Shown in pieces: positions 1-64,000 of a stretch of 64,000 nucleotides of DNA. This stretch comes from Catellatospora bangladeshensis (GTDB taxonomy: Bacteria > Actinomycetota > Actinomycetes > Mycobacteriales > Micromonosporaceae): assembly GCF_016862575.1 (NCBI RefSeq), contig NZ_BONF01000031.1:62001-126000 (forward strand). Reading direction: 5' to 3'. The translations under genes and the position numbers were made by a program. Below the pieces are notes generated by a model, which was not told the origin of the DNA, did not search any database, and saw only the letters and a program-made list of their open reading frames with translations. The stretch's first letter is position 1; every line of letters begins with the position of its first letter.

Positions 1-1
1 G

Positions 2-838
2 TGGATCCCGCGCGAGCGTAACCGCGCCGCCGACGCCCTGGCCAACGCGGCGATGGACGCGGCCGCGGCCACGGGCGGCGCCGGGGAGACCGTCATCGTC
101 GCCACCATCACCGAGACGTCCGGCCCCGACCCCCTGTTCGACACGGCCGAGCCCGCCGCGAAGGCGCAGACCGCGGCCACGGGCCGCCCGGCGCGCGAGG
201 ACTGGGCGCCGCGCTCGTCCCCGGCGACGCGGCTGGTGCTGGTACGCCACGGCGAGACCGAGCTGACCGCCCAGAAGCGCTACTCCGGGCGCGGGGACGT
301 GCCGCTGTCGGAGGTGGGGGAGCGGCAGGCCGCGCTGGCCGGGGTGCGCGTGGCCGGGCTGCGGCCCGACCGGGTGGTCAGCTCGCCGCTGAGCCGTTGC
401 CGGGCCACCGCCGCGGCGGTCGCCGAGGCCGCCGGGGGCGTGCCGGTGAGCGTGGAGAAGGACCTGATCGAGTGCGACTTCGGCGCGTGGGAGGGGCTGA
501 CCTTCAGCGATGTGCGCGAGCGCTACCCGGCCGAGCTGGACGCGTGGCTGGGCTCGACGTCCGTCGCGCCGCCGAAGGGCGAGTCCTTCCAGCAGGTCGC
601 CAAGCGGGTGCGCGGCGCGATGGGGCGGCTGCAGCAGGCGTACGAGGGGCAGACCGTGGCCGTCGTGTCGCACGTGTCGCCGATCAAGCTGATCCTGCGG
701 GACGCGCTGGCAGCCGGGGACGCGTTCCTCTACCGGCTGCTGCTCGACCCGGCGGGCATCTCGATCGTGGACGTGTGGCCGGACGGCGGGGTGTCCGTGC
801 GCACGGTGAACGACACGTCCCACCTGCTCGACGGCTGA
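2..838 (+). CDS. Bifunctional RNase H / histidine phosphatase, 3' part
   Basis: The frame is open from the window edge, so the 5' end lies upstream. The first residues (WIPRERNRAADALANAAMD) match the end of a type I RNase H domain, including the R-N-xx-AD-xLAN motif. A linker rich in Ala and Gly follows. From about base 230 there is a histidine phosphatase (phosphoglycerate-mutase-like) domain with the catalytic LVRHGET motif and a late SHVSPIK histidine. This matches the actinobacterial RNase H/acid phosphatase fusion (Rv2228c type). The RNase H part would remove RNA from hybrids. The phosphatase is sometimes linked to alpha-ribazole phosphate, but its substrate here is unknown. An internal ATG at 53 is not the real start. 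Confidence 0.88.
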   Translation, partial: WIPRERNRAADALANAAMDAAAATGGAGETVIVATITETSGPDPLFDTAEPAAKAQTAATGRPAREDWAPRSSPATRLVLVRHGETELTAQKRYSGRGDVPLSEVGERQAALAGVRVAGLRPDRVVSSPLSRCRATAAAVAEAAGGVPVSVEKDLIECDFGAWEGLTFSDVRERYPAELDAWLGSTSVAPPKGESFQQVAKRVRGAMGRLQQAYEGQTVAVVSHVSPIKLILRDALAAGDAFLYRLLLDPAGISIVDVWPDGGVSVRTVNDTSHLLDG

Positions 839-929
839 GCGGCCGGCAGGGCCAGGCCACGTCGGAGCCCCGGCCCGCGCCTCCGACGGCGTTCCGGCCG
901 GGCATCGGACGGCAGGATCCTCGTTCGAG

Positions 930-986
930 CGTTAAGAAGGGCACCCTCCTCTACGTATAGCGTTAAGAGGGTGCCCTTCCTTTTCA
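930..986. repeat. Nested palindromic repeat, family A, copy 1
   Basis: The left half reads CGTTAAGAAGGGCACC and the right half reads GGTGCCCTTCCTTTTCA, joined by CTACGTATAG-like DNA. The whole element is an inverted repeat. It is flush with the TGA stop (984-986) of the minus-strand RNB gene and lies between convergent genes, so it may act as a bidirectional terminator. Related copies occur at 6320, 10197 and 24883. Confidence 0.85.
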
Positions 987-2390
987 GGCGAGGGTGAAGC
1001 GGACCAGGCGTTTGGTGGGGTCGGCCTGGGTGAGGCGGACCGTGACGCGATCGCCGGCGGTGAGGTCGCCGTCGCAGCGGGCGCGCACGGCGGGCTCGTC
1101 GAGGGCGACCGTGCCGCCGGGCTTGCCGTGGTTGGTGTCGAGGACCACGGCGGGGAAGGTCTCGCCGATACGGCCGGCCAGCACCGTGGCCTCGACCAGG
1201 TCCACCGCGCCCCGCTCGGCGGCGGAGGCGACCCGGTCCGTGCCAGACATGACGGCGGGCAGCTCCGGCAGCGCGGCGGCGGCCCAGGCGGGCACCTCCC
1301 GGCCCTCGTACAGGGCCAGGCAGACCTCGGTGACGTAGCGGTCGGCAAGCCGCCGCAGCGGGGCCGTGACATGTGCGTACGCGTCCGCGACGGCGCTGTG
1401 CAGCGGCTGCTGCGGCACCTCGCCCGCGAACGCCGTGTACCCGGCGCCGCGCAGCAGCTCGGCGGCCTCGTCGACGAACGCCGCCGCCTTGGGCTCGGCG
1501 GGATCGAGCGCGGCCAGCACCTGCCCAACCGTCGCGCCGTCCGGCCAGCTCACGCCCAGACCGCGGGCGGCGACGCGCAGCCGGTCGACCGCCTCGGGGT
1601 CCGGCGGGGGCATGGTGCGCAGCATGCCGATCTTCCCGGCGAGCATGATGCCCGCCGCGGCCCGGCCCGTGAGCAGCGAGATCTGCGCGTTCCACTCCTC
1701 GGCGGGCAGCGGTGCGCGCAGGCTCAGCCGCCAGCTGCCGTCGTGCGGCTCGATCTCCTGGTCGGGCATGGGCAGGTTGATCGCGCCGCGCTCCAGGCCC
1801 CGCGCGATGAGCAGCCGGCCCAGCTCGGGCAGCAGCGCGATCGCCTCGGTGAGCCGCCCGGCGTCCACATCGGCCTGCACACCCTCGTAGGCCAGCTTGG
1901 CGCGGCTGCGTACGCGGGCCCGCTCCAGGTGTACCGCGACGGTGTCACCCTCGGCGGAGACGTCGATGGTCCACACCACGGCGGCCCGGTCCACGCCGGG
2001 CAGCAGGCTCACCGCGCCCTCGCTGAGCACCGCCGGGTGCAGCGGCACCTTGCCGTCGGGCAGGTACACCGTCTGGCCGCGGCGCCAGGTCTCCGCCTCC
2101 AGTGGGCTGTCCGGGGCCACGTACGACGCGACGTCGGCGATCGCGTAGTGCACCCGGTAGCCGCCGCCGTCCCGGCGGAACAGGCACACGGCCTGGTCCA
2201 GGTCACGCGAGCCGGGCGGGTCGATGGTGACGAAGGGCAGGTCGGTGCGGTCGACGTCGGGCAGCTTGACCTCGACGGCGGCCGCCTCGGCCTGCGCCTG
2301 CGCCGCGGGCGGGAAGCCTTCCGGCAGTTCCAGCTCGCGGCGCAGGGCGGCGAAGTCGATGGCCTCGACGAGCAGTCGGCGGTATGCCAT
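984..2390 (-). CDS. RNB-domain exoribonuclease (RNase II/R family)
   Basis: The 468-residue protein carries the RNB catalytic core. The stretch TIDPPGSRDLDQAV contains the clustered acidic residues (D-xx-S-D-LD) that bind Mg2+ in RNase II/R, followed by YRVHYAIADVASYV and the WRRGQTVYLPDGKVPLHP segment. It is much shorter than E. coli RNase II or R and lacks obvious N-terminal cold-shock domains, as in the short actinobacterial RNB proteins. It should degrade RNA 3' to 5'. The ATG at 2390 was chosen because the domain starts soon after it. The stop codon merges with repeat copy 1. It is transcribed alone, convergent with the RNase H/phosphatase gene. Confidence 0.85.
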   Translation of the reverse strand: MAYRRLLVEAIDFAALRRELELPEGFPPAAQAQAEAAAVEVKLPDVDRTDLPFVTIDPPGSRDLDQAVCLFRRDGGGYRVHYAIADVASYVAPDSPLEAETWRRGQTVYLPDGKVPLHPAVLSEGAVSLLPGVDRAAVVWTIDVSAEGDTVAVHLERARVRSRAKLAYEGVQADVDAGRLTEAIALLPELGRLLIARGLERGAINLPMPDQEIEPHDGSWRLSLRAPLPAEEWNAQISLLTGRAAAGIMLAGKIGMLRTMPPPDPEAVDRLRVAARGLGVSWPDGATVGQVLAALDPAEPKAAAFVDEAAELLRGAGYTAFAGEVPQQPLHSAVADAYAHVTAPLRRLADRYVTEVCLALYEGREVPAWAAAALPELPAVMSGTDRVASAAERGAVDLVEATVLAGRIGETFPAVVLDTNHGKPGGTVALDEPAVRARCDGDLTAGDRVTVRLTQADPTKRLVRFTLA

Positions 2391-2441
2391 TGGTCATTCT
2401 TACCAGGCGCCCGCCTGCCACGGCGGGGCCCGTACGGACGC

Positions 2442-3113
2442 CTATCGGACCGACGACCGGACGGCCTTCTTCAGCGCCCTCTTGCGCATCGTCGCCTTGC
2501 GGGCGGGCGCGGACTTCGCCGCGGTCCGCCGGGCGGGCGAGGTGCTGCGTGCCATCACGGCCTTGCGCATCGGCGTGCTCCGGCGGGCCGTCGTGCTCTT
2601 GCGCGCGGTGGTGGTCTTGCGCACGGCGGACGTGGATCTGGCAGGCGACGCCTTCTTCGCGGCCGTCTTGCGGGCCGCGGTGGTCTTCCTGGCGCCGTTG
2701 CTCCGCGCGGCGGCGGTGGTCTTCTTGGCCGCCGTGGTCTTCTTCGCGGCGGTGGTCTTCTTCGCTGCCGTGGAGCTGCGCGCGGTGGTGGCCTTCTTCG
2801 CGGGCGCCTTCTTGGCGGTGGTCTTCCTCGCCGTGGTGGTCTTGCGGGCCGGTGCGGCCTTCTTCATCGGCGTGGTCTTCTTGGCCGTGGTCTTCTTAGC
2901 GGTCGTGCGCGCCGTGACCGTCTTCTTGGCGGCCGTCGACTTCTTGGCCGGCGAGGTCTTCTTCGCCGTGGTCTTGCGCGCCGGCGACGTCTTCTTCGCG
3001 GCCGCGGCCTTCTTCGCCGCGGCCGGCCGGCTCGGGGCCTTCTTGGCCACGGCCTTCTTGGCAGCGGCCTTCTTTGCTGGGGCCTTCTTCGCTGCGGCCT
3101 TGGCTACGGCCAT
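2442..3113 (-). CDS. Histone H1-like Lys/Ala/Arg-rich protein
   Basis: The 223-residue protein is almost entirely low-complexity, built from AAKK, ARKTT and AKKTT units, with no folded HU domain. It starts [17 protein letters not shown] and ends in a short Arg-rich tail. Such proteins resemble the C-terminal tail of mycobacterial HupB and eukaryotic H1, and are expected to bind and compact DNA without sequence specificity. A strong GAGGAGG ribosome site lies about seven bases before the ATG. Arginine is mixed in from about residue 130 onward, unlike the purely Lys-rich tail of the hupB product at 24230. The frame is supported by the start, ribosome site and consistent KxxA periodicity. Confidence 0.8.
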   Translation of the reverse strand: MAVAKAAAKKAPAKKAAAKKAVAKKAPSRPAAAKKAAAAKKTSPARKTTAKKTSPAKKSTAAKKTVTARTTAKKTTAKKTTPMKKAAPARKTTTARKTTAKKAPAKKATTARSSTAAKKTTAAKKTTAAKKTTAAARSNGARKTTAARKTAAKKASPARSTSAVRKTTTARKSTTARRSTPMRKAVMARSTSPARRTAAKSAPARKATMRKRALKKAVRSSVR

Positions 3114-3390
3114 CGCTCGTCCTCCTCACGGATCGCGTCCTGCCGGACAGGTCTCCGGCGGAACCGTGGAACGGCCGTGGTTGCGGTGCCAGTCCGCGCA
3201 CTGCTGCTCCAGACATCACTGTGCGCCGCAAAAGGAACATGTGCTGGCGAAATCCGTAAAAAAGTCAAATTCCTACGACCGCCGATGTGACCACTCCACA
3301 GTGCACGTATCGCGGCATCCCTTACTCCACCACCCGTTCCGGCACTCCCCACCCGTGTCCGCCGAGGAGCCGCGGGCGCCCGGCCGTGGT
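3114..3390. other. Intergenic region upstream of the H1-like gene
   Basis: No gene is seen in this stretch. It holds the leader and presumably the promoter of the minus-strand H1-like gene, with a locally lower GC content around 3230-3330. No clear -10/-35 pair was resolved. Confidence 0.4.
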
Positions 3391-3450
3391 GCGGTTTCGG
3401 GGAAAGTGCAGCAATGAGCGGCTCGTTGCCTGCACTTTCCCCGAAACCGC
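3391..3450. repeat. Perfect 20-bp inverted repeat with 20-bp spacer
   Basis: The left arm GCGGTTTCGGGGAAAGTGCA (3391-3410) is exactly repeated as its reverse complement at 3431-3450. It lies just downstream of the minus-strand cation exporter stop codon. No run of T follows. It could be a terminator or a single copy of another palindromic repeat family. Confidence 0.8.
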
Positions 3451-3467
3451 ACCCCGATGAGGGCGCG

Positions 3468-4463
3468 TCACGCGGGGCGGTAGGTGGCGCCGTGGGGGTC
3501 GGCGCAGTGGGCGGTGGAGATGGCGGCGGGGGTCTCGTGCTCGTCGGTGTGGTCGACCTGGAGGGTGGTGTGGTCGATGTGGTGGCGCTCATGGAGGAGG
3601 TGTTCGACGGCGCGGCGTACGGCGTGGCAGTCGCCGCCGGGCTGGACCAGGATGTGCGCCGACAGCGCCGGATAGCTCGACGTCACCTGCCATACGTGCA
3701 GGTCGTGGACCTCGACGACGCCCGGCGTGCAGGCCAGCTCGGCGCCCAGCGCGTCGGGGTCCACGCCCGCGGGCGCGGCCTCCAGCAGGATCCGGCCGGA
3801 CGCGCCGAGCAGGCTCACCCCCGCCTTCACCATCAGCGCCACCACGATCAGCGAGGCGATGCCGTCGGCGCGGTCGAAACCGGTCAGCAGCACCACCAGA
3901 CCGGCCACCGCGGTCGCGATGAACGCGAACAGGTCGTTGAGGATGTGCTGGAACGCCCCCTCGACGTTGAGGTTGGTGCGGTTGGCGCGGGACAGGCACC
4001 AGGTCGCGGCGAGGTTGACCGCGATGCCCGCCAGCGCGGTGAACAGCACCGCGCCGCCCGCGACGGCCTCGGGATGCAGCAGCCGCCGCACCGACTCGTA
4101 CCCCAGCCAGGCCGCGAGCAGCAGCAGCGTGATGCCGTTCGCCTGCGCCGACAGGATCTCGGCCCGTTTCAGCCCGAACGTGTACCCGCCCCGGGGCGGC
4201 CGCGCCGCCAGCCGCATCGCGATCAGCGCCAGCACGATCGCGGCCGCGTCGGTGAGCATGTGCGCGGCGTCCGACAGCAGCGCCAGCGAGCCGGCCAGCA
4301 CGCCCACCACGACCTCGACGCCCATGAAGCCGAGGATCAGCGCCAGCGCGATGCTCAGCCAGCGGCGGTCCGCGTCCGCGCTCACCCCGTGCCCGTGCGC
4401 ATGGCCGTGCCCGGGGGAGTGACCGTGCCCGGATGAGTGGTCGTGCGCGTGTCCGGTGCCCAT
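3468..4463 (-). CDS. Cation diffusion facilitator (Zn/Co/Cd exporter)
   Basis: The 331-residue CDF-family membrane protein should export divalent cations such as Zn2+ by proton antiport. It begins with a histidine-rich leader (about 25 residues of HGH/HDH repeats) that may bind metal. About six transmembrane helices follow, with the signature SDAAHMLTDAAA (HxxxD metal site in helix 2) and a second motif, DRADGIASLIV. The C-terminal cytoplasmic domain carries VHDLHVWQVTS, typical of the CzcD/ZitB type. The ATG at 4463 gives the complete His-rich start. It stands alone; no metal regulator is adjacent. Confidence 0.92.
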   Translation of the reverse strand: MGTGHAHDHSSGHGHSPGHGHAHGHGVSADADRRWLSIALALILGFMGVEVVVGVLAGSLALLSDAAHMLTDAAAIVLALIAMRLAARPPRGGYTFGLKRAEILSAQANGITLLLLAAWLGYESVRRLLHPEAVAGGAVLFTALAGIAVNLAATWCLSRANRTNLNVEGAFQHILNDLFAFIATAVAGLVVLLTGFDRADGIASLIVVALMVKAGVSLLGASGRILLEAAPAGVDPDALGAELACTPGVVEVHDLHVWQVTSSYPALSAHILVQPGGDCHAVRRAVEHLLHERHHIDHTTLQVDHTDEHETPAAISTAHCADPHGATYRPA

Positions 4464-4538
4464 TCAGCGCACCTCCTCGGCGTACCCGCGAGCGGCGGCA
4501 GCCAGCAGCACCCGTCGATCGTACAGCGCGGTCAGGTC

Positions 4539-5042
4539 CTAGCCGACCAGCACCTTCACGACCGCCTCGCCCGCGTCGGCGGCCCGGCGGTAGAACGCCG
4601 CCAGCGCCCGCGCGTGCCCGGCCAGGTGGGCGGCGCGCCGCTCGTCCCACGGGTGCGGCGAGTAACCGCGCAGCACCGCGGCCAGCTCCGCCTCGCGCCG
4701 CGCGATCCACACCGCGGGCTCGGCGCCGTCCAGGTACGCCGCGACGGCGCGCACCTCGTCCGGCGCGAGCAGCCCGATCTCCTCGTCGGTGGCGGGATCG
4801 ACCGGATACCAGCCGCCGCCGGACACCACCAGGCTCGCGGCGTGCTCGCCGGGCGTGGCACCGCCCGCGAACAGCACCTCCAGCAGCAGGTAGTCCTCGG
4901 CCACGGCCACCACGGAGCCCTCGGCCAGCGCCGCCTCGTAGCCCTCGGCGCCGTACACCGGCACCTGCTCGAACAGGCTGCGCTGCGCCTTCGCGAAGTC
5001 GTCCGCGGGCACCCGGTGCCAGTACATGTCCACGCCGGTCAC
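4539..5042 (-). CDS. DUF1877-family protein
   Basis: The 167-residue protein (MYWHRVPADDFAKAQRSL...) resembles DUF1877 (YfbM-like) proteins: an aromatic VPADDF-like start, a central WYPVDPATDEEIGLLAPDEV stretch and a helical C-terminus. Function is unknown. I set the start at GTG 5042, one base after the stop of the upstream gene, suggesting a co-transcribed pair; ATG 5027 is an alternative. The longer open frame upstream is Arg-rich and overlaps the neighbour, so it was rejected. Confidence 0.65.
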   Translation of the reverse strand: MTGVDMYWHRVPADDFAKAQRSLFEQVPVYGAEGYEAALAEGSVVAVAEDYLLLEVLFAGGATPGEHAASLVVSGGGWYPVDPATDEEIGLLAPDEVRAVAAYLDGAEPAVWIARREAELAAVLRGYSPHPWDERRAAHLAGHARALAAFYRRAADAGEAVVKVLVG

Positions 5043-5043
5043 G

Positions 5044-5568
5044 TCAGACCTTCGCCTTCGCCTGGCTCTGCGTGCGCTGCGCCGGGGTCTTCGGCTTCTC
5101 GCCGCCGCTGCCCCACTTGTCGGAGTCGAAGCGGAACCAGCCGCCCTTGACGTCCCGGCCGCTGCCCAGCGCCAGCACCGCACGGATCTTCGCGGTCTGC
5201 TTGCCGTACACCTTCAGCAGCTCGGCGACGTCGGTGACCGGCACCGTCCACGTCGCCGAATGGTGACCCTCCACCTTGTACGGCAGATCGGGGCCCTTGC
5301 GGCTCTGCCCGCCCACCATGTGCCGGCCGCGCAGGCCCTTCACCTCGAACTCGCAGGTCACCACCTGCACCGCGCCCAGCGTCCCGTTCGTCAGGGTGGT
5401 GGCGATCAGGAACTCCTTGCTGTCGCCGGGCCCGAAGTTGTTGATGTGGTAGAGCCGCGCGCTCGGGCGCACCCGCGTGCGCCGGTAACCGGCAAGCGCC
5501 ACCACCAGACTGGCCAGGGCGATCAGGACACCGGCGAGCGCGAGCATCCGGGCAGGGGTATCGGACAC
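5044..5568 (-). CDS. Membrane-anchored hypothetical protein
   Basis: The 174-residue protein has one N-terminal helix (MLALAGVLIALASLVVALAGY), then an all-beta-looking soluble part with YHINNFGPGDSKEFLIATTLTNG and a hydrophilic tail (GGEKPKTPAQRTQSQAKAKV). I do not recognise the family. GTG 5568 was chosen because residues before it in the open frame lack any conserved look. The orientation of the helix suggests an extracytoplasmic or membrane-proximal domain. The gene directly precedes the DUF1877 gene. Confidence 0.6.
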   Translation of the reverse strand: MSDTPARMLALAGVLIALASLVVALAGYRRTRVRPSARLYHINNFGPGDSKEFLIATTLTNGTLGAVQVVTCEFEVKGLRGRHMVGGQSRKGPDLPYKVEGHHSATWTVPVTDVAELLKVYGKQTAKIRAVLALGSGRDVKGGWFRFDSDKWGSGGEKPKTPAQRTQSQAKAKV

Positions 5569-5650
5569 GGGGTGACTATGGCACAGAACCGGGCGCATGA
5601 GTAACCGGTGTACGCCGTGCTGTGGACAGCCGCCGCCTCGTTGAGCGGGC

Positions 5651-6481
5651 ATGGGACTGGACATTCCGGCATCGCGCCTGCTGCGCCTGCTGCTCTGGTG
5701 CGTGGCCGCGATCCACCTGCTCAGCCTCGGGTTCACGATCGTGTACCACGGCTTCGGCGTGTACGACCTGATCCCGTACTGGGGAAGGATCGTCAAGTTC
5801 TTCTACGTCGACAAGGAGCAGAACCTGCCGACCTGGTTCTCCAGCGGGATCCTGTTCCTGGCCGCGCTGCTGCTGTGGCGCACCGGCGCAGCCGCCGCGG
5901 CCTCGGGCGGCCGCCACCGGTGGCACTGGCGGGTGCTCGCGGGCGTCTTCACCGTGCTGTCGCTGGACGAGTTCTCACAGTTCCACGAGCTGGGCGCGCA
6001 GGCCGACGTGCTCGACGGCAAGGCGTCCTACCTGTCCTGGCTCGTCCTCGCCGCCCCAGTGGTCGTCGTGCTAGGCCTGGCCTACCTGCGCCTGCTGCTC
6101 AGCCTGCCGCCGCGCATCCGCTGGCTGCTGCTCGCCTCCGCCGCCCTCTACCTCGGCGGCGCCGCCGGGATCGAGGTCCTCGGCGCCTTCACCGGCCGCG
6201 AGAACATCGGCTTCACCCCCGGCTGGGCCTCCATGGGCTACGTCCTCGCCGCCTCCGCCGAAGAACTCTGCGAAATGCTCGGCGTCACCCTCTTCATCTA
6301 CACCCTCGCCACAAACCTAGAAAGGAAGGGCACCTTCTTAACGGAATACGTAGAGGAAGGGCACCTTCTTAACCCTCGGGCGGCCGAGTCCCCCGGGGGT
6401 CGGGGGCGGCGGGTGCCGTTGCCGGTGCGGCGGCAGGAAAGTGGCCGTTCCGCACCGTCTCCGGCGCGCAGCCACCGCTGA
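5651..6481 (+). CDS. Multi-pass membrane protein with repeat-encoded tail
   Basis: The 276-residue protein has about five or six transmembrane helices (LLLWCVAAIHLLSLGFTIV; ILFLAALLLW; a VVVVLGLAYLRLLL segment; LLLASAALYLGGAAGIEVLG). Conserved-looking polar motifs are SLDEFSQFHE and ASAEELCEMLGV. The function is unknown; the DE..FHE motif could bind a cofactor or metal. The natural end is probably near LFIYTLATNL. Beyond it, the frame runs through repeat A copy 2, adding [18 protein letters not shown], then an Arg/Pro-rich stretch that looks non-coding. The stop codon may therefore have been lost when the repeat arrived. Confidence 0.7.
   Translation: MGLDIPASRLLRLLLWCVAAIHLLSLGFTIVYHGFGVYDLIPYWGRIVKFFYVDKEQNLPTWFSSGILFLAALLLWRTGAAAAASGGRHRWHWRVLAGVFTVLSLDEFSQFHELGAQADVLDGKASYLSWLVLAAPVVVVLGLAYLRLLLSLPPRIRWLLLASAALYLGGAAGIEVLGAFTGRENIGFTPGWASMGYVLAASAEELCEMLGVTLFIYTLATNLERKGTFLTEYVEEGHLLNPRAAESPGGRGRRVPLPVRRQESGRSAPSPARSHR
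6320..6373. repeat. Nested palindromic repeat, family A, copy 2 (translated)
   Basis: This copy has two half-elements, both in GGAAGGGCACCTTCTTAAC orientation, separated by GGAATACGTAGA. It lies inside the 3' end of the open frame of the membrane protein at 5651. Each half is itself a small hairpin (AAGG-GCA-CCTT). Confidence 0.85.
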
Positions 6482-6578
6482 TCCCCGCGGCTTTCGCTGA
6501 TCGGGTGCCGGCCGCCCGCGAGGTCAGGCGCGCCGGAGCGGCCCACCGCGGGTCCGGCCCCGCCCAGTGTCCCGGCGC

Positions 6579-7037
6579 TCAGCCGATCCGGACCGGGGAC
6601 GAGCACGTCGCGAACGTCAGCGCCGCGCCGCCCGCCGCCGGGCCGGTGCACGTCTCGCGGAACATGGTCCCGCTGCCGAAGCCGTCCTCCCTGGCATCCG
6701 TGACCACCTCGACCCTGCCGTCCGGCAGCGCTGTGTACGCGTACCGGATCGGGTCGCCCTCGACGGTCGGCCGGGTCACCTTCAGCACGGCGGGGCGCTT
6801 GTCCCGTACCGCGTCCAGGAAGCAGGCGGTCGTCTCGGCCGACACCTCGCCGCCCTGGAGCAGCACGACATCGCCGCAGTCCGTGGGCTCGGCGGGCGCG
6901 GCCGGGGCGACGGCGGAGGGCCGCGGCGCGGCTGCCGTCGCGGTGGCGGCAGGACGGGCCGGCGAATCCGCCGAACAGGCCGCCTGCGCGAGCACGATCG
7001 GCAGCAACGCCACGAGCAGCAGTCTGCGCAGCGGCAT
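6579..7037 (-). CDS. Predicted lipoprotein
   Basis: The 152-residue protein starts MPLRRLLLVALLPIVLAQAAC, a clear lipoprotein signal with the lipobox cysteine at residue 21. An Ala/Pro linker follows, then a small domain with two Cys pairs (TDCGDVV..., TACFLD, ETCTG, ATCSS). It should be exported, lipid-anchored and disulfide-bonded. Function is unknown. The ATG at 7037 is supported by GGGAGG six bases upstream; longer starts run into unrelated sequence. Confidence 0.75.
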   Translation of the reverse strand: MPLRRLLLVALLPIVLAQAACSADSPARPAATATAAAPRPSAVAPAAPAEPTDCGDVVLLQGGEVSAETTACFLDAVRDKRPAVLKVTRPTVEGDPIRYAYTALPDGRVEVVTDAREDGFGSGTMFRETCTGPAAGGAALTFATCSSPVRIG

Positions 7038-7210
7038 CAGGAACCTCCCGTGGTCGAACATCCCGTACCTAGGACAGGCCACGGCCGGGATCCGTTCCCG
7101 GCGCTCGATCCGGATCGCACCGCCCGTAGGCCAACGGGGCATCGGCGGGTCGACAGGCCACCGAGAGCGACGGTAACGTCCGCCATTCATCAGCAGGGAG
7201 GGCGGTGGGC

Positions 7211-7549
7211 GTGGACTCGTCGACGAAGATCGTGATCGGCGTGGTCGGCGGGGTGGTGCTCGGCGTCGTCACCTGCGCCATCGTCGGAGTCAGTTACTTC
7301 GTCGGTATCCGCCAGGAGAATCCGCCGCTCCCGGCCCCGGCGGTCGAGCAGTCGAGCGCGGTAGGTGCTCTCGCCGTCGGGGACTGCGTCAAGCAGGCCG
7401 GGGCGGACGCCGCTCCGGCCGACTGCGCGGAGCAGGGCGCATACCGGATCGTGAAGATCGGCGCCTCGGTGATCGACTGTCCGGATGCCGGGCAGCCCCA
7501 TGTCTTCCTCGGCGGCAAGGTGCTGTGCCTGGCTCCGGCCGCTCCGTGA
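7211..7549 (+). CDS. Small membrane-anchored Cys-containing protein
   Basis: The 112-residue protein has one N-terminal helix (VIGVVGGVVLGVVTCAIVGVSYFVG) and a short outside domain (VGDCVKQAGADAAPADC, a late DC and LC) with four cysteines. This pattern is common in small actinobacterial LppA/septum-like or DUF4333-like membrane proteins, but I cannot assign it. The ribosome site AGGGAGGG at 7195-7202 favours GTG 7211 over GTG 7205. It is divergent from the lipoprotein gene at 7037. Confidence 0.6.
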   Translation: MDSSTKIVIGVVGGVVLGVVTCAIVGVSYFVGIRQENPPLPAPAVEQSSAVGALAVGDCVKQAGADAAPADCAEQGAYRIVKIGASVIDCPDAGQPHVFLGGKVLCLAPAAP

Positions 7550-7592
7550 CAGCCGCGCGAGACGGCCGGTCCCGGGACGGGCGCGGTGTGGG

Positions 7593-8084
7593 CTAGGGGT
7601 GCAGGACGTAGCGGTGCACGTCGACGGGGCTGCCGTCCGGGGCGATCCAGGCCGCGACCGTGGTGCCCGTACGCCGCCAGCCGGTGCGCTCGTACAGCCT
7701 GATCGCGGCCCCGGCATGGGCGGTCACGTCCAGCATCAGCGGCAGGTCCCGGTCACGGGCCCAGGTGACGGCCGTGTCGAGCAGCGCCGCGGCCACTCCG
7801 GCGCCCTGCGCGGCGGGCGAGACGAACAGGCGGCTGATGTTGTGGCCGTGGGCGGGACTGTCCCGCAGCAGCACCTGGCCCACGACCTGCTCGCCGAGGA
7901 CGGCGACCCAGCCCTGCTCGATGTCGGCAGGGGTCAGCCAGGCGACGGGATCAGCGGGCCAGCGGGTCGGGTAGCCCGCGCCGGAGGCGTGTACGGCAGC
8001 CAGCGCTTCGACGCAGGCGGGCAGGTCGGACACCTCTCGGGTGCGGACGACCAGGGGGTGCGAAGCGGACACGCCGCCGATCAT
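7593..8084 (-). CDS. GNAT N-acetyltransferase
   Basis: The 163-residue protein fits the GNAT fold. It has the acetyl-CoA site NISRLFVSPAAQGAGVAAALL (motif A, here QGAGVA) and the late AIRLYERTGWRRTG motif. It should transfer an acetyl group to a small molecule or protein amine; the substrate cannot be read from the sequence. It lies next to the 3' end of RNase P RNA, transcribed in the same direction. Confidence 0.85.
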   Translation of the reverse strand: MIGGVSASHPLVVRTREVSDLPACVEALAAVHASGAGYPTRWPADPVAWLTPADIEQGWVAVLGEQVVGQVLLRDSPAHGHNISRLFVSPAAQGAGVAAALLDTAVTWARDRDLPLMLDVTAHAGAAIRLYERTGWRRTGTTVAAWIAPDGSPVDVHRYVLHP

Positions 8085-8136
8085 GCCACGGCGTCCGGAA
8101 CGGGTGCGGCAGTCGCCCAGAGCCGGTACAGGGGAC

Positions 8137-8558
8137 GGACGAGTCGGCCTGTACGCCGGATTCTGTGCCCCGCGCTCGCGCGCGGGCGGCGGTCATCCAT
8201 CTAGGCCTGCCGTCGCCGGCAGGCTCGAGCAACCTACCCGCGGACATCGGGCGGGCCGCCCTCGATCGTCCGCGCGGCCTCCTGCCCGCCGAGGCGGGTC
8301 GAGCGGCCTTTCTTGGTCTTGCTCCGGGTGGGGTTTACCGAGCCACCCCGGTCACCCGGGGTGCTGGTGAGCTCTTACCTCACCGTTTCACCCTTACCCG
8401 CCGCTCCGAAGAGCCGCGGGCGGTCTGTTCTCTGTGGCACTTTCCCGCGGGTCGCCCCGGGTTGCCGTTAGCAACCACCCTGCCCTGTGGAGTCCGGACG
8501 TTCCTCGGCACCAGCGGTTTCCCGTGGTGACGCGACCGCCCGGCCGACTCGTCCGTCG
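8137..8558 (-). ncRNA. rnpB: RNase P RNA, bacterial type A
   Basis: On the minus strand the 5' end reads CGGACGAGTCGGCCGGGCGG, which pairs with the 3' end around 8137-8160 (GGCCGACTCGTCC) to form helix P1. Inside are the conserved core blocks: the complement of TTACCTCACCGTTTCACCCTTACC near 8375-8400, GAGGAAAGTCCGG-like sequence (plus-strand CCGGACGTTCCTC, 8506-8518) and CAACCTACCCG near 8230 (J11/12 region). The RNA cleaves tRNA 5' leaders together with RnpA. Length of about 420 nt fits actinobacterial rnpB. Confidence 0.92.
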
Positions 8559-8618
8559 CGTTGACCATGATACGGCTTCCGCGCGGAGCGCTTGCCACCG
8601 CGCGGGCTGGGGAGGGTT

Positions 8619-8679
8619 GATCGCGAGTTCGTGTCACAACCTGCGGTTGGAGCGCACTTCGTGACACGAACCAGCGATC
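8619..8679. repeat. GATC-bounded 61-bp palindromic element, family G, copy 1
   Basis: The arms are GATCGCGAGTTCGTGTCA and TGACACGAACCAGCGATC. Exact 61-bp copies in length occur at 18961, 19331 and 49386. This copy lies between the rnpB start and the TSUP gene start. Confidence 0.88.
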
Positions 8680-8702
8680 AACCCCGAAACCCGGCCACCC
8701 GC

Positions 8703-8717
8703 TAGCCTCGCGTGGGA
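8703..8717 (+). promoter_or_regulatory. Candidate -10 box of a leaderless promoter (TSUP gene)
   Basis: TAGCCT at 8703-8708 is followed by eight bases and then ATG 8717, with no Shine-Dalgarno sequence. Confidence 0.45.
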
Positions 8718-9469
8718 TGGATGTAGGGATGCTGGGCCTGCTGGCGGGCGCCGGGGTGGTGGCCGGGGGTGTGAACGCGGTGGCCGGGGGCGGCTCGCTG
8801 CTGATGCTGCCCGCCCTGCTGGCGCTGGGCGTGCCGCCGATCCAGGCGACGGTCACCAACTCGATCTCCGTGACCGGCGGCTACTCCGCGAGCGTGCTGG
8901 GCACCCGCCAAGACCTGCAAGACCAGGGGGTACGCCTGCGCGTGCTCGCCCCGACCGTGGTGGCGGGGGCCATCACCGGCTGTGTGCTGCTGCTGCACAC
9001 GCCACCCGGCGTCTTCGCCAAGGTCATGCCCCTGCTGGTGCTGGCGGCGTCGCTGTTGCTGGCGTTCCAGGAGCGGGTGGTGCGCCTGGTGGGGGAGCCG
9101 CACGGCCAGCCCGCCTGGCTGCGGTACCTGCTGCTGTTCGGGGTCGGCGTCTACGGCGGCTACTTCAACTCGGTGCTGGGCGTCATCCTGATCGCCGTGC
9201 TGGGCGTGGTCCTCGTGGAGACCATGAACCGCGTGGTGGCGCTGAAGAACGCCCTCCAGCTCGCCGTGGGCGTGGTCGCCACGACGGCGTACACCCTGTT
9301 CGGGCCGGTCTTCTGGCCGGCGGTGGCGGTGCTGGTGCCCGCGACGCTGCTGGGCGGGTTCGCCGGGGCGCGGCTGGGGCGGCGGCTGCCGGCCCGGACG
9401 CTGCGCGCGGTCATCGTGGGCTTCGGGGTGGCCGTGGCGGGCGTGCTGTTCGTGCGAGCCATGTCATAG
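8717..9469 (+). CDS. TSUP (TauE/SafE) family transporter
   Basis: The 250-residue protein has about eight hydrophobic helices in two repeats. It starts with GLLAGAGVVAGGVNAVAGGGSLL, the glycine-rich repeat typical of TauE/SafE permeases, and has a second repeat near FGVGVYGGYFNSVLGV. These proteins export or import sulfur-containing anions such as sulfite or sulfoacetate; the actual substrate here is unknown. It is followed 37 bases later by the F420 reductase gene. Confidence 0.9.
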   Translation: MDVGMLGLLAGAGVVAGGVNAVAGGGSLLMLPALLALGVPPIQATVTNSISVTGGYSASVLGTRQDLQDQGVRLRVLAPTVVAGAITGCVLLLHTPPGVFAKVMPLLVLAASLLLAFQERVVRLVGEPHGQPAWLRYLLLFGVGVYGGYFNSVLGVILIAVLGVVLVETMNRVVALKNALQLAVGVVATTAYTLFGPVFWPAVAVLVPATLLGGFAGARLGRRLPARTLRAVIVGFGVAVAGVLFVRAMS

Positions 9470-9505
9470 CGCGCTGAACGCTCGTTCGGTGCGAGGATCG
9501 GGCGT

Positions 9506-10192
9506 ATGGCTTTGGATCTCGCTTCCCTTCCCGACGTCAGCGGGCTGACGGTCGGCATTCTCGGCGGCACCGGCGATCAGGGCCGCGGCCTGGCATACCG
9601 GCTGGCCCTGGCCGGGCAGCAGGTGCTGATCGGCTCGCGCAGCGCCGAGCGGGCGCAGGCGGCGGCGCAGGAGCTGGGGCAGCTGTCCGGCGGGAACGTG
9701 GGCGGCGGCGAGAACGCCGACGTCGCGGCGCGCTCGGACGTGCTGATCGTCGCGGTGCCGTACGCCGGGCACGCCGCCACCCTCGCCGACCTGGCCGAGG
9801 TGCTGGTCGGCAAGATCGTGGTGGACTGCGTGAACCCGCTCGGCTTCGACAAGCAGGGCCCGTACGCCCTCAAGGTCGACGAGGGCAGCGCCGCCCAGCA
9901 GGCCGAGGTGCTGCTGCCCGGTGCCCGGGTGACCGCGGCGTTCCACCACGTCAGCGCGGAGCTGCTGGCCGACCCGGCGGTGACGTCGATGGAGCTGGAC
10001 ATCCTGGTGCTCGGCGACGACCGCGAGGCCGTGGCCGTGGTCCAGGCGCTGGCGGGCCGCATCCCCGGCATGCGCGGCGTGCACGCGGGCCGCCTGCGCA
10101 ACGCCGGCCAGGTCGAAGCCCTCACGGCCAACCTGATCGCCATGAACAAGCGCTACAAGGCTCACTCCGGCCTCCGCGTCACCGACGTCTGA
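9506..10192 (+). CDS. npdG: F420H2:NADP+ oxidoreductase
   Basis: The 228-residue protein matches NADPH-dependent F420 reductase (Fno/NpdG). The N-terminal Rossmann motif GILGGTGDQGRGLAYRLALAG binds NADP, and IGSRSAERA supplies the phosphate-recognising Ser-Arg. The later DCVNPLGF and AFHHVSAELL stretches match the F420 site. It moves hydride between NADPH and the deazaflavin F420. CofC at 29021 makes part of the same cofactor, supporting an F420-using organism. GAGGAT at 9493-9498 and ATG at 9506 could form a leaderless start. Repeat A copy 3 follows the stop. Confidence 0.92.
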   Translation: MALDLASLPDVSGLTVGILGGTGDQGRGLAYRLALAGQQVLIGSRSAERAQAAAQELGQLSGGNVGGGENADVAARSDVLIVAVPYAGHAATLADLAEVLVGKIVVDCVNPLGFDKQGPYALKVDEGSAAQQAEVLLPGARVTAAFHHVSAELLADPAVTSMELDILVLGDDREAVAVVQALAGRIPGMRGVHAGRLRNAGQVEALTANLIAMNKRYKAHSGLRVTDV

Positions 10193-10196
10193 GAGA

Positions 10197-10253
10197 CGTT
10201 AAGAAGGGCACCTTCTTTTACGCATAGCGTTAAGAAGGTGCCCTTCCTTTTCA
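10197..10253. repeat. Nested palindromic repeat, family A, copy 3
   Basis: The element reads CGTTAAGAAGGGCACC, a TACGCATAG centre, then GGTGCCCTTCCTTTTCA. It lies between convergent npdG and panB; the panB stop TGA (10251-10253) forms its right edge. Probably a shared terminator. Confidence 0.87.
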
Positions 10254-11090
10254 GAAGGTGTGGGTGGCGGTGGGGAAGGTGCCTTCGCGGACCTCGGCGG
10301 CGTAGGCGGTGGCCGCCTCGGACAGGACCGTGTGCAGGTCGGCGTACTTCTTGACGAAGCGGGGGGTGGGGCCGGCGGAGGCGGGGCGCAGGCCGGCCAT
10401 GTCCTGCCAGACGAGGACCTGGGCGTCGGTGTCGGGGCCCGCGCCGATGCCGATGGTGGGCACCGGCAGCTCGGCGGTGACCTGCTTGGCGACGTCGCCG
10501 GGGACCATCTCCAGGACGACGGAGAACGCGCCCGCCTCGACGGCCTCGCGGGCCTGCTGGAGCACGGTGGCGGCCGCGTCCTCGCCGCGGCCCTGCACCC
10601 GGTAGCCGCCGAGCTGGTGCTCGGACTGCGGGGTGAAGCCCAGGTGCGCCATGACGGGGATGCCCGCGCCGGTGATCGCGGCGATCTGCTCGGGGCGGTG
10701 GCCCTCCAGCTTCACCGCGTGGCAGCGGGCCTCCTTCATGAAGCGGACCGCGGTGCGCAGCGCCTGCACCGGGCCCTCCTCGTACGTGCCGAAGGGCAGG
10801 TCGCCGACGATCAGGGCGCGCTTGGTGGCGCCGACCACGGCGCGGACCAGGGGGAGCATCTCCTCGACGGTGACCGGCAGGGTCGACTCGTAGCCGAACA
10901 CGTTGTTGGCGGCCGAGTCGCCGACGAGCAGCACGGGGATGCCCGCCTCGTCGAAGATCTGGGCCGTGTACTGGTCGTACGAGGTGAGCATGGCCCACTT
11001 CTCGCCACGCTCCTTGGCCAGCTGCAGGTGGCGGGTGCGCACCCGCGTGCCGGCCGGCCCGCCGTAGAGGGAGGGCACACTGTCGGACAT
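10251..11090 (-). CDS. panB: 3-methyl-2-oxobutanoate hydroxymethyltransferase
   Basis: The 279-residue enzyme makes ketopantoate from 2-oxoisovalerate and methylenetetrahydrofolate, the first step of pantothenate synthesis. Family motifs are [32 protein letters not shown] (Mg2+-binding GDS), [26 protein letters not shown] and [20 protein letters not shown]. The ATG at 11090 has a GGAGA site just upstream; longer starts add non-conserved residues. CoaD at 44112 acts later in the same pathway to CoA. Confidence 0.95.
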
Positions 11091-11207
11091 CGCTGTCTCC
11101 TCTCTCCTCGAAGCCGCGAACGCGGTCCCCGGGATCTGAGGACGATGTTTCCACCTGTTGAACACCCGATGTCAGGGTTCAGTGGAGTAATTCACTGAGC
11201 GCCCGGG

Positions 11208-12959
11208 TCAGCTCTCCCGCCAGCGGTTGGTGATCGGCATGCGGCGGTCGCGGCCGAACGACTTGAACGAGATCTTGGTGCCGGGCGCGGACTGGCGCCG
11301 CTTGTACTCGGCGCCGTCGATCAGGCGCAGCACCCGGTCCACCAGCGCCGGATCGTGGCCCTCGGCGACCAGCTCGGCGCGGCCCTTGTCGCCGTCCACG
11401 TAGCCCATGATGATCGGGTCGAGCGTGTCGTACTCGGGCAGCGAGTCGGTGTCCAGTTGGCCGGGGCGCAGCTCGGCGCTCGGCGGCTTGGTGATGGAGT
11501 TCTCCGGGATCACCTCGCCGACGGTGTTGCGCCAGTTGGCCAGCTTCCACACCAGCGTCTTCGGCACGTCCTTGAGCGGGTTGAACGCGCCGACCGAGTC
11601 GCCGTAGAGGGTCGAGTAGCCCACGGCCAGCTCGCTCTTGTTGCCGGTGGTGAGCACCAGGTGGCCCTCCTGGTTGGACAGCGCCATCAGGATCACCGCG
11701 CGGACGCGGGCCTGCAGGTTCTCCACGGCCAGGCCGGACAGGTTCAGGTTGGACAGGAAGCCGTCGACCATCTGCTGGATCGGCTCGATGCGGTAGTCCA
11801 GGCCGGTGAGCCGGGCCAGGTCGGCGGCGTCGTCGCGGGAGTGCTGCGACGAGTGGCCGCTGGGCATCGAGACGCCGACCACGTGCTCGGCGCCGAGCGC
11901 GTCCACCGCGATCGCGGCCACCACCGACGAGTCGATGCCGCCCGACAGGCCCAGCAGCACCGACTTGGCGCCGTTCTTGCGCACGTAGTCGCGCAGGCCG
12001 AGCACGAGCGCGTTCCACACCTCGGCCTCGTCGCCCAGGCGCGGGGCGATGCCGGCGTCGGCGGCCGGGCCCTGCGGCGCGGCCCACGAGGTGGGCAGCA
12101 GCACCCGCTCGACGCGCATCGCGCCGAGGTGGCCGTCGGGGGCGTCCGGGTCGGCCTCCGGCAGCGGCAGGTCGTGCACCATGAGCGCCTGGTGGAACTG
12201 GGGGCCGCGGGCCAGCAGCGTGCCGTCGGCCGCCACGATGATCGAGTCGCCGTCGAAGGTCAGCTCGTCCTGGCCGCCGATCATGTTGACGTACGCCACG
12301 GCCGCGCCGGCCTCCTGCGCCCGCCGCGCCACCAGCGGCAGCCGCACGTCGTCCTTGTTCAGCTCGTACGGCGAGCCGTTGATGTTGACCACGAGCCCGA
12401 CCCGGGCCGACGCGGCGACCGCGAACGGCCCGCCCGCCTGCCAGATGTCCTCGCACACGGTCAGCGCCAGGTCGGCCTGGCTGCCGTCGGCCCACACCGC
12501 CCGCACCACGGTCAGCGTGTCGCCGGGCACGAAGTAGCGGTCCTCGTCGAAGACGCCGTAGTTGGGCAGGTGGTGCTTGTGGTAGCGGGCCGCGACCACA
12601 CCGCGGTGCAGCAGCGCCAGCGAGTCGCGCGGGCCGACCGGGGAGGTGCTGTCCGCGCCGAGCCGCGCCGGGCCGTCGGCGTCGAGGTAGCCCACGATGA
12701 CCGCGGTCTCGCCCAGCCCGTCGGCGTGCAGGTCCGCGGCGAGGCGGGTCAGCGCCCGCTGCGAGGCCTCGACGAAGGACTGCCGGAACACCAGGTCCTC
12801 GACCGGGTAGCCGGTCAGCATCATCTCGGGGAAGGCGACGACGTGCGCGCCCGCCTCGGCGCCCCGCGCCGCCCACTCACGGATGAGCGCGCTGTTGCCG
12901 GCGAGGTCGCCGACGGTGGGATTGACCTGGGCGAGAGCGAGACGCAGCGTGGCGGTCAT
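11208..12959 (-). CDS. nadE: Glutamine-dependent NAD+ synthetase
   Basis: The 583-residue enzyme has two domains. The nitrilase-type glutaminase (residues ~1-260) has the Glu of FPEMMLTGYP, a Lys near YHKHHLPNYG and the Cys of VCEDIW. The C-terminal synthetase (from ~290) carries the ATP-pyrophosphatase loop LGLSGGIDSS and the TTGNKSELAVGYSTLYGD motif. Ammonia freed from glutamine is passed to deamido-NAD to form NAD+. ATG 12959 fits the domain start. Upstream residues in the open frame come from the palindromic element at 13031 and are not coding. Confidence 0.95.
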   Translation of the reverse strand: MTATLRLALAQVNPTVGDLAGNSALIREWAARGAEAGAHVVAFPEMMLTGYPVEDLVFRQSFVEASQRALTRLAADLHADGLGETAVIVGYLDADGPARLGADSTSPVGPRDSLALLHRGVVAARYHKHHLPNYGVFDEDRYFVPGDTLTVVRAVWADGSQADLALTVCEDIWQAGGPFAVAASARVGLVVNINGSPYELNKDDVRLPLVARRAQEAGAAVAYVNMIGGQDELTFDGDSIIVAADGTLLARGPQFHQALMVHDLPLPEADPDAPDGHLGAMRVERVLLPTSWAAPQGPAADAGIAPRLGDEAEVWNALVLGLRDYVRKNGAKSVLLGLSGGIDSSVVAAIAVDALGAEHVVGVSMPSGHSSQHSRDDAADLARLTGLDYRIEPIQQMVDGFLSNLNLSGLAVENLQARVRAVILMALSNQEGHLVLTTGNKSELAVGYSTLYGDSVGAFNPLKDVPKTLVWKLANWRNTVGEVIPENSITKPPSAELRPGQLDTDSLPEYDTLDPIIMGYVDGDKGRAELVAEGHDPALVDRVLRLIDGAEYKRRQSAPGTKISFKSFGRDRRMPITNRWRES

Positions 12960-13030
12960 AGCCACATCTTCCCGCACACCCCCGCCCCCGCGTGCCACCC
13001 ACACCCCGTGTGCCCCACCACACCCCCCAT

Positions 13031-13105
13031 GATCGTCCGACTTGCCAGGCAGATGGGCGAAAGCGGCCTCAAGATACGCCCGAGTGCCAGGCAAGTCGGA
13101 GGATC
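13031..13105. repeat. GATC-bounded 75-bp palindromic element, family E, copy 1
   Basis: It begins GATCGTCCGACTTGCCAGGC and ends GCCAGGCAAGTCGGAGGATC, giving arms of about 21 bp. Copies of the same length lie at 32789 and 41369. It sits between two minus-strand genes, downstream of the one at 13166. Confidence 0.88.
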
Positions 13106-13165
13106 ATGACGCCCGGCGGCGCGGGCCGCGGGCCGCGGGGCGGGGGCGGGGACTGGGGCGGGTGG

Positions 13166-13972
13166 TCAGGGCTGGGGGGCGCCGAGGGTGATGGGGAGGA
13201 GTTTGCGGGCGGCCTGTTCGAGCAGGCCGGTGAAGCGGGTGAGGTCGGCTACGGCGCCGGTGGGCTCGCCGGAGTCCATCTCGCGCAGGCCGGACAGGAC
13301 CCCGCCGACGCGGCCCAGCGCCAGGTAGCCGGTCATGGTCTTGGCCTTGCCGGTGAGCGTGAAGCGGACCGCGTACGCGTCGCCCTCCAGCTTCAGCAGC
13401 TCGGCGGGCAGGCTGTCGCGCGGCACGTCGTCGACGCGGACGCGCACCGCCGTGCCGTCGTCCAGCACCGCGTTGAAGTCGCGGCAGCGCTGCCCCAGGC
13501 GGCGCAGCTCGCCGAGCGTGGTCGCGGCGCCGTCCCCGGTGAAGGTGGCCAGCACCTGGGTGATCAGTGTCGGGCCGCGGTGCTTGGAGACCGCCTGGGC
13601 GCTGGGCTCGAGCGCGCCCTTCGGGTGGGTGGAGACGGTGGCCGCCGCGGTGCGGATCAGCTCGTCGGGGGCGCTGAGCAGGGCTGCGCAGCGCTCCTGC
13701 TTGGGCGGTTTCGGCTTGGGCGAGGCGGCCGGCGGCTGCGGGGCGTAGCTCGCGGGCAGGTCGATCGGGGCCAGCAGGGCCGCCTGCAGCTCCGGCTGGC
13801 TCGCCGTGATGGTGTCCGTCTGGCGTACACCGGCGGCCTGTCCCTGCTTCTGGCGATGCGAGGCGCCCAGCACCCCGGCCAGCGTGAGCGCGGTGATCAG
13901 CAGACCGCCGAGGGCGACGCCCCCGGCGATCGTGCGGTGCCGGACGGGGAACAAACGGTCCAGGCGGTTCAT
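13166..13972 (-). CDS. Membrane-anchored hypothetical protein
   Basis: The 268-residue protein has a short cytoplasmic start, one helix (IAGGVALGGLLITALTLAGVLG), then a Pro/Lys-rich linker and an exported domain of about 170 residues with two cysteines (ERCAALLSAPDELI, GQRCRDFNAVLDDG). The domain resembles extracytoplasmic sensor-like modules of actinobacteria (LpqN/PknH-sensor style). This likeness is weak and inferred. GGAG lies eight bases before the ATG. It does not appear to be in an operon with nadE because the 75-bp element separates them. Confidence 0.7.
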   Translation of the reverse strand: MNRLDRLFPVRHRTIAGGVALGGLLITALTLAGVLGASHRQKQGQAAGVRQTDTITASQPELQAALLAPIDLPASYAPQPPAASPKPKPPKQERCAALLSAPDELIRTAAATVSTHPKGALEPSAQAVSKHRGPTLITQVLATFTGDGAATTLGELRRLGQRCRDFNAVLDDGTAVRVRVDDVPRDSLPAELLKLEGDAYAVRFTLTGKAKTMTGYLALGRVGGVLSGLREMDSGEPTGAVADLTRFTGLLEQAARKLLPITLGAPQP

Positions 13973-14135
13973 GGGCGCTCCTCGCGCGAGCTTGTTACTG
14001 CCCCGTCCAACGGGGTGAAGGGCGTCGAAGTTGCGGGATCACCGTGGCCCGGCGTAGAGCTGAGGTATGGCGTAACGTGCCCGTAATGAGGCCGCGCCAG
14101 ACTGGCCCGGAGATCTCGTCCGAGAGAGGCATGCC

Positions 14136-15488
14136 GTGGATCGTCAGCAGGAGTTCGTGCTGCGCACGCTTGAGGAGCGCGACATCCGGTTCGTGCGCCT
14201 CTGGTTCACCGATGTGCTCGGCACCCTGAAGTCGGTCAGCGTCGCCCCGGCCGAGCTGGAGTCGGCGTTCGAGGAGGGCATCGGCTTCGACGGCTCGGCC
14301 ATCGAGGGCTTCGCGCGGGTCTACGAGTCCGACATGATCGCGATGCCGGACCCGACCACCTTCCAGGTGTTCCCGTTCGAGGGCGGCGGCTCCGGGGAGA
14401 GCGCGCGGATGTTCTGCGACATCCTCATGCCCGACGGCACGCCGAGCTGGGCCGACCCGCGCCACGTGCTGCGCCGCGCGCTGTCGAAGGCCGCGGACAA
14501 GGGCTTCACCTTCTACACCCACCCCGAGGTCGAGTTCTTCCTGCTCGCCGACGCGCCCGCGGACGGCGGCGTGCCGACCCCGGTGGACGCGGGCGGCTAC
14601 TTCGACCACACCACGCACGCCATCGCCCGCGACTTCCGCCGCCAGGCGGTGCTGGCGCTGGAGCGCATCGGCATCTCGGTGGAGTTCAGCCACCACGAGG
14701 TCGCCCCCGGCCAGCAGGAGATCGACCTGCGGTACGCGGACGCGCTGACCACCGCCGACAACATCATGACCTTCCGGCACGTGATGCGGGAGGTGGCGCT
14801 GTCGCACGGGGTGCGGGCCACGTTCATGCCCAAGCCGTTCACCGACCAGCCGGGCAGCGGCATGCACACGCACCTGTCGCTGTTCGAGGGCGAGCGCAAC
14901 GCCTTCCACGACCCGGCCGACCCGCACAAGCTGTCCAAGACCGCGAAGGCGTTCATCGCGGGCGTGCTGACCCACGCGCGCGAGTTCACCGCGGTCACCA
15001 ACCAGTGGGTGAACTCCTACAAGCGCCTGTTCCCGCAGACCCTCCCGGACCAGATCACCGAGGCTCCGGCGTACGTCTGCTGGGGCCACCTGAACCGTTC
15101 CGCGCTGGTGCGGGTGCCCGCGTACGGCAAGCCGAACTCGGCCCGGGTCGAGGTCCGCTCGCTCGACTCCGCCTGCAACCCGTACCTGGCCTTCGCCGTG
15201 CTGCTGGGCGCGGGCCTGAAGGGCATCGAGGAGGGCTACGAGCTGCCCCCGGGCGCCGAGGACGACGTGTGGGCGCTGTCCAGCGCCGAGCGCCGCGCGA
15301 TGGGCTACGCCAGCCTCCCGGAGAACCTGTCCGAGGCGATCGACGTCATGGCCGGCTCGGAGCTGGTCGCCGACGTGCTCGGCGAGCACGTGTTCGACTT
15401 CTTCCTGCGCAACAAGCGCGCGGAGTGGGAGGAGTACCGGCGCGAGGTGACGCCGTTCGAGCGCCGCAAGTACCTGGGTGCGCTGTAG
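14136..15488 (+). CDS. glnA2: Glutamine synthetase, type I
   Basis: The 450-residue protein has the beta-grasp start (RFVRLWFTDVLGTLKSVSV), the GFDGSAIEGFARVYESDM segment, PEVEFFLL, the ATP site FMPKPFTDQPGSGMHTHLSL and the late R-VEVRSLDSACNPYLAF motif. Length and position near panB and the RNase H/phosphatase match GlnA2 of mycobacteria rather than the main GlnA1. It should form glutamine from glutamate, ammonia and ATP, though some actinobacterial paralogs act on other amines. GTG 14136 follows a GAGAGAGG site. A hairpin at 15511 follows. Confidence 0.9.
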   Translation: MDRQQEFVLRTLEERDIRFVRLWFTDVLGTLKSVSVAPAELESAFEEGIGFDGSAIEGFARVYESDMIAMPDPTTFQVFPFEGGGSGESARMFCDILMPDGTPSWADPRHVLRRALSKAADKGFTFYTHPEVEFFLLADAPADGGVPTPVDAGGYFDHTTHAIARDFRRQAVLALERIGISVEFSHHEVAPGQQEIDLRYADALTTADNIMTFRHVMREVALSHGVRATFMPKPFTDQPGSGMHTHLSLFEGERNAFHDPADPHKLSKTAKAFIAGVLTHAREFTAVTNQWVNSYKRLFPQTLPDQITEAPAYVCWGHLNRSALVRVPAYGKPNSARVEVRSLDSACNPYLAFAVLLGAGLKGIEEGYELPPGAEDDVWALSSAERRAMGYASLPENLSEAIDVMAGSELVADVLGEHVFDFFLRNKRAEWEEYRREVTPFERRKYLGAL

Positions 15489-15510
15489 GCCACCTGCTGA
15501 TCCCTGTGCG

Positions 15511-15534
15511 GCGGGCCCCCTTGCGGGGGTCCGC
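15511..15534 (+). terminator. Hairpin after glnA2
   Basis: GCGGGCCCCC, a TTGC loop and GGGGGTCCGC form a 10-bp stem with one G-T pair, 22 bases after the glnA2 stop. No T run follows, as is common in actinobacteria. Confidence 0.65.
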
Positions 15535-15574
15535 TAGCCTGCCCCACGACGTCTGACCTAGTGGAGGCAGTTTC

Positions 15575-16000
15575 ATGTTGCAGGATCTGATCACGGGCGC
15601 GTGGCAGAGCGTGGTCTTCGGGGTGGCCGGCGTCAGCCTGATGGCCGTCGGCTTCATCGTGGTGGACCTGCTCACGCCGGGCCGCCTGCGCGAGCTCATC
15701 TGGCACCAGCGCAGCAGCAACGCTGCCCTGCTGCTGGCCGCGAACCAGCTCGGCATCGCGCTGATCGTGTTCACCGCGATCTTCACCAGCTACGAGGACT
15801 TCGGCAAGGGCCTGGCCTCGACGGTGGTCTTCGGCGTGCTCGGCATCGCCCTGATGGCCCTGGCCTTCTTCGTCCTCGACTGGCTGACCCCCGGCCGCCT
15901 CGGCGAGATGATCGCCGAGGTCGAGCCCCACCCCGCCGCCAAGGTCGTCGCCGCCACCCACTTCGGCGCCGCCCTCATCGTCTGCGCCTGCATCGCCTGA
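15575..16000 (+). CDS. DUF350 membrane protein
   Basis: The 141-residue protein has four helices arranged as two repeats (VVFGVAGVSLMAVGFIVVDLLTPGRL and VVFGVLGIALMALAFFVLDWLTPGRL). This internal duplication is diagnostic of DUF350. The duplicated DxLTPGRL motif is preserved in both halves. Function is unknown; in other bacteria these proteins sit near stress or membrane-polyamine genes. GTGGAGG lies upstream of ATG 15575, and TAGCCT at 15535-15540 is a possible -10 box. Confidence 0.82.
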   Translation: MLQDLITGAWQSVVFGVAGVSLMAVGFIVVDLLTPGRLRELIWHQRSSNAALLLAANQLGIALIVFTAIFTSYEDFGKGLASTVVFGVLGIALMALAFFVLDWLTPGRLGEMIAEVEPHPAAKVVAATHFGAALIVCACIA

Positions 16001-16034
16001 CCGCCCCCTCTCCCGCGCCTCTCTCTCCCGCGCC

Positions 16035-16101
16035 GATCTTGCGCGAACTGTGGGGACGACACGCCTGAAACGGGCGAATGCCTAACAGTTCGCGCAAGAT
16101 C
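16035..16101. repeat. GATC-bounded 67-bp palindromic element, family F, copy 1
   Basis: The arms are GATCTTGCGCGAACTGT and ACAGTTCGCGCAAGATC, a perfect 17-bp inverted repeat. Same-length copies lie at 34598 and 49279. It sits between convergent genes. Confidence 0.9.
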
Positions 16102-16178
16102 GACTTGATCATGCACGCCGGCACCGGAGCGCCACGGTGCCGCGCGAGGGTGGCGTCGGGGAGTGAGATCGGCGGGGA

Positions 16179-17057
16179 TCAGGGGGCGGGGAGGGTGAGC
16201 AGTGCGTCGCAGTGGGCGGTGAGCGCGGCGCGTAGCGGGGCGGCGCGGGTGGCGAAGTCACGCTGCTGGGCGGCGTAGTCGGCGCGGCCCTCGGGGGTCT
16301 CGATGCGCACCGGGGGGAAGCCCAGGGCATCGAGGTCGTACGGGCTGGCGCGCATGTCCAGCACCCGGATCTCGCGGGACAGGGCGAAACAGGCCGTGAC
16401 CAGCTCGCTGGGCACCAGCGGGGACAGCTTGTACGCCCACTTGTAGAGGTCCATGTTGGCGTGCAGGCAGCCGGGCTGCTCCAGGACCGGCTGCAGCTCC
16501 CGCGACGGCTGGTGCACGTTGAGCGGACGGGCGGGCGCGGTGAAGAAGCGGAACGCGTCGAAGTGGGTGCAGCGTACCCCCCGGTCTTCGACGACCTCGG
16601 CGGTCGCGGCGGGGGACAGCCGCAGCGGCCAGGCGTTGTGCCGCACCTCCTGCTGGGTCTGCCGGTAGACCATGGCCCACTCGTGCATGCCGAAGCAGCC
16701 CAGCTGAGCGGGGCGCGACGCGGTCGCGGCCAGCAGGTCGCGGATCCAGCGCACGGCCTCGGCGCGCTTGGCGAGCAGGGTCGGGTCCAGCAGCACGCCG
16801 CCGTCGGCGGCGACGTAGTCGCGGGCGGGCTCGCCGTCGATCAGCAGCACCCCCGCGCCGGGGTGCCAGCGCCGCAGCTGGGCCGGGCGATGCGAGTAGT
16901 AGGTGAACAGGAAGTCGTGTACCGGGTGCTTGACGCCGTCGCGGCGCCGGGCCAGGTGCGTGGCCAGCCAGCCGTCGACGAGCTGCTCGTGCGCCTGCCG
17001 CCGGGCACGCCACACCGCCGGGTCCAGGACCTCGGTGATGGCGGTGGCGGCGGTCAC
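16179..17057 (-). CDS. Conserved actinobacterial protein (often labelled 3-methyladenine DNA glycosylase)
   Basis: The 292-residue protein has recognisable conserved blocks: HPVHDFLFTYYSHRPAQLRRWHPG, FGMHEWAMVYRQ, TEVVEDRGVRCTHFDAFRFFTAPARP, and LQPVLEQPGCLHANMDLYKWAYKL. These occur in a family widely annotated in actinobacterial genomes as 3-methyladenine DNA glycosylase. I see no helix-hairpin-helix or Fpg-type motif that would support that activity, so the name should be treated as unproven. The many His, Glu and Cys residues could suggest a metal site. ATG 17057 begins MTAATAITEVLDPAVW. Confidence 0.7.
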   Translation of the reverse strand: MTAATAITEVLDPAVWRARRQAHEQLVDGWLATHLARRRDGVKHPVHDFLFTYYSHRPAQLRRWHPGAGVLLIDGEPARDYVAADGGVLLDPTLLAKRAEAVRWIRDLLAATASRPAQLGCFGMHEWAMVYRQTQQEVRHNAWPLRLSPAATAEVVEDRGVRCTHFDAFRFFTAPARPLNVHQPSRELQPVLEQPGCLHANMDLYKWAYKLSPLVPSELVTACFALSREIRVLDMRASPYDLDALGFPPVRIETPEGRADYAAQQRDFATRAAPLRAALTAHCDALLTLPAP

Positions 17058-17189
17058 CCGGCAAGGGTAGCCGCGGCGTGCGCCCCAACCGGGCGGGCGG
17101 TGTCGGCCGTGGAGCGAGCCGGGTCACACCGGGGCGGCGCGTAAGTTGGAGCGCAGAATCAATCAACTGAGCTTCGGCTGGGGGCTGTG

Positions 17190-17963
17190 GTGCGCATCGC
17201 ACGTTTCGTTCATCCGGGTGGCATGTCGTTCGGCGTCGTGGAGGGCGACCCGGAGGCCGGCTCGCAGGCGCTGACGGTGCGCGCGATCAACGGGCACCCG
17301 TTCGGTGAGCTGGACTACACCGAGCAGCGGTTCGCGCTGGCCGACGTACGCCTGCTGTCGCCGATCCTGCCCAGCAAGGTGATCGGGGTGGGCCGCAACT
17401 ACGCCGAGCACGGCGCGGAGGTGCCCAAGGAGCCGCTGCTCTTCCTCAAGCCGTCCACTTCGGTGATCGGCCCGCACGACATCATCCGGCTGCCCGAGCA
17501 GTCGCACCAGGTCGAGCACGAGGCCGAGCTGGCCGTGGTGATCGGCGCCACCGGCGCGCGCCGGGTGGACCGGGCCGCGGCGGAGAAGGCGATCTTCGGG
17601 TACACCTGCGCGAACGACGTCACCGCACGGGATCTGCAGCGCAGCGACGGCCAGTGGACCCGGGCCAAGGGCTTCGACTCGTTCTGCCCGCTGGGGCCGT
17701 GGATCGACACGGCGGCCGACGTCTCCGACGTCGAGGTGCGCTGCGAGGTCAACGAGGAGGTGCGCCAGCTCGGCCGCACCTCGCAGATGGTGTTCGACGT
17801 GCCCTCGCTGGTGTCGTACGTGTCCCACGTCATGACGCTGCTGCCGGGCGACGTCATCCTCACCGGCACCCCGGCGGGCGTGTCCCCGCTGGCCGCGAAA
17901 GACGTGGTGAGCGTGCGGATCCAGGGGCTGGGCGAGCTGCGCAACCCGGTCGCGGCGCGCTAG
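17190..17963 (+). CDS. Fumarylacetoacetate hydrolase family protein
   Basis: The 257-residue protein has the FAH fold: SKVIGVGRNYAEHGAEVP, LFLKPSTSVIGPHDIIRLP, the metal-binding VEHEAELAVVIG (E-x-E), GYTCANDVTARDLQ and KGFDSFCPLGPWI. Members hydrolyse or decarboxylate 2-oxo acids (acylpyruvate hydrolase or oxaloacetate decarboxylase types). The exact substrate is unknown. Two overlapping GTG codons (17187, 17190) are possible starts; the second gives the usual MRIARFxHPGG form. In Mycobacterium this gene lies beside gltX, which is absent here. Confidence 0.88.
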   Translation: MRIARFVHPGGMSFGVVEGDPEAGSQALTVRAINGHPFGELDYTEQRFALADVRLLSPILPSKVIGVGRNYAEHGAEVPKEPLLFLKPSTSVIGPHDIIRLPEQSHQVEHEAELAVVIGATGARRVDRAAAEKAIFGYTCANDVTARDLQRSDGQWTRAKGFDSFCPLGPWIDTAADVSDVEVRCEVNEEVRQLGRTSQMVFDVPSLVSYVSHVMTLLPGDVILTGTPAGVSPLAAKDVVSVRIQGLGELRNPVAAR

Positions 17964-18031
17964 CGGATACCGATTTGGCGCTGCCGGGGCCGTCAGGTAA
18001 AGTTCATCCCCGGCAGCGGAAACGGTGCCGA

Positions 18032-18103
18032 TGGGGTATGGGGTAATTGGCAGCCCAACTGATTCTGGTTCAGTTAGTCTAGGTTCGAGTCCTGGTACCC
18101 CAG
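18032..18103 (+). tRNA. tRNA-Gln (CUG)
   Basis: The 72-nt cloverleaf has acceptor TGGGGTA/TACCCCA, anticodon stem ACTGA/TCAGT around loop TTCTGGT (anticodon CTG), T-arm CTAGG-TTCGAGT-CCTGG and discriminator G. The 3' CCA is not encoded (CAA follows). Confidence 0.93.
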
Positions 18104-18238
18104 CAACCAAGCCTGAACGGGTGAGAGCCCGATTAGCGCGAGGCTGCTGGACCTGCTAAAGTTCAGCAGGCCGCCGAGCTGAGAGATCAGCAAGGCGGTC
18201 GAAAACTGAAGAAGAGATGTTCTCCGGAACGTCGACCT

Positions 18239-18314
18239 GGCCCCGTCGTCTAGCGGCCTAGGACGCCGCCCTCTCAAGGCGGTAGCGAGGGTTCGAATCC
18301 CTTCGGGGCTACCA
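18239..18314 (+). tRNA. tRNA-Glu (CUC)
   Basis: The acceptor GGCCCCG pairs with CGGGGCT. The anticodon stem CCGCC/GGCGG holds loop CTCTCAA (anticodon CTC), and the T-arm is GAGGG-TTCGAAT-CCCTT. Discriminator A is followed by an encoded CCA (18312-18314), unlike the neighbouring tRNA-Gln. Confidence 0.95.
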
Positions 18315-18318
18315 GGTT

Positions 18319-18353
18319 AAAGAAGCGCACGAGCGATGCTCGTGCGCTTCTTT
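18319..18353 (+). terminator. Intrinsic terminator after tRNA-Glu
   Basis: AAAGAAGCGCACGAGC and GCTCGTGCGCTTCTTT form a perfect 16-bp stem with a GAT loop and a T-rich end. It also lies downstream of the minus-strand small gene at 18384. Confidence 0.9.
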
Positions 18354-18383
18354 CGTCATCGGCATCGGGGCGACGGGATGCGG

Positions 18384-18566
18384 TCAAGGCCGGTACTGCT
18401 CCCAGTCGAACACGGTGGGGTGCACCTCGGTGCCACGCGGGACGCCCCCGTAGAGGTCCTTGGAGGGGTCGAGGGTGCTCCGGTTCCGGCTGCGCCTCGC
18501 CACGATCAGGAGCAGGACGGTGACCAGCGCCGCACCGCCGACCAGAACGCCTAAGAAGATCTCCAT
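18384..18566 (-). CDS. Small single-helix membrane protein, paralog 1
   Basis: The 60-residue protein MEIFLGVLVGGAALVTVLLL continues to IVARRSRNRSTLDPSKDLYGG. It has one transmembrane helix (residues ~3-23), then a conserved RRSRxRSxLDPSxD box and a short polar tail ending FDWEQYRP. It is clearly paralogous to the genes at 18706 and 19077. The start is preceded by TACCCT-CCGGGC-ATG, the same upstream sequence as in both paralogs. Function is unknown; the positive inside box suggests N-out, C-in topology. Confidence 0.72.
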   Translation of the reverse strand: MEIFLGVLVGGAALVTVLLLIVARRSRNRSTLDPSKDLYGGVPRGTEVHPTVFDWEQYRP

Positions 18567-18578
18567 GCCCGGAGGGTA
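18567..18578 (-). promoter_or_regulatory. Conserved -10-like box of small-protein paralog 1
   Basis: TACCCT (minus strand, 18578-18573) is followed by CCGGGC and then the ATG. The same box and spacing precede the paralogs at 18706 and 19077, which supports leaderless transcription. Confidence 0.55.
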
Positions 18579-18693
18579 GCGACGCCCCGCCAGAGCCTAG
18601 GGCGCCGTGCGGCTCGGGGTGGGTCGCCGCGAGCGCGCCAGTGGGCTCGCTCCAGGTGCCCGTGCGGGGCAGCGGAATGTGGCCGGATGCCAC

Positions 18694-18706
18694 TACCCTC
18701 CTGCCA
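18694..18706 (+). promoter_or_regulatory. Conserved -10-like box of small-protein paralog 2
   Basis: CACTACCCTCCTGCC directly precedes ATG 18706. TACCCT occupies 18694-18699 with a six-base spacer. Confidence 0.55.
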
Positions 18707-18906
18707 TGGAATTGCTGGTGGGGACTCTCGTCGTCGTGGCGGTGCTGATCGCCGTCATGGTTTTCATCGTGTCGCGGCGCAGCCGTAGCCGTAGCCGCCT
18801 CGACCCTTCGCAGGACGGGTACCAGGGCTTTCCCGACCACAAGACGCCAAGCCCCTACGGGACGCCTCACTCGGGCACAGAGAGCAACTCCGGCGGGTCC
18901 TTCTGA
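18706..18906 (+). CDS. Small single-helix membrane protein, paralog 2
   Basis: The 66-residue protein starts MELLVGTLVVVAVLIAVMVF, then IVSRRSRSRSRLDPSQDGYQGFP and a Ser/Gly-rich tail. It shares with paralogs 1 and 3 the ME-xxxG start, one helix, and the RRSRxRSxLDPSxD box. A 61-bp element (18961) follows it, and a similar gene plus element unit repeats about 370 bases downstream. No known domain is seen. Confidence 0.7.
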   Translation: MELLVGTLVVVAVLIAVMVFIVSRRSRSRSRLDPSQDGYQGFPDHKTPSPYGTPHSGTESNSGGSF

Positions 18907-18960
18907 AGCTGCCAGCCCGACGGCGGCTTCGGGCGGCGCCGTCGTGGCTGGATGACCGAA

Positions 18961-19021
18961 GATCGCTACCTCGTGTCAGAACCCGTGGTTGGGCCTGAGT
19001 TTTCGACACGAAACAGTGATC
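18961..19021. repeat. GATC-bounded 61-bp palindromic element, family G, copy 2
   Basis: It begins GATCGCTACCTCGTGTCAGA and ends TCGACACGAAACAGTGATC. It has the same length and orientation as copy 3 at 19331, exactly 370 bases away. Confidence 0.87.
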
Positions 19022-19064
19022 TTCGCGGGCCGGTCCGGGGCTGTGGGAGGTGGCCTGGGGGCAC

Positions 19065-19077
19065 TACCCTCCGGCCA
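19065..19077 (+). promoter_or_regulatory. Conserved -10-like box of small-protein paralog 3
   Basis: GCACTACCCTCCGGCC directly precedes ATG 19077. TACCCT occupies 19065-19070 with a six-base spacer. Confidence 0.55.
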
Positions 19078-19268
19078 TGGAAGTACTGGTAGGCATGTTC
19101 GCCGTCACGGCGGTGCTGATCGCCGCCATGTTGCTCATCGTGTCCCGGCGCAGTCGCAGCCGCAGCACCCTCGACCCTTCCCGGGATCTCCACCAGGGTT
19201 TCCCGGACGACAAGAACCCCAGCTCGGTGGGCGGGCATCTGGTCGATACCCCGGGGTCGAACTTCTGA
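19077..19268 (+). CDS. Small single-helix membrane protein, paralog 3
   Basis: The 63-residue protein starts MEVLVGMFAVTAVLIAAMLL, then IVSRRSRSRSTLDPSRDLHQGFP and a short tail ending TPGSNF. It is the third member of the local family and is bracketed by direct 61-bp elements at 18961 and 19331. Similarity to paralog 2 is highest from residue 1 to about 46 and falls off in the tail, which suggests constraint on helix plus basic box. Confidence 0.72.
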   Translation: MEVLVGMFAVTAVLIAAMLLIVSRRSRSRSTLDPSRDLHQGFPDDKNPSSVGGHLVDTPGSNF

Positions 19269-19330
19269 CGAGCCGGTCGGCTTCAGAAGGCGCGCTTCCC
19301 GGGTGGCCGGGTCGGTGTCGGCGGTGGGGA

Positions 19331-19391
19331 GATCGCTGCTCCGTGTCAGAACCTGCGGTGAGGCCTGAGGTTCCGACACGAAGCAGCGATC
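19331..19391. repeat. GATC-bounded 61-bp palindromic element, family G, copy 3
   Basis: It begins GATCGCTGCTCCGTGTCAGA and ends CCGACACGAAGCAGCGATC. It lies between paralog 3 and the convergent DUF3352 gene. Confidence 0.87.
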
Positions 19392-19410
19392 TCTCCGTCC
19401 TGAGCGAGGG

Positions 19411-21201
19411 TCAGCGCATGATCAGGCGGATGACCCCGGTCTGGTCACCGCCGTCGCTGCCCTGCAGCACCGCGAGCGCCTCGAACGGCAGCCGCTCGCG
19501 CTGGTCCTGTGGCAGCAGGTTCGCCAGGTCCAGGTAGACCGCGAGGTCCGTGCCCGCGGGCGCGCCGGCGACGGCCTGCTGGAACGTGGGCCGCTCGGCG
19601 AGGGTGCCGCTGCCGGGGGTGTAGCCCGCGGTGGTGGCGGTGACCACGTTCCCGGCGGTGGTGGTGGTCAGACCGCCCTTCGGACCGGCGGTGGGCCCGG
19701 CGAGACCGCCCCCGAGCAGGTCGGCGAGGCGGCCGGCGCCAGCGGCGTCCCGCGCCTCGGCGGTGACCCGGACCGCCGGGTCCTGCCCCTGCCCGAAGCG
19801 GGCGGCCACGCTCACCGCAGCGCCGTCGAGCGCCGCGAACATGCCGAACGGATCGGTCATGCTGCCCGCCCCCTCGGGACCGTCCAGGCCGCCCTGGTCG
19901 GTCAGCACGCCCTCGGGCAGGCCCATCAGCTCCTCGGCCCGCCTGGCCTCGGCCTCGGTGAGCTCCTCCGGGTCCTTGCTGAGCAGGCGGGCCAGCTCCT
20001 TCTGCTCGGCCTTGGTGAGGTCCGGCCCGAGGGACTCCGGCTCGCCCGGTCCGGGCGTGGGCCCGTTCTCCAGCTCCTCGAGCGCGGACAGGTCGACCTC
20101 CTCGCCCGCGGTCGCGGTCGCCATCGCCTGCATCATGACGAGCCCGAGGACGGCCTGGTAGGGCGAGGTCACCGTGTTCGCCTGGGCGGCCAGGCCCTGG
20201 GGCAGCCGCGCCACTACGCCGACGTTCGTGTCGCCGGGCAGGGCGCCGAGCTTCGCCACGGCGTCGTGGGCGGCCGGGGCCGGGGTCTGCGCACCGAACG
20301 TGCGGTAGCGGGCCTCCAGGCCGGTTCCAGTGGCCCGTACGCCCACGATCAGGCGGCCCTGCGCCTTCGGGGTGCCGCCGAGCACCTCCTGCTGCTCGGC
20401 CTCGGTCATCCCGGCGCGCAGCCCGGCGGTGGTGACCTCCTGGTAGGCCGCCAGGTCGGCCCAGATCACGGCGAGCTGGTCGCCCTCCAGCCACGCCCGG
20501 TCGGCGGCGAACGGCTGGGCCTCGGCCAGCGGGGCCCGCTGGGCCTCGGCGAAGGCGCGGTCGGCGGCGCGCTGGCCGTCCTTCTCGCCGATCGCGACGA
20601 GCACCACGCCGTCGCGGGCCACGAAGCCGAGGCTGGCGTCCTTGACGCCGTCCCGGAGGCGGGTCAGGCCGGTGCCCGCCTTGCCGCTGTCCGTGCTCGC
20701 GGCGGTGATCAGCACGTACGGCTGCCCGCCGTCGAGCCACATCGCGATCCCGGCCCGGCGGCCGAGCCAGCTCAGGACGTCGCGGTCCACGTCGACGCCG
20801 TCGAGGCCGATGCGCTTCAGCAACTCGCCGAGGGCCTCGTCGCGCTGCCGCGCCCCGTCGCCGTCGGCGCGGGGCGCCTTCTGCGCCAGCCGGAACAGCT
20901 TCAGCTGCTGCTCCAGGCCGGTTTCCAGGTCGATCGTGGCGAACAGCCCGGCGGAGGCCGGGACGAGCTCCTCGGCGCGGCGGCCGTCGCCGAAGGCGAA
21001 GCGGTAGACCGCGTACGCGCCCACGCCGAGCAGCAGCACGACGGCCACGACCGAGGCGAGGATCAGCGGGAGCGGGCGGCGCCGGGCGGGTGCGGGCGCG
21101 GTGTCGGCGTACGGGTCGCGGTCGAGCGAGATGACGGTCTCGGGCGCGGACACGGCGGCGCCGGTGGACGGATCGTCCACCGGCGCCTGAGGGTCTGCCA
21201 T
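19411..21201 (-). CDS. DUF3352 membrane-anchored protein
   Basis: The 596-residue protein has a Pro-rich cytoplasmic start, one helix (PLPLILASVVAVVLLLGVGAYAVYRF, ~residues 45-70) and a long exported domain. The beginning AEELVPASAGLFATIDL is the usual opening of DUF3352 proteins (PADTLAYVxLDL-like). A tail near residue 560 (GTDLAVYLDLANLL) repeats that strand. A low-complexity Glu-rich stretch (LSALEELENG...) interrupts the domain around residue 375. Function is unknown. The ATG at 21201 has AAGGAA upstream; the longer start at 21255 looks non-coding. Confidence 0.8.
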   Translation of the reverse strand: MADPQAPVDDPSTGAAVSAPETVISLDRDPYADTAPAPARRRPLPLILASVVAVVLLLGVGAYAVYRFAFGDGRRAEELVPASAGLFATIDLETGLEQQLKLFRLAQKAPRADGDGARQRDEALGELLKRIGLDGVDVDRDVLSWLGRRAGIAMWLDGGQPYVLITAASTDSGKAGTGLTRLRDGVKDASLGFVARDGVVLVAIGEKDGQRAADRAFAEAQRAPLAEAQPFAADRAWLEGDQLAVIWADLAAYQEVTTAGLRAGMTEAEQQEVLGGTPKAQGRLIVGVRATGTGLEARYRTFGAQTPAPAAHDAVAKLGALPGDTNVGVVARLPQGLAAQANTVTSPYQAVLGLVMMQAMATATAGEEVDLSALEELENGPTPGPGEPESLGPDLTKAEQKELARLLSKDPEELTEAEARRAEELMGLPEGVLTDQGGLDGPEGAGSMTDPFGMFAALDGAAVSVAARFGQGQDPAVRVTAEARDAAGAGRLADLLGGGLAGPTAGPKGGLTTTTAGNVVTATTAGYTPGSGTLAERPTFQQAVAGAPAGTDLAVYLDLANLLPQDQRERLPFEALAVLQGSDGGDQTGVIRLIMR

Positions 21202-21283
21202 GAGGGTTCCTTTCCCCGTTGAAGATCGGCGCTCATGGTAGGGGCCGTCAACCACGACGCTCAGCGGGGGAAGGGTCAGCTGT

Positions 21284-21970
21284 TCAGAGTCCGGAGAGCC
21301 GTTGCCCGGCGCGGACCACCGCCATCGCGTGACGGTCGCCGGGGCGCCTGCCGAGCCGCTCTATCGGGCCGGAGACGCTGATCGCGGCGATGACCCGGCC
21401 CGTGCGGTCGCGTACGGGGGCGCTGACCGAGGCCACGCCGGGCTCGCGCTCGGCGACGGACTGGGCCCAGCCGCGCCGGCGCACCTCGGCCAGCGTGCGG
21501 CCGGTGAACTTGCAGCGGGGAAGCAGCGGCATGACCGCCTCGGGGGGCTCCCAGGCCAGGAGGATCTGTGCCGCGGAGCCGGCCGTCATCGGCAGTATGG
21601 CGCCGACGGGCACGGTGTCCCGCAGGCCGCTGGCCCGTTCGGCCGCGGCCACGCAGAGACGCTCGTCGGCTCTGCGTAGGTAGAGTTGCGCGCTCTCGCC
21701 GGTGGCGTCCCGCAATGCGGACAGCAGCGGCTCTGCCGCTGTCAGCAGGACGTCCGGGGCGGCGTTGGCGAGCTCGCCCAGGCGGGGACCGGGACGCCAG
21801 CGTCCCTGCGTGTCCCGTACCAGCATCCGATGAATCTCCAGCGCTTGCGCCAGCCGGTGCGCCGTTGCTCTCGGCAGCTTGGTGCGATCGACGAGTTCCG
21901 CGAGGCTGGCGCCGTCGACACACGCCGCAAGGATCACGACCGCCTTGTCAAGGACGCCCACGCCAGACAT
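21284..21970 (-). CDS. ndgR: IclR-family regulator of amino-acid genes
   Basis: The 228-residue protein begins [17 protein letters not shown], the conserved start of NdgR/LtbR, an IclR-type regulator divergent from leuCD across actinobacteria. A winged helix (residues ~18-60, [22 protein letters not shown]) is followed by an effector domain ([41 protein letters not shown]). It is expected to bind the ndgR-leuC intergenic region and control leucine synthesis. ATG 21994 is an alternative start: it adds eight residues and follows CATCTT by seven bases. Confidence 0.88.
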
Positions 21971-21971
21971 A

Positions 21972-21984
21972 CTGTGTCCCACAG
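21972..21984. promoter_or_regulatory. Palindrome in ndgR-leuC intergenic region
   Basis: CTGTG-TCC-CACAG is a perfect 5-bp inverted repeat immediately upstream of the ndgR ATG at 21970. It could be an operator for NdgR autoregulation, but it would be coding if ATG 21994 is used. Confidence 0.35.
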
Positions 21985-22036
21985 ACCGAAACATACCTCC
22001 CAAGATGCGGGATGTCCAGATGGTGGGAGCAGCCCA

Positions 22037-23449
22037 GTGAGCAGGACCCTTGCCCAGAAGGTCTGGGACGCGCACGTGGTACGTCGAGCGGAAGGCGAGC
22101 CCGATCTCCTCTATATCGACCTCCACCTGCTGCATGAGGTGACCAGCCCGCAGGCCTTCGACGGCCTGCGCCTGGCCGGACGTGCGGTGCGGCGGCCGGA
22201 TCTGACGATCGCGACCGAGGACCACAACACGCCCACCGACAACCTGCTGACGATCGCCGACCCGGTGTCGCGTACGCAGATCGAGACGCTGCGCAAGAAC
22301 TGCGCGGAGTTCGGCGTGAAGCTGCACCCGCTCGGCGACCCGCAGCAGGGCGTCGTGCACGTGATGGGCCCGCAGCAGGGGCTCACGCAGCCGGGCATGA
22401 CGATCGTGTGCGGTGACTCACACACGTCGACGCACGGGGCGTTCGGCTCGCTGGCCTTCGGCATCGGCACCTCCGAGGTCGAGCACGTGCTGGCCACCCA
22501 GACGCTGCCGCAGGCGCTGCCCAAGCAGATGGCGGTCACGGTCACCGGCGAGCTGCCGCCCGGCGTCTCCGCGAAGGACCTGATCCTGGCCCTGATCACC
22601 CAGGAGGGCACCGGCGGCGGCCGCGGCTACGTGGTGGAGTACCGCGGGCCCGCGATCGAGAAGCTGAGCATGGAGGGGCGGATGACCGTCTCCAACATGT
22701 CCATCGAGTGGGGCGCCAAGGCCGGCCTGATCGCGCCGGACGAGACCACCTTCGCCTGGCTGAAGGGCCGCACCTTCGCGCCGCAGGGCCAGGCCTGGGA
22801 CGACGCGGTGGCGTACTGGAAGACGCTGCCGACCGACTCCGGCGCCGTGTTCGACAAGGAGGTGTTCCTCGACGCGAGCGCGCTGACGCCGTTCGTCACC
22901 TGGGGCACCAACCCCGGCCAGGGTGCCTCGCTGGACAGCGTGGTGCCGGACCCGGAGTCGTTCGGCACCGAGTCCGAGCGCGCCGCCGCCCGCCGGGCCG
23001 TGGAGTACATGGACCTCACGCCCGGCACCGCGCTGCGCGACGTGAACGTGGACGTGGTCTTCGTGGGCTCCTGCACCAACGGGCGCCTGGAGGACCTGCG
23101 CACCGCGGCCGACGTGCTGCGCGGGCGCAAGGTCGCCGACGGCGTACGCATGCTGGTGGTGCCCGGTTCCGCGGCGGTGCGCGAGCAGGCCGAGGAGGAG
23201 GGCCTGCACGAGGTCTTCACCGCGGCCGGCGCCGAGTGGCGCTTCGCGGGCTGCTCGATGTGCCTGGGCATGAACCCGGACACGCTCCAGCCCGGCCAGC
23301 GTTCGGCCTCCACGTCCAACCGCAACTTCGAGGGACGGCAGGGCAAGGGCGGCCGTACCCACCTGGTGTCCCCGGCGGTGGCCGCCGCGACCGCGGTGAC
23401 CGGCCACCTGTCCGCCCCCGCCGACCTGGACGCCGTCGGCGCCCGCTGA
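22037..23449 (+). CDS. leuC: 3-isopropylmalate dehydratase large subunit
   Basis: The 470-residue aconitase-family enzyme interconverts 2- and 3-isopropylmalate in leucine synthesis, with leuD. The [4Fe-4S] ligands are seen in VGSCTNGR and [11 protein letters not shown]. Other motifs are [31 protein letters not shown] and [10 protein letters not shown]. The start GTG 22037 has GGTGGGAG upstream. LeuD begins 17 bases after the stop. It is divergent from ndgR, the likely regulator. Confidence 0.96.
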
Positions 23450-23465
23450 ACCGAGGTATAGCCAA

Positions 23466-24053
23466 ATGGAGAAGTTCACCGTGCACACCGGCACCGCGGT
23501 GCCGCTGCGGCGTTCCAACGTGGACACCGACCAGATCATCCCGGCGGTGTACCTGAAGCGGGTGACCCGGACCGGCTTCGAGGACGGGCTGTTCAGCGCC
23601 TGGCGGGAGGACCCGTCGTTCGTGCTGAACAACCCGGCGTACGCCGGGGCCTCGATCCTGGTGGCCGGGCCGGAGTTCGGCACCGGCTCGTCGCGGGAGC
23701 ACGCGGTCTGGGCCCTGAACGACTACGGCTTCCGGGTGGTCGTCTCGCCCCGGTACGGCGACATCTTCCGGGGGAATTCCCTGAAGCAGGGGCTGCTGAC
23801 GGTGGAGCTGCCGCAGGCGGCCGTGGAGACCCTTTGGGATCTCGTGGAAGCCGACCCGGCGACCTCGATCGAGGTCGACCTGGTCGCCCGGGAGGTCCGC
23901 GCGGGTGGGCACACCTGGGCCTTCGCCCTGGACGACTTCAGCCGCTGGCGGCTGCTGGAAGGCTTGGACGACATCGGTTTGACGCTGCGGCATGCGGACG
24001 CCATCACCGAGTTCGAAAGCCACCGGCCCGCATTCGGAGTGCTCGTCGGGTAG
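23466..24053 (+). CDS. leuD: 3-isopropylmalate dehydratase small subunit
   Basis: The 195-residue swivel-domain subunit pairs with LeuC. Motifs are [35 protein letters not shown] and [18 protein letters not shown]. The length is typical. A strong intrinsic terminator follows, separating it from hupB. Confidence 0.96.
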
Positions 24054-24076
24054 GTGCCGAAGCGCGACAGCAACGT

Positions 24077-24117
24077 AAACGCCCCCGTCCTGTTAACAGG
24101 ATGGGGGCGTTTTTTCT
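24077..24117 (+). terminator. Intrinsic terminator after leuD
   Basis: AACGCCCCCGTCCTG and CAGGATGGGGGCGTT form a long GC-rich stem around TTAA, followed by TTTTTTC. It is the most classical terminator in the window. Confidence 0.93.
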
Positions 24118-24229
24118 TTGCGACACATAGGTGGTTTTTCACCCTCCTGTTGGCATATTGCTGACGTTGGGCCTACTGTGCGCACAGAATGACTGTTATA
24201 AGTCCAGTAGCACCATACGGGAGGAATCC

Positions 24230-24817
24230 GTGAACAAGACTGAGCTGATCGACGCGATCGCCGCCCACCCGCAGGTGGTCGACAAGAAGACCGCCGCGGC
24301 CGTCCTGGAGGCGACGCTCACCGAGATCCAGAACGCGGTCACCAAGGGCGACAAGGTCTCGCTGACCGGCTTCGGTGTCTTCGAGAAGCGGGCCCGGGCC
24401 GCCCGGATGGCGCGCAACCCGCGCACCGGCGAGGCCGTCAAGGTGAAGAAGACGTCGGTCCCGGCCTTCCGGCCCGGCGCCGGCTTCAAGGAGACCGTGG
24501 CCGTCGGCAAGGTCGCCGCCCCGGCGAAGAAGGCGGCCGCCAAGAAGACCACGTCCGCCTCGACCCGCCCGGCCGCGGGCAAGGCCACCGCCGCGGCGAA
24601 GACCGCCCCGGCCAAGAAGACCGCGACCAAGAGCACGGCCAAGGCGACCACCGCCAAGGCCACGGCGGCCAAGAAGACCGCGACCAAGGTGACCGCGGCC
24701 AAGGCGGCGCCCGCGAAGAAGACGGCGGCGGCGAAGACCACCGCGGCCAAGAAGACGGTCACCGCCAAGGCGACCACGGCCAAGAAGGCCCCCGCCAAGA
24801 AGGCCGCCAAACGCTGA
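24230..24817 (+). CDS. hupB: HU DNA-binding protein with Lys/Ala tail
   Basis: The 195-residue protein has a complete HU domain (residues 1-~92: [58 protein letters not shown]) and a ~100-residue tail of PAKKA/TAKKT repeats like mycobacterial HupB. It bends and compacts DNA; the tail adds nonspecific binding and is a known modification target in relatives. GTG 24230 has GGGAGGA four bases upstream. The leader at 24120-24220 is less GC-rich than its surroundings, fitting a strong promoter. Confidence 0.95.
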
Positions 24818-24846
24818 CCGGCGCCCGTATCCCAACAAGGTCAAAG

Positions 24847-24881
24847 CTCCGCCCGTGCCGTAGTGAACGGCACGGGCGGAG
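24847..24881 (+). terminator. Hairpin after hupB
   Basis: CTCCGCCCGTGCCG and CGGCACGGGCGGAG form a perfect 14-bp stem around TAGTGAA. Repeat A copy 4 begins two bases later. Confidence 0.85.
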
Positions 24882-24882
24882 T

Positions 24883-24937
24883 CGTTAAGAAGGGCACCTT
24901 CTTATACGTATTGCGTTAAGAAGGTGCCCTTCCTTTC
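24883..24937. repeat. Nested palindromic repeat, family A, copy 4 (translated)
   Basis: It reads CGTTAAGAAGGGCACC, a TATACGTATTG centre, then GGTGCCCTTCCTTTC. Read on the minus strand it encodes the last residues ([11 protein letters not shown]) and the TAA stop of the CHAD gene. Confidence 0.87.
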
Positions 24938-26419
24938 GGTCTTGTGCCAGCGGGTGGGGTAGGTCGTGCGGACGGCGGTGGCGGCGGCGCGCTCCCGGGC
25001 GGCGAGGTGGGCGCAGGTGGGGGCGAGGTCGGGGTGGGCCTCGCCCAGGGCCAGCCAGGTTTCGGCGGCCATGGCGGCGTCGGCGTGCTCGCCGAGCAGG
25101 TTCTGCAGCTTGGCGAGCTTACGGGCGAGCGGGGCCAGGCGCGGGTCCCCGGCGGCCTGGGCCGCCTCGGCGGCGTACCGGGCGCGCTTGGCGTGGATGC
25201 GGACCTGGTGCCAGTCCACATCGGGCGCGTCCGGGGCCAGCCGCCCCGCGCCCGGCACCCCGTGGCCGCCCTTGACGAGGCGGCGCCAGGGCCGGGCGAC
25301 CAGCCCCGGCAGGATCGCCGCGGCCGGCTCGCCCGCTGCGGACAGCAGCGGAAGGCGGCGGGTGGCGGCGGTCAGGCGCTGCACCAGCACCAGGTAGCGG
25401 CGGGTACGCAGGGCCTCCTGAAGCTCGCCGTAGGCCTCGTCGCGGCGGTGGGCCAGGATCGTGTCCAGGCGGGCCAGGTCGGCGGCGTCCAGCGGGACGA
25501 GCGGATCTGCGGCGGCGGTCTCGTGCATGCGGGCGCGCAGCACCTCGGCGTCCCGGGGACCGGCCAGCCGGTCGGCCAGCCAGCGCAGCTCCGCGCGCAG
25601 CGGGCGCGCCCAGCGCGGATCCACCAGCCTGCCGAACGTGCGCAGGTCCGAGCGCAGGCGCCGGCAGCCGACCCGCATCTGGTGCACCGCGGTGTCGCCG
25701 CCGGGCAGCGGCTCGTCCAGGCGCACCAGCGGATCGTGCGCCAGCACCCGGGCCACCCCGGCCCGCACCACGTCGATCACGACGTCCGCGGCACGGGGCG
25801 GCACGGGCAGGCGCGGGGCCGGGGGCAGCGCGTCCGGCGGGTACGCCGCCGCCGCGCCCAGCGCCCGCACGTGCGCAGGGGCGGGTGGTGCGGGCCGGGC
25901 ACCGGCCGCCAGCAGCCGCTCCTCCACAGCGGACAGCAGCTCCGGCGCACCGGCCAGCGGCGTCACCACGACCTCGCGGAAGACCCGGACGGCGCGGCCC
26001 GGCACGGCCGCCTCCACGGTGTCGTCGGCGATCTCCGCCAGGCGTGCACCGGCGGGATCCACCAGGTCCACCCGGCGGCGCACCGTACGCAGCACCGCGA
26101 CCGGGGCCAGCGCGGCGCCCCGGGTCAGCGCCGCGACCAGCCACACCAGCTCCTCCGGCGGCCGGTCCGGCGCGCCCGCCCGATGGAGCTCACCAGGCGT
26201 GAACCCGTTGGCGTGCGGCAGCCGCACCGCCCAGGGCAGGGTCTCGCCCGCCCGGTGCCACAGCGCGGCTCCGGCTCGGGCCAGCCGGAGGTCGGCCGTG
26301 TCCAGGTAGGTCGCGGTCACGGTGACTTCCGGCCGGGGCCGGGCCCGGACCCCGGACGCGTCCGGTGGCGGCAGCACGAAGGCGGGGGCGACGTCGAAGC
26401 TGCGCACCTCCCGGCTCAC
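24902..26419 (-). CDS. CYTH-CHAD domain protein, polyphosphate-associated
   Basis: The 505-residue protein has a divergent CYTH-like N-terminus ([22 protein letters not shown]) whose usual ExExK start is not visible (REVRSFDV instead), followed by an alpha-helical CHAD domain from about residue 215 ([37 protein letters not shown]) rich in conserved His and Arg. CHAD domains bind polyphosphate. The GTG at 26419 overlaps the ppk stop (GTGA), so the two are co-translated. The last 11 residues and the stop come from repeat A copy 4. The degenerate CYTH part suggests loss of triphosphatase catalysis. Confidence 0.88.
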
Positions 26420-28725
26420 CGCTTCAGCACCCGCTCCAGCAGCGCGGCCTGCAGGTCGGTGCGGTGGTGTTCCGAAGTGGAGATCAGCCGCGACCAGGTG
26501 CCGTCGGTGTTCAGGTCGAACGCCTCGGTCCGGTCCGACATCGCCGCGGTGAGCAGCTCGGCCAGCTCGGTCCGGGCCGCCGCGTCGGTCACCTGGATCA
26601 GCGCCTCCACCCGGCGGTCCAGGTTGCGGTGCATCATGTCCGCCGACCCGATCCAGAACTCGGCCCGGCCCCGGCCCGCGGCCACGTCGCCGTTGCCGAA
26701 CCGGAACAGCCGCGAGTGCTCCAGGAAGCGGCCCAGGATCGAGCGCACCCGGATGTTCTCCGACAGCCCCGGCACGCCCGGCTTCAGCGCGCACATGCCG
26801 CGCACCAGCACGTCGATGCGCACCCCGGCCTGCGAGGCCCGGTAGAGCGCGTCGATGACCTGCTCGTCGACGAGCGAGTTCACCTTGATCTGCACCAGGG
26901 CGGGCTTGCCGGCGCGGGCGAACTCCGCCTCGCGCTCGATCCGCTCGATGATGCCGCTGCGGACCCCGTGCGGCGCCACCATCAGCCGCCGGTACGCCGT
27001 CTGGCGGCTGTACCCGGTGAGCGTGTTGAACAGGTCGGTCAGGTCCGCGCCCACCTCGGGATCGGCGGTGAGCAGGCCGAAGTCCTCGTAGAGCCGGGCG
27101 GTCTTCGGGTGGTAGTTGCCCGTGCCGATGTGGCAGTAGCGGCGGATCTGGCCCGCCTCCTCGCGCACCACCAGCGCCGTCTTGCAGTGCGTCTTGAGGC
27201 CGACCAGGCCGTACACCACGTGGCAGCCCGACTTCTCCAGCGTGCGCGCCCAGCCGATGTTGGCCTTCTCGTCGAAGCGCGCCTTGACCTCCACCAGCAC
27301 CACCACCTGCTTGCCCGCCTCGGCCGCGGCGACCAGCGCGTCCACGATAGGGGAGTCGCCGGAGGTGCGGTACAGCGTCTGCTTGATGGCCAGCACGTGC
27401 GGGTCGGCCGCCGCGTGCTCGATGAAGCGCTGCACGCTCGTGGAGAACGAGTGGTAGGGGTGGTGCACCAGGATGTCGCCGTCGCGCAGCACGTTGAAGA
27501 TGCTGCGGGTGGACTCGACCTCGCGCAGGCGCGGATGCGTCGCGGGCACGAAGGGCGGGTCCTTGAGATCCGGCCGGTCCAGGCCGTAGAGCTGCATCAG
27601 CCCGGACAGGTCCAGCAGGCCGGGCACCCGCAGCACGTCCCGGGAGTCGACCTCCAGCTCGGTGACGAGCGTGGCCAGCACCCGGTCCGAGATGTCGGCG
27701 GCCACCTCCAGCCGCACCGGCGGCCCGAACCGCCGCCGCATCAGCTCCCGCTCCATCGCCTGGAGCAGGTCCTCGTCCCGGTCCTCCTCGATCTCGAAGT
27801 CGGCGTTGCGGGTGACCCGGAAGACGTGCCGCTCCACCACGTCCATGCCGGAGAACAGCTGCCCCAGCTCGTTGGCGATCAGCTCCTCGACCGGCAGGAA
27901 GCGGTAGCTGTGGCGGCCCTCGGCCCCGGTCCGCGACGCGGGCTCGATGCGTACGAAACGCGGCACGTTGTTGGGCACCTTGACCCGCGCGAACAGCTCG
28001 TGCCCCGTCTCCGGCTCGCGCACCACCGCTGCGAGGTTCAGCGACAGGCCGGAGATGTACGGGAACGGGTGCGCCGGATCGAACGCCAGCGGTGTCAGCA
28101 CCGGGAAGATGTGCTCGCGGAAGTAGACCCGCATCTGCTCGCGCTCGGCGTGCTCCAGCTCGGACCAGCTCAGGATGTGGATGCCCGCCTTGGCCAGGGC
28201 CGGGCGGATCACCTTGGTGAACTCGGCCGCGTGGTCGGCGACCAGCTCGGCGGTGCGCTCGGAGACGACCTCCAGCTGCGCGCGCGGCGGCAGCCGGTCG
28301 GCGCCCCGGGTCGGCAGGCCGGTCTCCAGCCGCCGGCGCAGGCCCGCGATGCGCACCATGAAGAACTCGTCCAGGTTGCTGGCGAAGATGGCCATGAACT
28401 TGGCCCGCTCCAGCAGGGGCACCCGGGGGTCCTCGGCCAGGGCCAGCACGCGGGCGTTGAAGTCCAGCCAGGAGACCTCGCGGTTGAAGTACCGGTCCTC
28501 GGGCAGCTCGGTCAGGGCGGTGCTGGCGAACTCGGGCACCACGGTCACCCGGAGCGGCACCACCGGCTGCGCCGGGAGCTGCGGTTGCTCCAGGGTCCTG
28601 GGCTCGTCGCGGGCCTCTGCGGAAGCGGGAGCCGGTTGCTCGACGGCGCTGTCGGCGGGCGGCGGCTGGTCCGGTGCGGGTGTGGAGCCGGAGTTGTTAC
28701 GCGGTCGTCGCGGGGCAGCGCTCAC
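26416..28725 (-). CDS. ppk: Polyphosphate kinase 1
   Basis: The 769-residue enzyme makes polyphosphate from ATP reversibly. After a ~60-residue Pro/Ala-rich N-terminal extension, the N domain begins at [20 protein letters not shown]. Catalytic motifs are [29 protein letters not shown] (phosphohistidine), and [21 protein letters not shown]. It overlaps the CYTH-CHAD gene by four bases, which supports a polyphosphate function for both. In Mycobacterium mutT1 occupies the CHAD position. Confidence 0.95.
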
Positions 28726-28812
28726 CCTGTCATTTTTGCCTGATCTGGGTGAACAAGAGATGAACTCGGCTGTGCCGCGCCATGTCCGGCAGCGGTCGGC
28801 CGGGTCCGCCGG

Positions 28813-29010
28813 TCAGGGCATCGTCGGGATGGCGATGCGGCGCAGCGTGCCGTCTTCGCCGTGCTCCAGGCGCACGCGCTGGCCCAGGCGCAGCAGCCGC
28901 AGGCCGGACGCGTCGAACGCGGCCCGGTCGAAGTCGACCGGGGTGCCGTCGTCGAGCAGCAGCGAGCCGGTGCGGGAATCGGGGTCGAACGTGGCGACGG
29001 TGCCCTGCAT
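28813..29010 (-). CDS. Small cold-shock-domain-like protein
   Basis: The 65-residue protein MQGTVATFDPDSRTGSLLLD has the beta pattern of a cold-shock domain, but lacks clear RNP1 (KGFGFI) and RNP2 motifs; TGSLLLDDG sits where RNP1 would be. It may bind nucleic acid weakly or have another role. TAGCGT lies seven bases upstream of ATG 29010, suggesting a leaderless start. The cofC stop is close behind at 29021. Confidence 0.65.
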   Translation of the reverse strand: MQGTVATFDPDSRTGSLLLDDGTPVDFDRAAFDASGLRLLRLGQRVRLEHGEDGTLRRIAIPTMP

Positions 29011-29023
29011 GGCCCTCACGCTA
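29011..29023 (-). promoter_or_regulatory. Candidate leaderless -10 of cold-shock-like gene
   Basis: Minus-strand TAGCGT (29023-29018), spacer GAGGGCC, ATG at 29010. The box overlaps the cofC stop. Confidence 0.45.
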
Positions 29024-29611
29024 CGCCGTCGCGCCCGTGCGCAGCAGTCCCCAGCCCCGTACCACGGCGAGGTCGTCGGCGGTGTCCACGTCGCGGCGCA
29101 GCGTCGGCCAGTCGCCGGTCAGCCGTGCCGCGCCCGTCCGCTCGTGCGCGGCGGCCGAGCCGGCGCCGAACCGCGGATCCAGCGGACGGCCCGGGGCGGC
29201 CACCAGCAGCACCGTGCCCACCCCGTCCGCGTCGGGCACGAAGGCGCGCCGCCCGCCCGCCGCCGCCAGCGCCTGGGCCAGCTCCGCCGGGCGCAGCGCG
29301 GGCAGGTCGGCCGGGAGCGCGGCCACCGGCCCGGCAACGGCGGCGGCGGCTCGGCGCAGCGCGTCGTTGAGATCACGTCCGTCGTCGGCGGCCACGCCCG
29401 CGCCGCAGCCGCGCAGCTCCGCCGCGGCCACCGGGTCCCGGGTCACCACCAGCACGCGGGCCACCCCCGCCGCCGCCAGCGCCGCCCGGACCGTGGCGCG
29501 GGCCAGCGCCAGCACCAGATCCTCGTGATCGGGCGCGGCGCCGCGCAGCCGGCTCTTCGCCTCGGCCAGCGGCTTCAGCGGCACCAGCACGGTGACTCCG
29601 GGTGCGTACAC
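29021..29611 (-). CDS. cofC: Phospholactate/PEP guanylyltransferase of F420 synthesis
   Basis: The 196-residue protein belongs to the CofC/FbiD family: TVLVPLKPLAEAKSRLRG, RVLVVTRDP, ALPADLPALRPAELAQAL and FVPDADGVGTVLLVA. It activates phosphoenolpyruvate or 2-phospholactate with GTP for F420 synthesis. Its position between ppk and gpsA matches FbiD (Rv2983). GTG 29611 lies six bases after CAGAAT, with no ribosome site, so it may be leaderless. Confidence 0.9.
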   Translation of the reverse strand: MYAPGVTVLVPLKPLAEAKSRLRGAAPDHEDLVLALARATVRAALAAAGVARVLVVTRDPVAAAELRGCGAGVAADDGRDLNDALRRAAAAVAGPVAALPADLPALRPAELAQALAAAGGRRAFVPDADGVGTVLLVAAPGRPLDPRFGAGSAAAHERTGAARLTGDWPTLRRDVDTADDLAVVRGWGLLRTGATA

Positions 29612-29845
29612 TCGGCCATTCTGGCAGCCCCGCCGGGCGTCCGGCCGGGCGGCGGCCTCCGGCGGCTGAGGCCCGCCCCCAGCGGGACATGGCATGATGC
29701 GCTGAACGTGGACGGCACACCGGCACGTCACGGCCGTGACCGGCCGGTCGTGCCGGGCACCCCGGCGCGGTGGCGGACCGCGGGTGGGCGGTTAGTACGC
29801 ACCCACGCACGGGCAGGTGTACGGGTGGACGACAGGGAGGCTTCG

Positions 29846-30598
29846 TTGGCGCGGCGCAGGCTGGGCTTCTGGCAGCGGTTCGCGGTGTGCTTGGTCAAGC
29901 CGCCGATGATCGCGCTGACCAGGCGGGACTGGCGCGGCTGGGAGCACATCCCGGCCGAGGGCGGGGTCATCCTCGCGGTCAACCACGTGTCGCACGCCGA
30001 CCCGTTCACCACCGCGCACTACGTCTACGACTCCGGCCGCTGGCCGCAGTTCCTGGGCAAGGAGAGCGTCTTCCGGATCCCGCTCGCGGGCCGGATCCTG
30101 CACTGGTGCAAGCAGATCCCGGTGCACCGGGGCACGGCCGACGCGGTCAAGGCGCTCGACGCCGCCGTGGACGCGGTGCGCCAGGGCGCCTGCGTGGTGA
30201 TCTACCCGGAGGGCACCACCACCAAGGAGCCCGAGCTGTGGCCGATGCGCGGCAAGACCGGCGTGGCCCGGCTGGCGCTGGCCACCGGTGCCCCGGTCAT
30301 CCCGGTCGCCACCTGGGGCCCGGAGAAGATCTTCGATCCGCGTACCAAGAAGGTCCGGCTGCTGCCGAAGATTCCGGTGTCGCTGTGGGCGGGCCCGCCG
30401 GTCGACCTGTCGAAGTGGGCCGGGGCCGAGCCGACCGGCGCCGTGCTGAACGAGATGACCGACGCCGTGATGCTGCGCCTGCGCGACATGCTGGCCGAGA
30501 TCCGGGGCGAGACGCCGCCGCCGCTGTGGGGCGTGCGCGACGATTCCGCCAGGAACGACGCAGCCGGGAACGGCCAGGCCAAGGGCGGTGCCCGATGA
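29846..30598 (+). CDS. plsC: 1-acylglycerol-3-phosphate acyltransferase
   Basis: The 250-residue protein contains the acyltransferase NHVSHADPF (HxxxxD) and later YPEGTTT and [11 protein letters not shown]. It acylates lysophosphatidate at the membrane. AGGGAGG at 29834-29840 favours TTG 29846 ([13 protein letters not shown]), a rare start, over GTG 29825. It overlaps gpsA (ATGA), so glycerol-3-phosphate supply and phosphatidate formation are encoded together. The C-terminal tail ([15 protein letters not shown]) is polar. Confidence 0.9.
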
Positions 30599-31587
30599 AG
30601 GCGGCCGTGCTGGGCGCGGGGTCGTGGGGCACCGCGTTCGCGAAGATCCTCGGTGACGCCGGCAACGACGTGGTCCTGTGGGCCCGGCGGCCGGAGATCG
30701 CCGCCGCCATCCGCGAGACCGGCTGCAACCCGGAGTACCTGGAGGGCACCCGGCTGGGCGAGCGGGTCACCGCGACCGCCTCGGCCACCGAGGCGATCAA
30801 GGGCGCGGAGCTGGTCGTGCTGGCCGTGCCGTCGCAGACGCTCCGCACCAACCTGGGCGACTGGGCGGCCGACCTCACCGCCGACTCGACGCTCATCTCG
30901 CTCATGAAGGGCATCGAGCTGGGCACCACCCAGCGGATGAGCGAGGTCATCGTGGAGGCCGGCCGGGTCGCGCCCGAGCGGGTCGCCGTGGTCAGCGGAC
31001 CGAACCTGGCCGGTGAGATCGCCCTGGAGCAGCCGGCCGCGACCGTGGTGGCGTGCACCGACATCGACCGGGCCACCCGGGTGCAGCGGGCGATCACCAC
31101 GCCCTACTTCCGGCCGTACACCAACGACGACGTGGTGGGGTGCGAGCTGGGCGGGGCGGTCAAGAACGTGATCGCGCTGGCGTTCGGCATCGCGCACGCC
31201 ATGGGCCTGGGTGACAACACCAAGGCCACGCTGATCACCCGCGGGCTGGCCGAGACCGCCCGGCTGGGCGTCGCGCTCGGCGCGGACCCGCTGACCTTCT
31301 CCGGCCTGGCCGGGCTCGGCGACCTGGTCGGCACCTGCATGTCGCCGCTGTCGCGCAACCGGACCTTCGGCGAGCACCTGGGCCGGGGCAAGACGCTGGA
31401 GCAGGCCCAGGCCGCGACCCGATACACCGCCGAGGGCGTCAAGAGCTGCCTGGCCATCCGGGACCTGGCCCGCTCGCACGGCGTCGAGATGCCGATCACC
31501 GAGCAGGTCGAGCGGGTCTGCCACGAGGGCGTGGACCCGAAGGTGGCGGTCGCGGCCCTGATGTCCCGCTCGACCAAGGCGGAGTGA
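30595..31587 (+). CDS. gpsA: Glycerol-3-phosphate dehydrogenase [NAD(P)+]
   Basis: The 330-residue enzyme reduces dihydroxyacetone phosphate to glycerol 3-phosphate for phospholipid synthesis. Motifs are the Rossmann [44 protein letters not shown] and [17 protein letters not shown] (catalytic Lys), then [20 protein letters not shown]. The ATG overlaps the plsC stop. Confidence 0.96.
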
Positions 31588-31591
31588 CCGC

Positions 31592-31604
31592 TACCGTCTG
31601 AGCA
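31592..31604 (+). promoter_or_regulatory. Candidate leaderless -10 of PLP lyase gene
   Basis: TACCGT at 31592-31597, six-base spacer, ATG 31604, no ribosome site; 16 bases after the gpsA stop. Confidence 0.45.
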
Positions 31605-32707
31605 TGAGTTCGCAGTACGGGGACAGCACCCGTTCCCTTCATGCAGGCATGCCCGCACCCGTGCCCGGAGCACCGATGCTCCCGGGACCCGTCTTCGCCG
31701 CGCCGTACCACCTCGACCCGGCGGGCTGGACCCCCGGCAGCGACGGGTACGGCCGGGGCGACAACCCCACGCGGCGCCTGCTGGAGGACGCGATCGGGGA
31801 ACTGGAGGGCGGCGGCTGCCTCGCCTTCGCCAGCGGGCAGGCGGCGATCACGGCGCTGCTGATGACGGTGCTGCACCCGGGGGACACCGTGATGATCCCC
31901 TCGGACGGGTACTACAACGTGCGCTCCTTCGCCGCGTCCACGCTGGCCGGGCTCGGCATCACCACCGTGGAGGCGCCGACGGCCGGGCCGTACCCGCCGT
32001 TCGAGGGGGTGCGGCTGGTGCTGCTGGAGACCCCGGCCAACCCCGGCCTGGACCTGGTCGACATCGCCGAGGTCGCGCGGGCCGCGCACGCCGCCGGGGC
32101 GCTGGTCGCGGTCGACAACACCACCGCCACGCCGCTGTCGCAGCGGCCGCTGGAGCTGGGCGCCGACGTCGTCGTCGCGTCCGGCACCAAGGCCCTGGCC
32201 GGGCACTCCGACATGCTGCTCGGGTACGCCGCGACGAACGACGCGGGACTGCTCGACGGGATGCGGCAGTGGCGCACCCTGGCCGGGGCCGTGCCCAGCC
32301 CGTTCGACTGCTGGCTGGCCCGCCGCTCGATGGGCACTCTGGCGCTGCGGCTGCGGCAGCAGTCCGCCAACGCCGCGGCGGTCGCGAAGCTGCTGCGCGA
32401 GCACCCGCTGGCCGGCGCCGTGCGCTGGGCGGGGGACTCCGAGCTGGCCGCTCGGCAGATGCGGATCATCCCGGGGCTGGTCTCGTTCGAGCTGCCCTCG
32501 GCCGAGCACGTGGCGGCGTTCCTGCGCGCCTCGGCGCTGGTCGCGGCGGCGACGAGCTTCGGCGGCCTGCACTCCAGCGCCGACCGCCGCCACCAGTGGG
32601 GCGACAGCGTGGCACCCGGCTTCGTCCGCCTCTCCTGCGGCATCGAGGACACCGACGACCTCCTCGCCGACCTCACCAAGTCCCTCGACGCCGCCGCCCT
32701 ACCCTGA
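31604..32707 (+). CDS. Cys/Met-metabolism PLP enzyme (cystathionine gamma-lyase-like)
   Basis: The 367-residue PLP enzyme has SLHAGM, PVFAAPYHL, YGRGDNPTRRLLEDAIGELEG, FASGQAAITALLMTVLHPGD and the Schiff-base region VVASGTKALAGHSDMLLGY (catalytic Lys in TKALAGH). C-terminal SFGGLHSSADRR and RLSCGIEDTDDLLADL complete the fold. It should cleave or form cystathionine-type C-S bonds. The exact reaction (gamma-lyase versus gamma-synthase) is not decided by the sequence. No metabolic partner is adjacent. Confidence 0.88.
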   Translation: MSSQYGDSTRSLHAGMPAPVPGAPMLPGPVFAAPYHLDPAGWTPGSDGYGRGDNPTRRLLEDAIGELEGGGCLAFASGQAAITALLMTVLHPGDTVMIPSDGYYNVRSFAASTLAGLGITTVEAPTAGPYPPFEGVRLVLLETPANPGLDLVDIAEVARAAHAAGALVAVDNTTATPLSQRPLELGADVVVASGTKALAGHSDMLLGYAATNDAGLLDGMRQWRTLAGAVPSPFDCWLARRSMGTLALRLRQQSANAAAVAKLLREHPLAGAVRWAGDSELAARQMRIIPGLVSFELPSAEHVAAFLRASALVAAATSFGGLHSSADRRHQWGDSVAPGFVRLSCGIEDTDDLLADLTKSLDAAALP

Positions 32708-32728
32708 CCGCCCGGCGCGCCCCCGGCC

Positions 32729-32792
32729 GTCCGCGACGTTGACCGTCCGCGACGTTGATCGTCCGCGACGTTGATCGTCCGTGGCGTTGATC
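32729..32792. repeat. Four 16-bp tandem repeats abutting a palindromic element
   Basis: The unit GTCCGCGACGTTGATC occurs four times (one GACC variant, one GTGGCGTT variant). The final GATC (32789-32792) is also the left boundary of the 75-bp element that follows. Confidence 0.88.
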
Positions 32793-32863
32793 GTCCGACT
32801 TGCCTGGCACATGGGCGTATCTTGGGCTCGCTTTCGCCCGAGTGCCAGGCAAGTTCGTTGATC
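32789..32863. repeat. GATC-bounded 75-bp palindromic element, family E, copy 2
   Basis: It begins GATCGTCCGACTTGCCTGGC and ends CCAGGCAAGTTCGTTGATC. It sits between convergent genes and its right edge touches the stop codon of the gene at 32863. Confidence 0.88.
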
Positions 32864-33390
32864 TAGGCGGCGGCCGGCGCCGGGGACGGGGCGGGAGTGG
32901 GCTGGGCCGTGGCGGCGAGGGCCAGGATGTGGCGGCGGACGATGAGCAGCGGGACGATGCCGAAGACGCCGAACGAGCAGTCGATCGGGATCCACCACCA
33001 GGGCAGCTCCCGGATCGGGGCCATGATCAGGGCCAGCGGGATCACCGCGGCGCAGCACAGCATCGCCCAGTGGATCACCCAGAGGTTGCGCACCGGGTCG
33101 CGGAACGGGCCGTAGAAGGCCATCGCGATCACCAGGTGGGCGAAGGCCAGCCAGTCCGTGCCGTACAGCAGGAACGGGAAGTCCCGGTCGGCCGTCTCCA
33201 GCGCCACCCGGACCGTGCCGATGAAGTCCACGAGGGCGTCCGGCGCGGGCAGCCGGCTCTCCCGGAGCAGGCCGTCCAGCCAGCGGACCTCGGTAACCAG
33301 CGGAAAAGCCGTCGCGCCACTGAGCACGAGACCGATGATGAAGAGGACCAGCCAGATCCGGATACGCCGCAGGCGCGCGTGAGGGGTCAC
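32863..33390 (-). CDS. Four-helix membrane protein, hypothetical
   Basis: The 175-residue protein has about four helices ([63 protein letters not shown]) and a Pro/Ala tail. I do not recognise a named family. GTG 33390 fits the Arg-rich start ([13 protein letters not shown]); upstream TACCAT eight bases away could be a leaderless -10. Its stop sits at the edge of the 75-bp element. Confidence 0.68.
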
Positions 33391-33460
33391 GCTGCGGAAT
33401 GGTAGTGCCACTCTCGGCTGCCCCGCGACGTGCTCTTCACCGGATCCCCACAACGCACGG

Positions 33461-33474
33461 TAGGGTCAGCCGCG
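33461..33474 (+). promoter_or_regulatory. Candidate leaderless -10 of ddl
   Basis: TAGGGT (33461-33466), spacer CAGCCGC, GTG 33474; no Shine-Dalgarno sequence. Confidence 0.5.
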
Positions 33475-34583
33475 TGAGTGAAAGCAGCCAGCGTAAGACC
33501 CGTGTCGCCGTAGTCTTCGGCGGCCGCAGCACCGAGCACGCCATCTCCTGCGTCAGCGCGGGCAGCATCCTCGGCGCGCTCGACCCGGCCGAGTTCGAGG
33601 TCGTTCCGGTCGGCATCACCCGCGAGGGCCGCTGGGTGCTCACCTCGGGCGACCCGGCGCAGCTCGCCATCACCGGCAGCAGCCTGCCCGAGATCACCGC
33701 CGCGTCCGGCCGGGCCGTCGTGCTGCCCGCCGACCCCACCAACCGTGAGCTGGTCGTGCTGGAGCCCGCCGAGGGCGCCGCCGCGCTGGCCGGGGTGGAC
33801 GTCGTCTTCCCCGCGCTGCACGGGGCGTACGGCGAGGACGGGACCATCCAGGGACTGCTGGAGATGGCGGGCGTGCCGTACGTCGGCGCGAACGTGTTCG
33901 CCTCCGCGGCCGCCATGGACAAGGAGTTCACCAAGAAGCTGGCCGCCGCCGAGGGCATCCCGGTCGGGCCGTACGTGGTGCTCCGGGCCGGACAGGAGCT
34001 GACCGAGGCCGACAAGGAGCGGCTCGGCCTGCCGGTGTTCGTGAAGCCGTCCCGGGCCGGCTCGTCGTTCGGCATCACCAAGGTGAACAGCTGGGACCAG
34101 CTCGACGCGGCGCTGGCCAAGGCACGAGCGATCGACCCGAAGGTGCTCGTCGAGCAGGGCATCGTAGGCCGCGAGGTCGAGTGCGGTGTGCTGGAGAGCG
34201 AGGTCGGCGGCAGCCCCGAGGCGTCCCTGCTGGCCGAGATCCGGGTGGTGGCCGGCGGCCACGAGTTCTACGACTTCGAGGCGAAGTACCTCGGCGAGGA
34301 CTGCGAATACGACCTGCCCGCGAACCTGCCCGCGCCCGTCGCCGCACGGGTCCAGGAGCTGGCCGTCCGCACCTTCACCGCGCTGGACTGCGCGGGCCTG
34401 GCCCGGGTCGACTTCTTCGTCACCGACGACCTCGAGGTCTACCTCAACGAGATCAACACCATGCCGGGCTTCACGTCCACGAGCATGTTCCCGCGCATGT
34501 GGGCGGCCAGCGGCCTCGACTACGCCAAGCTCGTCTCCCGCTTGGTCCGCACCGCCCAGCGCCGAGGCACCGGCCTCCACTAG
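33474..34583 (+). CDS. ddl: D-alanine--D-alanine ligase
   Basis: The 369-residue ATP-grasp enzyme joins two D-alanines for peptidoglycan. Motifs are [81 protein letters not shown], and [18 protein letters not shown]. These place it in the Ddl family. I see no VanA-type substitution, but specificity needs structure-based comparison. The first 25 residues of the longer open frame were rejected in favour of GTG 33474. Confidence 0.95.
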
Positions 34584-34597
34584 CCCCCTCCTGCGCC

Positions 34598-34664
34598 GAT
34601 CTTGCGCGAACTGTGGGTGCGACACGCCCATTCCGCCCAAAGGGGCAACACTTCGCGCAAGATC
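34598..34664. repeat. GATC-bounded 67-bp palindromic element, family F, copy 2
   Basis: The arms are GATCTTGCGCGAACTGT and ACACTTCGCGCAAGATC. It sits between convergent ddl and the DUF3515 gene. Confidence 0.9.
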
Positions 34665-34698
34665 GAGCGGGACGCGGGTGGCGGCGAACTCGCGCGGC

Positions 34699-35277
34699 TC
34701 AGCTGCGGGTGGCGCAGCCGGCGGGGATTGTTGCGGCCGAGGGGACGGTCGCGACGAGGGTGTTGGAGAGGCCGATGATCCACTGGCCGGGCGGCTGGTA
34801 CGCCAGCGGCATCGTGATCTGCACCGGCACCTCTCGGTCGACCGTGGTCCACACCTCGTCGCGCTGGTGCCAGCAGACGCCGTTCAGCGTCCACACCTTC
34901 TCCTCCGGGGGAAGGCTCGGCACCGGTGCGGCGCCGCAGGCGACGGTCACCGCCGGATCGCCGTACGCCGCGTTCTGCTCGTGGCCCGCGGTGACGTCGC
35001 GGCGCGGCAGGTCCTGAAGGCGGTCGGGCAGCTGGGACAGCAGCGCGCGGCACACCGTGGTCTGGCGGGCGTTCAGCGAGGGCGCGGGCACCGCCACCGG
35101 CGCCGTGGGCATCACGCGGGGCGCGGCGCTCGCGCTCGGCGCCGCGGCGGGCTCCGCCGGGGGGCGCATGGCCTGGAAGAAGCCGAACCCGGCGGCCAGC
35201 GCCAGGGGCACCGCGATCGCGGTCGCGATCGTCTTCGCGGAGCGGTCGCCCGACCGTGCCGTCTGGTCGTTACTCAT
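34699..35277 (-). CDS. DUF3515 membrane-anchored protein
   Basis: The 192-residue protein has one N-terminal helix (TIATAIAVPLALAAGFGFFQAM), an Ala/Pro linker, and a domain with conserved cysteines (TTVCRALLSQLPDRLQDLPRR, VTVACGAAPVPSLP, NGVCWHQRD). This is the DUF3515 pattern; orthologs sit beside ddl and thiL in other actinobacteria. It is likely an envelope protein of unknown role. Its ATG overlaps the stop of the upstream Lrp-type gene (ATGA). Confidence 0.88.
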   Translation of the reverse strand: MSNDQTARSGDRSAKTIATAIAVPLALAAGFGFFQAMRPPAEPAAAPSASAAPRVMPTAPVAVPAPSLNARQTTVCRALLSQLPDRLQDLPRRDVTAGHEQNAAYGDPAVTVACGAAPVPSLPPEEKVWTLNGVCWHQRDEVWTTVDREVPVQITMPLAYQPPGQWIIGLSNTLVATVPSAATIPAGCATRS

Positions 35278-35507
35278 AGGTGGATGATCGGGCACGTGAG
35301 CGTACGGGTGATGTTGGGGATCAGCTGAATCTGTGAGAGCACGAGTTTGCCGAGCTCGTCGACGGTGTTCGCCTCCACCATGGCGATCACGTCGTACGGG
35401 CCGGTCACCGCGTCCACCCGGGTGACACCCTGGATCTCGCCGATGGCCGCGGAGACGTCGACGGAGCGCCCCACCGACGTCTGAATCAGGATGTAAGCGT
35501 GAACCAC
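35274..35507 (-). CDS. Stand-alone Lrp/AsnC-type ligand-binding protein
   Basis: The 77-residue protein VVHAYILIQTSVGRSVDVSA continues into IGEIQGVTRVDAVTGPYDVIAMVEA. It is a single RAM (regulation of amino-acid metabolism) domain without a DNA-binding helix. Such short proteins may form amino-acid-sensing oligomers or pair with full-length Lrp regulators. AAGGAG six bases before GTG 35507 supports that start. It overlaps the DUF3515 gene by four bases. Confidence 0.86.
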   Translation of the reverse strand: MVHAYILIQTSVGRSVDVSAAIGEIQGVTRVDAVTGPYDVIAMVEANTVDELGKLVLSQIQLIPNITRTLTCPIIHL

Positions 35508-35626
35508 GGACGACTCCTTCACCACGTGCCGCCAGTGAAAGTACCTCACTGAGGGTGCACAGGCCGCGGCAGGAGGCGCAAGGGCGAGGAAGGGAACAGT
35601 ATGGGATCACCTGGCGAGGGGACGGC

Positions 35627-36568
35627 ATGAGCGTCGCGCGGACCGGCGAGTTCGGCCTGATCGAGCGGGTGGTGGCGCGGCTGGGCACCGGCCCGGCCAC
35701 CATCATCGGCCCCGGCGACGACGCGGCGCTGGTGACCGCCTCCGACGGGCGGGTCGTCGCCTCCACCGACGTGCTCGTCGAGGGCCGGCACTTCCGGCGC
35801 GACTGGGCCGAGGCCGAGGACATCGGCCGCCGCGCCGCCGCGGCGAACCTCGCCGACATCGCGGCGATGGGCGCCACGGCGACCGCGCTGCTGGTGGGCC
35901 TGTGCATGCCGCCGGACCTGGACGCGGCCTGGGCGGAGCAGCTCGCGGACGGGCTGGCCACCGAGGCCGCGCTGGTCGGGGCGAGCGTCGTCGGCGGCGA
36001 CATGACCGCCAGCCCGACGCTGACCATCGCCGTCACCGCCCTCGGCGACCTGCACGGGCTGCCGCCGGTGCTGCGCTCGGGCGCGCGGCCGGGGGATCTG
36101 GTCGCGCTGGCCGGGCGGGTCGGTTACGCCGCCGCCGGGTACACCGTGCTGTCGCGCGGGTTCCGTACGCCGAAGCTGCTGGTGGAGGCGTATCGGCGGC
36201 CGGTGGTGCCGTACGCGCTGGGTCCCGCGGCGGGCCGGGCCGGGGCGACCGCGATGATCGACGTGTCGGACGGGCTCATCGCCGACCTCGGGCACATCGC
36301 CACCGCCAGCAAGGTAGGCATCAACCTCAACCGCAGCGCGTTCAAGGTCCCGGAGCAGATGCGCGACGCGGCGCTCGCGCTCGGCGTCGACCCGTACCAG
36401 TGGCTGCTGGCCGGTGGCGACGATCACGCGCTGGCCGCGACGTTCCCGCCCGGCTCGGCGCTGCCGGACGGGTGGCACTTCATCGGCGAGGTGACCGACG
36501 GCACCACGGTCACCGTGGACAGCCGCCCGTGGTACGGCCCCAAGGGGTGGGACCACTTCCGGGCGTGA
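35627..36568 (+). CDS. thiL: Thiamine-monophosphate kinase
   Basis: The 313-residue enzyme phosphorylates thiamine monophosphate to thiamine pyrophosphate. Motifs are FGLIERVVARL, IIGPGDDAAL, STDVLVEGRHFRRDW, NLADIAAMGA, VGGDMTASP and ATAMIDVSDGLIADLGHIA, then LLAGGDDHAL. ATG 35627 gives the normal start; it is divergent from the RAM-domain gene. Confidence 0.95.
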   Translation: MSVARTGEFGLIERVVARLGTGPATIIGPGDDAALVTASDGRVVASTDVLVEGRHFRRDWAEAEDIGRRAAAANLADIAAMGATATALLVGLCMPPDLDAAWAEQLADGLATEAALVGASVVGGDMTASPTLTIAVTALGDLHGLPPVLRSGARPGDLVALAGRVGYAAAGYTVLSRGFRTPKLLVEAYRRPVVPYALGPAAGRAGATAMIDVSDGLIADLGHIATASKVGINLNRSAFKVPEQMRDAALALGVDPYQWLLAGGDDHALAATFPPGSALPDGWHFIGEVTDGTTVTVDSRPWYGPKGWDHFRA

Positions 36569-36581
36569 CCTGCTTGATCAG

Positions 36582-36595
36582 TATCCTCGGCGCCG
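36582..36595 (+). promoter_or_regulatory. Candidate leaderless -10 of GNAT gene
   Basis: TATCCT (36582-36587), spacer CGGCGCC, GTG 36595; inside the short thiL-GNAT gap. Confidence 0.5.
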
Positions 36596-37059
36596 TGACC
36601 CAGATTGAGATCAGGCCGACGCGGTACGGCGCGCCGGTGGCCCGCAAGCTGATCGCCGAGCTCATGGCTGACCTGGCCGAACGCTACGGCGACTCCGACG
36701 CCACGCCGATCGAGGCGGTCGAGTTCGACCCGCCGGACGGCGGCTTCTTCGTGGCGTACCTCGACGGCGCGGCGGTCGGCTGCGGCGGCTGGCGCAGCTT
36801 CGGCGGCTCGGAGGAGGTCGCCGAGATCAAGCGCGTCTACACCTCGGCTGACGGGCGAGGTAAGGGCGTCGCGCGGGCGGTCATGACGGCGCTGGAGACC
36901 GACGCGCGGGCGCACGGCCGGGTGCGCGCCATCCTGGAGACCGGCCTCGCCCAGCCCGAGGCGATCGCCCTCTACCAGGCCATCGGCTACCAGCTGATCG
37001 AGAACTTCGGCCACTACCGGGACAAGCCCGGCTGCCGCTCCTTCGGCCGCACCCTCTGA
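36595..37059 (+). CDS. GNAT N-acetyltransferase
   Basis: The 154-residue GNAT protein has the acetyl-CoA site EIKRVYTSADGRGKGVARAVMTALE and the late PEAIALYQAIGYQLIENFGHYRDKPGCRSFGRTL. The ending resembles PhnO/RimI-like small-molecule acetyltransferases, but the substrate is unknown. It starts 27 bases after the thiL stop. Confidence 0.88.
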   Translation: MTQIEIRPTRYGAPVARKLIAELMADLAERYGDSDATPIEAVEFDPPDGGFFVAYLDGAAVGCGGWRSFGGSEEVAEIKRVYTSADGRGKGVARAVMTALETDARAHGRVRAILETGLAQPEAIALYQAIGYQLIENFGHYRDKPGCRSFGRTL

Positions 37060-37080
37060 GCGCGTCACACGCCAGGACGG

Positions 37081-37118
37081 CGAAGAGGCCGCCGAGCGGG
37101 TGCTCGGCGGCCTCTTCG
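37081..37118. terminator. Bidirectional hairpin between GNAT and rpmB
   Basis: CGAAGAGGCCGCCGAGC and GCTCGGCGGCCTCTTCG form a perfect 17-bp stem with a GGGT loop, between convergent genes. Confidence 0.9.
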
Positions 37119-37128
37119 TGAGTCTGCG

Positions 37129-37320
37129 TCAGGCGCGGGTGACCTTGCCGGCCTTCAGGCACGACGTGCAGGCCTGGACCTTCTTGGAGTTGCCGCCACC
37201 GGCGGGGGTGCGCACCGTCTGGATGTTCGGGTTCCAGCGACGGTTGGTCTTCTTCTTCGACCACGGCACGTTGTGACCGAAGCCCGGTCCCTTGCCACAG
37301 ACGTCGCACACGCTAGCCAC
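37129..37320 (-). CDS. rpmB: Ribosomal protein L28
   Basis: The 63-residue protein MASVCDVCGKGPGFGHNVPW continues to KKKTNRRWNPNIQTV. It belongs to the large ribosomal subunit. Two CxxC pairs (CDVC near residue 5 and CTSC near 51) are present, so this is the zinc-binding C+ form. It is divergent from the DAK-domain gene. Confidence 0.96.
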   Translation of the reverse strand: MASVCDVCGKGPGFGHNVPWSKKKTNRRWNPNIQTVRTPAGGGNSKKVQACTSCLKAGKVTRA

Positions 37321-37510
37321 GGGATTCTCCTGAGTTCGTCTTGATCAACTACCCGACCAAGCGTCACTGTGCCGGGAACTTCGCCAGGGTACCTGACGCG
37401 CATGGCACGTGCCCAATCGGGGCGGAGCCACCCGGCGCCGACGCGCCCGGTGTGGCTGGCATGACTGTACCGCCCGCCACGCCGTGCGTGAGAAGCGGGT
37501 GCGGCACCGA

Positions 37511-37524
37511 TAGGCTGGCGGCCG
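37511..37524 (+). promoter_or_regulatory. Candidate leaderless -10 of DAK-domain gene
   Basis: TAGGCT (37511-37516), spacer GGCGGCC, GTG 37524; no Shine-Dalgarno sequence. Confidence 0.5.
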
Positions 37525-39119
37525 TGCTGGAGGTCCTGGACATCGCGGCGGTGCGGCGCTGGAGCGGGCTGGCGGTCGCCGGCGTGCGACGGCATGAGCA
37601 GGCGCTGAACCAGCTGAACGTGTATCCGGTGCCCGACGGCGACACCGGCACCAACCTGCTGCTGACGCTCACCGCGGCCGAGCAGGTGCTGGCCGGTCCG
37701 CTGGCCGAGCCCCAGTCGGCCGGTGCGCTGCTGCGTGCCACGGCCCGGGGCGCGCTGATGGGCGCGCGCGGCAACTCCGGCGTCATCACGGCGCAGTGGC
37801 TGTCCGGGCTGGCCGACAGCCTGGACGGCGGGGGCCTGGCGCCCGCGCTGGACGCCGCCGCGAAGGCCGCGTACGCCGCCGTGGCCCGGCCCGTGGAGGG
37901 CACCATCCTCACCGTGGCCCGCGCGGCGGCCGACGCGGCACACGGCGGCTCCGACGACGCCGAGGCGGTCCGCGCAGCGGTTCGGGGCGCCCGGGAGGCG
38001 CTGGCCCGTACTCCGGAGCAGCTGCCCGTGCTGGCGGCCGCCGGGGTGGTCGACGCGGGCGGGCAGGGGCTGGTGCTGCTGCTGGAGGCGCTGCTGGAGG
38101 CGCTGACCGGCGAGCACGACGAGAGCATGATCGACCCAGCCCCGAACGGGCACGAACACGCCGATCACGCCGGGCACGGGCACGGCGGCCACGCGCACGT
38201 GGCGGCGGCGTACCGCGGGCCCGCGTACGAGGTGCAGTTCCTGCTGGACACCGGGGCGGGCGAGATCGCCGACCTGCGGGTGGCGCTGGACCGGCTCGGC
38301 GACTCCCTGGTCATCGTGGGCGGTCCGGCGACCTGGCGGGTGCACGTGCACGTGGACGACGCCGGCGCGGCGCTGGAGGCGGGGCTGGCGGCCGGGCGGC
38401 CGTACCAGATCCAGGTGACCCACCTGACCGCGCCGACCGCGGCGGGCGCGCCGCGGCGGCCCGACCCGACGGCCCGCGCGGTCGTCGTCACCGCCGCGGG
38501 GGACGGCATCGAGCAGCTGCTCACCGCCGAGGGCGCGGTCGCGGTCAGCGGCAACCCGTCGACCGCCGAGGTGCTGGACGCGATCCTGGCCACCGGCGCC
38601 GGGCGGGTGGCGGTGCTGCCCACCGATACGAACCTGCGGGCGGTGTGCCAGATGGCGGCCGAGGAGGCGTTCGGCGAGGGCGTGAAGGTGCGCGTCATCC
38701 CGACCCGCTCGCCCGTGCAGGCCCTGGCCGCGCTGGCGATCCGAGACCACGCCCGGCGCTTCGAGGACGACGTGATCGCGATGGCGGAGGCGGCGGGCGC
38801 GTGCCGCTCGGCCGAGGTCACCACCGCGAGCCGGGAGGCGCTGACGATGGCCGGGCGCTGCCGCCCCGGCGACGTCATCGCGCTGATCGAGGGCGAGGTC
38901 AACCTCATCGGCGCGGACCTGCCGACGGTGTGTGCGCAGCTGCTGGACCGGATGCTGGCCAGCGGCGGCGAGCTGGTGACCCTGCTCACGGGCGCCCAGG
39001 CCCCGGACGGCCTGGTCGAGGCGCTGACCGCGCACGTCGCGGCGCGCTGGCCGTTCGTCGAGGTGCACGCGTACGAGGGCGGCCAGCCGCACTACCCGCT
39101 GCTTGTCGGGGTGGAGTGA
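37524..39119 (+). CDS. DAK-domain kinase-like protein (YloV/FakA type)
   Basis: The 531-residue protein begins VLEVLDIAAVRRWSGLAVAG. An N-terminal DAK2 domain (YPVPDGDTGTNLLLTL, ARGALMGARGNSGVITAQWLSGL, EGTILTVARAAADA, DAGGQGLVLLLEALLEAL) contains the phosphate-binding motifs. A His-rich linker (HEHADHAGHGHGGHAHV, residues ~210-230) and a DegV-like C-terminal half follow. FakA of this family phosphorylates fatty acids with a FakB partner; no fakB is adjacent. It lies immediately upstream of recG, as in many actinobacteria. Confidence 0.9.
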   Translation: MLEVLDIAAVRRWSGLAVAGVRRHEQALNQLNVYPVPDGDTGTNLLLTLTAAEQVLAGPLAEPQSAGALLRATARGALMGARGNSGVITAQWLSGLADSLDGGGLAPALDAAAKAAYAAVARPVEGTILTVARAAADAAHGGSDDAEAVRAAVRGAREALARTPEQLPVLAAAGVVDAGGQGLVLLLEALLEALTGEHDESMIDPAPNGHEHADHAGHGHGGHAHVAAAYRGPAYEVQFLLDTGAGEIADLRVALDRLGDSLVIVGGPATWRVHVHVDDAGAALEAGLAAGRPYQIQVTHLTAPTAAGAPRRPDPTARAVVVTAAGDGIEQLLTAEGAVAVSGNPSTAEVLDAILATGAGRVAVLPTDTNLRAVCQMAAEEAFGEGVKVRVIPTRSPVQALAALAIRDHARRFEDDVIAMAEAAGACRSAEVTTASREALTMAGRCRPGDVIALIEGEVNLIGADLPTVCAQLLDRMLASGGELVTLLTGAQAPDGLVEALTAHVAARWPFVEVHAYEGGQPHYPLLVGVE

Positions 39120-39131
39120 TGGAGTGAGGGC

Positions 39132-41345
39132 ATGACCACCGCGGATGTCGACACCGACCTGTCCAAGCTGGTCGGGGAGAAGACCGCCAAGGCGCTCAAG
39201 ACGCACCTCGACCTCTACACGGCCGGTGACCTGCTCTACCACGTCCCCCGGCGGTACGACCAGCGCGGCGAGCACACCGACATGCGCACGCTGGAGATCG
39301 GCGAAGAGGTGACCGTGCTCGCGCAGGTGCTGCGAACCACCACCCGGCCGATGCGGCAGCGGCGCGGCAGCATGCTGGAGGTCGTCGTCGGCGACGGCGC
39401 GGGCGGCCAGCTCGTGCTCACCTACTTCCAGCAGGCCTGGCGCGAGCGCGACCTGCGCCCCGGCCGCTGGGGCCTGTTCGCGGGCAAGGTGAGCGACTTC
39501 CGGGGCCGCCGCCAGCTCAACAGCCCCGAGTACGTGCTGCTCGACCAGGGCGCCGCCGACGGCGAGGTGGCCGCCGAGGTCGAGGAGTTCGCCGGGGCGC
39601 TGATCCCGGTCTACCCGGCCGCGGCCGCCGTGCCGACGTGGGTGATCGCGCGCTGCGTACGGGTCGTGCTGGACACGGTCGAGATGCCGCCCGACGCGAC
39701 GCCGTCCCGGACCCGTGCTGAGCGCAAGCTCGTCGACCTGGCCACCGCGCTCCGCGAGATCCACCGGCCCTCGTCCAAGGAGATGCTCTACGTCGCCCGC
39801 CGCAGGCTCGCCTGGGACGAGGCGTTCGCGGTGCAGCTGACCCTGGTCCGCCGCAAGCGGGAGGCCGCCGCGTGGCCCGCCAAGGCCCGGCCGCGCCGCG
39901 ACGGCGGCATGCTGACCGGGTTCGACGCGGCGCTGCCGTTCACGCTCACCGACGGCCAGCTCGCCGTCGGCGAGGAGATCGCTGCGGACCTGGCCACCGC
40001 CCACCCGATGCACCGGCTGCTGCAGGGCGAGGTCGGCGCGGGCAAGACCCTGGTCGCGCTGCGGGCCATGCTCCAGGTCGTCGACGCGGGCGGCCAGGCC
40101 GCGCTGCTCGCTCCGACCGAGGTGCTGGCCGCCCAGCACCACCGCGGCATCACGAAGATGCTGGGTGCCGCCGCCCGCGAGGACGCCGACACCCTGTTCG
40201 GTGCGGCCGACACCGACCGTCCGGGTACACAGGTCGCCCTGGTCACCGGCTCGCAGGGCGCGGCCGCCCGGCGCAAGGTGCTGGCCAAGCTCGCCGACGG
40301 ATCGGCCGGGCTGGTCGTGGGCACCCACGCGCTGCTCTACGAGGGCGTCGACTTCGCCGACCTGGGCCTGGTCGTGGTGGACGAGCAGCACCGCTTCGGC
40401 GTCGAGCAGCGTGACGCGCTGCGCGCCAAGGCCGAGCAGCCGCCGCACGTGCTCGTCATGACGGCCACCCCGATCCCGCGTACGGTCGCCATGACCGTCT
40501 ACGGCGATCTGGAGGTGTCCAGCCTGTCCCAGCTGCCGGGCGGGCGCTCGCCGATCGCCTCGCACGTGGTGCCGGTCGCCGAGAAGCCCGCGTTCCTGGA
40601 CCGGGCCTGGCGCCGCGTCGTCGAGGAGGTCCAGCAGGGCCACCAGGCGTACGTCGTCTGCCCGCGTATCGGCGACACCGAGTCCGACGACGACACCCCG
40701 CCGCCGGGCGACGCGGTCGAGGACGAGAAGCGGCCGCCGGTGGCCGTGCTGGACGTCGCGCCGCTGCTGGCCGACGGCCCGCTGCGCGGGCTGCGCATCG
40801 GCGTGCTGCACGGGCGGCTGCCCGCTGACGAGAAGGACGCGGTGATGCGCTCGTTCGCGGCCGGGGAGATCGACGTGCTCGTCGCGACCACGGTCATCGA
40901 GGTCGGCGTGGACGTGCCGAACTCCACGGCGATGGTGATCCTCGACGCGGACCGGTTCGGCGTCTCGCAGCTGCACCAGCTGCGCGGCCGGGTCGGCCGG
41001 GGCTCCGCGCCGGGCCTGTGCCTGCTGGTCACCGAGGCGGTGGCCGGCACCCCGGCGCGTGAGCGGCTCGACGCGGTCGCCTCCACCCTGGACGGCTTCC
41101 GCCTGGCCGAACTGGACCTGGAGCAGCGCCGCGAGGGCGACGTGCTGGGCGCCGCGCAGTCCGGCCGCCGCTCCCACCTGCGCCTGCTGTCGCTGCTGCG
41201 CGACCGCGACCTGATCGGCGAGGCCCGCGCCGAGGCCGAGTCCCTCCTCGCCGAGGACCCCGACCTCTCCGCCCACCCCCTCCTCGCCGCCCAGATCACC
41301 CGCCTGGTCGACGCCGACCGCGCCGAATACCTCCACAAGGGCTGA
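39132..41345 (+). CDS. recG: ATP-dependent DNA helicase RecG
   Basis: The 737-residue helicase reverses stalled replication forks. The N-terminal wedge domain (residues ~1-180) precedes helicase motifs: LLQGEVGAGKTLVAL (Walker A), VVVDEQHRFGVEQR (DEQH), MTATPIPRT, and VDVLVATTVIEVGVDVPNSTAMVI, then QLHQLRGRVGRG (motif VI). A GGAGTGAGGG ribosome site precedes ATG 39132, 13 bases after the DAK gene. Confidence 0.96.
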   Translation: MTTADVDTDLSKLVGEKTAKALKTHLDLYTAGDLLYHVPRRYDQRGEHTDMRTLEIGEEVTVLAQVLRTTTRPMRQRRGSMLEVVVGDGAGGQLVLTYFQQAWRERDLRPGRWGLFAGKVSDFRGRRQLNSPEYVLLDQGAADGEVAAEVEEFAGALIPVYPAAAAVPTWVIARCVRVVLDTVEMPPDATPSRTRAERKLVDLATALREIHRPSSKEMLYVARRRLAWDEAFAVQLTLVRRKREAAAWPAKARPRRDGGMLTGFDAALPFTLTDGQLAVGEEIAADLATAHPMHRLLQGEVGAGKTLVALRAMLQVVDAGGQAALLAPTEVLAAQHHRGITKMLGAAAREDADTLFGAADTDRPGTQVALVTGSQGAAARRKVLAKLADGSAGLVVGTHALLYEGVDFADLGLVVVDEQHRFGVEQRDALRAKAEQPPHVLVMTATPIPRTVAMTVYGDLEVSSLSQLPGGRSPIASHVVPVAEKPAFLDRAWRRVVEEVQQGHQAYVVCPRIGDTESDDDTPPPGDAVEDEKRPPVAVLDVAPLLADGPLRGLRIGVLHGRLPADEKDAVMRSFAAGEIDVLVATTVIEVGVDVPNSTAMVILDADRFGVSQLHQLRGRVGRGSAPGLCLLVTEAVAGTPARERLDAVASTLDGFRLAELDLEQRREGDVLGAAQSGRRSHLRLLSLLRDRDLIGEARAEAESLLAEDPDLSAHPLLAAQITRLVDADRAEYLHKG

Positions 41346-41368
41346 CCCCGCGCCGTCCCCGGCTCCTT

Positions 41369-41443
41369 GATCATCCGACTTGCCTGGCAGACGGGCGAAT
41401 CTTGAGGGCGGATACGCCCATGTGCCTGGCAAGTCGGATGACC
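41369..41443. repeat. GATC-bounded 75-bp palindromic element, family E, copy 3
   Basis: It begins GATCATCCGACTTGCCTGGC and ends CCTGGCAAGTCGGATGACC (right GATC degenerated). It lies between convergent recG and the LPXTG gene. Confidence 0.86.
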
Positions 41444-41454
41444 TTGAACACGAG

Positions 41455-41487
41455 GAAGGGGCGGGTCCCGGTGGGACCCGCCCCTTC
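41455..41487. terminator. Bidirectional hairpin after the LPXTG gene
   Basis: GAAGGGGCGGGTCCC and GGGACCCGCCCCTTC form a perfect 15-bp stem with a GGT loop, between convergent genes. Confidence 0.9.
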
Positions 41488-41505
41488 TCATCGGTCAGGC
41501 GACCG

Positions 41506-43275
41506 TCACACGTCGGTCAGGTTCAGCCGACGGCGGCGGGCCATCATGTAGACCGCGAAACCGAGCGCGACCAGCAGCAGACCGGAGATCACGAAGATCG
41601 TGACGTTGGTACCGGTCACCGGGAGGCCCGGCTCGGGGGAGGGGGACGCCGAGGGGGACGGCGAGGGCTCGGTGCAACCCTCGGGCTTGACCCACTCGAC
41701 CTCGTCCACGACCTTGCCGTTCAGTGAGACGGTGACCTTGAGCTCGTCACCGGTCGCCTTGAACTCGACCTTCTTGGAGTCGCCCGGGTTCAGGGTGAAG
41801 CTGACGGCGTCGCCGGTGCTCGGGGTGAGCACGACGTCGGTCTTGCTGCCGTCCTGCGGGTTGTTCAGGTCGAAGACCAGGCCCTCACAGGTGTCGGTGA
41901 CCTCGCCGCCGATCGGCTCGCAGCCGGCCGGCTTCTCCCAGGTGATCGAACCGCGCTGCTCGCCGTTCACGGCCACGTGCACGACCAGGCCGTTCTCGCC
42001 GACCTCGAACTCGACCGTCACGGAGGTGCCGGGCGCGACGGTCTTGCTGATCGCGTCGTCGGAACGGTCCTTCAGGGCCTGCTCGCTGGCGGCCGGGGTG
42101 GAGCCCGCGACCGGGGTCAGCACGACGGTCGCCTCGGCGCCGCCGGCCGGGTTGGTGATGGTGACGGTGAGCTTGTCACAGGTCTGGTCACTGGTGATCT
42201 CGACCGGGTGGCAGGCGGGGGAGTCGGTCCAGGAGTAGGTGCCCTTCTCGACCGCGTTGCCGCTCTCCGTCACGGTGATCGAGGAGGACGCGCTGGCCGG
42301 CACGGTCACCACGACCGTGTTGCCTGCGGTGACCTCGACGGGGCCGCTGGTCCAGTCGCCCGCGCCCTTGACCTCGAACGAGGCGGCCTTGGTGGCACCC
42401 TCGGCGTTGATCAGGGTGACGGTCACCACGCCGGTGCAGTCCGAGGCGAACGTGACGCTCGGCTTCGGAGCGTTCTTGACGCAGCTGCCGCTGAAGTTGA
42501 CGACGTGCACCTCGGTGTCGGTCTTGGTCTGGAAGCGGTTGCGCTTCCACTCCAGCTCGACCTTCAGCCGCGCGGCCAGGGCGCTGCCCTCGACGACCTG
42601 GGTCGCCTCGACGGTCTTGCCGCCCGCGATCTTGTCGCCGTCCTTCAGGCCCTTGATGACGTTCTCGTTGGCGAGGGTCTGCCACTGGCCGTTGGCCTTC
42701 TTGACAGCGCTGCGCTCCGAGTCCGGGCCGTTCTGGGTGATGACGCTGGCCGTGGCCTCGTCCGAGTAGTGCTTGTTGGACACCAGCCAGGTGACGTTCC
42801 AGCTGCCGGTCTCGGGGTCGCAGACCGCGCTGCCGGTGATGCCGGCCTTGTGCTCACCGCACTTGTCGGCGTCGAGATCGACGCTGCCCTTGTTGGTGGC
42901 CTTGTTGCCGTTGGTCCAGGTGCCCTTGACGGTCAGCTCGGCCTCGTCGGTGGACAGCGGCACGCGCTGCTCGCCGACCAGCTTGCCGTAGGTCCACTTG
43001 TTGTTCTTCTTGGTGCTCTTCGGCAGGGTCGCGCCGTCGACGATGTTCGTGATGGGAGTGTTCGGGTCGGCGGTCACGTCGATCGTGGCCGTCATCTCCG
43101 TTTCCCAGTTCTCGACGGTCCACGTGATGACCCACTCGCTGGGCGTGCACTGCGCGACGCCGGAGATGGTCGTGTGGTGCGCCTGGGCCGGGCTGGCCAG
43201 GGCCACCGCGCCCATGAGGCCGAGCGCGGCGCTGCCCGTGACGGCGAGCAGGCGGCGGAAGAGGGGACGTTTCAC
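41506..43275 (-). CDS. LPXTG-anchored repeat surface protein
   Basis: The 589-residue protein has a signal peptide (LLAVTGSAALGLMGAVALASPAQA), then about five Ig-like beta repeats each holding paired cysteines, and a sortase signal LPVTG followed by a helix (VTIFVISGLLLVALGFAVYMM) and RRRR. The last three repeats end in W-x-x-SPAC, WEKPAGC and WVKPEGC, an evident internal duplication. A Pro/Ser spacer ([14 protein letters not shown]) spans the wall. It should be covalently linked to peptidoglycan; its partner is unknown. GTG 43275 has GGAG upstream. No sortase gene is adjacent. Confidence 0.88.
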   Translation of the reverse strand: MKRPLFRRLLAVTGSAALGLMGAVALASPAQAHHTTISGVAQCTPSEWVITWTVENWETEMTATIDVTADPNTPITNIVDGATLPKSTKKNNKWTYGKLVGEQRVPLSTDEAELTVKGTWTNGNKATNKGSVDLDADKCGEHKAGITGSAVCDPETGSWNVTWLVSNKHYSDEATASVITQNGPDSERSAVKKANGQWQTLANENVIKGLKDGDKIAGGKTVEATQVVEGSALAARLKVELEWKRNRFQTKTDTEVHVVNFSGSCVKNAPKPSVTFASDCTGVVTVTLINAEGATKAASFEVKGAGDWTSGPVEVTAGNTVVVTVPASASSSITVTESGNAVEKGTYSWTDSPACHPVEITSDQTCDKLTVTITNPAGGAEATVVLTPVAGSTPAASEQALKDRSDDAISKTVAPGTSVTVEFEVGENGLVVHVAVNGEQRGSITWEKPAGCEPIGGEVTDTCEGLVFDLNNPQDGSKTDVVLTPSTGDAVSFTLNPGDSKKVEFKATGDELKVTVSLNGKVVDEVEWVKPEGCTEPSPSPSASPSPEPGLPVTGTNVTIFVISGLLLVALGFAVYMMARRRRLNLTDV

Positions 43276-43500
43276 ACGTGCTCCATGTGGTTCGTGGGAC
43301 GAGGGTGAAGCGCGAAGCGACCGCCTGACCCTAGGGGAGCCCGCGTGGGGGTACACAGTCGTCATCCAGCCCGAACATGAAACGTTGCCGAATCGTTATC
43401 GCATTTGCGTGACGGCCGTGCATTCGGTGGCGCTACGCGCACGAGCAGTTCATATCTGGTTCACCGGTCGGTGCACCGGGGTCGCCGAACGGGGATGCCG

Positions 43501-43514
43501 TAGCGTCGGGATCG
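43501..43514 (+). promoter_or_regulatory. Candidate leaderless -10 of rsmD
   Basis: TAGCGT (43501-43506), spacer CGGGATC, GTG 43514; no Shine-Dalgarno sequence. Confidence 0.5.
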
Positions 43515-44104
43515 TGACGAGGATCGTGGCCGGCCGGTTCGGCGGGCGTCGGCTGAACGCCCCCTCGGGCCGCGACACCAGGCCCACCGCCGACCGCGTA
43601 CGCGAGGCACTGTTCTCCGCCCTCGACGCGATGACCGAACTCGCCGGGGCACGGGTGCTGGACCTGTTCGCCGGCTCGGGCGCGGTCGGCCTGGAGGCGC
43701 TGTCCCGGGGCGCCTCGCACGTGCTGCTCGTCGAGTCGGACGCCAAGGCCGTCCGGGTGATCCGGGAGAACATCGCCGTGCTCGGCGCGGGCGCCGCGGC
43801 GCGGGTCGCCGCGGGCAAGGCGGGCACGGTGCTGGCCGCCGGTCCGGCCGACGGCGCCTACGACATCGTCTTCGCCGACCCGCCGTACGCGCTGTCCGAG
43901 GCGGAGCTGACCGGGGTGCTGGCCGCGCTGGCCGGGCACGGCTGGCTCGCCGAGGACGCGGTGCTGGTCGTGGAGCGGTCCAGCCGCTCGCCCGAGCCCA
44001 CCTGGGTGGAGGGCGTCACTGGCGAACGCGGCCGCCGGTACGGCGAGACCGCGCTTTGGTACGGTCGCGCCGTTGCGCAGAGTGGCGTCACGGATGAAGG
44101 GTGA
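43514..44104 (+). CDS. rsmD: 16S rRNA (guanine-N2)-methyltransferase
   Basis: The 196-residue SAM enzyme methylates G966 of 16S rRNA. Motifs are [43 protein letters not shown] (SAM) and DIVFADPPY (catalytic xPPY). CoaD begins eight bases after the stop, an arrangement conserved in actinobacteria. Confidence 0.94.
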
Positions 44105-44111
44105 GCGGCTA

Positions 44112-44597
44112 GTGAGGCGTGCGGTCTGTCCCGGGTCGTTCGACCCGGTCACCCGGGGACATCTGGACATCATCGACCGGTCGGCCCGGCTCTTCGACGA
44201 GGTCATCGTCGCCGTGCTGATCAACCAGCACAAGCAGGGCCTGTTCGAGGTCGAGGAGCGCCTCGAGATCCTGCGCGAGGTCACCAAGGCGCTGCCGAAC
44301 GTCCGGATCGAGTCGTTCCGCGGCCTGCTGGTGGACTACTGCCGTGACAACGACGCCCAGGTGGTGGTCAAGGGCATCCGGGCGGTCAGCGACTTCGACT
44401 ACGAGCTGCAGATGGCCCAGATGAACATCGGCCTGTCCGGCGTCGAGACGCTGTTCATGCCGACGAACCCGCTCTATTCATTCGTGGCGTCGAGCCTCGT
44501 CAAGGAGATCGCCAAGTGGGGCGGGGACGTCTCCTCCTTCGTCCCCGAGCTGGTGGAACGCCGGCTCCTGGAGAAGTTCCGCCCGGCCGGCGGCTGA
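44112..44597 (+). CDS. coaD: Phosphopantetheine adenylyltransferase
   Basis: The 161-residue enzyme transfers AMP to 4'-phosphopantetheine in CoA synthesis. Motifs are [18 protein letters not shown] (HxGH-type nucleotide site), [22 protein letters not shown] and [26 protein letters not shown] 44112 gives the usual start [13 protein letters not shown] 44094 would overlap rsmD. Confidence 0.95.
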
Positions 44598-44706
44598 ATC
44601 GGCAGGTCACGGCGGCGACTCGCCGCAGGGGTCCCCGGTCTGCCGCAGGGGTGGCCCGGGGACGCATCATGGTGTGGACATGACACTGGACAAGGAGTGA
44701 CCGTCG

Positions 44707-45201
44707 GTGGACCCACTCGACCGTATTGACGACATCATCGCGATGGTGGAGGCCGCGCGATCGGTGCCGATGTCGCGCAACTGCATGGTCGACCGCGGTG
44801 AGCTGATCGGCGCGCTGGACCAGCTGCGGGCGGAGCTGCCCGGCGAGCTGCGCCGGGCCGCGGCGCTGCTCGAGGAGCGCGACAAGATCCTCGACGCCGG
44901 CCGGCGCGAGGCGGACCGCATCATGCACGAGGGTGAGCAGGAACACGCGCGCCTGGTCTCTGTGAACGAGATCACCGTCTCGGCGGAGCACGAGGGCGCG
45001 CGCATCGTCGGCGAGGCCCGCGCCGAGGCTCAGCGCCTGCGCGAGGAGGTCGACGAGTACGTTGACACCGCGCTGGGCAACTTCGAGCAGTTCCTGACGC
45101 GTGCGCTCGCCTCCATCGAGCGCGGCCGCGACAAGATGCACGCGCTGCGTGAGATCGGGTCGTTCGTCCCCGGCGACGACGACCGTCCCCTTCCGTTCTG
45201 A
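44707..45201 (+). CDS. sepIVA: DivIVA-like coiled-coil septation protein (SepIVA type)
   Basis: The 164-residue protein begins VDPLDRIDDIIAMVEAARSVPMS. It continues as a long alpha-helical coiled coil (residues ~30-150) with charged heptads and a conserved end ALREIGSFVPGDDDRPLPF. It matches the Rv2927c/SepIVA family beside coaD, implicated in division or envelope growth in mycobacteria. AAGGAG precedes GTG 44707. Confidence 0.85.
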   Translation: MDPLDRIDDIIAMVEAARSVPMSRNCMVDRGELIGALDQLRAELPGELRRAAALLEERDKILDAGRREADRIMHEGEQEHARLVSVNEITVSAEHEGARIVGEARAEAQRLREEVDEYVDTALGNFEQFLTRALASIERGRDKMHALREIGSFVPGDDDRPLPF

Positions 45202-45337
45202 CCCGTCCGGACCGCCGCACCGTCGCGGCGGCCGGCGGGACCCGCGACGCGGCCCGGCCCGTTCGACGAGCATGGGCCGCTTCGGGTAATCTTCTACCTC
45301 GGCCTGCGACAACGGCCGCATTCCCGCTGCCTTCCCG

Positions 45338-45937
45338 ATGAAAGCCATGGCTGAGCACTCGACCAAGCATCTCGATCCCCGCGCACCGCTCGTCCTCGAC
45401 ACGAGGGACCTGCCCCGAGGCGCGGGTGCTATGCGTACCCTCCATCGGGTGGTCCCCGCTCCGGCCGAGCTGGGCCTGCAGCTGATCGGGGTGCCCGAGG
45501 GCGCCGACCTCACGCTCGACCTGCGGCTGGAGTCGGTGACCGAGGGAGTGCTCGTCTCCGGGACCGTCACCGGCCCCGTCGAGGGCGAGTGCGGCCGCTG
45601 CCTCACCGAGATCGGCTACGACCTCACGGTCAACATCCAGGAGCTGTTCGCCTACGAGGACAGCGCCACGGACGAGACCACCGACGAGGACGAGGTCGGG
45701 CGGCTGCAGGACGACATGATCGACCTGGAGCCGACGCTGCGGGCCGAGGTCGTGCTGGCGCTGCCGGTCAATCCGCTGTGCCGGGAGGACTGCCCAGGCC
45801 TGTGCCCCGAGTGCGGGGCGCGGTGGGACGAGCTGCCCGAGGATCACCACCACGAGCAGATCGACCCGCGCTGGGCGAAGTTGAGCAAGCTGACCGGCTC
45901 ATCCGGGCCGGACGAGCCGGCGGAGCCGGCGCCCTGA
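45338..45937 (+). CDS. DUF177 (YceD) rRNA-related protein
   Basis: The 199-residue protein has two metal-type Cys clusters, CGRC (residue ~88) and CREDCPGLCPECG (~149-161), characteristic of YceD/DUF177. These proteins are linked to 23S rRNA maturation and precede rpmF in most bacteria, as here. ATG 45347 (MAEHSTKHL) is an alternative start. The C-terminal ~30 residues are polar and low in structure. Confidence 0.92.
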   Translation: MKAMAEHSTKHLDPRAPLVLDTRDLPRGAGAMRTLHRVVPAPAELGLQLIGVPEGADLTLDLRLESVTEGVLVSGTVTGPVEGECGRCLTEIGYDLTVNIQELFAYEDSATDETTDEDEVGRLQDDMIDLEPTLRAEVVLALPVNPLCREDCPGLCPECGARWDELPEDHHHEQIDPRWAKLSKLTGSSGPDEPAEPAP

Positions 45938-46024
45938 TCGGTTCGCCGAACCGGGTGGGAGACGGCTGCGGCCGTACCGAGATAATGGTCGGCGACCAGC
46001 CGACTACTACTGAGGAGTAAGACA

Positions 46025-46198
46025 GTGGCAGTCCCGAAGCGCAAGATGTCGCGCAGCAACACCCGTCACCGCCGGGCGCAGTGGAAGGTGAGCGCGGTCG
46101 CGACCGTCGCCTGCCCGCAGTGCAAGTCGGCCAAGCTGCCGCACGCCGCCTGCAGCGTCTGCGGCACGTACAACGGCCGCCAGGTCCTCGAGGTCTGA
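46025..46198 (+). CDS. rpmF: Ribosomal protein L32
   Basis: The 57-residue protein begins with [23 protein letters not shown]. It has CPQC near residue 36 and CSVC near 47 (zinc-binding C4 form), ending [14 protein letters not shown] lies eight bases upstream. It is 87 bases after the DUF177 gene and belongs to that operon. L32 is an essential large-subunit protein. Confidence 0.96.
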
Positions 46199-46241
46199 GC
46201 CTTCAGGCGATCCCGGTGCGCCGGGAAGCTGCGAAACGTCA

Positions 46242-46273
46242 CGTCGCCGGCTGGCAAGCGCCAGCCGGCGACG
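46242..46273 (+). terminator. Hairpin between rpmF and rnc
   Basis: CGTCGCCGGCTGG and CCAGCCGGCGACG form a perfect 13-bp stem around CAAGCG; it may attenuate read-through into rnc or be an RNase III processing target. Confidence 0.7.
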
Positions 46274-46352
46274 TCGCCGTACCAGAAGGGAGCCCGCGGA
46301 GCGGGCACCGCATGACGCTGCCGCCCCTAAGCCGCCGAGAGGGGTGGGTTTG

Positions 46353-47132
46353 ATGGCTTCGAAGTCCTCGCAGGAGGCGCGTTCGGCGGACCGGACCGAG
46401 CAGGCCGCGGCCGCGCTGGCCGACCTGGGTGCCGCCTTCGGCGTGACACTCGCTCCGGAGCTGCTGGAACGCGCTTTGACCCATCGCTCGTACGCGTACG
46501 AGCACGGCGGGCTGCCCACCAACGAGCGGCTGGAGTTCCTCGGCGACGCCGTGCTGGGCGTCGTCATCACCGCCTCGCTCTACACCGCACACCCGGACCT
46601 GCCCGAGGGCCGGCTGGCGAAGCTGCGGGCCAGCGTTGTCAACTCGCGCGCCCTGGCGGGTGTGGCCCGCTCCCTCGGCAACGGCGGCATCGGCCCGCAC
46701 CTGCTGCTGGGCAAGGGCGAGGAGACCACCGGCGGGCGGGACAAGGAGTCGATCCTCGCCGACACGCTGGAGGCGCTGCTCGGCGCGATCTACCTGGAGC
46801 ACGGCATGGACCGGGCCGCCGAGGTGGTCCGCGCGCTGTTCGACCCGCTGATGGCGGAGTCGGCGCGGCGCGGCGCGTCGCTGGACTGGAAGACCAGCCT
46901 GCAGGAGCTGACCTCCGCACACGGCTGGGGCGTGCCGGAGTACGCCATCGAGGAGCAGGGCCCCGACCACGCCAAGATGTTCACCGCCTGGGCGGTCGTC
47001 GGCGGCGAGCGCTTCGGCGGGGTCACCGGCCGCACCAAGAAGGACGCGGAGCAGCGGGCCGCCGAGGAGGCCTGGCAGGTGCTGTCGCACCGGGCCGTGG
47101 ACACCTCGCATCCGGAGGCCCGGGAGACATGA
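46353..47132 (+). CDS. rnc: Ribonuclease III
   Basis: The 259-residue enzyme cuts double-stranded RNA in rRNA maturation. The catalytic signature [16 protein letters not shown] and [18 protein letters not shown] are present, then a dsRNA-binding domain (residues ~170-245: [32 protein letters not shown]). ATG 46353 follows GAGAGGGGTGGG. The following gene overlaps by four bases. Confidence 0.96.
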
Positions 47133-48340
47133 CGGTGGCCGCCCCCGCCCACCTCGACAATCCGCCGACAGACGCCGGCCGCAAACCGAGGCTGTGGCGG
47201 CGGGCGGGCGGCCTGCGCGGGGTCGCCGCGGCGTTCGTCGTGGTGGCCGCGCTGCGCTGCGCCCAGCTCGGCGCGGTGTGGGCGATGTCCCCGCCCGACT
47301 CGCCGAAGACGCTGTGGCAGCGGCTGCTGCTGTGGGACGGCGGCTGGCTGCTCGACGTCGCCGTCAACGGCTACCCGTCCGGGTACACCTATCGCGACGG
47401 TGAGATCACCGGCAACGGGTTCGCCTTCTTCCCGCTCTTCCCGCTGCTCGTGCGGGGCGGCACGGCACTGGGCCTGCCGCCGGAGGCCGCGTCGCTGCTG
47501 ACCGCCCATCTCGCGGCGCTGGCCGCCGGGGTGCTGGTCTACCTGCTCGGCGTCGGCCTGTGGGGACGGCGGGTGGGGTACGCCCTGGTCGTGCTCGTCT
47601 GCGCGCAGCCGATGGCGGTCGTGCTCGGCATGGGCTACACCGAGTCGCTGTTCCTGGCCCTGGTGGCGGGCGCGCTGCTGGCCGCGCACGAACGGGTGTG
47701 GTGGGCGGCGGGCCTGGCCGGGCTGGGTGCGGCGCTGACCCGGCCCACCGGCGCCGCCGTCGGCGTGGCGCTGGCCGTGGCAGTGCTGCTGCTGTGGTGG
47801 CGGTCCCGCCGGGGCGAGGTCACCCTGCGGCGGTACGAGCTGCCGCAGGCCGTCACGGCGGCCGGGCTCGCGCTGGCCGGGGTGCCGCTGTTCCTGGCGT
47901 GGGTCGGCGTGCGCGTCGGCGAGTGGGACGCCTGGTTCACGGTGCAGACCAGGGGCTGGGGCACCACGTTCGACTTCGGCAAGGGCGTGCTGGACTTCAT
48001 CGCCTCGGCCGTGCTCGGCGGCGAGGGCGTCGTCGAGATCGTCACCGTGCTGCTCATCGTGGTCGCCCTGCTGCTGGCGGTGTACGCGGCCGGCGAGCGG
48101 GTCTGGCCGCCGCTGCTGGTGTACGGGCTGATCGCCCTGGTCCTGGTGCTGGGGCAGGCCGGCTACTGGCACTCCAAGCCGCGGCTGCTGGTGCCCGTGC
48201 TGCTGCTGTGCTGCGTGCCACTGGCCCGAGGGCTGGCCCGGGTGTCGACGGGAACGTCGGTGGTGTTGCTCATGATGTGGAGCGCGTTCGGCCTCTGGTT
48301 CGGCGCGCACATGATCACGGTATGGCCGTACACGATCTGA
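47129..48340 (+). CDS. PIG-V-like integral membrane mannosyltransferase-like protein
   Basis: The 403-residue protein has about ten helices. The motif [17 protein letters not shown] with a W-D near the first loop resembles the PIG-V (GT-C) mannosyltransferase family, which transfers mannose from a lipid-linked donor. Further features are [14 protein letters not shown] and [27 protein letters not shown] and [21 protein letters not shown]. Activity is inferred. It is translationally coupled to rnc (ATGA) and precedes mutM by 25 bases. Confidence 0.82.
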
Positions 48341-48365
48341 ACGGCCGGAGCGGAGAGGCGGAGTC

Positions 48366-49220
48366 ATGCCGGAGTTGCCCGAGGTCGAGACCGTGCGCAG
48401 CGGCCTGGCGCGCTGGGTGGTGGGCCGCACCATCGGCGCGGTCGAGGTGCGCCACCCGCGCGCGATCCGCCGCCACCCCGGCGGCGCGCAGGACTTCGCC
48501 GACGCGCTGACCGGCCGCACCATCACCGAGGCCCGCCGCCGCGGCAAGTACCTGTGGCTCCCGCTGGACAGCGGTGACGCCGTCGTCGGCCACCTCGGCA
48601 TGTCCGGCCAGCTGCTCGTGCAGCCCGCCGACGCCGCCGAGGAGAAACACCTGCACATCCGCTTCGACTTCACCGACGGCGGCCCCCAGCTGCGCTTCGT
48701 CGACCAGCGCACCTTCGGCGGCCTCGCGGTCTCACCCGGCGGCGCGGTCCTGCCCGCCGAGATCGCCCACATCGCCCTCGACCCGATCGACCCCGCCTTC
48801 GTCGAGAAGGACTTCCTGGCGGCCCTGCGCCGCCGCCGCACCGCCGTCAAACGCGCCCTGCTCGACCAGTCCCTGATCTCCGGCGTCGGCAACATCTACG
48901 CCGACGAGGCCCTCTGGCGCGCCAAACTCCACGGCGAACGCCCCAGCGACGAGCTGACCGCCCCCGCCGCCAAACGCCTGCTCACCCACGTACGCGACGT
49001 CCTCGCCGAGGCCATCGCCGTCGGCGGCACCACCTTCGACGCCCTCTACGTCAACGTCAACGGCGAGTCCGGCTACTTCGACCGCTCCCTCAACGCCTAC
49101 GGCCGCGAGGGCGAGCCCTGCTCCCGCTGCGGCTCCCCGATCCGCCGCGAAAGCTTCATGAACCGCAGCTCCTTCTCCTGCCCCCGCTGCCAACCCCGCC
49201 CCCGCCCCACAACCCCGTAA
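48366..49220 (+). CDS. mutM: Formamidopyrimidine-DNA glycosylase
   Basis: The 284-residue enzyme removes 8-oxoguanine and other oxidised bases. The N-terminal PELPEVET provides the nucleophilic Pro2 and Glu3; RRRGKYLWL holds the conserved Lys. The H2TH region is [26 protein letters not shown], and the zinc finger [24 protein letters not shown] ends the protein. The final ~10 residues (QPRPRPTTP) are disordered. A CRCGA... clean zinc finger supports MutM rather than Nei. Confidence 0.94.
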
Positions 49221-49278
49221 CCCCGCCACCCCCTAACCGCCGCCACCCCACGCGGACCCACCCACCCTCTACCGCGCC

Positions 49279-49345
49279 GATCTTGCGCGAACTGTGGGTA
49301 CGACACGCCCATTCCGCCTAAAAGGGCAACACTTCGCGCAAGATC
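49279..49345. repeat. GATC-bounded 67-bp palindromic element, family F, copy 3
   Basis: The arms are GATCTTGCGCGAACTGT and ACACTTCGCGCAAGATC; the interior is nearly identical to copy 2. It lies between convergent mutM and the GH114-like gene, 41 bases before family G copy 4. Confidence 0.9.
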
Positions 49346-49385
49346 GACGCGATCATGGGTGGCCGCGAGGGTGGGGCGGTGGCTT

Positions 49386-49446
49386 GATCGCGAGTTTGTG
49401 TCACAAGGTGTGGTCTGGCCACAGGTTCTGACACGAGACGGCGATC
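49386..49446. repeat. GATC-bounded 61-bp palindromic element, family G, copy 4
   Basis: It begins GATCGCGAGTTTGTGTCACA and ends CTGACACGAGACGGCGATC. Two different GATC-bounded families thus lie in one 280-bp gap. Confidence 0.88.
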
Positions 49447-49499
49447 TTCGCCGTGCCGCCGTGCGGGAGGGTGACCCCCGGAGCGCGGGTCGGGCGTGG

Positions 49500-50087
49500 T
49501 CAGGGGCGGCCGTAGGCGGGGCCGTCGGGGACCTTGAGGTCGGCGTCGTCGTGGGCGGTGTCGAGGAGGCCGACGGGCAGGGACAGCTCGTGGGCCTGCT
49601 CGACGAGGTGGTCCACGACGCTGCGCGGCGCACCGGCCAGCAGGTCCAGGGCGGCGGCGTCGAAGCCCTTGTCGCGGCAGAGGCGCAGGCGGTCGGCGAG
49701 GATCGGCGTGATGCGGTCTCGCAGCTGCGCCTCGGGGGCGTCCCAGCGGACCAGGCCGTCGGGCCGGGTCAGGTCGGCGGGGAAGCGGGCGGCGTCCGGC
49801 CGCCCGCGGCGCACCTCGCCGAGCGGGAGGTAGCAGACCGCGCGGCGGCGTTCGGCGTGCAGGTCCTCGACCAGGGACGCGTCGGTGGTGAAGCCGTCCA
49901 GCACGAACACGTCGGCGGCGGTGACCTGCGGGGGTGCGCTCAGTGCCCACTGCCAGCGCAGGCTGTCGGGTACGGCGGGCCGCGCCGGCGCCTCGTACCA
50001 GTGCGCGGGCCGGGTGGGGGCGGCACACGCCACGCAGGCGAGCACGACGACCGCGCTGACCGGCACCCGGACGCCCGCGACGTGCAC
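49500..50087 (-). CDS. GH114-like lipoprotein, possibly inactive
   Basis: The 195-residue protein starts VHVAGVRVPVSAVVVLAC with a likely lipobox Cys at residue 18. The domain (WQWALSAPPQVTAADVFVLDGF, AERRRAVCYLPLGEVRRGRPDAARFPADL, RLRLCRDKGFDAAALDLLAG) resembles GH114/TM1410-type endo-alpha-1,4-polygalactosaminidases. In active members the segment corresponding to residues 141-152 usually reads like DGVEPDNVDG; here it is DAAALDLLAG, so a catalytic acid appears lost. The protein also ends earlier than usual. It follows the GH135-like gene by five bases. Confidence 0.7.
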   Translation of the reverse strand: MHVAGVRVPVSAVVVLACVACAAPTRPAHWYEAPARPAVPDSLRWQWALSAPPQVTAADVFVLDGFTTDASLVEDLHAERRRAVCYLPLGEVRRGRPDAARFPADLTRPDGLVRWDAPEAQLRDRITPILADRLRLCRDKGFDAAALDLLAGAPRSVVDHLVEQAHELSLPVGLLDTAHDDADLKVPDGPAYGRP

Positions 50088-50092
50088 GGCGG

Positions 50093-50719
50093 CTACACCG
50101 AGACCGGCACGACCGCGGGCGCGCCGTGGATGGACGCCTCGTGCACGGCGAGGCCGAACCGGGCGCCCCGGCCCCGCATCAGCTCGTGGCAGGCGGCGAT
50201 CTGGTCCAGCGGCACGGAGTGCACGAGGTGCGTGTCGCCGGGGCGTACCCCCTCCGGGGTGCCGTGGCGGTACTGCTCCCACGGGCCCTCGTACGTGCAC
50301 AGCACCGCGCCCAGGCCGCGGTAGATGGAGTCGGTGGGCCGCCCCGGGTTGACCAGGAGCGTGTCGAAGCCGATCCGGCGGGCGGCGCGGACCGCGACGG
50401 CGACCGGGCCGACGGAGTACGGGCTGGTCGGCGCCTGGTCGAAGAAGACGCCCCGGACCGGGTAGCCGGCCCAGCGGCCCAGCTCGGCCCGCACCTGCTC
50501 GGTCGGGCGCGCGCCGAACGCGAGGTCGACGTAGCCGAGCAGGCCCGCTCCGGCGCGCACGAGCCGGGTGGTGGCCGCGGTCCAGGTCGGGTCGAGCCCG
50601 CTCCCGGGGCCGGCGTCGATGTTCAGCAGCACGGTCACGCCGACACCGGCGGCCTCGACCGCGGCCCACAGCTCCGGCTGCAGGTGCGGGTGTGCGGTTA
50701 GTGGCAGCAGGGGGGTCAC
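50093..50719 (-). CDS. Spherulin-4 / GH135-like TIM-barrel protein
   Basis: The 208-residue protein begins VTPLLPLTAHPHLQPELW. It has VTVLLNIDAGPGSGLDPTWTAATTRL, GAGLLGYVDLAFGARP, VRGVFFDQAP and DTLLVNPGRPTDSIYRGL, then CTYEGPWEQY. These match spherulation-specific family 4 (GH135), whose fungal member Sph3 is an endo-alpha-1,4-N-acetylgalactosaminidase. The family's catalytic DE pair is D94-Q95 here, while E144 (TYEG) is kept. No signal peptide is seen. It forms a two-gene unit with the GH114-like lipoprotein gene. Confidence 0.8.
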   Translation of the reverse strand: MTPLLPLTAHPHLQPELWAAVEAAGVGVTVLLNIDAGPGSGLDPTWTAATTRLVRAGAGLLGYVDLAFGARPTEQVRAELGRWAGYPVRGVFFDQAPTSPYSVGPVAVAVRAARRIGFDTLLVNPGRPTDSIYRGLGAVLCTYEGPWEQYRHGTPEGVRPGDTHLVHSVPLDQIAACHELMRGRGARFGLAVHEASIHGAPAVVPVSV

Positions 50720-50797
50720 GCCCGTACAACGACCGAGGTCGGGACGCCGCGACTGCCCACGGGCGACTGTCGGCTAGCCGACCGACCGGCCGCGGCC

Positions 50798-51595
50798 TCA
50801 ATCCCGGCCGAACTCCTGCGTCCAGTAGGTGGTGCGCCCCTGGTAGGCCAGGCCGACCCCGGTGGCCCGCGCGTCGCAGTCGAGGATGTTGTTGCGGTGG
50901 CCGGTGCTGGCCATCCAGCCGTCGACGACGGACTGCGCGGTGGGGTAGCCGTAGGCGATGTTCTCGCCGGCCGCCTCCCGCCGCGGGTATCCGGCGGCCG
51001 CGAGCCGGTCCACGAAGCTGCTGCCGTTGCGCCCGGTATGGCTGAAGTAGTCGTGCTCGGCCATGTCCGCGCTGTGGCGGCGCGCGGCCGTGCGCATCCG
51101 CTCGTCGGTGCGCACCCGGGAGCAGCCCGCCCGCTCCCGCTCCCGGTTGATCAAAGCTGTGACCTGGTCTTCCAGCTCGGTGACGCGCGAGCTCTCCAGG
51201 GTGGGCCGAGGCGACGGGTGGGCGGGCGGCGATGAGGCGGCCGGGAGCGGCGCGGGCGGTGGGGTGGTCCGGCGGGCGGCTGGGCGGCTCGGGGCGGGAA
51301 GCGGCACCGCGCTGCCGACGGGTGCCGTCACCGCCGTGGGCGACGGGGCCGGTGTGGTCGACGGCACACCGGCGGGCTCACCCGAAACGGTGACGCTCAG
51401 TGTGGGGACCGGCTGATCCGGCACGGGGCCGCCCGGAGCGGCGCGCCCGGAGCCCGCCGGGGCGGCCGTGAGCGCGGGGCCCACCGCCATCACGCCTCCG
51501 ACCAGCACGGACAGCAGCGCCGCGGAGGCCGTGAGCGCGGGCCACATCCGCAGCGGAGCACGATGCCGGCCGGTGTGCCGGCGACGAGGTGCCAC
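50798..51595 (-). CDS. Secreted CAP-domain (SCP-like) protein
   Basis: The 265-residue protein has an Arg/His-rich start and a signal-type helix (ALTASAALLSVLVGGVMAVGPAL), then a ~90-residue Pro/Ser/Thr linker. The CAP domain (residues ~140-265) contains NRERERAGC, RRHSADMAEHDYFSHTGRNG, AAGENIAYGYP, VVDGWMASTGHRNNILDC and GLAYQGRTTYWTQEF. Two cysteines could form a disulfide. Such proteins occur at spore coats and cell surfaces; the molecular role is unknown. Confidence 0.92.
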   Translation of the reverse strand: MAPRRRHTGRHRAPLRMWPALTASAALLSVLVGGVMAVGPALTAAPAGSGRAAPGGPVPDQPVPTLSVTVSGEPAGVPSTTPAPSPTAVTAPVGSAVPLPAPSRPAARRTTPPPAPLPAASSPPAHPSPRPTLESSRVTELEDQVTALINRERERAGCSRVRTDERMRTAARRHSADMAEHDYFSHTGRNGSSFVDRLAAAGYPRREAAGENIAYGYPTAQSVVDGWMASTGHRNNILDCDARATGVGLAYQGRTTYWTQEFGRD

Positions 51596-51833
51596 GCGCC
51601 GACGCTAGCAGCCGGGGCGGTTTGTCGCCTCCCGACACCTTCTGTGACCTGTGAGGCAGGGCAACTTGACGTCACCGGCGGATCGGCGGAATATGGATAC
51701 GTCGCCAGTCGCGCCCGACCGCGCTCGCCAGCATTATCCGGAGCAACATGCCGGATGCCAACGGGCCGGGAGCGCGAATATAACTGGGCGCGCGTTTGGC
51801 CGGCGAACCGGCAGCGCTTCACAAGGAGACGAT

Positions 51834-52028
51834 ATGGCGAAGGCCCTCTATGGCCACGTCACGGCAGCGCCCGATCGGCGCCTGCTGGACGAGGTCACCC
51901 GGTTGCGTGCCACGGTGCGGGCACTGGAGTTCGAGGTAACCCGGTTGCGTGCGGAGAACGATCGCCTGGCGGCTGCCGCTGCCGAGGCGGACGACTTCTT
52001 CCGCATCGCCGAGCCGGCCCTTACCTGA
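51834..52028 (+). CDS. 64-residue coiled-coil protein
   Basis: MAKALYGHVTAAPDRRLLDE is followed by VTRLRATVRALEFEVTRLRAENDRLA, a leucine-zipper-like amphipathic helix, and ADDFFRIAEPALT. The VTRLRA motif occurs twice (residues ~21 and ~35), suggesting internal repetition. AAGGAG seven bases before the ATG shows it is likely translated strongly. Function is unknown; it might dimerise or act as an anti-factor. A hairpin terminator follows. Confidence 0.75.
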   Translation: MAKALYGHVTAAPDRRLLDEVTRLRATVRALEFEVTRLRAENDRLAAAAAEADDFFRIAEPALT

Positions 52029-52360
52029 ACAATCCCCGCGTGAGCGGGACGTGGCCGACCGCCGTACGGGGCGAGTCGCCACGATGCACCAGTCCTTATG
52101 CGCGCCTCCACTCCTGTGGCGGCGCGCTTCTTCATTGCCCGTGGCGCCACGTCGTGGCGGCACAGCGCCGGAGCGCGCAGAGGGCATGGATCGTTGTCCG
52201 CCGGGGCGCATAGCGGCGCGGGCGGCGGGGCATAGAACAGCCGCCCGGTGCGGCGTCCCCCGAAGAGACGAGCTCTCCTCCGGGTACCCTGCAGCTTTGA
52301 CCCGATAGCATGTGCCACCCGCCGCCCGGCGGGACGCCCTTTGAACGATTTCGGAGCGCT
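52029..52360. other. Intergenic region before smc
   Basis: It contains one hairpin terminator (52100) and the smc promoter region; no gene is seen. Confidence 0.5.
52100..52133 (+). terminator. Terminator after the coiled-coil gene
   Basis: GCGCGCCTCCAC and GTGGCGGCGCGC form a 12-bp stem with one mismatch and a TCCT loop, followed by TTCTTC. Confidence 0.8.
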
Positions 52361-55300
52361 GTGCACCTCAAGAGCCTGACGGTGAAGGGCTTCAAGTCCT
52401 TCGCCTCCGCGACGACGCTGCGGCTGGAGCCGGGCATCACCTGTGTGGTGGGCCCGAACGGCTCCGGCAAGTCCAACGTGGTTGACGCGATCTCCTGGGT
52501 GCTCGGCGAGCAGGGCGCCAAGGCGCTGCGCGGCGGCAAGATGGAGGACGTGATCTTCGCCGGCACGTCCGGCCGCCAGCCGCTGGGCCGGGCCGAGGTC
52601 ACCCTCACCATCGACAACACCGACGGCGCGCTGCCGATCGACTACACCGAGGTCTCGATCACCCGCCGCATGTTCCGCGACGGCGCGAGCGAGTACGAGA
52701 TCAACGGTGACGCCTGCCGCCTGATGGACGTCCAGGAGCTGCTGTCCGACTCCGGCATCGGCCGGGAGATGCACGTCATCGTCGGCCAGGGCCGGCTCGA
52801 CAGCGTGCTGCACGCCCGCCCGGAGGACCGGCGCTCGTTCATCGAGGAGGCCGCGGGCGTCCTCAAGCACCGCAAGCGCAAGGAGAAGGCGCTCCGCAAG
52901 CTCGACGCGATGCAGGCCAACCTGAACCGCGTCAACGACCTCACCGACGAGCTGCGCCGCCAGCTCAAGCCGCTGGGCCGGCAGGCCGAGGTGGCCCGGC
53001 GCGCCGCGACCATCCAGGCCGACCTGCGCGACGCGCGCCTGCGCCTGCTCGCCGACGACCTGTTCACGCTGCGCGCCACGCTGGACAAGGAGATCGCCGA
53101 CGAGGCGGCCCTGCGCACCCGGCGCGAGCTGGTCGAGGAGGAGTACGAGCAGGTCCAGCTCCGGCTGGCTGCGCTGGAGGCGGAGCACGCCGCCGACGCG
53201 CCCGCGCTGACCCAGGCCCAGGACGTCTGGTATCAGCTGTCCGCGCTGCAGGAGCGTTTCCGCTCCACCGCGCAGCTGGCCTCCGAGCGGCACCGCCACC
53301 TGTCCGCTCCCACCGAGGAGGAGCGGCCGGGCCGCGACCCCGAGCGGCTGGAGGCCGAGGCCGAGGCGGTACGCGAGCAGGAGGAGGCGCTGCGCGAGGC
53401 GCTCGCCGAGGACCAGGTGCGCCTGGCCGAGGCGGTCGAGCGCCGCCAGGAGCTGGAGCGCCAGCTCGCCGCCGCCGAGCGGGCGCTGGTCGCCGCGGTG
53501 AAGGCGATCGCCGACCGGCGCGAGGGCATGGCGAAGCTCGCCGGGCAGGTCAACGCCGCCCGTACGCGTACCGCCACCGCCGCCGAGGAGATCGAGCGCC
53601 TGGCCGCGGCGTACGACGACGCCGCGATGCGCGCCGAGGCGGCGCAGGAGCAGGTGGACCTGGTCGCCGAGGAGACCTCCGACGCCGACCGCGACAACGC
53701 GGACCTGGACACCCGGCATGCCACCGCGGTCACCGCGCACGAGGACGCGAGCGCCGAGGTGAAGCGGCTGTCCGACGCCGACCGCGCCGCCGAGAAGGAG
53801 GCGACCGGCTGGAAGGCCCGCGAGGAGGCGCTCGCGCTGGGTCTCAACCGCAAGGACGGCGCGGGTGCGCTGCTGGCCCGTGCGGCTGACGTGCCGGGAC
53901 TGCTGGGCAGCGTCGCGTCGCTGCTCGCGGTCGAGCCGGGCTGTGAGGCGGCGCTGGCCGCGGCACTGGGCGCGCTGGCCGACGCGGTCGCCGTGGCCGG
54001 GGTCGACGAGGCCGCCGAGGCGATGCGCCTGCTCAAGATCCAGGACGCGGGCCGGGCCACCCTGCTGATCGGCACGTCCGCCACGCAGTCCCGCCCCGAC
54101 GTGGCGCTGCCCGGCGGCGCCCGCTGGGCGCTGGACGTGGTGCGCTGCGCCGAGAGCGTGCGCCCGGCCGTCACCCACGCGCTGCGCGACGTGGTGCTGG
54201 TCGACGACCTGACCGCCGCGGCGGCACTGGTCGCCGCCCACCCGGCGCTGCGCGCGGTGACTCGCGACGGCGACCTGGTCGGCGCGTTCTCCGGCGCGGG
54301 CGGCTCGTCGAAGGCGCCCAGCTACATCGAGGTCCAGGCGGCCGTGGACGAGGCCCGCGCGAAGCGGGTCGCGGCCGAGGAGATGACCGCCCGGCTGCGC
54401 GAGGAGATCGCCGCCGCCCGCGAGGTCGTCGCCGACCGCAAGCGCGCCGTCGACGAGGCCGCCGCCGCCAAGCGCGCGGCCGAGGGCGAGCGCAACGCCG
54501 CCGCCCGCCGCCTGGCCGAGGTCAGCGCCGCCGCGCGGTCCGCGCAGGCCGAGGCGCAGCGCCTGGGCGCGGCCCGGGACAAGGCCGCCGGTGCTCGCGA
54601 GCAGGACCTGATGCACCTGGCCGAGCTGGAGGAGCGGCTGGCGGCCGCGGAGGCGGTCCCGGTCGACGAGGACCCGTCCACCGGCGAGCGGGACCAGCTC
54701 GCCGCGCTGGTGCCGCAGGCCCGCCAGAACGAGGTCGAGGTACGCCTGGCCGTGCGCACCGCCGAGGAGCGCGTCTCGCAGATCGCGGGCCGGGCCGACT
54801 CGCTGCTGCGCCAGGCCGCCGCCGAGCGGGCCGCCCGCGAGCGCGCCGCCGCCCGCCGGGCCGCCCGGGAGCGTGGCGCGTCGGTGGCCAAGGCCGTCGA
54901 GTCCGGCACCCGCGAGGTGCTGACCAGGCTGAACGTGGCGCTGGAGGAGGCCGCCGAGCGGCGCGACGAGCTGGCGGAGGCGCGGACCGCCCGGGAGGCG
55001 GAGCTGGCGCAGGTGCGCAACGCGGGCAAGCGGCTGGGCGACGACCTGAACCGGCTCACCTCCGAGGTGCACCGCGACGAGATGGCCCGCGCCGAGCAGC
55101 GGATGCGCATCGAGCAGCTGGAGACGCGGGCCGCCGAGGAGTTCTCCATCGACGTGGAGACGCTGCTGGGCGAGTACGGCCCGCACGTCGGCGTACCGGT
55201 GATCATGCTGGGCTCGGCGGACCTGGCCGAGCCGGAGCCCTACGACCGGGCCATCCAGGAGAAGCGCGCCGCCAAGGCCGAGCGCGACCTGGCCCTGCTC

Positions 55301-55900
55301 GGCAAGGTCAACCCGCTGGCGCTGGAGGAGTTCGCGGCGCTGGAGGAGCGCTACAAGTTCCTCTCCGACCAGCTGGAGGACCTCAAGGCGACCCGCCGTG
55401 ACCTGCTCACCGTGGTCAAGGACGTGGACGACCGCATCCTGGAGGTGTTCACCACCGCGTTCGAGGACACCGCGCGGGAGTTCCAGGTGGTGTTCCCGAT
55501 CCTGTTCCCGGGCGGCGAGGGCCGGCTGGTGCTGACCGACCCGGACAACATGCTGACCACCGGCGTCGAGGTCGAGGCGCGCCCGCCGGGCAAGAAGATC
55601 AAGCGGCTGTCGCTGCTGTCCGGTGGCGAGCGCTCGCTGACCGCGGTGGCGATGCTGTGCGCGATCTTCCGCGCCCGCCCCAGCCCCTTCTACATCATGG
55701 ACGAGGTGGAGGCGGCGCTCGACGACGTCAACCTCGGCCGCCTGATCACCCTGTTCCAGGAGCTGCGCTCGCGCAGCCAGCTGATCATCATCACGCACCA
55801 GAAGCGCACCATGGAGGTCGCCGACGCCCTGTACGGCGTGACCATGCGCAACGGTGTCACCGAGGTGATCAGCCAGCGACTGAGGAGCGAGACCGAGTGA
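52361..55900 (+). CDS. smc: Chromosome partition protein SMC
   Basis: The 1179-residue protein organises and segregates the chromosome. The N-terminal head has [12 protein letters not shown] and the Walker A loop [23 protein letters not shown]. Two long coiled coils (residues ~165-500 and ~650-1000) flank a hinge ([22 protein letters not shown]). The C-terminal head carries [14 protein letters not shown] and [13 protein letters not shown]. GTG 52361 begins [14 protein letters not shown]. ScpA/B are not in the window. The next gene overlaps by four bases. Confidence 0.97.
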   Translation: [1179 protein letters not shown]

Positions 55901-56496
55901 GGCGCAAGCCTGCCGAGGCACTGCTGATCGACTTCGACGGCGTGCTGCGGCACCACGACGCGGCCGCGTACGGCGACTTCGAGGCCCGTCACGGGATCGC
56001 GCCCGCCGCGCTGCTCGCCTCCGGCCTGGAGTGGGCGCGCCAGCTCCCGGCGATCACCGGTCACCTCACGCGGCAGCAGTGGCTGGACTCGATCGGCGAG
56101 CACACCGGCGCGTCGGCGGCGGCGCTGGCCGAGTGGGACGCCTACCGCGGCTACGTCGACGAGACGGTGCTGGCGTTCGTGCGGGAGGCGCGCGCGGCCG
56201 GGCGCCGGGTCGGGCTGGCCACCAACGCCACCGACGATCTGCACGACGACCTGGCCCGGTTCGGGCTGAGCGACGCCTTCGACGCGGTGTTCTCCTCGGC
56301 GGACATGGGCGTGCACAAGCCGGCCAAGGAGTACTTCAGCCAGGCGTGCCGCACGCTGGAGACGCCGCCGTCGCTCTGCCTGTTCGTGGACGACACGGAC
56401 CGCAACATCCGCGGGGCACGCGCCGCCGGTCTGCTCGCCGCGCGGTGGAACGGCCCGGACGATCTGCGCTACCTTCGCGGCGCGCTGGGGCTGTGA
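55897..56496 (+). CDS. HAD-superfamily hydrolase
   Basis: The 199-residue protein starts VRRKPAEALLIDFDGVLRHHD with HAD motif I (DFDGV). Motif II is VGLATNATDD, motif III is the Lys in GVHKPAKEYF, and motif IV is CLFVDDTDRNIRGARAAGL. It should be a phosphatase or dehalogenase-type hydrolase; its substrate is unknown. GTG 55897 overlaps the smc stop (GTGA), so it is translationally coupled to smc. Confidence 0.9.
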   Translation: MRRKPAEALLIDFDGVLRHHDAAAYGDFEARHGIAPAALLASGLEWARQLPAITGHLTRQQWLDSIGEHTGASAAALAEWDAYRGYVDETVLAFVREARAAGRRVGLATNATDDLHDDLARFGLSDAFDAVFSSADMGVHKPAKEYFSQACRTLETPPSLCLFVDDTDRNIRGARAAGLLAARWNGPDDLRYLRGALGL

Positions 56497-56782
56497 GCGC
56501 AGCGGCACACTCTGTGACGAGTGGACTGTTGTTCGTGAAACTTTCTCCCGCGATGTGAAACGGGTTCGGCCCGGTGACAACCCGGTGGTCAGGCTGCGCG
56601 TGACTACTACCGGACCGTGGTGATCACCGACCCGGAACCTGGCCCGTCCCGGCAAGCCGCCATCACGCGGCGTGTCGATGGACTCTCCACGTTCCACCCT
56701 CTCCGGCCTGCCGAGAGAGCGGTTTCCGCCGGAGCACCGCGACCCCCGAGATCAGCAGGTTGTTCCGGCGAGAGGAGCGGCG

Positions 56783-57472
56783 ATGACGTCGTCGCTGGTA
56801 GTGGACCGCGTGACGGTGGAGTACACCGCGGGCGCGCCCGTGTTGCGCGACGTGTCCGTGGCGGCGGCCGCGGGGCGGATGCTCGCGGTGACCGGCCCGT
56901 CCGGCGCGGGCAAGAGCACGCTGCTGCGGGCCATGGCGGGGGTGCTGCGGCCGGTCACCGGCGCGGTCGCCGTCGACGGCAGGCCGCTGCGGGACCGCGA
57001 CGACGCGGTGTCCCGCCGGGTGGTGCTGATCCCGCAGGACAACGGCCTGGCCACCATCCTCACCGCGAGCGAGAACGTGCAGGTCGTGCTCGTCGCCAAC
57101 GGCTTCTCCCCGGAGGACGCGCGCCGCGCCACGGCCGAGTCGCTGGAGCAGGTCGGGCTGTCGGCCCAGGCGGGCCAGCTGGTCGAGGAGCTGTCCGGCG
57201 GCCAGCAGCAGCGTACGGCGATCGCCCGCGGCCTGGCCCTGTCCGGCGCGGTGCTGCTGGCCGACGAGATCACCAGCGAGCTGGACGCCGCGAACCGCAC
57301 CAAGGTGCTGGAGCTGCTGCGCGCCGAGGCCGACCGGGGCGCCTGCGTCGTGCTGGCCACCCACGACCTGGAGGCCGCCGCCGCCTGCGACGCCGAGCTG
57401 CACCTGCTCGACGGCGCCGCCGAGCTGGTCCGCGCATACGCGTCGGCGCCGGTCACCGCTTCCGGGTCGTAG
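56783..57472 (+). CDS. ABC transporter ATP-binding protein
   Basis: The 229-residue ATPase has Walker A GPSGAGKST, Q-loop VVLIPQDNGLATIL, signature EELSGGQQQRTAIARGLAL, Walker B AVLLADEITSELDA and the H-loop ATHDLE. It belongs to the MacB/LolD-like group that pairs with FtsX-type permeases. GAGAGGAG precedes ATG 56783. Two large FtsX-like genes and a second ATPase follow. Confidence 0.93.
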   Translation: MTSSLVVDRVTVEYTAGAPVLRDVSVAAAAGRMLAVTGPSGAGKSTLLRAMAGVLRPVTGAVAVDGRPLRDRDDAVSRRVVLIPQDNGLATILTASENVQVVLVANGFSPEDARRATAESLEQVGLSAQAGQLVEELSGGQQQRTAIARGLALSGAVLLADEITSELDAANRTKVLELLRAEADRGACVVLATHDLEAAAACDAELHLLDGAAELVRAYASAPVTASGS

Positions 57473-57621
57473 CCACGACACAGCAGTCGTGGTCTGCGGA
57501 CTCTGCTCGTCCCCCGCCGGAGCCGCGCGGCCCGTAGCCGACGCCACGGCACCCCCATACCGCCCGACCGGGCCGCCCGACACGCGACCGGCCGGTAGAA
57601 CGTCCCGAGAGGTGGCACCAC

Positions 57622-60600
57622 ATGCTTCGCTTGGTGCTCGGCGTGCTGGGCAGCCGCCGCAGCCAGGCCGTCACGCTGGCGGTGCTGGCCGTGCTCGCGG
57701 TGGCCGCCGGCACCGCGGCGCCGCTCTACGCCACCGCGGCCGACAAGGCCGCCGTCGCGGCGGAGCTGCGCTCGGCCACGGCGCTGGAGCGGGCGGTCAC
57801 CTTCACCGCCGAGGTCGCCGTGGAGGGCGGACACGCGTCCGCCGTCGAGTCGCTGCGCGCCCAGGCGCTGGAGAAGATCGGCGACCACGGCCTGACCGAG
57901 ATCATCGGGGCGTTCGTGCCCGGCACGGTGACCGCGGGAGCCGGCGAGACCGGCGAGACCGGCCCGGCGGCGAACGCGGTGCAGGCCCCGGTGACCACCC
58001 GCACCGGCGTCTGCGCGCACCTGGTGATCACCGGCGCGTGCCCCGCCGGGCAGGGTGAGGTGCTGCTCAGCGAGGCGACCGCGCAGCGCCTCAAGGTCTC
58101 CGCCGGCAGCGAGCTGAGCTTCGACCCCGACCTGGCCGAGAAGCCCGTCACGCTGCGCGTGTCCGGCGTGTACGACCCGGCGGCGGCGCTCGCCGCGAAC
58201 GACCCCTACTGGGCCGGGCGTGACGACCTCACCCCGCAGCCGCTGCGCGTGTCGAACCCGATGTTCACCGCCGAGTCCACGATCGACACGCTCGGCGCGA
58301 CGCGGGTCCGGGCCACCGTCGACCTGGTCGCCGACGCGACCTTCGGCGCCGACGACGTCGACCGGCTGTCCGGGGCCCTGCCCACCGCGATCGGCCTGCC
58401 CGGCACGATGATCTCCAACGGCCTGCCCCGGCTGCTGCGGCGCATCCAGGAGGCCCGCGAGGTGCTCGGCCTGGCCGCGCCGCTGGGCGCCGCGCAGCTG
58501 CTCGTCGTCTGCTGGTTCGTGCTGCTCATGGCCGTCGGGTACACCGCCGCCGAGCGCCGCGGCGAGCTGGCCCTGGGCCTGCTGCGCGGCGTGCCGCCGC
58601 GGCACCGCGCCCTGCTGGCCCTCGGCCCGACTTCGCTGGTGCTGCTGGTGGCCGCGCCGTTCGGCGTGCTGCTGGGCTGGGTGATGGTGCGCCTGCTGAC
58701 CTGGGCCACGTTCGCCCGCGCGCAGGAGATCATGCTGGACCGCACCGCGCTGCTCGCGGCGGGCGGGACGCTGCTGGTCGTGATGGCCAGCGCGGCGATC
58801 GCCGAGCGGCGCGCGCACGGCGGCTCCCTGGTGGAGGCGCTGCGCCAGGTGCCCACCCGGCGGCGGGGCAAGGTCGGGCTGACCGAGCTGGCCGTGGGCG
58901 TGGTCGCGCTGGCCGCGATCGGGCAGTCGCTGGCCTCCGGCGACCAGACCGGCGGCCTGCCGTTGCTGGTGCCGCTGCTGCTGGCGATCGTGGTCGGCCT
59001 GCTCACCGCCCGCCTGGTCCGGCGTGCCGCGACCGCGTACGGCGCCTCCCGGCTGCACCGCGGAAAGCTGGCCCCGGCGCTGGCGGCGTTGCAGGTGGCG
59101 CGGCGGCCCGGGGCCGACCGGCTGGTCGCGCTGACCGTGGTCGCGGTGGCGCTGGTCGGATACACCGTGAGCGCCTGGGACGTGGCCGCCGGTGCCGCCC
59201 GCGAGCGGGCCGAGCTGACCCTGGGCGCGCCACGGGTGCTGACCGTGTTCGCCGTCTCCCGGCCCGCGCTGGTGGACGCGGTCCGCCGCGCCGACCCGGA
59301 GGGGGCCTGGGCGATGGCCGCCACCCGGCAGGAGCTGACCGACGGCACGCTGATCGGGGTGGACAGCGAGCGGCTCGCCGCGGTCGCGAGCCCGGCCGGC
59401 GGCACGTCCCCCGCCGACCTCGCCGCGCTGCTGCGGATGCCCGGCGGCGACGCCGTGACCGTGGCGGGCGGGGCGCTGGAGTTCGACGTGGACGTGGTCG
59501 ACGACTCGCCGAACCCGATGCGGGTGACGGTGGCGCTGGTCGGGCCGCGTGGCGAGCCGGTCACCGGCCGCCTGGACATCCCGATGACCCTCGGTAGGGC
59601 CAACCACCGTCTGGAACTGCCGGAGTGCGCCACCGCGCCGGGCTGCCGGCTGTTCTGGCTCAGCTTCCCGCGCTCCCCCGACGGGCTGCACCTGCACCGG
59701 CTGCGCCAGCTCGGCCCGGACCGCACCCTGCTGGAGGGGCAGGCGATCGCGGCGGCGTCGCGCTGGCGGCCCCGGTTCGGCACCGAGCCCGAGGTGACGG
59801 TCATCCCCGGTCCGGACTACGTGTCGCTCTTCTACCAGCCGGCCGATCCGCGGTTCATCAGCACCGACATCCGGCTGCACGTCAACGACGCGCCGATGCC
59901 GCTGCCGGTCGTCGCCGCGGGCCCGCCGGCCCTGGCGCACACCAGGGACCTGCGCGCGGCCAAGGTGCTCGCGTCCGTCGACATGCCGGTGGACGCCCGC
60001 CGGGTGATGCCTGCGCTGCCGGGTGTGCCGGGCGAGGGACTGCTGTTCGATCTGCCCACCGCCGATCGGCTCGGCGACTCGCGGGACAACTCGGCGCAGC
60101 TGCAGGTCTGGCTGAGCGCGACGGCGCCCGCCGACGCGGTCGACCGGCTGCGCGCCAGCGGGCTGGTGCCGGTGGGCGACGAGACGGTGGCCTCGCTGGC
60201 CGCCCGCTACCGGGAGCAGGGCGCGGGGCTGGCGCTGCGGCTGCACCTGGCCGCCGCCGTGCTCAGCGTGCTGCTGGTCGCGCTCGCGACGATGGTGCTG
60301 GCCGCGACCGACCGGCGCAACCGTGCGGCCGAGCTGGCGGCGCTGCGCCTGCAGGGTATGCCCGCCCGGGTCGCCGCCCGGTCCGCCCGCATCGGCAACC
60401 TCGCCATGATCCTCATCGCGGTCCCGGTCGGCGCGCTCACCGCGCTGGCCGCCTGGGCGCTCAGCGGACCCGCGCGCACGATGCTGACCTCGTCCGGTGA
60501 TCTGGCACCGCCCGGCCCGGACCAGCTGGTGGTGCTGCCCGCGGTGCTCGCGGCGGCGGCCGTGCTGGTGGCCGCCGCACTGCTCGCGGGCCGCTCGCTG

Positions 60601-60729
60601 GTCCGCGTGACCACCGTGGGCAGGTCCGCCCGCGACGACGGCGGCGGCCCGGCCGGGCCTCCCGCGCAGACCACCGGGGCGGACCAGACCGGTGCCCGAC
60701 CCGAACGGAAGCAGGAGGTGGCCCGGTGA
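57622..60729 (+). CDS. FtsX-like permease, large
   Basis: The 1035-residue protein begins with a helix (VTLAVLAVLAVAAGTAAPLYA), a ~260-residue outside domain containing paired cysteines (TRTGVCAHLVITGACPAGQGEVLL), helices in the middle (residues ~290-500), a second outside domain with CATAPGCRLFW, and four helices at the C-terminus with the FtsX-like LAALRLQGMPARV segment. It is expected to couple ATP use to export or extraction of an extracytoplasmic substrate. Its stop overlaps the next permease (GTGA). Confidence 0.9.
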   Translation: MLRLVLGVLGSRRSQAVTLAVLAVLAVAAGTAAPLYATAADKAAVAAELRSATALERAVTFTAEVAVEGGHASAVESLRAQALEKIGDHGLTEIIGAFVPGTVTAGAGETGETGPAANAVQAPVTTRTGVCAHLVITGACPAGQGEVLLSEATAQRLKVSAGSELSFDPDLAEKPVTLRVSGVYDPAAALAANDPYWAGRDDLTPQPLRVSNPMFTAESTIDTLGATRVRATVDLVADATFGADDVDRLSGALPTAIGLPGTMISNGLPRLLRRIQEAREVLGLAAPLGAAQLLVVCWFVLLMAVGYTAAERRGELALGLLRGVPPRHRALLALGPTSLVLLVAAPFGVLLGWVMVRLLTWATFARAQEIMLDRTALLAAGGTLLVVMASAAIAERRAHGGSLVEALRQVPTRRRGKVGLTELAVGVVALAAIGQSLASGDQTGGLPLLVPLLLAIVVGLLTARLVRRAATAYGASRLHRGKLAPALAALQVARRPGADRLVALTVVAVALVGYTVSAWDVAAGAARERAELTLGAPRVLTVFAVSRPALVDAVRRADPEGAWAMAATRQELTDGTLIGVDSERLAAVASPAGGTSPADLAALLRMPGGDAVTVAGGALEFDVDVVDDSPNPMRVTVALVGPRGEPVTGRLDIPMTLGRANHRLELPECATAPGCRLFWLSFPRSPDGLHLHRLRQLGPDRTLLEGQAIAAASRWRPRFGTEPEVTVIPGPDYVSLFYQPADPRFISTDIRLHVNDAPMPLPVVAAGPPALAHTRDLRAAKVLASVDMPVDARRVMPALPGVPGEGLLFDLPTADRLGDSRDNSAQLQVWLSATAPADAVDRLRASGLVPVGDETVASLAARYREQGAGLALRLHLAAAVLSVLLVALATMVLAATDRRNRAAELAALRLQGMPARVAARSARIGNLAMILIAVPVGALTALAAWALSGPARTMLTSSGDLAPPGPDQLVVLPAVLAAAAVLVAAALLAGRSLVRVTTVGRSARDDGGGPAGPPAQTTGADQTGARPERKQEVAR

Positions 60730-63700
60730 CGGCGCTGCTGTGGGCGATGGTGCGGGCGCGGCGCGGCCTGGCCGTCATCACCCTGGTGCTCACCGCGGCC
60801 GCGGCCGCGGCGGCCGCCGCGGGGCCGCTCTACCAGCAGGCGGCGACCCGGTCGCTGCAGGAGGTGGAGGTGAGCGCCGCGACCGTCGCCGAGCGGGTGG
60901 TGTCGGCGCAGAACAGCGAGCCGCAGTGGCGCGACCAGACCCCCTCGTCGCTGCCGTACGTGCCCGGCTTCCAGACCGTCGAGGGCCGCGTGCTGGACGG
61001 GGTCGCCTCCGGCGAACTCGACCGTACGCAGGCGTTCGTGGCCTGGCGCAGTGGCATGTGCGAGCACCTGGTGATCGTCAAGGGCCGGTGCGCCACCGGC
61101 GAGCGCGAGGTCGTGCTGCGCACGGACACCGCCGACCGGATCGGCGTGCAGCTGGGCCGCGACATGGAGCTGACGCCGCCCGCCACGACCGGCCCGGACG
61201 ACGGCGCGCAGCCGCTGCGCCTCACCGTGGTCGGCTTCTACCAGCGCCCGGCCGGGGACGACCCGTACTGGGCCGACCGCGAGCCGCTGGTGGGCCAGCG
61301 CATACCGGCGGTGTTCGCCACCGAGCGCACCCTGGCCGCCGCCCGGCGGGACACGGTGCGCACCGTCGACCTCATCGCCACGCCCGCCGCGTTCGCCGAC
61401 ATGGACACGCTGCGCGCCGAGCTTGAGGACGCCGAGGCGGAGCTGGAAGCGGGCGGGTACAACGCCGACAGCGACCTGCCCGAGCTGCTGAAGCGGCTCG
61501 ACGAGGGGACGGCGCAGCTGGGCTCCAGCCTGCTGCTGGCGGCCGTGCCGCTGGTGCTGCTGTGCTGGCTGGTGCTGTTCATCGCGGTCGCCGGGGGCGT
61601 CGAGCAGCGCCGCGGCGAGCTGGGGCTCACCGCGCTACGCGGGGTGCCCGCGCGCACCCGGTGGTGGCTGGCCACCGCGGAGACGGCGCTGCCGGTGCTG
61701 ATCGCGATCGTGCCCGGCTACCTGATCGGGTACGCGGTCACCACGGCGCTCGCGCTGACCGTGCTGCCGGGCGCCCCGCTCGTGGAGCCGGAGGTCACCT
61801 CCGTGGTCTACACCGCCGTCGCGGTGCTGGGCGCGCTGGCCGCGGGCATGCTCGCGCAGGTGCGCGCACTGACCACCCCGGTGCTCGGGCTGCTGCGCCG
61901 CGCCAGGGTGCGCAGGCGCCGCGGCCTGGTCGGCGGCATCGAGGCGATGGTCGGCGCGCTCGCGCTGGTCGCCGGATACCAGGTGGCCGTGTTCGACGGG
62001 GACTCCGCGTCGGGCGGCATCGCCCTGCTCGCCCCGCTCTGCATCGGGCTGGGCCTGGGCCTGGTCGCCGCGCGCCTGATCGGGCTGCCCGCCGAGCGGC
62101 TCGGCCGCCGGGCGCTGCGCAAGGGCCGCCTGCGCACCGGGCTGGCGGCGCTGACCCTGGCCCGGGGCGGCGGCACGCACTGGATCGTGGTGCTGCTGAC
62201 GGTGGTGTTCGGCCTGCTGGGCTTCGCGCTCGCGGCCGGTGACACGGCCGGGCAGGCGTGGGAGCAGCGGGCCGAGGTGCAGATCGGCGCGGACCGGGTG
62301 CTGTCGGTCGCGCCGCTGCCCGCGACGAGCCTGGTCAGCGCGGTCCGTGCCGCCGACCCGCAGGGCCGCTACGCCATGGCCACCATGAAGATGAACGTGA
62401 ACAGCGAGACGGCCCTGCTGGCGGTGGACAGCTCGCGGCTGGCCGCGGTGGCGCTGTGGCCGCAGGCGTACGGCACACTGCGCCCTGAGGAGGCCGCCCG
62501 GCTGCTGAAGCCCGCTCCTGTGACGTCACTGGAGCTGCAGGCGGCCGAGGTCGACGTGACCGTCACCCTCGACGCGCTCGACGCGGACGCCACCGTCGGC
62601 CTGACCCTGCGCCTGGCCACCGCGCAGGGACGCCAGTCCCAGGTGCGCGTCGACCGGCTGCAGCCCGGCACCCATCAGTATCGGGTGAAGACCGAGGTCT
62701 GCGCGCAGGCGCCCTGCCGGCTCAAGCAGGTCTCGATCGACCACTTCACGCGCGGGCGCTACCGGTTCGACCTGACCGTCGGCGACCTGCGCGACCCCTC
62801 AGGCCGGGTGCTGGTCGCCGCCGCCGCGCTGGCCGGGCACCACTGGCGGCTGCCGGAGACCAGCGCCGCCCGGCCGGTGCCCGAGGTCGGCCCGGCCCCG
62901 GCGGGACTGCGGATCCGCGTGGACACCACGGTGACGCCGGACCTGCGGGTGTTCCCCGACACCGCGCCCGAACGGCTGCCCATGGTGGCCGCGGGCCGCC
63001 TGCCGGACGTGCTGCTCGGCTACGGCGGCACGGTCCGGCTGCCGGTGGAGCGGGCCGGCACCATGAACCTGGTGCCACGGCACGGCGCCCAGGGCGCCCT
63101 GGTCGACCTCGAGTACGCCGACATGCGCCTCAACCAGGAGGGCGACGCCCCCGACCCGGAGGTGTGGCTGGCCGCGGACGCGCCCGCCGACATCGTGTCG
63201 CGGCTGGAGGCCAACGGGCTGAACGTGCTGTCGGAACGGACCGCCGAAGGCCGCTGGCAGCTCTACCGCGAGCAGGCGCCCGCGCTGGCGCTGTGGTTCC
63301 TGGCCGCGGCCGCGTTCACCGGCGTCGCGTTCGCCGCGGGCGGGCTGCTGGTCACCGCCGTGCTGGAGCGCGGTCACCCCGACGAGGGGCTGGCCGTGCT
63401 GCGCGGGCAGGGCGTGCGAGGGCGCGTGCTGCGCGGCGCCGCACTCGGCGGCCGGTTCGCGATCGTGCTCACCGGCACCGTGATCGGGCTGCTCGCGGCG
63501 GCCGGATCGTGGGTGCTGGCCCGCGGGGTGGTGCCCGTGTACGCCGACGGCGGGTTCGCCCCGACCGGCACCCGGCTGCCCGGGGTGGCCAGGCCGTTCC
63601 TGGTGCCGCCGCCGGACCTGCCCAGCCCGATGATCGCGCTGCCGATCGCCGTGGCCGTGCTGGTCCTGTTGACAACGTGCCTGCTCGCCACGAGAGTGGC

Positions 63701-63731
63701 CGCCCGGGTGAACGAGGGAGCGACGTCGTGA
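60726..63731 (+). CDS. FtsX-like permease, large, paralog
   Basis: The 1001-residue protein mirrors the previous gene: the N-terminal helix [19 protein letters not shown], an outside domain with [25 protein letters not shown], middle helices ([17 protein letters not shown]), a second outside domain ([17 protein letters not shown]) and C-terminal helices ([15 protein letters not shown]). Both share the C-x-HLVI-xx-G-x-C pattern, so this pair probably forms a heterodimer. Translation is coupled at both ends. Confidence 0.9.
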
Positions 63732-64000
63732 AGAACTCCAGCCTGACCGGCCTGGCCGTGGTGTGCCGCCGGGTCGTGCACATCTACCGCGCCGAGGGCG
63801 GTGACGTGGTCGCGCTGGCCGGTGTCGACCTCGACATCGCGCCGGGGGAGCGGGTCGCCCTGGTCGGCCCGTCCGGCTCCGGCAAGTCCACCCTGATCGC
63901 GCTGCTCGCCGGGCTGATGCGGCCCAGCGCGGGCCGGGTGCAGATCGGCCTGGTCGACATCGGCCGGATCAGCGAGGCCGAGCTGGCCCGCCTGCGCGGC
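63728..64000 (+). CDS. ABC transporter ATP-binding protein, 5' part
   Basis: The first 91 residues, [20 protein letters not shown] on, include [43 protein letters not shown] with Walker A. The gene continues beyond the window. Its GTG overlaps the permease stop (GTGA). The ATPase is of the MacB/LolD type ([18 protein letters not shown]). It is the second ATPase in the cluster. Confidence 0.93.

Follow-up and report, generated by a model that had tools for sequence, protein, structure and literature searches.

Behind a tRNA-Gln and tRNA-Glu gene pair of Catellatospora bangladeshensis lie three short open reading frames which, judged from their substitution pattern, are genes under purifying selection. 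We suggest that they belong to an undescribed and apparently Catellatospora-restricted family of single-pass microproteins of 55–70 amino acids, that these proteins would be translated from leaderless mRNAs and would act as accessory partners at the membrane, and that the dispersed palindromes between the genes are placed independently of them. To this reading as a whole we give about an even chance of being correct.

Three small membrane protein genes and their relatives in Catellatospora

The window, by which we mean the whole stretch of 64,000 nucleotides that was analysed, carries a tRNA-Gln(CTG) gene at 18032..18104(+), which anchors the locus in 11/11 genomes of the genus, and a tRNA-Glu(CTC) gene at 18239..18314(+) as a second anchor. 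Gene 1 (18384..18566, minus strand, 60 amino acids) is divergent from gene 2 (18706..18906, plus strand, 66 amino acids) and gene 3 (19077..19268, plus strand, 63 amino acids). When the frames are extended to an upstream GTG, they comprise 99 amino acids for gene 2 and 72 for gene 3. All three proteins begin with ME, continue with one hydrophobic helix and share the motif RRSRxRSxLDPSxD, which confirms the initial annotation in its view that these are three paralogous small membrane proteins. A protein search of the 8.83 Mb assembly with gene 3 gave five places, and only the three window genes had E values below 0.1.

The same three genes are present in the relative G006, where order and orientation are kept behind the same tRNA pair; the orthologs of genes 1, 2 and 3 are found at L050:4300-4482(-), L050:4713-4925(+) and L050:5101-5292(+). 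By the method of Nei and Gojobori, dN/dS of these ortholog pairs is 0.191 for gene 1, 0.285 for gene 2 and 0.153 for gene 3. Over all 17 computed pairs, the ratio ranges from 0.10 to 0.73, and the high values belong to pairs of paralogs or diverged copies and to a single pair of close orthologs: 0.69 for n004 and n005, 0.73 for gene 3 of the window and G005, and 0.51 for the close orthologs of G005 and G001, which differ by 10 changes in total. In the alignment of the window locus to the G006 locus, the coding parts are better aligned than the spacers. Shortness, restricted distribution and lack of a curated family could still speak for chance frames or remnants of genes. Against this stand the ratios of 0.15–0.29 in the three ortholog pairs and of 0.10–0.48 for five pairs within the MEW subtype described below, as well as the conservation of starts, boxes and layout. 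Given the ortholog ratios and the better alignment of the coding parts we reject this explanation as highly improbable, and the earlier proposal that the frames are genes stands.

The family comprises 21 members in our set. Each has one strong hydrophobic stretch at the N-terminus (KD19 of at least 2.64) and an RR at residue 21–24; of the eight residues that begin with this RR, three to five are basic. AlphaFold2, run with an alignment of eight rows, predicts a single helix from residue 2 to 28 and gives the tail low confidence, with block means of pLDDT of at most 56 from residue 31 on. According to the positive-inside rule, the N-terminus would be outside and the basic tail of ∼40 residues would be cytosolic; the tail is probably disordered. 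Bacterial small single-pass membrane microproteins as a class have the same length, one helix and a short charged tail. The present family differs from the known representatives of this class in that it reaches no described family at curated cut-offs: with Pfam and NCBIfam 0/21 members score over the cut-off in the scans that list scores, in line with the statement of the initial annotation that no described family matches. Most likely these small proteins would assist or regulate some protein of the membrane or envelope, to which they may dock by way of the conserved stretch that follows the helix, RRSRxRSxLDPSxDxYxG.

The initial annotation had called for homologs in relatives, and these are found throughout most of the genus. 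A profile built from the three window proteins alone has matches in 8/11 genus genomes (E≤0.001). With a profile of 20 rows, members are found in 9/11 genomes, each with a best E value of at most 4.8e-23, where the profile itself includes members from those nine genomes; in the other two, G007 and G008, this profile found no family member. Within Catellatospora the family falls into three subtypes, which we call RRSR, MEW and NPP. The RRSR type, to which the window genes belong, is found beside the tRNA genes: the window genome and G006 have three copies apiece there, G005 and G001 one copy apiece; G006 has one further copy away from the tRNA genes (L059). The MEW subtype, with the sequence MEWLL...DVYFGDREPRPPHG, occupies a second conserved locus in G001–G005 and G010 (L083–L087 and L057). 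The NPP subtype has the motif RRGKRHGxxNPPxxYYxG and adjoins tRNA-Glu in G005, G004, G010, G003 and G002, and in G009 it is found elsewhere, away from tRNA-Glu (L109:3883-4071(+)). The five genes beside tRNA-Glu, listed without regard to the order of the genomes, are L101:4736-4918(-), L102:591-788(+), L103:550-729(+), L051:5664-5843(+) and L108:99-281(+). The match at base 99 of L077 is a true member of the NPP type. For the NPP gene of G002 the contig begins at that place, and the assembly of G002 appears to be broken between tRNA-Glu (L107, contig C123) and the small gene (L108, contig C41). In profile comparisons NPP scores 95.6% against RRSR and 96.4% against MEW, a likeness which indicates that the subtypes belong together. 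The tree of the members is weakly resolved, as only 2/18 inner branches are starred and a long-branch warning was given.

Outside the genus we found lookalikes and no clear member when the best 20–25 candidates per genome were scored. With candidates scored in this way, the best match in 250 genomes of the taxonomic family has an E value of 6.9e-5, and among 298 genomes of the order the own genome alone falls below 1e-4, in a sample which evidently included no other family-positive Catellatospora genome. Eleven places with weak matches were inspected (L068, which is the same place as L147, L069, L071, L072, L121, L122, L126, L129, L149, L161 and L163), and most of them have long or stop-broken frames or are devoid of the motif; the Streptomyces match L088 likewise has a stop-broken frame and is without the helix. 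L129 and L122, both from other genera, are short frames that combine a helix with basic residues and with YFG or YYSG but lack a TANNNT before the start. L071, from another genus as well, has a helix, RRDRNR and a TAGCGT 7 nt before an ATG and is without DxYxG. These three may be distant relatives of the family. Because of them, and as only the best candidates were scored, the restriction of the family to Catellatospora is likely but unproven. Among the Catellatospora literature listed we found no paper on these microproteins.

The genes next to the family members differ between the loci and do not suggest a role. In the window, gene 3 is convergent with a DUF3352-like gene at 19411-21255(-), which scores 26.0 bits at a cut-off of 26.8, and DUF3352-like homologs are present in the loci of five of the ten genomes read. 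At the second locus, that of the MEW subtype, a DUF6000-type gene and one resembling beta-ketoacyl synthase III are each near in 5/6 loci read, with the neighbour names taken from one species. A search for the same tRNA genes matched 59/61 genomes, and 27 loci of other genera were read; within ∼1.2–1.5 kb downstream of the tRNA genes these loci have no leaderless small membrane gene. The sole hit proved to be the beginning of a neighbouring regulator gene, which we take to be of the IclR type.

The TANNNT box upstream of the genes

Each of the three window genes has the sequence TACCCT, then six bases and then ATG, exactly as the initial annotation had reported. The boxes are located at 18573..18578(-) for gene 1, 18694..18699(+) for gene 2 and 19065..19070(+) for gene 3. 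In the family as a whole the box takes the forms TACCCT, TACCGT, TACTCT, TAGCCT, TAGCGT and TATCGT, which have only TA...T in common, and the distance from TANNNT to the start is 6, 7 or 8 nt in 9, 6 and 6 of the 21 members, respectively, at a background rate of 0.00056 per position. Two members, n003 and n004, were first picked by a scan which demanded the box; the other 19 were found without that demand. The shared upstream box of the earlier description is thus confirmed for the three window genes, and as TANNNT it extends to all members. It is nevertheless not private to the family but the usual TANNNT at leaderless spacing.

The spacing is in wide use in this genome, as seen in a sample of 861 kb of the 8.83 Mb assembly (the window and 40 further stretches). 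A TANNNT followed by an ATG with 60 open codons occurs 42 times at 6 nt (the three window genes included) and 49 times at 7 nt, compared to a median of 6 over spacings from 0 to 30. With GTG starts there are 41 and 32 cases at 6 and 7 nt versus 11 in the same 861 kb. The control codon CAT also peaks, at 5–6 nt; since ATG often has a C in front of it, we take these to be the sites already counted. There is little excess at 8 nt, with 13 cases versus a median of 9 for any ATG and eight versus six for open frames.

Leaderless genes with TANNNT are described as common in actinobacteria (PMC3160421, PMC3898074). According to PMC3160421 they average 19.2% across 86 actinobacterial genomes, and TANNNT lies ∼12 bp upstream of the start at leaderless genes. 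In PMC3898074, TANNNT is given for 73% of the primary transcription starts, with no conserved −35 element. The genes described here resemble these in having TANNNT, in the absence of a −35 match at the window genes in a promoter scan that demanded one, and in a spacing of 6–7 nt, which is found in 15/21 family members and is 6 nt for all window genes. They differ in the NPP subtype, where the spacing is 8 nt. In addition, no Shine–Dalgarno sequence is visible between box and ATG. On this sequence evidence the box is best read as the TANNNT −10 element of leaderless genes. Each gene would then be a single-gene unit, with the −10 element so near to the ATG that transcription would start at or next to it, and the spacing predicts a leaderless mRNA from each gene.

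Relation to known protein families

Size, the single helix and the basic segment of the proteins, together with the tandem and divergent copies of their genes, would also fit small hydrophobic toxins, either of type I or holin-like, which have a helix and a charged tail, are present in multiple copies and harm the membrane when overproduced. Type I toxins typically have an antisense RNA and a structured leader. The predicted leader length of the microprotein genes is near zero, and a leaderless mRNA has no structured leader. Moreover, PADLOC and PHROGs gave no convincing match for 20 members (best E values 0.0089 and 0.038, one member each, in collections to which no curated cut-off of the Pfam or NCBIfam sort was applied), and no relatives were found for gene 2 in phage or plasmid records nor for the MEW alignment in viral contigs. 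Thus, we regard toxins as unlikely. An accessory single-helix subunit of a respiratory complex, either descended from the cytochrome oxidase subunit CtaJ or an analogue of it, is brought to mind by two NPP-type members, L109 with 18.6 bits and L108 with 15.6 bits, which resemble the NCBIfam model of CtaJ over most of their own length. In addition, the best PDB match of profile A6 is CtaJ (8hcr_I, E 0.32, positions 1–26), and the NPP profile matches the CtaJ of the genus itself with 58% probability over 47 columns. This likeness over ∼50 positions is weak and extends over more than the helix. Against this, the scores fall far short of the 43 bits set as cut-off (NF050118), the PDB match vanishes with profiles A5 and A3, and the MEW and RRSR subtypes show no likeness (3.2% and 0.4%), the latter being the subtype of the window, of whose proteins 0/3 match the NCBIfam model. 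As a separate CtaJ scores over the cut-off in 11/11 genus genomes, in the window genome on contig G000:C43, the microproteins are not CtaJ itself, and we consider a respiratory subunit of this kind quite improbable.

Secreted bacteriocins or signal peptides, as kin of the YxzE-like putative bacteriocins (PF25184), would have a similar length, and 5/20 members match this model at E≤0.1 with a best value of 2.5e-5 and alignments which span from positions 1–52 up to 1–62 of 65. All five remain below the cut-off (best score 25.6 vs 40 bits), and window genes 1 and 3 have no match even at E≤1. When the helix of the best matcher is shuffled, the match persists in 4/4 cases (E from 4e-5 to 0.01), whereas with a shuffled tail only 1/5 matches (E 0.047). 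Hence the signal of this protein lies in its tail, and the likeness of the family to PF25184 consists of the length and, for five members, the tail. Kinship to these peptides appears to us very unlikely. We keep to the interpretation of the proteins as microproteins that may assist a partner in the membrane or envelope.

The 61-bp palindromes and the duplication of genes 2 and 3

A repeat search of the window aligns gene 2 to gene 3 with 77% identity over 195 bp. The dS between them, 0.79 for the window pair and 0.54 for the pair in G006, exceeds that of the orthologs (0.35–0.46). The substitution counts thus show that the tandem duplication which gave rise to genes 2 and 3 preceded the split from G006, so that this part of the duplication model of the initial annotation is well founded. 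The tree accordingly pairs gene 3 of the window with gene 3 of G006 (82/91) and gene 1 with gene 1 (96/78), and gene 2 with gene 2 weakly (80/8).

A palindromic element of 61 bp is found between genes 2 and 3 (18961..19021(+); −33.3 kcal/mol, z −5.6) and again in the spacer that separates gene 3 from the convergent DUF3352-like gene (19331..19391(+); −54.2 kcal/mol, z −9.8). The repeat search aligned both with 73% identity over 93 bp. The element is an imperfect palindrome of two halves with the consensus GATCGCNGNYTCGTGTCNNAANNTGNGG. It is dispersed: the pattern has 82 strand-matches in the assembly, in which many copies match on both strands, versus 0 for the reversed pattern, and there are matches in 7/11 genus genomes and 0/50 others. 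One further copy is located in the window at 8619-8679, and at L176:8306-8579 three copies are 105–108 bp apart. Being palindromic, present in many copies and mainly between genes, the element resembles REPs. It differs in being longer, as REPs are given as 20–40 bp in PMC3733652. A Y1 (RAYT-type) transposase (PF01797) was not found in the window genome or in G010, both of which have many copies of the element; there is one in G006, which has many copies as well, and one to three in each of G001–G005, which have few or none. Thus, the transposases do not track the copy number.

With a looser pattern, 26 copies were found in the 861 kb, 24 of them intergenic: 14 lie between tandem genes, nine between convergent genes and one between divergent genes, one overlaps a gene and one is at an edge. 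By comparison, spacers of at least 80 bp number 219 tandem, 51 convergent and 112 divergent according to our own gene caller, which missed genes 2 and 3 and labels both window elements as tandem although the one at 19331 is convergent. Four copies fold at −30 to −54 kcal/mol. This lean toward 3′ ends and the strong hairpins suggest a role at 3′ ends, and the elements perhaps act as 3′ hairpins. A terminator scan, which requires a run of T, flags neither window element, and Rfam over the window gave the two tRNAs and one match far below the gathering score on the second element. The idea of a hairpin kept by compensatory changes was dropped, as changes in one half are at most positions nearly independent of those in the other; a modest excess of pairing is seen at a few outer positions. 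In addition, a perfect inverted repeat of 16 bp (18319..18353; −27.7 kcal/mol, z −6.2) separates tRNA-Glu from the 3′ end of gene 1. It is a possible shared terminator of both genes, and the terminator scan did not flag it.

The initial annotation noted a distance of 371 bp from the start of gene 2 to that of gene 3 and of 370 bp between the two palindromes, which is correct, and inferred that gene and element had apparently been duplicated together. Such a duplication of a unit of ∼371 bp, perhaps through recombination between direct copies of the element and followed by loss of the end copies, would explain the nearly equal spacings. It would also agree with the observation that each of the four element copies in the two species resembles the others best when all are read in the same orientation, and with the 82% identity of the two window elements, a value reached or exceeded by 56 of the 595 pairs formed from sampled elements. 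However, in G006, which has all three genes, the elements are at different places: one precedes gene 2 (L050:4546-4606) and one lies between genes 2 and 3 (L050:4985-5045), and after gene 3 there is no element but two other hairpins. When the two species are compared, the copies in the spacer between genes 2 and 3 share 74% identity, which does not exceed that of random pairs (mean 75%). Furthermore, the distances from stop codon to element are unequal in the window, 54 and 62 nt, and the near equality of 370 and 371 thus rests on compensating length changes. For this one species pair it is shown that the placement of the element changes independently of the genes, so that the joint duplication lacks support and in our view is doubtful. 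An ancestral array of element, gene, element, gene and element may have existed, with different ends lost in the two species.

Frames as short as ∼60 codons readily escape notice or are set aside. In the present case, the position of the −10 box, conservation and the substitution pattern support a family without a curated model, and the same recipe could serve across actinobacteria. We tentatively propose, as a possibility somewhat short of even, that the family is young and was born within the genus, and that units of a leaderless promoter and a membrane microprotein have come to occupy several loci as three subtypes under selection. If this is true, one could watch a new membrane gene family arise and diversify. 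At the locus beside the tRNA genes near relatives differ in gene number and subtype, and this offers a natural comparison for the origin and duplication of orphan genes.
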